Part shown: positions 1 through 24,173 of the stretch, piece after piece | Layout of the letters: each line of letters opens with the position of its first letter | How positions within the stretch are numbered: position 1 is the stretch's first letter | Source: a virus | IMG/VR virus record: IMGVR_UViG_3300031884_000137 | Coordinates: 1 to 24,173 of that record | Reading direction: 5' to 3' (one strand) | DNA: 24,173 nt | Program-made: the position numbers and the translations under genes | Notes under the pieces: model-generated | Database searches by the model: none | What the model saw: only the letters and a program-made list of their open reading frames with translations | What the model was told of the DNA's origin: nothing

Positions 1-1434
1 AAGCCACTGTTTACTGATGATAGCCCCTGCACTTTGTAAGAGCGTGTTAAGCGACGAATGGGCCGACCTGACCGTAAGCTGATAACCACCAAGGCCAGGT
101 AGCCTTCCTTTCTCAGCAATCCTTTCAACTTTCGATTTAAGCCTCTCGTACGCTGGTACTGCTCTACAGAAGTTACTGATAATGTTGGCTCCTTCTTTTG
201 GAGACTTACCAATAACTTTAGCGATCTTGGCTGAGGATGCTCCGTAGAGAGTCGCATACAAGACAGTCTTCGCAAGGTCTCTCGATTCAACCCCGAATGC
301 TTGCTGATTTCTAGTGTGGACATCACCGTTGACTGTCTCATCTATGTATTCCTTATCATCAAGGTAATGAGCAAAGCATCGAAGTTCGATACCACTAAGA
401 TCGACACCCACCAATACGTTTCCATTCTCAACCGTCCAGCACGACCTAAACTCTTTTCCAAGTGTTGCCCTAGTTGCAGGGACTTGTGCCATATTAGGGC
501 TAGAATGAGTAGCTCTACCAGTGACAGCACCAAAACCAATAACTTTACCATGTACTCTACCATCCTCTCCTAAGTGTTCCAACCATGAATCTAACTGTGA
601 TGCTCTTTTTTGTAACGTGAGGTATCTCGCAATAGGCTTCGCTTCTGGAATATCAATTTCTTCCAAGACCGCTTCGTCAACAATAATCTGTCCCTTTTCA
701 GTTTTCTTACTTGGAACCCAGCCCTTGGAAACCAAACGCTTGGCAATTTGTTGACGAGATCCGACATTGAAAACTTCCACATCGTCCTTAAGTCGCTTCC
801 CAGTCTTGTCAGATACACGCTCCGTAACAATCGGTGGGAATATTTCCTGTAACGCTTCCTCGATACTTGCCATCTCGGTCTTAATCTCACATAGTAACGT
901 CTGTGCATAGGGCACATCAAGTTTGAAGCCATTCTTTTCCATCTCCGATAAAATAACTTGAACCTCATACTCTAGTTTAACTGCTTGAGGACTAATCTTA
1001 TTCTTGGTGATCTCTGCAGCTAAGATGTCATAGACCTTACTAGTCAACTCCACATCTCGAATGCAATAAGTAACCATCTCTTCAGTAAGACCACCGTCAA
1101 AGTCGCTGAACTCAATCTTATCAAGGCCTGTAGCTTTGCCCCAAGCATCTAGTGAGTGACCGCCATCACGAGCAGAATTACTGAGCCTAGAAAGAAGGAG
1201 AGTATCAGCACACTGGGAAGCCCTGATTTTAGTGTTCCACACACGATTAAGAACAGTGGCATCAAAGGCGATAAGATTATGACCCACAATGGTATCTGCA
1301 TCTCGTAAATATTCATTTAAACCTTCCTTGTCTTTCCAGACTTTAATCTCATTAGTCTCACGATGTAAAGTAACACAGCACCAAATCTTATCGTGTGCTA
1401 AGTTAGTTTCAATATCTAGAACCAAAGTCTTCAT
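1..1434 (-). CDS. T7-type family A DNA polymerase with 3'-5' exonuclease (C-terminus cut by window edge)
   Basis: Replicative DNA polymerase acting at the phage fork with the primase-helicase of the same operon. 478 residues are present; the reading frame is open to base 1, so the C-terminus (including the HDE motif C) is missing. Seen directly: exonuclease motifs DIE (D7, E9), GHNLIAFD (D58) and YCIRD (Y123, D127); polymerase motif A DLSGIELR (D345, E350); motif B RDLAKTVLYATLYG (R385, K389, Y397). The segment LNTLLQSAGA (residues 462-471) matches T7 gp5 as I remember it. Compared with T7 gp5, the stretch between residues 199 and 222 is about 50 residues shorter, so the thioredoxin-binding insertion is largely absent. 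The start ATG overlaps the stop of the upstream gene (TAATG), indicating translational coupling. Family assignment is very secure; processivity factor unknown. Confidence 0.96.
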   Translation of the reverse strand, partial: MKTLVLDIETNLAHDKIWCCVTLHRETNEIKVWKDKEGLNEYLRDADTIVGHNLIAFDATVLNRVWNTKIRASQCADTLLLSRLSNSARDGGHSLDAWGKATGLDKIEFSDFDGGLTEEMVTYCIRDVELTSKVYDILAAEITKNKISPQAVKLEYEVQVILSEMEKNGFKLDVPYAQTLLCEIKTEMASIEEALQEIFPPIVTERVSDKTGKRLKDDVEVFNVGSRQQIAKRLVSKGWVPSKKTEKGQIIVDEAVLEEIDIPEAKPIARYLTLQKRASQLDSWLEHLGEDGRVHGKVIGFGAVTGRATHSSPNMAQVPATRATLGKEFRSCWTVENGNVLVGVDLSGIELRCFAHYLDDKEYIDETVNGDVHTRNQQAFGVESRDLAKTVLYATLYGASSAKIAKVIGKSPKEGANIISNFCRAVPAYERLKSKVERIAEKGRLPGLGGYQLTVRSAHSSLNTLLQSAGAIISKQWL

Positions 1435-1592
1435 TAGTATCCTGGATTAGGGTTATAAATTGTTGCAGGCAGTGAACCGAATGTTAACACAGTTCCTGCT
1501 GCATTACCATTAGAATCATAAATAAAACTGATTGAATCAGCATACACTGCCGTTGAAATCATCAGTAATAACATTGTTATAACATTTCTCAT
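1434..1592 (-). CDS. Small protein with signal peptide, 52 residues
   Basis: Unrecognised 52-residue protein. The N-terminus MRNVITMLLLMISTAVYA followed by DS reads as a classical Sec signal peptide (basic n-region, hydrophobic core, A-x-A-like VYA cleavage site at residue 18). The predicted mature part is only about 34 residues, polar and rich in Asn/Ser/Gly. The start overlaps the stop of the upstream gene as ATGA, and its stop overlaps the DNA polymerase start as TAATG, so it sits in the operon without a gap. Export to the periplasm is inferred from the signal alone. Function unknown; an envelope- or superinfection-related role is only a guess. Confidence 0.7.
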   Translation of the reverse strand: MRNVITMLLLMISTAVYADSISFIYDSNGNAAGTVLTFGSLPATIYNPNPGY

Positions 1593-1762
1593 TTTCTTCT
1601 CCATCTTCGGTTACACATCTTTTGTACATCAATAGGGTCTTGGTCTGTTACTTCCTCACAAGCATACACAGACTGCCTGATATTGTGTTGCACTAAAACA
1701 TCTGCTAAGTTTATTGTAAAGATAATTCCAAGGATTGTAAAGATAACTTTAAAGAACTTCAT
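1589..1762 (-). CDS. Small membrane-anchored protein, 57 residues
   Basis: Starts at the ATG that overlaps the previous stop (TAATG at 1762). A longer form starting at 1774 is possible but lies inside the upstream gene. Residues 3-20 form one hydrophobic segment, followed by a polar tail with two cysteines (C35, C50) in an acidic context ending in a basic RRWRRK. Probably an inner-membrane protein with a periplasmic tail in which the two cysteines may pair. I have seen similar short proteins with a cysteine-rich tail in other environmental phages, but no function is known to me. It is too short for a typical inner-membrane spanin. Confidence 0.7.
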   Translation of the reverse strand: MKFFKVIFTILGIIFTINLADVLVQHNIRQSVYACEEVTDQDPIDVQKMCNRRWRRK

Positions 1763-1944
1763 TAAAACTTCCACGTCTTCGTTACAGTAACTTGTTGAGA
1801 ATCGTTCTCAATATCTAAAGATACCTCGATGTCCTTCTTTTTCTCTTTATTCAAGTTCTTGTTAAAGATTTCGTCCCAGTTCTTGTCAAACTGTTCCTTA
1901 TCTGTAAATGGTCTTGGCTTATCGCCTTTTCCTCCGTCTCTCAT
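1762..1944 (-). CDS. MRDGGKGDKPRP-type small phage protein, 60 residues
   Basis: The N-terminus MRDGGKGDKPRP is a motif I recognise from many otherwise unrelated phages, where it begins short proteins of unknown function. The remainder is charged and probably helical (lysine-rich centre at residues 28-37), with a short beta-like C-terminus. Soluble, no membrane segment. The start overlaps the upstream stop as ATGA and the stop overlaps the next start as TAATG. No function can be assigned. Confidence 0.75.
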   Translation of the reverse strand: MRDGGKGDKPRPFTDKEQFDKNWDEIFNKNLNKEKKKDIEVSLDIENDSQQVTVTKTWKF

Positions 1945-2183
1945 TTCTCTTGTGCCTTTCTTAATATTGCTCTAGCAAAACGCATAATAAAAGTGTTATA
2001 GCCAACATTTTTCAAGTGGCACATATCCTGAATGGTGCGTATTTCTGCATCTGTTAGTGTTTTGGCAGGGTGTTTGTATAAAGGAAACAATCCCTCTTTT
2101 AGTGATTTGTCCAGTTTTTTATATGCCTCATTGGTAAACTGGGTTCCCAGATTGTCCATCCAAATATGTGGCTTATTGGTCAT
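1941..2183 (-). CDS. Small phage protein, tandem paralogue A
   Basis: 80-residue soluble protein of a widespread phage type: an aromatic N-terminus (IWMDNLG), a central PLYKHPAKTLT motif and a C-terminal ARAILRKAQEK. It is clearly related to its upstream neighbour at 2180-2425 (same PLY-HPAKTLT block and the same AILRKAQEK end), so the pair arose by tandem duplication. It begins at an ATGA overlap with that neighbour and ends at an ATGA overlap with the next gene. The HPA-x-x-L block is common in short phage proteins beginning EPVAWM; their role is not known to me. Confidence 0.8.
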   Translation of the reverse strand: MTNKPHIWMDNLGTQFTNEAYKKLDKSLKEGLFPLYKHPAKTLTDAEIRTIQDMCHLKNVGYNTFIMRFARAILRKAQEK

Positions 2184-2211
2184 TTCTCTTGTGCCTTTCT
2201 TAGTATTGCAT
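1943..2211 (-). repeat. Direct repeat at the 3' ends of the two paralogues
   Basis: The last ~30 bases of the genes ending at 2180 and 1941 are almost the same (approximately 2181-2211 and 1943-1972), encoding AILRKAQEK plus the ATGA junction. The DNA conservation exceeds that of the rest of the two genes, so the duplication junction or later gene conversion may have involved this segment. Confidence 0.6.
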
Positions 2212-2425
2212 CATGGATTTCTTTTGCCATTTCACGCCAAGACTTTGAAAACCAATCGTGGCGATTGATGATTGCTTCACATTCGTCATCGGTTAATGGT
2301 GTTAGTGTTTTTGCTGGATGAGTGTAGAGTGGAATATCATCTTCCCATGTTTGTACCTTACTAAATTTTGTAGGTTTGCCATCTTCATGGTGAACTTGCA
2401 TCCACGCTACTGGTTCATTGTTCAT
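2180..2425 (-). CDS. EPVAWM-type small phage protein, tandem paralogue B
   Basis: 81-residue soluble protein beginning MNNEPVAWM, with IPLYTHPAKTLT in the middle and AILRKAQEK at the end. This architecture is frequent among short accessory proteins of tailed phages, always of unknown function as far as I know. The start overlaps the primase-helicase stop (ATGA) and its ribosome-binding site (GAGGAG) lies within the last codons of that gene. Its 3' end is nearly identical in DNA to the 3' end of paralogue A. Confidence 0.82.
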   Translation of the reverse strand: MNNEPVAWMQVHHEDGKPTKFSKVQTWEDDIPLYTHPAKTLTPLTDDECEAIINRHDWFSKSWREMAKEIHDAILRKAQEK

Positions 2426-3993
2426 AGCTCCTCCTGAATTTCTAACATACGACCAGTGTCCTTGTTATACAAAAGACTCGCACAGTGAGGACTGGTCAGA
2501 CCACTGAAACGATTCTTTAAAATACTGACTCTTGTGGTGTTACGCTCAATAGGGTCTTCAGCTTGTGCGTTACGAACCAAGCCAATCACGATGTCGGATA
2601 ACTGAGCAATAGCACCTGAGCCACGTAACTGTGACAAGGACGTTGCAGCTCCTTCCTCGTGACCTTTACTCTCTGGACGCTTGAGGTGTGATACTGCAAT
2701 CAAACTAATCCCAGTCTCTTGCACAAGCATACGCAGCTTAGTCATCAACTCATCGATACTCTTACGCTCATCGCCATTAGACTGAGCAGAAACAACCATA
2801 GAAATATGGTCAAGAAAAACATACTTGCAGTCTGCTGCTTTAGCGAAATAACGAATGCGGTTAACAACGTTATCAATATCAGTACTCCCGAAATTATCCC
2901 AAAAGAAAAGTCTGTCAGTACCCAAGGTAATATCAAAGGCATTTTTTAGCTCCAATTCAGATACGTCAGTGTCAGGTAAATGTAACGGCTTATTCAAGTA
3001 CAAGGACATAATGCCTCGTGCAGTCTTACGCACTGACTCTTCCATGAACATCAAGCCAATGTTTTGGTCAGTAGTCTTAATCAAGTGCCAAAGGATTTCT
3101 CTAAGGAACTGAGACTTACCAAGTCCCGATCCAGCAGTGACTGTAATAAGCTCTGCAGGGCGAATTCCGTAGGTGAGTTCATTAACTCCAGGCCAAGGAT
3201 ATATGGCTGAAGACTTTTCAACTGGACGATTGACCTCTTCCCAGAGTGTCGATCCAGCAACGATACCATCAGGAGTCCAGTTTTCTGCTGCCCACCATTG
3301 TTTAACATACTCAGCTCCTTTGCCTGCTTTCAAATAATCACAAGCATCCTTGTAACCATTTAAGTGTTTAACGATTTTACATTTACTACCTAGCACTTCT
3401 GCAACTTCACTCGCAGCCTTCTGTCCTGGTTCATCAGCATCAAAGCAGATGTAGATCTCCTCGAATGTAGTTAACCATTCATAGGCCTGTTTAACATCTT
3501 TTAAGGCCGATTGAGCACCGTTGCGGATGGATACGTTAGGATACTTACTACCACTCATCTGAAAGCCTGCTAGTGCGTCTAGCTCACCTTCATGAATCGT
3601 TACAGTCTTACCCCCTTTAGGGAAGAGGCATTGACCGAAGAGCACAGAGCCTTTCCAGTCACCAGCAATCGAAAAGGTTTTGTCAGCCACAGAGCGAATT
3701 TTAGAAGCGATGATAGCTCCTTCACTATTCGTGTAAGGATACACTTGTGAAGAGTCATCAGAGGTAACTCCGTAGTACTGGCACGTCGCTGAAGTAATTC
3801 CCCGATCAGGAATAGACTGGACAGTGCCTCGTAGGTTTAATTCTTTCTTAGGGCTATTGCTTACCGTTGCTTCACCATCACCAGCAACATAGGTGAGACA
3901 AGCATAGCAATAGGTATGCCCGTCATCGAAGAGTGCATTAGCATCAGAGCTACCACACTTCTCACAGGCTATATGTTTTATAAATTGACTCAT
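2422..3993 (-). CDS. T7 gp4-type primase-helicase
   Basis: Bifunctional replication protein: the N-terminal half makes RNA primers, the C-terminal half is a hexameric 5'-3' helicase that pulls the polymerase. 523 residues against 566 for T7 gp4. Zinc ribbon C10-x2-C13...C29-x2-C32 with the T7-like CGSSDANALFDDGHTYCYAC segment; TOPRIM primase motifs EGELD (E135-D139) and FDADEPG (D185, D187); RecA-like helicase with Walker A GSGLGKS (288-294), catalytic glutamates E318/E319, Walker B FLDHIS (D395), and SHLKRP and LRGSGAIAQLSD motifs (434-466). The ATG is preceded by AGAAAG at a reasonable distance, after a short AT-rich gap. Located in the same operon as the T7-like polymerase, as expected for a coupled replisome. 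Confidence 0.97.
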   Translation of the reverse strand: MSQFIKHIACEKCGSSDANALFDDGHTYCYACLTYVAGDGEATVSNSPKKELNLRGTVQSIPDRGITSATCQYYGVTSDDSSQVYPYTNSEGAIIASKIRSVADKTFSIAGDWKGSVLFGQCLFPKGGKTVTIHEGELDALAGFQMSGSKYPNVSIRNGAQSALKDVKQAYEWLTTFEEIYICFDADEPGQKAASEVAEVLGSKCKIVKHLNGYKDACDYLKAGKGAEYVKQWWAAENWTPDGIVAGSTLWEEVNRPVEKSSAIYPWPGVNELTYGIRPAELITVTAGSGLGKSQFLREILWHLIKTTDQNIGLMFMEESVRKTARGIMSLYLNKPLHLPDTDVSELELKNAFDITLGTDRLFFWDNFGSTDIDNVVNRIRYFAKAADCKYVFLDHISMVVSAQSNGDERKSIDELMTKLRMLVQETGISLIAVSHLKRPESKGHEEGAATSLSQLRGSGAIAQLSDIVIGLVRNAQAEDPIERNTTRVSILKNRFSGLTSPHCASLLYNKDTGRMLEIQEEL

Positions 3994-4015
3994 GATTCTT
4001 TCTCGTGTATAATAT

Positions 4016-4084
4016 CTATCTAGGCTTTATTGTTTCTTTAATACATATAACTATAATAACAATAACTATTAATAATATAATCAT
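4016..4084 (-). CDS. Possible 22-residue hydrophobic microprotein
   Basis: In the AT-rich gap between the zinc protein and the primase-helicase there is a frame reading MIILLIVIVIIVIC then KETIKPR: a single hydrophobic helix with a basic tail. The start lies just after the previous stop (4086). No ribosome-binding site is visible, and very AT-rich DNA easily yields Ile/Val/Leu strings, so this may be chance. Confidence 0.28.
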   Translation of the reverse strand: MIILLIVIVIIVICIKETIKPR

Positions 4085-4085
4085 A

Positions 4086-4298
4086 TTAGTTATAATCATT
4101 AAAGTTATAATCATCTAAATAGATATTAAGATCATCTATATCAGAACTACTTAGTAAGTCTACTCTATCTTTATAGAGAATATCATCCTTAACAGTCTTT
4201 AAACAACTCAGGCACATGTCAAGGTAACTGTTAGTGGTCACTGACTTAATGGTGGATTCATAGTCAGTCAGTAAATTGTTACAACAATAGCATCTCAT
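4086..4298 (-). CDS. CxxC/CxxC small zinc-finger-like protein
   Basis: 70-residue protein with two CxxC pairs (C3-x2-C6 and C29-x2-C32, plus C5), the spacing of a zinc ribbon, followed by a very acidic Asp/Asn-rich tail (residues 46-70). The opening MRCYCC...L.DYEST...DMCLSC is a pattern I recognise from T7-like and other environmental phages, where it lies in early regions and remains uncharacterised. GGAG stands 7 bases ahead of the ATG. Probably a small metal-binding protein; nucleic-acid or protein binding is inferred only from the fold type. Confidence 0.8.
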   Translation of the reverse strand: MRCYCCNNLLTDYESTIKSVTTNSYLDMCLSCLKTVKDDILYKDRVDLLSSSDIDDLNIYLDDYNFNDYN

Positions 4299-4340
4299 AC
4301 AAGGTCTCCAATGCCTTTTAAATCGATTATAAGGGGCTTT

Positions 4341-4475
4341 TTAGCCGAGTTCTTCATCGTCTGATACCTCACCCTCACCTGATACGTTATCACAGTCCCA
4401 AGGCACGTATTCACAATCCATCTCTTCAGGCGAATAAGTGCTGGCACGATCCTTCTCAGGCATTACGTTCATCAT
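4341..4475 (-). CDS. Small acidic phage protein, about 44 residues
   Basis: A short frame containing MPEKDRASTYSPEEMDCEY and then an acidic tail (EGEVSDDEE). It overlaps the end of the upstream gene by 20 bases. Three starts are possible (4475, 4472, 4463); none has a clear ribosome-binding site, so translation is probably coupled to the preceding gene. The motif resembles short phage proteins seen next to zinc-finger-like genes. Unknown function. Confidence 0.6.
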   Translation of the reverse strand: MMNVMPEKDRASTYSPEEMDCEYVPWDCDNVSGEGEVSDDEELG

Positions 4476-4638
4476 TAATAACTTTATATTCTGTATATTC
4501 GATTGAGTCATAATAATCTTTAAAGGCCTCAGCTAATAATCTCCATGTAGGCATATTAGTTTCTCCAATCTCACCCTCATATAATGGTTCACCAATACCA
4601 CCACGATTTAATATTGCTTTTAATTCTGCATCAGTCAT
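4456..4638 (-). CDS. Hypothetical protein, 60 residues
   Basis: Soluble, acidic protein starting MTDAELKAILNRGG and containing WRLLAEAFKDYYDS, probably helical. The chosen ATG at 4638 overlaps the upstream stop as ATGA and has AAAGGA nine bases before it; an upstream in-frame TTG at 4647 is less likely. Not recognised beyond being a typical early-region phage protein. Confidence 0.72.
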   Translation of the reverse strand: MTDAELKAILNRGGIGEPLYEGEIGETNMPTWRLLAEAFKDYYDSIEYTEYKVINDERNA

Positions 4639-4769
4639 AATAAACAATCCTTTAATAAGCCACGTTTAATTAAAATGTTCTTTAACTTAAGTAATGCTGC
4701 TACTTCTATTTGCTTTACTCGTTGATGAGAGATACCTAGCTCATCTGCTATCTGCTGGTAAGTGTACAT
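4635..4769 (-). CDS. Sigma-70 region 4-like HTH microprotein, 44 residues
   Basis: Residues 2-30 read YTYQQIADELGISHQ then RVKQIEVAALLKLK, which aligns without gaps to region 4.2 of sigma-70 (E. coli RpoD YTLEEVGKQFDVTRE then RIRQIEAKALRKLR, recalled from memory; about 10 of 29 identical, including the R-x-x-QIE signature of the recognition helix). Nothing else of a sigma factor is present. It would be expected to bind -35-like DNA or to contact RNA polymerase as a transcription regulator; that is inference from the fold. The start at 4769 follows GAGGA at 5 bases, one base after the previous stop; an alternative start at 4796 would add 9 residues. The stop overlaps the next gene as ATGA. Confidence 0.8.
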   Translation of the reverse strand: MYTYQQIADELGISHQRVKQIEVAALLKLKNILIKRGLLKDCLL

Positions 4770-4770
4770 G

Positions 4771-4869
4771 CTATCCTCGAATGTAAGTAAGAACATTAAA
4801 GATAGTATCTACCACGCTAGTTAAGCAAAGTATGATAATCAAAATAGATTCTGCGTTATTGAATTTCAA
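4771..4869 (-). CDS. TTG-started membrane microprotein, 32 residues
   Basis: This frame fills the gap between its neighbours exactly. It starts at a TTG that overlaps the upstream stop (TTGA) and has a strong GAGGAGG seven bases before it, and it ends one base before the ATG of the sigma-like gene, whose ribosome-binding site lies in its last codons. Residues 8-24 (SILIIILCLTSVVDTIF region) form one likely transmembrane helix. The tight fit and strong ribosome-binding site support it despite the rare start codon and small size. Function unknown. Confidence 0.52.
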   Translation of the reverse strand: MKFNNAESILIIILCLTSVVDTIFNVLTYIRG

Positions 4870-5018
4870 AATGGAGCCTCCTCAAATTCAAATTTAGGTG
4901 CTTTCTTTAACTCGATAGTCCAAGCATTAGATCCAACATAAGACAGAGCCTCGGCCTTCGTATAGAACCAACGAAGCATAAAGCCCTCCTCATCATAGAC
5001 CCAGTACTTACTTAGCAT
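4866..5018 (-). CDS. Hypothetical protein, 50 residues
   Basis: Soluble protein with an aromatic opening (KYWVYDEEGFMLRWFYTKAE), a pattern typical of small phage proteins that read as a short beta hairpin followed by a helix. It starts inside the end of the upstream gene (11-base overlap) and carries the ribosome-binding site of the next, TTG-started gene in its last codons. Function unknown. Confidence 0.7.
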   Translation of the reverse strand: MLSKYWVYDEEGFMLRWFYTKAEALSYVGSNAWTIELKKAPKFEFEEAPF

Positions 5019-5265
5019 TTACAATCTCTTGAGTAAGATACGCACAACAAGTTATAAATGCTTTCTTCATCTTGTTTACTTTCTTTACATCAGCCCACTC
5101 AATACGATCAGAGTTAGGTTTCTTATGGGCATTGACCGCTAACGTTACCAAGTCTATCAGAGAAAAGGTCTCGACTGCTTCAGCGTCATCGCCAACGAAG
5201 AGCTGAATCTGACCTCTATCGTTAATCCAAATACCAATGTCTAAATCTACTGTAATCTTACTCAT
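5008..5265 (-). CDS. Hypothetical protein, 85 residues
   Basis: Soluble protein: an N-terminal half with alternating residues suggestive of beta strands (ITVDLDIGIWINDRGQIQLF), then helices including VNKMKKAFITCCAYL. AAGGAG lies eight bases before the ATG and the start overlaps the upstream stop as ATGA. Not recognised. Confidence 0.78.
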   Translation of the reverse strand: MSKITVDLDIGIWINDRGQIQLFVGDDAEAVETFSLIDLVTLAVNAHKKPNSDRIEWADVKKVNKMKKAFITCCAYLTQEIVNAK

Positions 5266-5609
5266 TCTTTAATCTCCTTACGCTTAAACTCTTTAGACAT
5301 CCATGCGTCCACGGCTTTATCAACGTGCTCACCAGTGAGCCACACGTGCGTGGACATCTTACCATCACAGAGCACTACTGCTGGTGCGATAACGTCTTGT
5401 GGCACGTCCCATGAGCCATCACGTAGCCAGCGATAACGCTCTGCGTCTAAGAAGTTTTGACTATCAGCAAGCATCTTAGCCCATAGCGTAGCTCTATTGT
5501 CCTCCTGAGCCTCTAGTGCGTCGGCTGCACGTATAAGAAGGTTACGTGTAACGACATACTCATCCTTATCAGCGTACGCACGTAGCTGCTTAATTAAGTT
5601 CTCAGTCAT
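5262..5609 (-). CDS. Phage protein with DAERYRWLRDG motif, 115 residues
   Basis: The N-terminal half is helical (LIKQLRAYADKDEY and LLIRAADALEAQED), followed by DAERYRWLRDGSW (residues 55-67), a short motif that I recognise in many small proteins of unrelated phages and prophages. The C-terminus is lysine-rich. GGAG precedes the start, which overlaps the upstream stop by 8 bases. Function not known; the motif is useful only for classifying it as a phage accessory protein. Confidence 0.82.
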   Translation of the reverse strand: MTENLIKQLRAYADKDEYVVTRNLLIRAADALEAQEDNRATLWAKMLADSQNFLDAERYRWLRDGSWDVPQDVIAPAVVLCDGKMSTHVWLTGEHVDKAVDAWMSKEFKRKEIKE

Positions 5610-5865
5610 TTAAAATCTCCACAATAGGATTGTTTTTGTATTTATACAATGGTTTAATTTCTGCGACAATCGACGGAAAATATTTTGAATTATTTTCAGC
5701 ATACTTTTTAGCTTCTCCTAAATCAGAATATAGTTTAGCTTCAAACATACTTTTCCATGCGAGGTATGAACCATCTTGTGCGAATGGTTCAGTATAGACA
5801 ACATACTTAACAGTATTCTGCACTACTTCTCTTTTCTCTTCTTTCTTTTTAAATAGCTTAATCAT
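5602..5865 (-). CDS. Hypothetical protein, 87 residues
   Basis: Begins with a strongly basic segment (MIKLFKKKEEKRE), then an aromatic/lysine-rich region. No membrane helix or metal motif. GGAGG is six bases before the ATG, within the end of the upstream gene (8-base overlap). Not recognised. Confidence 0.76.
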   Translation of the reverse strand: MIKLFKKKEEKREVVQNTVKYVVYTEPFAQDGSYLAWKSMFEAKLYSDLGEAKKYAENNSKYFPSIVAEIKPLYKYKNNPIVEILND

Positions 5866-6031
5866 TTACAGCCTCCGCAGATTCATACATATCAATCAAA
5901 TCATTAATTACTTTTGTGCTCCCAAATTTTACCATCATTGCGACGGCATCGCATAACATATTGTGATAACAAAACTCTTCCCACATTATCTTGGCCTCTT
6001 CAGGGAACATCTCAGCCTGTAAGTTAGTCAT
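5858..6031 (-). CDS. Hypothetical protein, 57 residues
   Basis: The chosen ATG at 6031 (MTNLQAEMFPEEA) has AGGAG about ten bases upstream and overlaps the previous gene by 8 bases; an upstream start at 6058 lacks a ribosome-binding site. Helical, with several methionines and an acidic end. Not recognised. Confidence 0.72.
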   Translation of the reverse strand: MTNLQAEMFPEEAKIMWEEFCYHNMLCDAVAMMVKFGSTKVINDLIDMYESAEAVND

Positions 6032-6311
6032 TGTAAGGGTTCTCCTCATAGTATTCATTAGCCTTCATGAATGCAATATCATACCAATAGACAGAGACCT
6101 TCTCAATCACCTCTACTGGTGCATGACTAGGCGTAGGATAGACTGATTCACAATAGCCACACTCGCTTAGGCCTTCAGCCCAGTTATGGGGTTCACGATA
6201 ATTGTATTCATTCTCTAGCATGTCAAAGGCATATTGCTCTACCTTCCAGTCCCAGTCATCGGGATAGCCATCATCATCGGGTTCGTAGTATCTATCTTCC
6301 ATTGTCATCAT
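6024..6311 (-). CDS. Acidic hypothetical protein, 95 residues
   Basis: Very acidic and tyrosine-rich (residues 5-35 hold many Asp/Glu/Tyr), with one CGYC pair in the middle (near residues 52-55). AAAGGAG stands eight bases before the first of three possible methionines. Possibly a nucleic-acid mimic by composition, but that is speculation. Not recognised. Confidence 0.78.
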   Translation of the reverse strand: MMTMEDRYYEPDDDGYPDDWDWKVEQYAFDMLENEYNYREPHNWAEGLSECGYCESVYPTPSHAPVEVIEKVSVYWYDIAFMKANEYYEENPYND

Positions 6312-6313
6312 AA

Positions 6314-6505
6314 TTAAATCTCCTTTGTGCGTAGTGTAAAGTTTTCAATCTCTACTTTATCATCAGATTCATCTGCATCAATTAACTTTTGCACTTTCTG
6401 AACAAACTTTTCCGCTAACTCTATGTCATTAAATATTTGTAAATTTTCCCAGTATTCATTGCCCCATTCATCCGCACCGCTAGATTTTACCAAATATAAT
6501 TCCAT
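6314..6505 (-). CDS. Hypothetical protein, 63 residues
   Basis: Opens MELYLVKSSGADEWGNEYW and continues with a helix (ELAEKFVQKVQKLIDAD). This resembles short phage proteins that begin with a strand followed by an acidic helix. AGGAG precedes the ATG. The stop is two bases from the next start. Not recognised. Confidence 0.75.
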   Translation of the reverse strand: MELYLVKSSGADEWGNEYWENLQIFNDIELAEKFVQKVQKLIDADESDDKVEIENFTLRTKEI

Positions 6506-6514
6506 AATATTCTC

Positions 6515-6688
6515 CTAGATTGTTTTAAATGTCAAGGTTAAATTAATGCCGTTAGTCTCTAGCGTACAATCGTCAGTCTCATATCTTGCACCATTAGATT
6601 CTACATGAGCCAGCATAGCATCGGGAAAATTCTCATCGATCCAAGTAAGCAGCTCGTCCTTAGTATTAAATATAATTGTATGTCTCAT
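6515..6688 (-). CDS. Hypothetical protein, 57 residues
   Basis: Frame MRHTIIFNTKDELLTWIDEN... ending LTLTFKTI, an alpha/beta pattern. GGAGG lies seven or eight bases upstream inside the preceding gene, and the start overlaps that gene's stop as ATGA. These two signals make it a real gene although it is under 60 codons. Function unknown. Confidence 0.72.
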   Translation of the reverse strand: MRHTIIFNTKDELLTWIDENFPDAMLAHVESNGARYETDDCTLETNGINLTLTFKTI

Positions 6689-6930
6689 GCCGTTACCTCC
6701 ACAATTCTATAATCGCTTGCGTCGTACTCGTCTTCAATCTCACCATTAAAATGAGCCTGAGCCATCTCGTCTAGGAAGTCATCTAGCGATGCCTTAGCGT
6801 CTTCATAGCTATCAAAATATTCTAGCTCATCATTACATTGCCATACATTCTCCCAGCCATATAGGAATTGAGTTTGTATCTCATACTTTACCATTACATT
6901 CTCCTTAATTTGTGAGTGAAAGTCAATCAT
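6685..6930 (-). CDS. YEIQTQF-GWENVW phage protein, 69-81 residues
   Basis: The conserved-looking core YEIQTQFLYGWENVW followed by an acidic stretch and a helix (YEDAKASLDDFLDEMA) is a pattern I recognise from other phage early regions. Two starts are credible: 6930 with AGGAG at 8 bases, and 6894 (MVKYEIQ) with AAGGAG at 6 bases; the shorter one begins close to the recognisable domain. The longer is given here. Function unknown. Confidence 0.78.
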   Translation of the reverse strand: MIDFHSQIKENVMVKYEIQTQFLYGWENVWQCNDELEYFDSYEDAKASLDDFLDEMAQAHFNGEIEDEYDASDYRIVEVTA

Positions 6931-6933
6931 GAT

Positions 6934-7164
6934 TCAATCTCCTACCTTAATAAATTGAAAGTGCTCGTTGATAAATTGCTTAGCCTCATCGTCTACAATC
7001 TCCCAGTGGCCTGTAATATTACCGTTGCTGTCCTTTACTTTACCACGTGTAAGGCCTAGGCCGATATCACTCACCATATAATCTACGGCCTTGCCAATCT
7101 CCCATCCTATACCCTCATCAGTATAAGCAGCGTTGTCTAGATTAATTTTAAGATTTAATTCCAT
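6934..7164 (-). CDS. Hypothetical protein with DSNGNITGHWEI end, 76 residues
   Basis: N-terminal strand-rich segment (MELNLKINLDNAAY), a central helix (GWEIGKAVDYMVSDIG) and then KDSNGNITGHWEI, a beta-hairpin-like motif that recurs in short phage proteins of unknown function. It lies one base after the upstream gene. Not assigned a role. Confidence 0.77.
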   Translation of the reverse strand: MELNLKINLDNAAYTDEGIGWEIGKAVDYMVSDIGLGLTRGKVKDSNGNITGHWEIVDDEAKQFINEHFQFIKVGD

Positions 7165-7165
7165 G

Positions 7166-7450
7166 TTAAGTATTCCACAAGTTTAATGTTTTAATCTCTT
7201 CGATAGCCTGAGCACGATATAAGTTTAATTCCTCCCCGATATCTTGCCCTGATATATCCTTGATCCAGCCCGTACCGTACCAGTTTTTATACTTGTCATG
7301 GTAGTTAAGATCAATCCAATTTTCTCCCCATGTAATGGTAAAGGCCTTCGCACCTTGCTTTAAGTACTCGGCAATGGTTCGCATTACAACGGCCTTACTT
7401 GGTTTTCTATTCTTGAATTCTATTTCAATTACTGGATACAATGTGCTCAT
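7166..7450 (-). CDS. Hypothetical protein, 94 residues
   Basis: Alpha/beta protein: an N-terminal strand (LYPVIEIEF), a helix rich in Ala/Lys (AVVMRTIAEYLKQGAKAF), a Trp/Tyr-rich centre (FTITWGENWIDLNYHD) and a C-terminal helix. No catalytic motif visible. The start overlaps the upstream stop as ATGA. Not recognised. Confidence 0.77.
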   Translation of the reverse strand: MSTLYPVIEIEFKNRKPSKAVVMRTIAEYLKQGAKAFTITWGENWIDLNYHDKYKNWYGTGWIKDISGQDIGEELNLYRAQAIEEIKTLNLWNT

Positions 7451-7617
7451 GATATAATCCCTTCGTCTAATAATTGCTGCAATGTACGTCCAAAAAATCC
7501 CTGTAATTGATACCCTAAACCAGTGTCATGCAAGTGCTGCCATGCTGCAATGACCTGCTCTTCATTATCGCATTCAATAAAACCCTCAGCGATTCCTACG
7601 GCCTGATAATTATCCAT
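7447..7617 (-). CDS. Hypothetical protein, 56 residues
   Basis: Short frame MDNYQAVGIAEGFIECDNEE...ending QLLDEGIIS, mainly helical. AAGGG lies eight bases ahead of the ATG, one base after the upstream stop, and the stop overlaps the next start as ATGA. These junctions argue for a real gene. The pattern AEGFIE...EEQVIAAWQHLHDTG is common in short phage proteins of unknown role. Confidence 0.72.
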   Translation of the reverse strand: MDNYQAVGIAEGFIECDNEEQVIAAWQHLHDTGLGYQLQGFFGRTLQQLLDEGIIS

Positions 7618-7618
7618 T

Positions 7619-7858
7619 TTATAAACCCTTTACTGATTGAATTGTAAATTTATTAATAGCTCTATAGGCCTTAGCCTGCATGTCAAATACGGTGATGTAC
7701 TTATTAGCGTCTAGCGTACTTGTACCACCTTTTAAATGCTTAACAACGCCTAGACGGCCATTTAATTCTCGGACGCTCCCGTCCTTTTTAATAAACGTGA
7801 CGGTAAAAATCTTCCCTTTACTATTTAAAATCTTATCTACTATTGAATTGTTTTCCAT
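7619..7858 (-). CDS. WYL_2/SH3 beta-barrel-like small protein (DUF2693 type)
   Basis: 79-residue protein. The sequence FTVTFIKKDGSVRELNGRLGV...KGGTSTLDANKYITVFDM...YRAINKFTIQSVK matches what I know of the Sm-like SH3 beta-barrel family called WYL_2 (formerly DUF2693), found in many phages and plasmids. The family's biochemical role is unknown; by fold it may bind ligand or nucleic acid. AAAGGA precedes the ATG. A hairpin (7899-7924) lies between this gene and GP88 upstream, so its expression may differ from the genes before it. Confidence 0.8.
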   Translation of the reverse strand: MENNSIVDKILNSKGKIFTVTFIKKDGSVRELNGRLGVVKHLKGGTSTLDANKYITVFDMQAKAYRAINKFTIQSVKGL

Positions 7859-7898
7859 GTTTAATTCCTTTATAAGTTAACTACAATCACAATTTAAA

Positions 7899-7924
7899 CC
7901 CTATAGATTGTCACGTCTATAGGG
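7899..7924 (-). terminator. Terminator-like hairpin after the GP88 gene
   Basis: Perfect 9-bp inverted repeat CCCTATAGA / TCTATAGGG with an 8-base loop. On the leftward transcript the stem is followed by TTTAAATT, a weak U-rich tail. It starts 8 bases after the GP88 stop and precedes the next ribosome-binding site. It could be a partial terminator, an attenuator or an RNA-processing site. Confidence 0.5.
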
Positions 7925-7932
7925 ATATACCC

Positions 7933-8586
7933 TTAGGCTGCCAATGCTATACGGATTACCTTAGCCATTGTTTTACCATGAGCAGGGTAGGCAATGACTG
8001 ACACGTCCTTGTCATAACATGCCCTGCAGCCGTTACACTTGCCCTCATTCTCATAAGCCTTGCATAATGTCATACCGTCCTTGATATCATTAGATGTAGG
8101 AATGATGACGGAACCATGTAAACCATTCTCATATTCTCCAGTCACGCTATCGCTAGAGAATCGGACGGACACGTTATCCAATGCCCTCATCTTGGCAATG
8201 ATGGCCTTATACTTAGGGAATTTCTCCATGCGTGTAGGGATCCAATGCTTTACCCATGGGGTAAGCGTCATCACTTGATAGATTTTCTCTGCAAGATCTA
8301 CAGAATACATATCTCCGCTATCGAACCATCTAAAATAGCGTGAAGAGTCTAAGGCCTGCACCATATCAGAGACCCAATCGTCTCTAATCCAGTCACGCTT
8401 ATTAAACTCTCTAGGGGCTTTGACATTGGAAAATCTATAATTGCCCGTTGTGGCATAACAACCCTTACATGCGTCTACAAGGCCTCCAGTTTTGGAATCA
8501 ATAGATCCTTGGCAGGTGTCTAGAGCGTTGAGAGACCATGACATAATGCCGTCAAGCTTACTTGTTTTTGATAATTTAACAGTCAT
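7933..8586 (-). CDS. Gene product 88 (GP88) family protein
   Basis: 217-residue cysteine-rich protein. Features shared with the phage GP88 family as I know it: an N-terminal KLSKTSKLDG segment, CKGCYATTGNYRF (C40, C43), FRWFDSGDMYS (residues 85-95), a TP..KHWIPTR motif (109-119) and a C-terminal cysteine cluster C175, C184-x2-C187-x2-C190. Two such clusters suggest a bound metal or Fe-S centre. Length fits the family. The family's function is not established. Its ATG lies two bases after the upstream stop, in a context almost the same as the first gene of the operon (ATCTAATCATG). Confidence 0.87.
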   Translation of the reverse strand: MTVKLSKTSKLDGIMSWSLNALDTCQGSIDSKTGGLVDACKGCYATTGNYRFSNVKAPREFNKRDWIRDDWVSDMVQALDSSRYFRWFDSGDMYSVDLAEKIYQVMTLTPWVKHWIPTRMEKFPKYKAIIAKMRALDNVSVRFSSDSVTGEYENGLHGSVIIPTSNDIKDGMTLCKAYENEGKCNGCRACYDKDVSVIAYPAHGKTMAKVIRIALAA

Positions 8587-8588
8587 GA

Positions 8589-8723
8589 TTAGATATCCTC
8601 TTCAATAATTAAGATTGTTTTGCCCTGCTCTTCATACGTTTTGGCCTGAGCCTTGACGTGTTTTTCCTTGAAATAGTAATCAATATATGAGCCGTCAACG
8701 TATAAGCGATAAATTTTAGTCAT
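8589..8723 (-). CDS. Hypothetical protein, 44 residues
   Basis: Second gene of the leftward operon: MTKIYRLYVDGSYIDYYFKEK...ILIIEEDI. Basic start, acidic end, beta-alpha-beta pattern. GGAGG stands eight bases before the ATG inside the last codons of the preceding membrane peptide gene; the stop is two bases from the GP88 start. Too small for family assignment. Confidence 0.7.
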   Translation of the reverse strand: MTKIYRLYVDGSYIDYYFKEKHVKAQAKTYEEQGKTILIIEEDI

Positions 8724-8724
8724 A

Positions 8725-8814
8725 TTAAAACCCTCCAGTAGATAGAATGTAAACGAGTAACGGTAATGTAAAGCAAAGTAAACCTAAGAGACATCCCTGT
8801 AAAAACTTAACCAT
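8725..8814 (-). CDS. First gene of the leftward operon: 29-residue membrane peptide
   Basis: Frame MVKFLQGCLLGLLCFTLP then LLVYILSTGGF: one continuous hydrophobic segment with a single lysine at the N-terminus, so a probable single-pass inner-membrane peptide. AAGGA lies seven bases upstream of the ATG, and the next gene's ribosome-binding site is embedded in its last codons. No gene precedes it before the control region. Function unknown. Confidence 0.6.
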   Translation of the reverse strand: MVKFLQGCLLGLLCFTLPLLVYILSTGGF

Positions 8815-8828
8815 GATTAGATCCTTTA

Positions 8829-8865
8829 TAAAGTGTTTAACGTGTAATGCATATATAACACTTTA
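8829..8865. promoter_or_regulatory. Inverted repeat in the leader of the leftward operon
   Basis: TAAAGTGTT (8829-8837) and AACACTTTA (8857-8865) form a perfect 9-bp inverted repeat with a 19-base spacer, ending about 15 bases before the first start codon. It could be an operator for a dimeric regulator or an RNA hairpin near the ribosome-binding site. Confidence 0.45.
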
Positions 8866-8923
8866 CGGATCTTGCAAGGGATTGTATATAGGTATAAACC
8901 CTAATATGATTAGATCATTTAGT

Positions 8924-8951
8924 TATATAAGGCAGCGTTAGATCTTATCAA
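8924..8951 (-). promoter_or_regulatory. Candidate leftward promoter
   Basis: On the minus strand TTGATA (8946-8951) is followed after 16 bases by TATATA (8924-8929), a fair sigma-70 match placed about 110 bases before the first leftward gene. A weaker candidate is TTGCAA (8872-8877) with TATATG 16 bases on. The AT-rich context makes chance matches likely. Confidence 0.35.
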
Positions 8952-9086
8952 TTGATATAAGGGAATAACACTAGGCAGGATTGTCTAAGTACTTGATTGT
9001 CCTAGGCAGGTTATGCACTCATCTAGAAACCCGATAAGGCCTCCATAGTTAATCTAATTAATCGATAAGGGTATGACCTGCACAGA

Positions 9087-9106
9087 TGATAATGATTCTC
9101 ATTACA
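9087..9106. promoter_or_regulatory. Fur-box-like palindrome
   Basis: TGATAATGATTCTCA (9087-9101) differs at one position from the 7-1-7 Fur consensus TGATAATNATTATCA, and the surrounding 19 bases (9088-9106) match 15 of 19 positions of the classic Fur box. It has a clean AATGA/TCATT dyad. No adjacent promoter is obvious, so regulation by host Fur is only a hypothesis. Confidence 0.35.
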
Positions 9107-9113
9107 CTCTTAT

Positions 9114-9127
9114 GTCTTATATAAGAC
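9114..9127. repeat. Perfect 14-bp palindrome
   Basis: GTCTTATATAAGAC is fully self-complementary and sits eight bases after the Fur-like site. Possible operator half-site pair; no direct functional evidence. Confidence 0.5.
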
Positions 9128-9375
9128 TGGACAGGCCTAGGCAGGGTAGGGTATTCCCTAGGTAGGATCTAGGTAGGGGAGGGGTAAAAAGAATTATTTC
9201 TGAAAAGTTTATATAGCCTTTTATGACGCTGCTGTAACTTTTAAAACAGGGGGTAGGGTCTAGGCAGTCTAGCAGAGAATTAAAAGCCCCAGGAAGGGAC
9301 TAAGAAGGCCTAAGGAGGTGTGCACTTAGCTCTGAACAGGCTAAGAAGTGCTCTTTGCTCCTAATAGATCTAAAA

Positions 9376-9497
9376 AGCCTTTAAAGCCAGTATAGCCTTA
9401 TAAGCCTTTAAAGATATAGTTATTATTATCTTTATTATATATTATTACTTTTATAGTAAACCTTAAAAGCCTTAATAGCCTATAAAGCTTATTAGCC
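9376..9497 (+). repeat. Two tracts of 9-bp-phased AGCC motifs
   Basis: AGCC occurs at 9376, 9385, 9394 and 9403, exactly every 9 bases, within units such as AAGCCTTTA. After an AT-rich stretch the pattern returns: AGCC at 9468 and 9477, AGCT at 9486, AGCC at 9494. The strand opposite reads as tandem TAAAGGCTT-like units. No coding frame explains it. Confidence 0.6.
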
Positions 9498-9591
9498 TGT
9501 ATAGATAGGGTAACATACTTTTCTTCTTTTGTCAAGCTTTTTCTCTCGTCCCCTATAAAATGGAGACATACAAAAATAATTAAAATAACTA

Positions 9592-9620
9592 TTGACAAAC
9601 AACAAAAGTTATGATATAAT
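9592..9620 (+). promoter_or_regulatory. Consensus sigma-70 promoter for the packaging/head operon
   Basis: TTGACA (9592-9597), 17-base spacer, TATAAT (9615-9620): a perfect match to both hexamers at the ideal distance. Transcription would begin near 9627, 25 bases before the terminase small subunit gene. A weaker upstream box pair, TTGTCA (9529-9534) and TATAAA (9554-9559), has a 19-base spacer. Implies transcription of late genes by host RNA polymerase. Confidence 0.88.
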
Positions 9621-9651
9621 AACAAACATAAGTAAAGGATTGTCTTCAAAC

Positions 9652-10179
9652 ATGACACGACGTAAGAAACGAGATTTAAAAGCAGAAGGTAAATGGTGGT
9701 CTGACAGCCAAAGGCTTGAGGCTGCACAGACATTTCTTGCCTTAGGTAACGGTGCTCAAACGGCTGCTGTGCTGAATATCCCTTTAGCTACCTTTAACCG
9801 TTGGAAGTATACCGACTGGTTCAAGAAGATGGTTGAAGAGCTAAAGGCAGAAGATAACCTTAAACTTAATGCTCGTCTTACTAAGTTGGTGACTAAAGCT
9901 TTAGACGTTACTGAAGATAGGTTGACTAATGGTAATTACCAATATGACCCTAAGACTTCAGAACTAGTACGTGTCCCAGTGTCTCTAAAGGATGCCTCTA
10001 AAGTAGCTAATGACATGTTGGCTCGCAAAGACATCATTGAAGATAAGCCGATGCAAGAACAAATTGAAAAGACTGTAGACGATAGACTAGCTAAGCTTGC
10101 TGAACAGTTCAGAGCCTTTGCTAAGCCAAAGGAAAAGGACATAACCCCTAAACCTTTGGTGATTGAAAATGCCTCGTAA
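9652..10179 (+). CDS. Terminase small subunit
   Basis: 175 residues. DNA-recognition component of the packaging motor. A basic N-terminus (MTRRKKRDLKAEGK), a helix-turn-helix (residues 20-50: RLEAAQTFLALGNGAQTAAV then LNIPLATFNRWK, ending in the Trp-containing recognition helix usual in this family), then long charged helices suited to oligomerisation (KLNARLTKLVTKALDVTEDR; MQEQIEKTVDDRLAKLAEQF). The ATG at 9652 has AAAGGA 12 bases upstream; an in-frame TTG at 9592 is the -35 box of the promoter and cannot be the start. It is the first gene after the promoter and is followed by HNH and terminase large subunit genes, which supports the call. Confidence 0.85.
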   Translation: MTRRKKRDLKAEGKWWSDSQRLEAAQTFLALGNGAQTAAVLNIPLATFNRWKYTDWFKKMVEELKAEDNLKLNARLTKLVTKALDVTEDRLTNGNYQYDPKTSELVRVPVSLKDASKVANDMLARKDIIEDKPMQEQIEKTVDDRLAKLAEQFRAFAKPKEKDITPKPLVIENAS

Positions 10180-10432
10180 AGAACCTAGAAACTACAAACA
10201 AGAATACAAAGACTACCACGGTACTGGAACTCAAAAGAAGAACAGGGCTGCCAGGAACGGTGCTAGAGCTACAATGGCTGCAGCAGGTAAAGTCTCTAAA
10301 GGTGATGGTAAAGAAGTAGATCACAAGAAACCTTTGTCTAAAGGTGGCAGTACCAGTAAAGGAAACTTACGAGTCGTAAGTAAAGCAGTAAACAGGAAAA
10401 AGGGCAATAGAACAGGTGGAACTAACAAATGA
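10169..10432 (+). CDS. HNH nuclease-like protein
   Basis: 87-residue, strongly basic protein. The C-terminal half has an HNH core: EVDHKKPLSKGG (H52), then GNLRVV (N66) and AVNRKKG (N75). The N-terminal half is a lysine/arginine-rich tail and lacks the usual CxxC pairs. HNH proteins next to terminase genes take part in genome cleavage during packaging in several phages; here that role is inferred from position. The ATG at 10169 overlaps the end of the small subunit gene by 11 bases; an upstream TTG at 10163 is less likely. Confidence 0.82.
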   Translation: MPRKEPRNYKQEYKDYHGTGTQKKNRAARNGARATMAAAGKVSKGDGKEVDHKKPLSKGGSTSKGNLRVVSKAVNRKKGNRTGGTNK

Positions 10433-11933
10433 AGTCATTGAGGGTTTTAGTAACGCTTGCTTAGTCAAGAACTTTGACTCAGCCACACAGACCCCTGAGT
10501 TCCACAGAGAACTATGGCAACTGTGTTGTTCTAAGGATAAGTTTGTTGCTATCGCTGCTCCTCGTGGTCATGGTAAGTCTACAGCAGTAACGTACACATA
10601 CCTGTTAGCTGAAGTACTGTTTCGTAGGTCAAAGTATGTTTTGATTGTCTCTGACAGCTTTTCACAAGCTGGTTTGTTCTTAGGTGATATCATCAAAGAG
10701 CTTAGGGATAATGAAGATATACATGGATTATTTGGCGAAATAGAGTTTGCAAAATCCACAGAAGATGATATAATATGTAAGTTCGATGACGGTTATACAT
10801 TTCGTATCCAAGCTAAAGGTTCAGAACAAAAGCTTCGTGGTTTGAAATGGTTAAATAAACGTCCAGACTTAATCATCTGTGATGATATGGAATCTGATGA
10901 ACAGGTTCTAAACAAGGATCGTAGAGAGAAGCTTCGTAGATGGTTCTACTCTGCTTTGATCCCTGCCCTGTCAGTTACAGGAAAGATTAGAATTGTAGGT
11001 ACTATTTTGCACCTAGACTCATTGCTTGAAAGGCTTATGCCAGAGTCTCAGTTAGCTGCACTAGGATCTAAAGCGTTAAAGAATTTAGTAACAGAAGACT
11101 TACGGCAGTTTACGGACTATAAGACTTCATGGTTGTCCATTAAGTATCGTGCCCATACAGATGACTTTAGTAAGATTCTGTGGCCTGACAGATGGAATAA
11201 ACAATCACTGTTAGAACGTAAAGCTCAGTACATTAGCCAAGGTTTAGCTGATGTCTACAGTCAAGAGATGTTAAACATCCCTCTTGATGATGCTAACGGA
11301 TTCTTTAAGAAGAGCGACTTTACGCCACTTAAAGAAGAAGACCGTAAGAAGAATTTGAATTACTATATTGCATGTGACTTGGCAATTAGCCAAAGGCAAC
11401 ATAGTGATTACAGTGTTTTTGCTGTGGCAGGGATGGATGAAAATCAGCACTTGCAGTGTGTGAACATCGTCCGTGACAGGATGGATGCGATGCAGATTGT
11501 GGAAACTATCCTTGCCCTCCAGCGAACATACAAGCCTGAACTTTTTGGAATTGAAGCAGGAACCATCCAGAAGTCCATCGGTCCGTACTTGAACGAGGCA
11601 ATGCTTCAGCAAGATACATTTATCAACCTAGTGTTGCTCAAGCCTAGTGGTGATAAATTAAGTCGTGCGAGGTCAATGCAAGCTCGTATGAGAGCAGGAG
11701 CCGTCAAATTTGACACATCTGCTGATTGGTATCAAACGTTTGAAGATGAGCTACTTAGGTTTCCTAGAGATAGACATGACGATCAAGTTGACGCTTGGGC
11801 ATATATCGGATTGTTACTCAATCAAATGCAAGTAGCTGCAACAGCAAACGAACTTGAGGACGAAGAGTACAGGCTTGCCTTACATGAATTTGGATATGAC
11901 CAAATTGGTCGCAACGCTACAACAGGCTACTAG
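10416..11933 (+). CDS. Terminase large subunit
   Basis: 505 residues. ATP-driven packaging motor with a headful/site nuclease. ATPase: Walker A APRGHGKST (48-56), Walker B LIICDDME (152-159, acidic D156-E159), coupling motif GT (195-196). RNase H-like nuclease: CDLAISQ (D321), FGIEAG (E380) and RDRHDDQVDA (D455/D456, D459). All expected catalytic acids are present. The start is GTG at 10416, since no in-frame ATG precedes the ATPase domain; it overlaps the HNH gene by 17 bases. Intact by length for a phage terminase. Confidence 0.96.
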   Translation: MELTNEVIEGFSNACLVKNFDSATQTPEFHRELWQLCCSKDKFVAIAAPRGHGKSTAVTYTYLLAEVLFRRSKYVLIVSDSFSQAGLFLGDIIKELRDNEDIHGLFGEIEFAKSTEDDIICKFDDGYTFRIQAKGSEQKLRGLKWLNKRPDLIICDDMESDEQVLNKDRREKLRRWFYSALIPALSVTGKIRIVGTILHLDSLLERLMPESQLAALGSKALKNLVTEDLRQFTDYKTSWLSIKYRAHTDDFSKILWPDRWNKQSLLERKAQYISQGLADVYSQEMLNIPLDDANGFFKKSDFTPLKEEDRKKNLNYYIACDLAISQRQHSDYSVFAVAGMDENQHLQCVNIVRDRMDAMQIVETILALQRTYKPELFGIEAGTIQKSIGPYLNEAMLQQDTFINLVLLKPSGDKLSRARSMQARMRAGAVKFDTSADWYQTFEDELLRFPRDRHDDQVDAWAYIGLLLNQMQVAATANELEDEEYRLALHEFGYDQIGRNATTGY

Positions 11934-11938
11934 AACGA

Positions 11939-13993
11939 ATGCAAATTAATACTAATTTTAATCTTGACGAGATTGTAGAACTGCCTAACATCGCTGAGGT
12001 GTTGGATGAGCAGACAATCAATACTATTAGCTACAATGTCTGGAAAGGCTTTGAAGCGGATAAAGAATCACGTTCTGCTTGGGAAAAGCGTACTGAAGAT
12101 GCTATGAAGCTTGCTTTGCAAGTTGCTGAAGCTAAGTCGTTTCCTTGGCCTGGTGCTTCTAACGTTAAGTTTCCATTAGTTACTATTGCTGCATTACAGT
12201 TCCATGCACGTAGCTATCCTGTTCTTATCAACAGCGATACCCCTGTACAGTGCCGTGTTTACGGTGATGACCCTTCAGGTCAAAAAGAAGCCCGTGCTCA
12301 TCGTGTAAGCCAGTTTATGTCTTACCAGATTCTTGAGCAAGATACCAACTGGGAAGCTGAGATGGATCGTGTATTGATCTCTCAACCAATCGTAGGCTGT
12401 GCTTTTAAGAAGTCTTACTTCGACCCCATCCTCAAACACAACGTTTCCGAGAACATCCTTGCTAAGGATTTTGTCGTAAACTACTGGACTAAACATCTAG
12501 ATACATCCCCACGTATCACCCACGTCCAATATTTCTCCAAGAACGACATCTATGAGCGTGTAGCTCGTGGCCTGTTCTGTGAGATGAAAGAAATAATGCC
12601 TGCTGCTGTTCCAGAGTCTAACTTGACACTGGCTCAGAATAAAGCTCAAGGCATGACCGCCCCTAATTCTATCGACGACTCCACACCTTACGAGATCCTA
12701 GAGCAGCATTGCTTTATTGACTTCGATGGTGACGGTTACGCTGAGCCGTACATCGTTTGGATGCGTCGTGATACCAAACAAGTATTGCGTATTGTTGCAC
12801 GTTACTTTGAGACCTCTATTGAAAGAGATGAAAAAGAAAATGTCCTACGAATCACGCCAGAAACGTACTTCACCAAATTCCCATTTATTCCTTCACCCGA
12901 TGGAGGATTTTATGATCTCGGCTTTGGTGTGCTACTTGGGCCTCTTAACCAAAGTATTGATACCATTCTTAACCAGCTTATCGACTGTGGAACCATGGCG
13001 AACACAGCAGGTGGATTCCTCTCACGAGGCATCAAGCTAAGAGGCGGTAACTACAACTTTGCACCTTTGGAGTGGAAGCATGTCGATACCACTGGTGACG
13101 ATCTCCGCAAAGGGATTGTTCCTCTTCCAGTTCGTGAGCCTTCTCAAGTTCTTTATACTCTTCTTAATCTGCTTATTAATTACGGTGAGCGTATTGGTGG
13201 TTCTGTTGATATTCTCACAGGACAAAACCCTGGACAGAATACTGCTGCGGAAACAACTCGCACAATGGCTGAACAAGGAATGAAGATTTTCTCAGGTATC
13301 TTTAAACGTACCTACAGAAGTCTTAAAGATGAGTTCCGTAAGCTTTATCGCTTAAACCAGTTGTACCTTGTTGGTATTGAAGATTACAATAGCGACACAG
13401 GTCAAAACTTTATTGATGCAGATGACTTCTCAGGTCCTGTATCTGATGTACGTCCTTCTGCAGATCCTAACATTGTTTCAGATGTTCAGCGTATCCAGCA
13501 AGCACAAGCAGTCTTGCAACTAGCTTCTACCACACCTGGTATGAATATGTACGAAGCTCAGAAGACATACCTCAAAGCAATGAAGGTAAATAACATTGAT
13601 ATGTTGCTGCCTGATCCTAAAGGCCCTAACGCTATTAAGCCAGGCCCATCTGAGAAGATTCAGATTGAGATGATGAAGCAACAAGCTAAGCAAGCTGACG
13701 CACAGTTACAGTACAAGACAGCTATGATGAAGATGATGAAGGATGTAGAGCTGAACCAAGCTAAGATTCATAAGCTTGAAGCTGACGCTATCCTTGCTAT
13801 TGAACAAGCTGGCGGTGTACGTACAGGACAAGATATTGCAATGCTCGACGCACAAATTGGTGCTATGCGAGCCAAGAACGAAGGAATTCAGACTGCTCTT
13901 AGAACTATGATGGATCTTGAGAAGCATGTTATGGATACAAACAAACCTGCCCCTGAAGCACCTCAAGAGGGAGGCGAAGTACCAGAGATGTAA
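11939..13993 (+). CDS. Portal protein
   Basis: 684 residues. Dodecameric ring at one capsid vertex through which DNA passes. Recognised by its position directly after terminase, its length and features of large podovirus-type portals: an N-terminal acidic/helical region with SFPWPGASNVKFP (near residue 64-76), LDTSPRITHVQYFSKNDIYERV in the crown/wing area, and a central GGFLSRGIKLRGGNY / PLPVREPSQVLYTLLN segment, then VDILTGQNPGQNTAAETT. The C-terminal third is rich in Gln/Lys/Met helices (AQLQYKTAMMKMMKDVELNQ), consistent with a barrel. It starts five bases after the terminase stop and ends 14 bases before the next gene. Confidence 0.88.
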   Translation: MQINTNFNLDEIVELPNIAEVLDEQTINTISYNVWKGFEADKESRSAWEKRTEDAMKLALQVAEAKSFPWPGASNVKFPLVTIAALQFHARSYPVLINSDTPVQCRVYGDDPSGQKEARAHRVSQFMSYQILEQDTNWEAEMDRVLISQPIVGCAFKKSYFDPILKHNVSENILAKDFVVNYWTKHLDTSPRITHVQYFSKNDIYERVARGLFCEMKEIMPAAVPESNLTLAQNKAQGMTAPNSIDDSTPYEILEQHCFIDFDGDGYAEPYIVWMRRDTKQVLRIVARYFETSIERDEKENVLRITPETYFTKFPFIPSPDGGFYDLGFGVLLGPLNQSIDTILNQLIDCGTMANTAGGFLSRGIKLRGGNYNFAPLEWKHVDTTGDDLRKGIVPLPVREPSQVLYTLLNLLINYGERIGGSVDILTGQNPGQNTAAETTRTMAEQGMKIFSGIFKRTYRSLKDEFRKLYRLNQLYLVGIEDYNSDTGQNFIDADDFSGPVSDVRPSADPNIVSDVQRIQQAQAVLQLASTTPGMNMYEAQKTYLKAMKVNNIDMLLPDPKGPNAIKPGPSEKIQIEMMKQQAKQADAQLQYKTAMMKMMKDVELNQAKIHKLEADAILAIEQAGGVRTGQDIAMLDAQIGAMRAKNEGIQTALRTMMDLEKHVMDTNKPAPEAPQEGGEVPEM

Positions 13994-14007
13994 CATAAGG
14001 AGGAAGT

Positions 14008-14235
14008 ATGGCAATAGTAGTAACAGAAGAAGAGTATGTGCAGTGGAGAGATAGTAGGGTTACAAGGGCTTTTATGTTTGCCCTTAAACAAGATAGAGAA
14101 TGGTTAAAGGAAATGTTGTTGGCAGGTACTGAAGATGATGCTGGTCTTCGTGGACGTGCAGCAGCAGTAACTCAAATCCTAAATCTAACCTACGAAGAGT
14201 TAATGGAATCAATTAAGGAAGCCAGAGATGTCTAA
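14008..14235 (+). CDS. Small protein between portal and co-chaperonin, 75 residues
   Basis: Helical protein (MAIVVTEEEYVQWRDSRVTR...LTYEELMESIKEARD) preceded by a full AAGGAGG. Position in the head operon suggests a role in assembly, but no family is recognised. It overlaps the co-chaperonin start by 8 bases. A short protein at this position is common in phages with similar portal and capsid genes. Confidence 0.75.
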   Translation: MAIVVTEEEYVQWRDSRVTRAFMFALKQDREWLKEMLLAGTEDDAGLRGRAAAVTQILNLTYEELMESIKEARDV

Positions 14236-14569
14236 TGTATCGGGAATTAACCCAGTATTTGATAGGCTCTTGATTCAACCGATGGAAGTAACCGAAAAGA
14301 CCGATTGGGGTTTTCAGTTATCTACAGAGGAAACATCAGAGCGTGAACAGTTAGCTAACACAACAGGTATCATCATTGCCCTAGGCGAAGAAGTCCCTGA
14401 AGGTGTCGTAGCAGTAGGCGATAAAGTAGTTTATGCCAAGTATGCAGGTTTAATGTATACAGGTAAAGACGGACGTGATTATCGCATGGTGAATTACGAT
14501 AACTTAGTAGCTAAATTAGACGCAGACGTGGACTTAGTAGATCCGCATTTAAAAAAAGGAATTAAGTAA
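14228..14569 (+). CDS. GroES-like co-chaperonin
   Basis: 113 residues. Cpn10 fold: NPVFDRLLIQPMEVTEKTDW at the N-terminus (GroES begins similarly with a ...PLHDRVIVKR strand), a mobile-loop region (about residues 25-45, GFQLSTEETSEREQL), then TGIIIALGEEVPEG...VAVGDKVVYAKYAG and a C-terminal DYRMVNYDNLVAKL that matches the ...EEYLIMRESDILAIV-type end of GroES. It would cap host GroEL to fold the capsid protein, as T4 gp31 does. Located between portal and scaffold genes, which fits. The canonical hydrophobic mobile-loop tripeptide is not clear, so specificity for GroEL should be tested. Confidence 0.85.
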   Translation: MSNVSGINPVFDRLLIQPMEVTEKTDWGFQLSTEETSEREQLANTTGIIIALGEEVPEGVVAVGDKVVYAKYAGLMYTGKDGRDYRMVNYDNLVAKLDADVDLVDPHLKKGIK

Positions 14570-15408
14570 TGAGTGAAGAACTGCAACAAGAAGTCCAACA
14601 GGAAGCTCCAGAAGCCTCTCAGTACGAGTCCGAAGCACGGGCACAGGGCTGGGTAGCACAAGAAGAGTTTCGTGGATCTGAGAGCGATTGGGTTGATGCT
14701 GAGACGTTTGTACGTCGTGGCAAAGAAATTATGCCAATCCTTCGTAAGAACAATGAGAAATTGCTTAAAGAATTAGGCGAAGCAAAGAAGGCTGCCGAAG
14801 AAGCACGTGAAGCTGCAAAAGAGTTCCGTGAATATCAAAAGCAACAATTCGAAAAGAAAGCCAAAGATCTTGAAGGCCAGCTAGAGCAACTGAAGCAAGC
14901 TAAGCGTGATGCAATCACACAAGGCGATGGCGACAGGGCAATAGCGATTGACGATGCAATGGATGAATTGAAAGAGCAACGTCTAGAGGCTAAAGAAGAA
15001 CTAAAAGCTGCTGAAGAAAAAGCTAAAGAAGTTCCACAGGTCACTGCTGATCCAATCCTTAATAACTGGATGGATAAGAATGACTGGTTTGGTAAAGATG
15101 CAAGAATGACAGGTATCGCTAATGGTTTAGGTGTAACTCTTCGACAAGAGAACCCTGGATTAAACGGTCAAGCTTTCTTGGATAAACTAGACGCAGAACT
15201 TGCTGAAGTGTTTCCAGATAAGTTTGGTAAGAAACGTACACCTAACCCAATGGAAGGCTCTCCTAACGGAACAGCTAGACCATCGGTAAGTTCAGGTAAG
15301 AAGACTTACACTAACTTGCCTGCAGAGGCTAAAGCAGCTTGCGATAAATTCGTTAAGCAAGGTCTGATGACCAAAGAGCAATATGTTGCAGAATACGATT
15401 GGGAATAA
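14569..15408 (+). CDS. Scaffold-like coiled-coil protein
   Basis: 279 residues, very rich in Glu/Lys/Ala/Gln. Residues about 50-160 form an uninterrupted charged helix predicted to be a coiled coil (repeating KKAAEEAREAAKEFREYQ and EELKAAEEKAKE). The C-terminal part is globular (LPAEAKAACDKFVKQG, MTKEQYVAEYDWE). Highly charged helical proteins placed shortly before the major capsid gene are the usual internal scaffolds of tailed phages. No protease motif seen. Start overlaps the co-chaperonin stop as TAATG. Confidence 0.78.
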   Translation: MSEELQQEVQQEAPEASQYESEARAQGWVAQEEFRGSESDWVDAETFVRRGKEIMPILRKNNEKLLKELGEAKKAAEEAREAAKEFREYQKQQFEKKAKDLEGQLEQLKQAKRDAITQGDGDRAIAIDDAMDELKEQRLEAKEELKAAEEKAKEVPQVTADPILNNWMDKNDWFGKDARMTGIANGLGVTLRQENPGLNGQAFLDKLDAELAEVFPDKFGKKRTPNPMEGSPNGTARPSVSSGKKTYTNLPAEAKAACDKFVKQGLMTKEQYVAEYDWE

Positions 15409-15420
15409 GGGAGAAAGAAC

Positions 15421-15885
15421 ATGACTGAAATTAAAAAAGAAGTAAAAGCTGTACCAGAGTCTACTAAGGTAGAGCGTCCACGTGAACGTAAAAAAGGCGT
15501 ATTTAATGGGACTCAGGGTAAGCTGCAAGTAGGATCAACCATTGAAGGTTATCACTTGCATATTTTCAACGACACGCCAGGTCGTATTACGGCTGCTGTT
15601 GAGAACGGTTATGAATTCGTTCATCCCAGCGAGGTAGGTGGTACTACGGAGAATGTTACATCACGTAATACCGACATAGGAGATAAGGTTAGATTCTTGG
15701 TAGGTGCAGGCGATAAAGGTGAACCCATGTACGCTTATTTGATGAAAATCAAAGAAGAATGGTGGATGGAAGACCAAAAGCAACTACAAGAACGTAACGA
15801 TAAAACTGATGCAGCAATCCGTGGTGGTAAAACACCTGGTGTAGATTCTACTGGATTCTACGACGCTGGTATCAGATACAAATAA
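15421..15885 (+). CDS. Conserved head-region structural protein, 154 residues
   Basis: A basic, disordered N-terminus (residues 1-30), a core with GYHLHIFNDTPGRITAAVENGYEFV (about residues 44-68), VGDKVRFLVGAGDKGEPMYAYLMKI and a long helical C-terminal segment. The HIFNDTPGRI-AA-NGYEFV pattern resembles a protein found just before the capsid gene in several environmental phages, with names such as hypothetical structural protein. Its placement supports a head-assembly role; no catalytic residues are evident. AAGGGAG precedes the ATG. Confidence 0.75.
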   Translation: MTEIKKEVKAVPESTKVERPRERKKGVFNGTQGKLQVGSTIEGYHLHIFNDTPGRITAAVENGYEFVHPSEVGGTTENVTSRNTDIGDKVRFLVGAGDKGEPMYAYLMKIKEEWWMEDQKQLQERNDKTDAAIRGGKTPGVDSTGFYDAGIRYK

Positions 15886-15910
15886 TTTCATTCCATAAGG
15901 AGTTTTATAA

Positions 15911-16513
15911 ATGGCAAACGTAAATGCCGTAACAGGATTGTCGCCAGTCGGCACAATCACTGGTGCACCCTTTAACGAGCAAGGCGTACTGTACGCTATC
16001 GCTAACGACGCTTCTAACACATACGCCATTGGCGATATCGTTAAGTCTGCTGTTGGTAACGATGCAAACGGTGTTGGTCTCGTAACTAAAGCAGCAGCGA
16101 CTGATGTTCCATTGGGCGTTATTGCTTCTATCCGTGTAGCTAACCCAGGCGTAAGCTTGGCAGGTACAAACATTAACTTGGCACAGTTGTACATCAGCTT
16201 GTCTTCTGGTTCATACACTTATGTTTATGTAATCACTGACCCTGCTGTTGTTTATCGTGTTCAAGCTAATGCTTCTGCAAATGCTAAAGTTGGTTCTACT
16301 GCAGTTCCAACAATCACTGCTGACCAGACTTCTACATTAAGCCAGTCTTCACCATTCTCTGCTACATACGTAACTGCTGATGCTTCTGCAACTGCAGCTT
16401 CTATGTTCCAAGTAGTTGGTATGTACCAAGAGCCTACAAACGTTCCTGGTGCTTACAATGACTTGTTAGTAGTGTTCAACAAGCATCAATACAAACAAGC
16501 CTTCGGTGCTTAA
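15911..16513 (+). CDS. Probable head decoration/stabilisation protein
   Basis: 200 residues, low in charge, rich in Ala/Ser/Thr/Val/Asn with strand-like alternation and no membrane helix or signal peptide: the composition of a beta-sandwich virion protein. It starts MANVNAVTGLSPVGTITGAP, a pattern I recognise from proteins encoded immediately before capsid genes of related phages. AAGGAG lies about eight bases upstream. Decoration or capsid stabilising is inferred from place and composition, not shown. Confidence 0.68.
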   Translation: MANVNAVTGLSPVGTITGAPFNEQGVLYAIANDASNTYAIGDIVKSAVGNDANGVGLVTKAAATDVPLGVIASIRVANPGVSLAGTNINLAQLYISLSSGSYTYVYVITDPAVVYRVQANASANAKVGSTAVPTITADQTSTLSQSSPFSATYVTADASATAASMFQVVGMYQEPTNVPGAYNDLLVVFNKHQYKQAFGA

Positions 16514-16531
16514 TTAAAGGAGATATAAAAA

Positions 16532-17446
16532 ATGGCTGGTGTAATTACAACTGGTACACATCCCAAGGCTCTATGGCCTGGTATCAAAGCATGGTGGGGT
16601 CAGGTTTATGACGAGCATCCAGAAGAGTATATCCATCTCTTCGACAAAGATACTTCAATGCAAAACTACGAGGAAGACGTTCAGTTAACTGGATTCGGTC
16701 TTGCTCCTGTTAAGTCTGAAGGTGCTGGCGTTCAATACGATTCAGAAGTACAAGGTTTCGTAACTCGCTACACACACATTGCATACGCTCTTGGTTACAT
16801 CGTAACTAAAGAAGAGTTGGATGACAATTTGTATGAGCAAGTTTCTAAGCGTCGTGCTGCTGCGTTGGCTATGTCTTTCCGTCAAACGAAAGAAAACGTT
16901 GGTGCAAACGTATACAACCGTGCGTTCAATGCAACCTACACAGGTGGTGATAATCAACCTTTGTGCTCTACAGCACATCCTAACACCTCTGGTGGTACTT
17001 TTGCGAACACTCCTACTGTTTCCGTTGACCTTTCCGAAGCTTCTTTGGAAGATGCAACTGTTGCAATCATGGGTTTCCAAAACGACCGTGGTCTCTTGAT
17101 CAACGTAATGCCACGTAGCTTGATCGTTGCTCGTCAAGAATGGTACAATGCTAATCGCATTTTGAAGTCAGTATTCCAATCAGGTACTGCAAACAACGAT
17201 ATCAACGTTCTGAAGGCAACTAATGCCATCCCAGAAGGTATCGTTATGAACCATTACCTCACAAGCCCACACGCTTGGTTCCTCCGTACTAATATCCAAA
17301 ACGGTATGAAGTACTACGAGCGTACAGGTATCTCATTTGATCAAGACAATGATTTTGATACAATGAATGCTAAAGCTAAAGGCTACGAGCGTTACAGCTT
17401 CGGTTGGTCTGACCCACGTGCAATCTATGGCGTAAACGGCCCATAA
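16532..17446 (+). CDS. Major capsid protein, Mu gpT-like (HK97 fold)
   Basis: 304 residues. Shell-forming protein. Features of the Mu gpT family: an N-terminal helix and WPGIKAWWGQVYDEHPEEY, the segment YIVTKEELDDNLYEQVSKRR (about 90-109) corresponding to the spine helix, the P-domain motif GLLINVMPRSLIVARQEW (about 187-204) and the conserved end YYERTGISFDQDNDFDTMNAK...GYERYSFGWSDPRAIYG. The strong ribosome-binding site AAAGGAG and its place after scaffold and decoration genes support high expression. Intact and of expected length. Confidence 0.93.
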   Translation: MAGVITTGTHPKALWPGIKAWWGQVYDEHPEEYIHLFDKDTSMQNYEEDVQLTGFGLAPVKSEGAGVQYDSEVQGFVTRYTHIAYALGYIVTKEELDDNLYEQVSKRRAAALAMSFRQTKENVGANVYNRAFNATYTGGDNQPLCSTAHPNTSGGTFANTPTVSVDLSEASLEDATVAIMGFQNDRGLLINVMPRSLIVARQEWYNANRILKSVFQSGTANNDINVLKATNAIPEGIVMNHYLTSPHAWFLRTNIQNGMKYYERTGISFDQDNDFDTMNAKAKGYERYSFGWSDPRAIYGVNGP

Positions 17447-17453
17447 TTAGTTC

Positions 17454-17482
17454 TTTACATTTGAACTAGTTTGTGTTATAAT
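17454..17482 (+). promoter_or_regulatory. Internal sigma-70-like promoter after the capsid gene
   Basis: TTTACA (17454-17459), 17-base spacer, TATAAT (17477-17482): one mismatch from consensus at the ideal distance, in the only gap of this size in the right block. Transcription would start near 17489 and read the small basic protein and the fibre genes. Confidence 0.75.
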
Positions 17483-17519
17483 AGCAGAGTTAGGGATTCA
17501 AAAGATTCCTTTCTCTGCT
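17483..17519. repeat. Interrupted inverted repeat overlapping the internal promoter start
   Basis: AGCAGAG (17483-17489) pairs with CTCTGCT (17513-17519), and inside it AGGGA (17492-17496) can pair with TCCTT (17507-17511) with one G-U. No U-run follows, so it is not a typical terminator. It lies immediately downstream of the TATAAT box, so readthrough RNA from the capsid gene would carry the hairpin while RNA from the new promoter would lack most of the left arm. Confidence 0.5.
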
Positions 17520-17535
17520 TCCTTAAAGGGCATAT

Positions 17536-17736
17536 ATGAAACATTTTAGCACCATCAAAACCCCTGAAATGGGTGTTGCTAAGGACAAAGTAGCTGGTAA
17601 AGCTATGGCGAAACCTTCAGCAAAGATGCCTAGTGGTCTTGGAGTTGTCAACGCTGTTGAGAACAAAGAAGGTCAAGATTCAGGCTTCAAAAAGAAGAGA
17701 CTACATGCTGTAGAATCTTTGAAGTATCCAAAGTAA
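17536..17736 (+). CDS. Small basic hypothetical protein, 66 residues
   Basis: Lysine-rich (MKHFSTIKTPEMGVAKDK...FKKKRLHAVESLKYPK), no hydrophobic segment, probably disordered in the middle. First gene after the internal promoter; AAAGGG lies about eight bases before the ATG. Perhaps a DNA-binding or minor virion protein by charge, but not recognised. Confidence 0.68.
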   Translation: MKHFSTIKTPEMGVAKDKVAGKAMAKPSAKMPSGLGVVNAVENKEGQDSGFKKKRLHAVESLKYPK

Positions 17737-17746
17737 TAATTCTTTA

Positions 17747-17787
17747 TCCTAAACGTCTTAATTGACGTGAACCCATCACTTTTAGGA
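17747..17787 (+). promoter_or_regulatory. Possible RNA fold masking the ribosome-binding site of the next gene
   Basis: TCCTAAA (17747-17753) is complementary to TTTAGGA (17781-17787), which contains the start of the AGGAG ribosome-binding site for the gene at 17795. Between them lies a second stem, ACGTC (17753-17757) with GACGT (17764-17768) and a TTAATT loop. The two could stack to make translation conditional. Confidence 0.4.
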
Positions 17788-17794
17788 GATATCC

Positions 17795-18496
17795 ATGGGC
17801 ACACCAACAAGATTTACATACGGTATTGCCACCGTTGCTAAAGGCAAACCACTCTCAAGCTATCCACTTCCTGATCCTTTCAATAGCACAAGCGATCAAG
17901 GCTATGGCGTAGCAACTTACTCTAACGATTTCATGTCTGTTAATGCTGAAGACTTTACCATCTCTGGTGCAAGTTCTACATTAGCAGTAGCTTCTGGTTT
18001 AGGCGGTTTAGCTGTTCTAACTCCAGGTGGCACAACTACTGCAACTGCAGCTTTCAAACCAGGCACATCTTTTGGATTTGTAGCTGGTCAAAAACTATGG
18101 TACACAACTCGTTTAGAAGTTAGTGCAACTACAGGTACTTTCTTGGCAGGTCTAGCTTCTGCTGGCACTTCCGCTACTGATGGTTTATGGTTTGTAACTT
18201 CAGGTACTTCAGTTAACTTGGTATCACGTGTAGGTTCTACATCTACTACTTTGTTAACAGGCGTAGCTACTGTTGCTGCTAATACTTTTGTTCAATTAGG
18301 TTTCCATTATGACAATACTGATTTAGTAGTATATGTTAACGGTAACTTAGTTGCTCGTGTTACATCACCAACTATCGGTTCTTCTGGTACTACTTTGACT
18401 AGTGCTTTGTTGTCTCCAATCTTCTCGGATACACCAACTGCTACTGAAACAATGACCATTGACTACGTATTGGCTGCTGTCGAAGTTTCACGTTAA
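17795..18496 (+). CDS. Beta-sandwich virion protein, lectin-like
   Basis: 233 residues. Residues about 40-230 show strand-rich alternation with GQKLWYTTRLEVSATTGTF, TFVQLGFHYDNTDLVVYVNG and an ending ETMTIDYVLAAVE, the layout of concanavalin A-like jelly-roll domains (short strand pairs, FHYD...VYVNGNLV). No catalytic residues visible. Such proteins decorate heads or tails and bind glycans in some phages; here that is inferred. AGGAG is 9 bases upstream, possibly masked by an RNA fold. Confidence 0.68.
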   Translation: MGTPTRFTYGIATVAKGKPLSSYPLPDPFNSTSDQGYGVATYSNDFMSVNAEDFTISGASSTLAVASGLGGLAVLTPGGTTTATAAFKPGTSFGFVAGQKLWYTTRLEVSATTGTFLAGLASAGTSATDGLWFVTSGTSVNLVSRVGSTSTTLLTGVATVAANTFVQLGFHYDNTDLVVYVNGNLVARVTSPTIGSSGTTLTSALLSPIFSDTPTATETMTIDYVLAAVEVSR

Positions 18497-18509
18497 TAGG
18501 GAGTAGCAC

Positions 18510-18926
18510 ATGACTACTACAATTCAAACACCTATTCAAATATTAGTTGACGGCCCACGTAACGTCGTAATCAAATACGAAGGTACGTTGACGACTACTG
18601 ATTCAGGTGTTTATACTATTGTTGACCCTGCTGCATTAAGTGACTTTGATATCAACGGAGTTAAAGCCAATCGTTTGCGTGTTAATAAAATCAACTACGA
18701 CGTAGAAGACTTATTGACTGTGAACATCCTTTGGGAAGGTGCTTCTTCTAATACCGTGTTCTGGAATTTTGCAGGACGTGGTAAAGTAGAAGCAAGACAT
18801 TATGGCGGTATTATTAATAATGCTACCAACCCTACAGGTAAGATTTTAGCTTCATTTGATTATGAAGGCACAGGTCAAACCTTAACATTTACAATCGTTC
18901 TTGAGTTGGTAAAACAACACGTTTAA
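18510..18926 (+). CDS. Virion structural protein, 138 residues
   Basis: Beta-rich protein (MTTTIQTPIQILVDGPRNVV...VFWNFAGRGKVEARHYGGII...FDYEGTGQTLTFTIVLELVK) with few cysteines and no membrane segment. The pattern resembles a small structural protein that follows capsid and decoration genes in environmental phages. Exact location in the virion unknown. GGGAG precedes the ATG. Confidence 0.68.
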   Translation: MTTTIQTPIQILVDGPRNVVIKYEGTLTTTDSGVYTIVDPAALSDFDINGVKANRLRVNKINYDVEDLLTVNILWEGASSNTVFWNFAGRGKVEARHYGGIINNATNPTGKILASFDYEGTGQTLTFTIVLELVKQHV

Positions 18927-18927
18927 T

Positions 18928-19080
18928 ATGCAAACTAATCTAGACGCTAAGGAAATTCAACTAGTCGCTACCATCACTCGTGCTGACGGCACTGTGGAGG
19001 AACTTGGCGTTATAGATTACTGGCATGTTAATCCAATCAAGAGAATTATTTGGAGAATTAAAAAATGGCTACATTACTAG
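18928..19080 (+). CDS. Small conserved phage protein, 50 residues
   Basis: Frame MQTNLDAKEIQLVATITRAD...VIDYWHVNPIKRIIWRIKKWLHY. The ending D/S-YWH-x-NP-I-[KR]-R followed by a basic, aromatic helix is a pattern I recognise in short proteins of several unrelated phages, sometimes near tail-fibre genes. It starts two bases after the upstream stop without a clear ribosome-binding site and overlaps the next gene by 16 bases. The GGAG of the next gene lies in its last codons. Amphipathic C-terminus may contact membrane; unproven. Confidence 0.7.
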   Translation: MQTNLDAKEIQLVATITRADGTVEELGVIDYWHVNPIKRIIWRIKKWLHY

Positions 19081-19430
19081 TTAACACTGGTCGTGCCATC
19101 GTAACTAGCCGTATCAACGGTTCTGGTACAACACCAAGCTATGTTGCTTGGGGTACTGGTGCTGGTACGACTTCTGCGACTGACACAACTTTGTTTACTG
19201 AAGTAACTCCTCGTGTTTCAGGCACATCTAGTCAAGTTACAACTTCTACAACCAATGATACCTTTCAAGTAGTAGGTACACAGACTGCAGCAACTGGTGA
19301 GACAATTACCAATGCTGGTTTGTTTGATGCTTCTACTTCTGGTAACTTGTTTGTTAAAGGTGACTTTACTGGTATTGCTTTGAATAGCGGTGACAGCATT
19401 CAGTTTACATTTAAAGTACAATTTAGTTAA
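19065..19430 (+). CDS. Fibre-associated beta protein, 121 residues
   Basis: Thr/Ser/Gly-rich protein (LFTEVTPRVSGTSSQVTTST...ITNAGLFDASTSGNLFVKGDFTGIALNSGDSIQFTFKVQF). I recognise this as a recurrent small protein encoded beside tail-fibre genes of environmental phages; its immunoglobulin-like strand pattern fits a fibre accessory or connector. Preceded by GGAG about nine bases upstream. Confidence 0.68.
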   Translation: MATLLVNTGRAIVTSRINGSGTTPSYVAWGTGAGTTSATDTTLFTEVTPRVSGTSSQVTTSTTNDTFQVVGTQTAATGETITNAGLFDASTSGNLFVKGDFTGIALNSGDSIQFTFKVQFS

Positions 19431-19443
19431 TAAATAGGATATT

Positions 19444-21045
19444 ATGGCTTTCGTTCTAGCGGATCGGGTAAAAGAAACTACAACTTCTCCTGGTACAGGC
19501 ACAGCTACCTTAAATGGTGCTGCGTCTGGTTATCAATCCTTTTCTGCTGGAATTGGAGCCAACAATACTACGTATTACACCATAGCTGACCAATCAGGTA
19601 CTAACTGGGAAGTTGGTTATGGAACTATCGGGGCAGGCGGTACAACTCTTGCGAGAACTACCGTCCTAGCTTCCTCTAATTCAGGATCACTGGTAAATTT
19701 TTCCAGTGGTACACAAGATGTATGGTGTGACTATGCAGCTAAAAAGGCTGCCATTCAAGACTCACTAGGAACAACAACTGTTCCACAATTAGCAACAAAC
19801 TCTACGACAAGCACAACTCCTGTGTTATCTTTTAATGCGTCTAATTCAAACTACGCAGCAGGTGCATCGGTATCTGGAAGTTATTTACAAACTTTGTTGC
19901 AAAACAAATCAGGCACTGCAGGAGCCTCTACCAACTACGTACTAAGTAATGACTTAGGCACGGACTCATCTTATTATGGTGAGTTTGGTATGAACTCTTC
20001 TGTATATAGTTCAGGAACTCCTTCTGATTTTTATAGTATTAATAACGGTGTTTATTTCTCAGGACATGACGGTGATATTACTGTAGGTTCTGGTAATGGT
20101 TATAAATATTACATGGCTTGGGGCACTACAGGTAACAATGCCCACGTTATTAACGCTTCAGGTGCTCTTGGTTTATCTACCAACTTAGGCACTACTCCTG
20201 CTCTTAGCGGTACAACAGGCTATGGTACTTCTGGTCAAGTATTAACTAGTCAGGGAAGCTCTGCTGCTCCTATTTGGACAACACCTGCTACTGGTACAGT
20301 AACATCCGTAACAGGTAATGCTCCTGTTGTTTCTTCAGGCGGTACAACTCCTGCAATTAGCATGGCTGCAGCTACCACTTCTGTAAACGGTTATTTAACC
20401 TCTACAGATTGGAACACATTTAATAATAAATCTCCTGCAGCAGGCTCTTCTAGTATTACTACTACAGGTACAGTTACTTCAGGCACATGGTCTGCTTCTT
20501 TTGGTGCGGTAAGTGGTGCAAACTTAACTTCTTTAAACGGTTCTAATATTTCTAGCGGTACTGTAGCTGCTGCTCGTTTAGGTTCAGGAACTCCTTCAAG
20601 CTCTAACTATTTACGTGGTGACGGTACATGGTCTACCGTATCAGCTTCTCCTGCAGGCTCTAACACACAAGTACAATATAACTCTTCAGGCTCTTTTGCT
20701 GGCTCTGCTAACTTTACATTTGACGGTACTAACGTTCTTGTAGCAGGTACTGTATCAGGTGGTTCTGATGAGAGACTCAAAAAGAACTGGCGTAGCGTAG
20801 TATCTAACTTTATTGAGAAGTTATCTAAAGTTAAAGCAGGTATCTTTGATCGTACCGATCTAGAACTTACTCAGCCTGGTGTGTCTGCTCAGTCATTAAG
20901 AGAAGTATTACCAGAGGCCGTTCTTGAAGACGAGAATGGTATGTTATCTGTTAACTATGGCGGTGCAGCATTGTTGTCTGTAATTGAACTAGCTAAGGAA
21001 GTAGTTGCTTTACGTGCTGAAATCGAAGCTTTAAAGGCTAAATAA
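19444..21045 (+). CDS. Tail fibre with C-terminal S74 intramolecular chaperone
   Basis: 533 residues. N-terminal attachment domain (MAFVLADRVKETTTSPGTGT...GGTTLARTTVLASSNSGSLV, about 1-103), a Gly/Ser/Thr/Asn-rich shaft with repeated short elements (TGTVTSVTGNAPVVSSGGTTP, STDWNTFNNK, LGSGTPSSSNYLRGDGTW, residues about 260-410), and a C-terminal 93-residue peptidase S74 domain beginning SDERLKKNW (S441 the expected autocleavage serine) and ending in a helix LAKEVVALRAEIEALKAK that trimerises. The chaperone is normally removed after fibre folding. Host-recognition role is well supported by family. Start preceded by AGGAT. Confidence 0.9.
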   Translation: MAFVLADRVKETTTSPGTGTATLNGAASGYQSFSAGIGANNTTYYTIADQSGTNWEVGYGTIGAGGTTLARTTVLASSNSGSLVNFSSGTQDVWCDYAAKKAAIQDSLGTTTVPQLATNSTTSTTPVLSFNASNSNYAAGASVSGSYLQTLLQNKSGTAGASTNYVLSNDLGTDSSYYGEFGMNSSVYSSGTPSDFYSINNGVYFSGHDGDITVGSGNGYKYYMAWGTTGNNAHVINASGALGLSTNLGTTPALSGTTGYGTSGQVLTSQGSSAAPIWTTPATGTVTSVTGNAPVVSSGGTTPAISMAAATTSVNGYLTSTDWNTFNNKSPAAGSSSITTTGTVTSGTWSASFGAVSGANLTSLNGSNISSGTVAAARLGSGTPSSSNYLRGDGTWSTVSASPAGSNTQVQYNSSGSFAGSANFTFDGTNVLVAGTVSGGSDERLKKNWRSVVSNFIEKLSKVKAGIFDRTDLELTQPGVSAQSLREVLPEAVLEDENGMLSVNYGGAALLSVIELAKEVVALRAEIEALKAK

Positions 21046-22313
21046 TGTTCGGACGATATCCGAATTCTGGTGCTCCTTTTGCAGGATCATCAATACAAAA
21101 CTTAGCAAAAGCATTAACTGTTTCTGTAACAGCTACTATTAGTCTTTTAGCGACTAAAGTACAACAAAAAGCATTAACTATTAGTTCTACAGCTACTGTA
21201 AATATTGTAAAACAAATTAGTAAAATACTTAGTGTATTATCAAGTTCTGTAATTAGTATTGTAAAGTTTGTATCTAAGTTTATTAGTGTATTGTCAAGTT
21301 CTACAAGCAGTATTGTAAAGTCTGTTACACATAGTTTAAATGTACTAAGTACTGCAATAGTTTCTTTAGTTCGTTTACCTATTAAGCTATTGGCAGTAAC
21401 TTCTACTAGTACTGTAACTTATATCAGAGCTATTAATAAAATAATGGCTACTATTACAGACACAGTAATCGTGGTATTAACAGATATTGCACTGCATTTA
21501 GTTGCTTTTTCAGTTACTGTGACAGGGTCTCCAGTCATTAAAAAAGCTATTAGTGTCACTAAAACAATATCTAGCACAAGCACAGTAGCTTTAGTTAAAT
21601 TAATTGGTATTATTAAAAGTGTACTTTCTACTGCTACAGTAAGCATACTTAAAGGTACTTCTAAACTAAAAACATTATCAGTAAGCGTTACAGGGACTGT
21701 AAGTTTACTTAAAACTAGATTAGTTACTTTATTTGTCTTTATTAGCGGTACTCCTTTGTATGCTCAATTAAGTGGCATAGTAAACGATGCAATAGTTAAC
21801 TTAGAGACTATTAACGGTAACATCTCAGGCTATGCTAATGCCTATTACTTGACCCTACAAAAGCAAGTAAACAAAGTTATGACTTTATCTGAGACTGTTA
21901 TAGCTAGTTTAAGCAAAGCTAGAAACATTGTTTTAACTGTTTTAAGTACTGAAGTTGTGAGCCTTAAAAAGCAGTTAAATAAGATTTTAAGTATTGCTGA
22001 AGTAACTGTAGATACTTTAATAACTATCGGTCAGCATATACAGTTATTAGTAGTTAGCGTTACTGCTATTGTAAGCTTAAGAAAGTTACCTAATAAGTTG
22101 CTTTTTGTAGCAAGTCATGGTATAATAAGCCTGTTCAAGTTACAGATTAAAACTTTAACAGTCTTAGTAACTGGCTTTACTAGCTTGATAGCTCAGGTTG
22201 CTCCCATATTTGGTGCAATCTCCAGTAACGTGTATTATGCTATACAGCGAATCCGCAGTATAGATTTGGTTAAAATTAGGACTATTTTCTTGGACAAAAA
22301 TAATGGCAAATAG
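21045..22313 (+). CDS. Hydrophobic 18-residue repeat protein, 422 residues
   Basis: No known domain recognised. After a 20-residue N-terminus, about 17 units of mostly 18 (some 19-20) residues follow the pattern K-x-L-S-V-x-S-[ST]-x-x-V-S-[IL]-V-[KR], for example KILSVLSSSVISIVKFVS and KFISVLSSSTSSIVKSVT. The run is interrupted near residues 222-270 by a non-repeat segment (YAQLSGIVNDAIVNLETING) and resumes. Alternating hydrophobic/Ser-Thr residues argue for stacked beta strands (solenoid or trimeric shaft) rather than membrane helices. Start overlaps the fibre gene stop (TAATG); stop overlaps the next gene by 11 bases. Probably a virion or fibre component by position; similar repeats occur in other environmental phages. 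Confidence 0.75.
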   Translation: MFGRYPNSGAPFAGSSIQNLAKALTVSVTATISLLATKVQQKALTISSTATVNIVKQISKILSVLSSSVISIVKFVSKFISVLSSSTSSIVKSVTHSLNVLSTAIVSLVRLPIKLLAVTSTSTVTYIRAINKIMATITDTVIVVLTDIALHLVAFSVTVTGSPVIKKAISVTKTISSTSTVALVKLIGIIKSVLSTATVSILKGTSKLKTLSVSVTGTVSLLKTRLVTLFVFISGTPLYAQLSGIVNDAIVNLETINGNISGYANAYYLTLQKQVNKVMTLSETVIASLSKARNIVLTVLSTEVVSLKKQLNKILSIAEVTVDTLITIGQHIQLLVVSVTAIVSLRKLPNKLLFVASHGIISLFKLQIKTLTVLVTGFTSLIAQVAPIFGAISSNVYYAIQRIRSIDLVKIRTIFLDKNNGK

Positions 22314-22620
22314 CTTTACATATAAGATAACTAGTGAAAACGAGTTATTTACATTTAACTATAGTCAAGTATTAGACCCTGCAGAGACTATCTCTTCTGC
22401 TACATGTACTGCTATTACCCTTAACGGTGTAGACCCTAACCCTTCAGCGATCCTTGTAGGCTCTCCTGTGATTAGCGGTGCTAATGTGTCTCAACGTGTC
22501 TATAACGGTTTAAATGAAGTAACGTATCGCTTAGAAATGACAGCAACAACTTCCTATGGTAACGTGTATACAGCCATCGGTGATTTACCTGTTTATACTG
22601 CAGATTCTAGCTTAATTTAA
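22303..22620 (+). CDS. Fibre-tail adaptor-like protein, 105 residues
   Basis: An immunoglobulin-like strand pattern with LDPAETISSATCTAITLNG, VISGANVSQRVYNGLNEVTY and RLEMTATTSYGNVYTAIGD, which resembles proteins annotated as phage fibre-tail adaptors (the pattern 'D-GETI-SA...G...V.YRL...A.TS.G....' is familiar to me). It would link fibre proteins to the tail. Starts inside the repeat-protein gene and is one base apart from the next gene. Confidence 0.62.
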   Translation: MANSFTYKITSENELFTFNYSQVLDPAETISSATCTAITLNGVDPNPSAILVGSPVISGANVSQRVYNGLNEVTYRLEMTATTSYGNVYTAIGDLPVYTADSSLI

Positions 22621-22621
22621 T

Positions 22622-22909
22622 ATGAGTTATCAACCAACCTACGTAAGAGGCGACTGGAAAGCTTTATGCGGACAGTGCGGAAGGCAGGTCAAAGCCTCTG
22701 AACTAAGACAGCGTTGGGACGGCATTATGGTTGATGACCGTTGTTGGGAGCCTAGACAGCCCCAAGACTTTGTAAGAGGTGTTGCTGATTATCAAGCTCC
22801 TCCTTTTACTAGACCTGAGCCAGAATGGATTTTTATTGAAATACCACAACAGAACGACAATCTTAAAGTCTGTAATGGGTATGAATTTAACACACAACTT
22901 ATAGGATAA
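22622..22909 (+). CDS. Conserved phage protein with CxxC and WEPRQPQDFVRG motif
   Basis: 95 residues. The stretch CGQCGRQVKASELRQRWDG (C16, C19) and DDRCWEPRQPQDFVRG (C41) is a highly conserved signature that I recognise from many tailed phages of Gram-negative hosts, in which it sits among tail/fibre genes and has no assigned function. Three cysteines plus a neighbouring Asp could bind zinc. It starts one base after the upstream stop, so translation is probably coupled. Confidence 0.82.
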   Translation: MSYQPTYVRGDWKALCGQCGRQVKASELRQRWDGIMVDDRCWEPRQPQDFVRGVADYQAPPFTRPEPEWIFIEIPQQNDNLKVCNGYEFNTQLIG

Positions 22910-22912
22910 ATT

Positions 22913-23536
22913 ATGGGATATCCATTATTTACAAATAACGCAGCAACAGGATTGGTATCTCCAATTACGTCGTCTGCTACAACACTTACCGTCAACGGTG
23001 GTTCAGGAACTCTATTCCCTAACCCTACTGGTGGTAATTACTTTATGATTACCCTGATTAGTTCATCTTCAGGTAACATGGAGATTGTACAATGTACTGC
23101 TAGAAGTGGCGATACCTTTACTATTGTCCGTGCTCAAGAAGGTACTACAGCACAAGCTTTTGCTACAGGTGATTCTGTACAGCTTCGTATTACTGCAGGT
23201 AGCTTACAGACCTTTGCTAACCCTGTAGTAGTTAATAGCGTTGCTGCAGGTACAGGTATTGGAGTCTCAAGCTCCACAGGTAACGTCACAATTAGCAATA
23301 CAGGCGTTACTAATATTAATGCAGGTAGTGGTATTTCTGTGTCAGCAAATACAGGTACAGTTACTGTTTCGGCCACTGCACCTACATCAGTACCTAATCT
23401 GATTACAACTAACTTTACTGTTCAAGAATCAGGCGGTAAGTTAGTATTTAAATATGGAACTACAGTGATTGCATCACTAGATTCTTCTGGCAACTTTACC
23501 ACATTGGCTAACGTCAATGCTGCTGGTACACCTTAA
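22913..23536 (+). CDS. Tail fibre module protein, 207 residues
   Basis: An N-terminal domain (MGYPLFTNNAATGLVSPITS, GNMEIVQCTARSGDTFTIVR then AQEGTTAQAF) typical of phage tail-fibre attachment domains, followed by a repetitive shaft (GTGIGVSSSTGNVTISNTGV, GSGISVSANTGTVTVSATAP) and a short beta C-terminus (KLVFKYGTTVIASLDSSGNF). Probably a short fibre or a connector. AGGAT precedes the ATG by seven bases. The EIVQ-TARSGDTFTIVRAQEGTTA segment is analogous to the N-terminal module of the fibre at 19444. Confidence 0.78.
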   Translation: MGYPLFTNNAATGLVSPITSSATTLTVNGGSGTLFPNPTGGNYFMITLISSSSGNMEIVQCTARSGDTFTIVRAQEGTTAQAFATGDSVQLRITAGSLQTFANPVVVNSVAAGTGIGVSSSTGNVTISNTGVTNINAGSGISVSANTGTVTVSATAPTSVPNLITTNFTVQESGGKLVFKYGTTVIASLDSSGNFTTLANVNAAGTP

Positions 23537-23555
23537 TTTTAGGAGTTAATTAAAC

Positions 23556-24173
23556 ATGGCAACAACATCAATCGGTAGTTCTGGAGTAACCTTTCCAGAC
23601 TCCACAACACTAGCAACTTCTGCTGGTATTATTCCTGGTACAAAAGGTCAAGCCTTTACTTCTAACGGAACATTTACTATTCCTACTGGAGTTACTGCAC
23701 TTAAAATTACTGTAGTAGGTGGAGGTGCTGGTGGAAAAAGTGGCGGAGGTGGCGGTGGTGGTGGCGGTGCAGCAATTTCATATTTAACTGGTTTAACATC
23801 AGGAAATACACTTTCAGTTACGATTGGTGGTGGTGGAGGTGCTGGGAGTGGGGGTGGTAATTCTACTGTTGCTTCAGGAACACAAACCATTTCAACTATT
23901 ACTGGTGGAGGCGGAAACTCAACTGGAAGTTCTACTGGGGGTAGTGGTGGAACTGGGTCAGGAGGTACTATAAATATAAAAGGTGGAGGTGGTGGCGGAA
24001 GTGCTGGAGAAAGTCAACCATGTAATCAACTTTTTATAGCTGGTACTGGTGGTAATTCTATTTTAGGAGCAGGTGGAAATGGTGATGCACAGACTAATAG
24101 TCCAGCAGCAGGCGGTGCTGGCGGAAATTATGGAGGAGGTGGGGGTGGCTCATCTGCTGGTAGTGGTGCTAGG
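23556..24173 (+). CDS. Polyglycine-rich tail fibre/adhesin (C-terminus cut by window edge)
   Basis: 206 residues present, frame still open at the last base. The N-terminus (MATTSIGSSGVTFPDSTTLA, then GQAFTSNGTFTIPTGVTALK and ITVVGGGAGG) is the start of a glycine-rich fibre domain. From residue 54 onward there are runs of glycine (nine in a row at 63-71) mixed with Ser/Ala/Asn/Thr. In phage adhesins such as gp38 of T4-like phages, glycine runs pack as polyglycine-II helices that carry the receptor-binding loops; a comparable arrangement is inferred here. AGGAG is ten bases before the ATG. Receptor-binding part probably lies in the unseen C-terminus. Confidence 0.85.
   Translation, partial: MATTSIGSSGVTFPDSTTLATSAGIIPGTKGQAFTSNGTFTIPTGVTALKITVVGGGAGGKSGGGGGGGGGAAISYLTGLTSGNTLSVTIGGGGGAGSGGGNSTVASGTQTISTITGGGGNSTGSSTGGSGGTGSGGTINIKGGGGGGSAGESQPCNQLFIAGTGGNSILGAGGNGDAQTNSPAAGGAGGNYGGGGGGSSAGSGAR

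Follow-up and report, generated by a model that had tools for sequence, protein, structure and literature searches.

A family of 18- to 20-residue repeat proteins encoded between phage bead and collar-adaptor homologues: a likely backbone of a beaded neck fibre

Results

The repeat gene and its 422-residue product

We analysed a 24,173-nt stretch of viral DNA (the window; IMG/VR record IMGVR_UViG_3300031884_000137, positions 1 to 24,173), whose minus strand carries a replication module and whose plus strand carries a head-tail module. The plus-strand genes run from the large terminase through an SU10-type portal (PF23899), a GroES-like protein and the major head protein to a gp80-like bead, and continue with an S74 fibre, the repeat gene, a gp77-like adaptor and more fibre genes. 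The GroES-like co-chaperonin (PF00166) is encoded at 14228–14569, between the portal and head genes.

The gp80-like bead gene (19065–19430, plus strand) encodes 121 aa and matches PF23140 (E = 4.7e-7). Profile comparison relates its product to the gp80 family of the Ralstonia podophage GP4 (6e-7), and it also matches, weakly, PHROG 240, which carries the label ‘head protein’. This neighbour, the proposed partner of the repeat protein, had gone unmentioned in the preliminary description, which did correctly name the two adjoining genes. Immediately upstream of the repeat gene is an S74-chaperone fibre or adhesin gene (19444–21045, plus strand; Peptidase_S74, PF13884, E = 2.5e-6), which is the module's variable component, and downstream lies a 105-aa gp77-like fibre-tail, or collar, adaptor (22303–22620, plus strand; PF23148, E = 3.2e-8), whose homology to the GP4 gp77 family was recovered by profile comparison (4e-6).

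The repeat gene itself (21045–22313, plus strand) has the 422 codons first ascribed to it, for a product of 422 aa. Its start ATG shares one base with the S74 stop codon (TAATG) and its 3′ end overlaps the gp77-like gene by 11 nt; these overlaps suggest translational coupling. Ser, Val, Leu, Ile, Thr and Lys are abundant in the protein, whose self-similarity is greatest at offset 18 (z = 10.7), with a further peak at 36 (z = 5.2), compared to a top z of 3.7 at any offset among 200 composition-preserving shuffles, so that the claimed unit length of mainly 18 holds. An iterated 12-column repeat profile located 16 units (shuffled copies: mean 0.95, maximum 4), and a 17th, degenerate copy was found within a conserved central motif; the earlier estimate of about 17 units was therefore right. 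The consensus, averaged over 82 period-18 units, is K-T-L-S-V-L-S-T-S-T-V-S-I-I-K-x-I-x. We found no tandem repeat in the gene at the DNA level, indicating that the units are old and diverged, and the protein matched no family in the Pfam and PHROG libraries.

All parts of the protein are encoded on the plus strand. An N-terminal leader (MFGRYPNSGAPFAG...; residues 1–21, 21045–21107) precedes the first repeat block (residues 22–131, 21108–21437), whose six units start at residues 22, 42, 60, 78, 96 and 114; the leaders of relatives begin with MFG... or MALN/MAIN..xxxNG. The central motif, KIMATIxxxxIVVLTxxxxHLVAFS (residues 132–163, 21438–21533), is followed by the second block (residues 164–226, 21534–21722) and by a non-repeat insert at about residues 227–276 (21723–21872), close to the 222–270 assigned to it before. 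Most relatives are without this insert, which is also present in L002, L003 and L004 and, distantly, in MW202796 (NISGAVNGALN...). The third block, again of six units (residues 277–386, 21873–22202), leads into a conserved, Arg-containing C-terminal tail, the proposed collar-binding end (residues 387–422, 22203–22310). Across the family, Arg pairs spaced 7–9 residues apart are enriched in these tails (19 observed, 7.2 expected).

A fixed three-gene module surrounds a fast-evolving protein

The module consists of the gp80-like bead, an optional adhesin or fibre, the repeat protein and the gp77-like collar adaptor. Scans of IMG/VR with three family members returned about 45 loci, nearly all with the genes in this order. 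To avoid circularity, we then retrieved 80 loci using the gp80-like protein alone. In every gp80-anchored metagenomic locus that reached the gp77-like gene (48 of 48, counting L072 and L073, where the repeat gene has a non-ATG start), a protein of 18- to 20-residue repeats was encoded between the two, in keeping with its assignment to the fibre apparatus. Four of the 48 carry a NUMOD3 (GIY-YIG-like) homing endonuclease gene between the repeat and gp77-like genes, at L098:6928–7536 and also in L100, L101 and L109; for these interrupted loci, the repeat protein was confirmed by reading its sequence in L098.

The repeat proteins of relatives are 227 to 525 residues long and share 30–72% identity with the window’s copy, while the bead proteins are 80–96% identical. 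These repeat proteins are a fast-evolving and previously unlabelled family that is present in many phages.

Repeat units are spaced by 18 or 20 residues and almost never by 19

The units of the window’s protein lie 18 or 20 residues apart, apart from a single 39-residue gap (18 + 21) at residues 114–153 and a 68-residue gap at residues 209–277 that holds the insert. Across 15 family members, spacings of 18 and 20 occurred 98 and 46 times and a spacing of 19 never occurred; across 20 non-redundant gp80-anchored members the counts were 132, 47 and 1 for 18, 20 and 19, respectively, in both cases from proteins that share ancestry. In L009, L033 and L034 a spacing of 20 holds for almost all N-terminal units, whereas those of the window are mostly 18 apart. 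The sole recurrent break of even spacing is a 39-residue step at the motif KIMATIxEMTIVVLTExxxHLVALS. Most members have a single copy of this motif, and L038, L097 and MW202796 have two.

With even spacing, successive units present the same face of a β-strand, and the linkers therefore look extended too; even steps would equally arise if both strands of a hairpin lengthened together. Insertions and deletions between relatives are clean multiples of 18 only in some close pairs (72 = 4 × 18 for L015 versus L018) and gap lengths over all pairs are noisy, which is why we relied on unit spacing in place of a multiple-of-18 rule. The averaged unit is pseudo-palindromic in the window’s family (r = 0.89, permutation p = 0.001), compatible either with a hairpin or arch or with a strand that crosses a bead dimer at its two-fold axis. 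As this symmetry reached no clear significance in the repeat proteins of other phages, we kept it out of the main evidence.

Isolated phages carry a repeat protein in the same slot

An unannotated repeat protein also lies between gp80-like and gp77-like proteins in phages BcepIL02 (gp55-56-57), JC1, Itty13, POI1126, PBC5, DSL-LC06 and Mae-JY04. The slot proteins have periods of about 20, or of 18/20/22, with z mostly from 3 to 10, compared to a top z of 4.3 at offsets 18–23 among 22 neighbouring proteins. BcepIL02 gp56 and the slot proteins of JC1, BcepMigl, Itty13, POI1126, PBC5 and DSL-LC06 resemble the window’s protein in their slot, their β-like repeats of period about 20, their N..xxN-G leader and their Arg-rich tail. 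Profile comparison of the window’s family against the Burkholderia slot proteins gave no significant similarity, and the equivalence of the two therefore rests on position, period and end motifs. An N-terminal motif regular expression matched 6 of 6 slot proteins, 9 of 17 members of the window’s family and 24 of 656 background proteins, counts that are supportive only, as the expression was devised after inspection. In the C-terminal tails of the slot proteins, Arg pairs 7–9 apart number 43 against 32.6 expected.

The module’s additional gene varies in kind and place: in BcepMigl a pectin-lyase-like spike separates rope from adaptor, while in the window the S74 fibre separates bead from rope. 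The mycobacteriophage Aegeus has a gp77-like gene with no obvious rope directly upstream. In Agrobacterium phage Atu_ph08, a probable rope gene (L057:1492–2003, plus strand) is unannotated, and an antisense open reading frame (AUZ95466.1) lies partly over the slot.

Natural fusions of adhesins with the proposed rope

The module of Alishewanella phage LSH1 (gp34-gp35-gp36) comprises an adhesin, a protein that forms a gp80-like dimer and a protein of Ig fold, all three of which are virion proteins by mass spectrometry; the C-terminal region of the adhesin gp34 is badly predicted and was stated to be unexplained (PMC13243795). A likely homologue of this adhesin, of 1843 aa, is encoded by the myophage Slicko01 (L145:2880–9100, 103–109 kb), and towards its C-terminus it repeats with a period of 20/40 residues (z = 11–13). 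The Slicko01 gp80-like gene lies two genes downstream (E = 6e-4; Pfam E = 0.0036, below threshold). The locus also encodes a 107-aa protein, placing the module in a myophage. LSH1 and Slicko01 are like the window in combining an adhesin and a poorly predicted β-repeat region with a gp80-like dimer and an Ig-fold protein; they differ in that the rope is fused to the adhesin, in gene order and in belonging to sipho- and myophages.

A second fusion is found at L137:764–4396, which encodes a fibre protein of 1210 aa that has a rope of about 25 units as its C-terminal part. The N-terminal part of this protein is fibre-like, with a YYWVGGTGTW start and a Gly-rich middle. Both fusions place the adhesin N-terminal of the rope, from which the polarity proposed below is drawn. 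The rope reading may also account for the uninterpreted region of LSH1 gp34.

Discussion

The repeat protein as the probable backbone of a beaded fibre

In each fibre I of phage GP4, an elongated rope protein reportedly strings together five dimers of gp80, and five such beaded fibres are said to be mounted on a 15-fold gp77 collar. The PDB entry 8jou contains 10 gp80 chains and three chains of a gp77 homologue, in keeping with a five-fold arrangement that has five bead dimers per fibre and a 15-fold collar, and Pfam describes gp80 and gp77 as fibre and collar parts in GP4. When we searched the PDB with phmmer and hmmsearch, using the window’s family and the slot proteins, we obtained no meaningful match and no rope-like chain.

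The window resembles GP4 fibre I in that homologues of its bead and its collar adaptor flank the repeat gene. It differs in that an S74 fibre gene separates the bead and rope genes, and in repeats of 18 residues, compared to 20–22 in GP4-related Burkholderia phages. We consider it likely that the repeat protein is the backbone, or rope, of a beaded fibre on the neck or tail collar of the phage. This reading has as its observed basis the repeats, spaced almost exclusively by 18 or 20, the fixed three-gene module, the natural adhesin-rope fusions and the fact that both partners have homologues among the fibre I and collar proteins of GP4. The best reading is that the window’s protein would work like the GP4 rope, as a putative member of the same class. 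The preliminary description had proposed a new kind of fibre shaft; the novelty part of this claim is weakened because a GP4-type beaded fibre already exists.

We infer the following arrangement. The gp80-like dimers would be the beads of the fibre, held at regular distances along the rope by binding to its 18- to 20-residue β repeats. The Arg-rich C-terminal tail would dock onto the gp77-like collar ring, while the N-terminus of the rope would be distal, adjoining or fused with an adhesin (in the window, the S74 fibre). The number of repeats probably sets the number of beads and the reach of the fibre.

Alternative explanations

The strongest alternative is that the repeats fold by themselves into a β-solenoid, with two strands per 18-residue coil, giving a rod that alone or as a trimer links adhesin to collar; we regard this as unlikely, though far from negligible. 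AlphaFold indeed models the repeat protein as all-β and solenoid-like, with strand-turn-strand coils of 18 residues whose pLDDT is 60–78 over residues 24–110. The top match of this model in a viral library is a similar phage protein without a name, and the pseudo-palindromic unit would fit a β-arch or hairpin. However, the mean pLDDT is 55, only two of five models exceed 50, and Foldseek found no PDB structure below E = 0.9 (best E = 0.95). Low-confidence β helices on such sequence have been described as possible hallucinations (PMC13243795). A solenoid also leaves the obligate gp80-like linkage and the 18/20-but-almost-never-19 spacing unexplained. The β-solenoid coil suggested at the outset thus recurs in the models, but their low confidence means that AlphaFold cannot settle the fold; the gp80-like protein, modelled from 16 near-identical sequences, reached a pLDDT of 43. 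The stand-alone trimeric shaft suggested with it is unlikely, as gene context and the comparison across phages favour a single backbone strand carrying gp80-like beads.

The same context and comparison argue against the other early suggestion, a virion surface layer, and against a capsid decoration protein. Hydrophobic, Ser/Thr-rich repeats and the bead gene’s weak match to a ‘head protein’ PHROG would suit such a role, but the gene keeps its place between those for bead and collar adaptor, the Pfam descriptions make GP4 gp80 and gp77 components of fibre and collar, and adhesin fusions occur, which together make it very improbable. We give as little credence to a chaperone or scaffold that assembles fibres and stays out of the virion. 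Mass spectrometry of JC1 detected gp53 and gp55 and not the slot protein gp54, as such a factor would have it, but BcepIL02 gp56 is annotated as virion-associated, as are gp55 and gp57, all three LSH1 module proteins are in virions, and the adhesin fusions are natural.

A membrane protein with many helices is the least credible reading: mean hydropathy is 0.76 and some 19-residue windows exceed 1.6, but Lys or Arg recurs about every 4 and 14 residues, charge-free stretches of at least 18 residues are almost absent, so that repeated helices of about 20 residues are ruled against, and an S/T/V/I-rich sequence with an all-strand prediction in a virion operon agrees with the β-prone protein first described.

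A possible general cassette

Beyond the backbone role in the window, a broader proposal is plausible but tentative, and we would not rate it quite as high as an even chance. Rope, gp80 bead and gp77/Ig adaptor may form a general beaded-fibre cassette that is independent of tail type, in which a rope invisible to databases would act as a ruler (roughly 8 to 27 units) for bead number and adhesin reach. The bead dimer has a two-fold axis, to which the pseudo-palindromic unit K-x-L-S-V-x-S-T-S-x-V-S-I-x-K could correspond. If the ruler is real, the number of 18- or 20-residue units would fix the bead count and thus the distance of the adhesin from the neck. The proposal would offer a function for an entire group of unannotated and seemingly featureless repeat proteins encoded beside gp80-like genes in tailed phages, and a possible answer to the published puzzle of LSH1 gp34 (PMC13243795). 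It also carries a caution, as low-confidence β-helix predictions on such sequences may represent ropes that fold only on their partner.

Two known systems offer further comparisons. The Anabaena myophage A-1(L) has a 15-fold neck ring bearing five neck fibres that are chains of beads, like the fibre proposed here, but these are built of trimeric beads plus terminal adaptors (gp81, gp82 and gp80 at about 14:1:1) and no rope is described; the gp80 of A-1(L) has the name of GP4 gp80 by coincidence only. The triple β-spiral shaft of the adenovirus type is a homotrimer of 15-residue repeats with Gly/Pro turns. The window’s protein is like this shaft in placing short β repeats in a viral fibre, and unlike it in that the repeat consensus lacks a conserved Gly/Pro turn.
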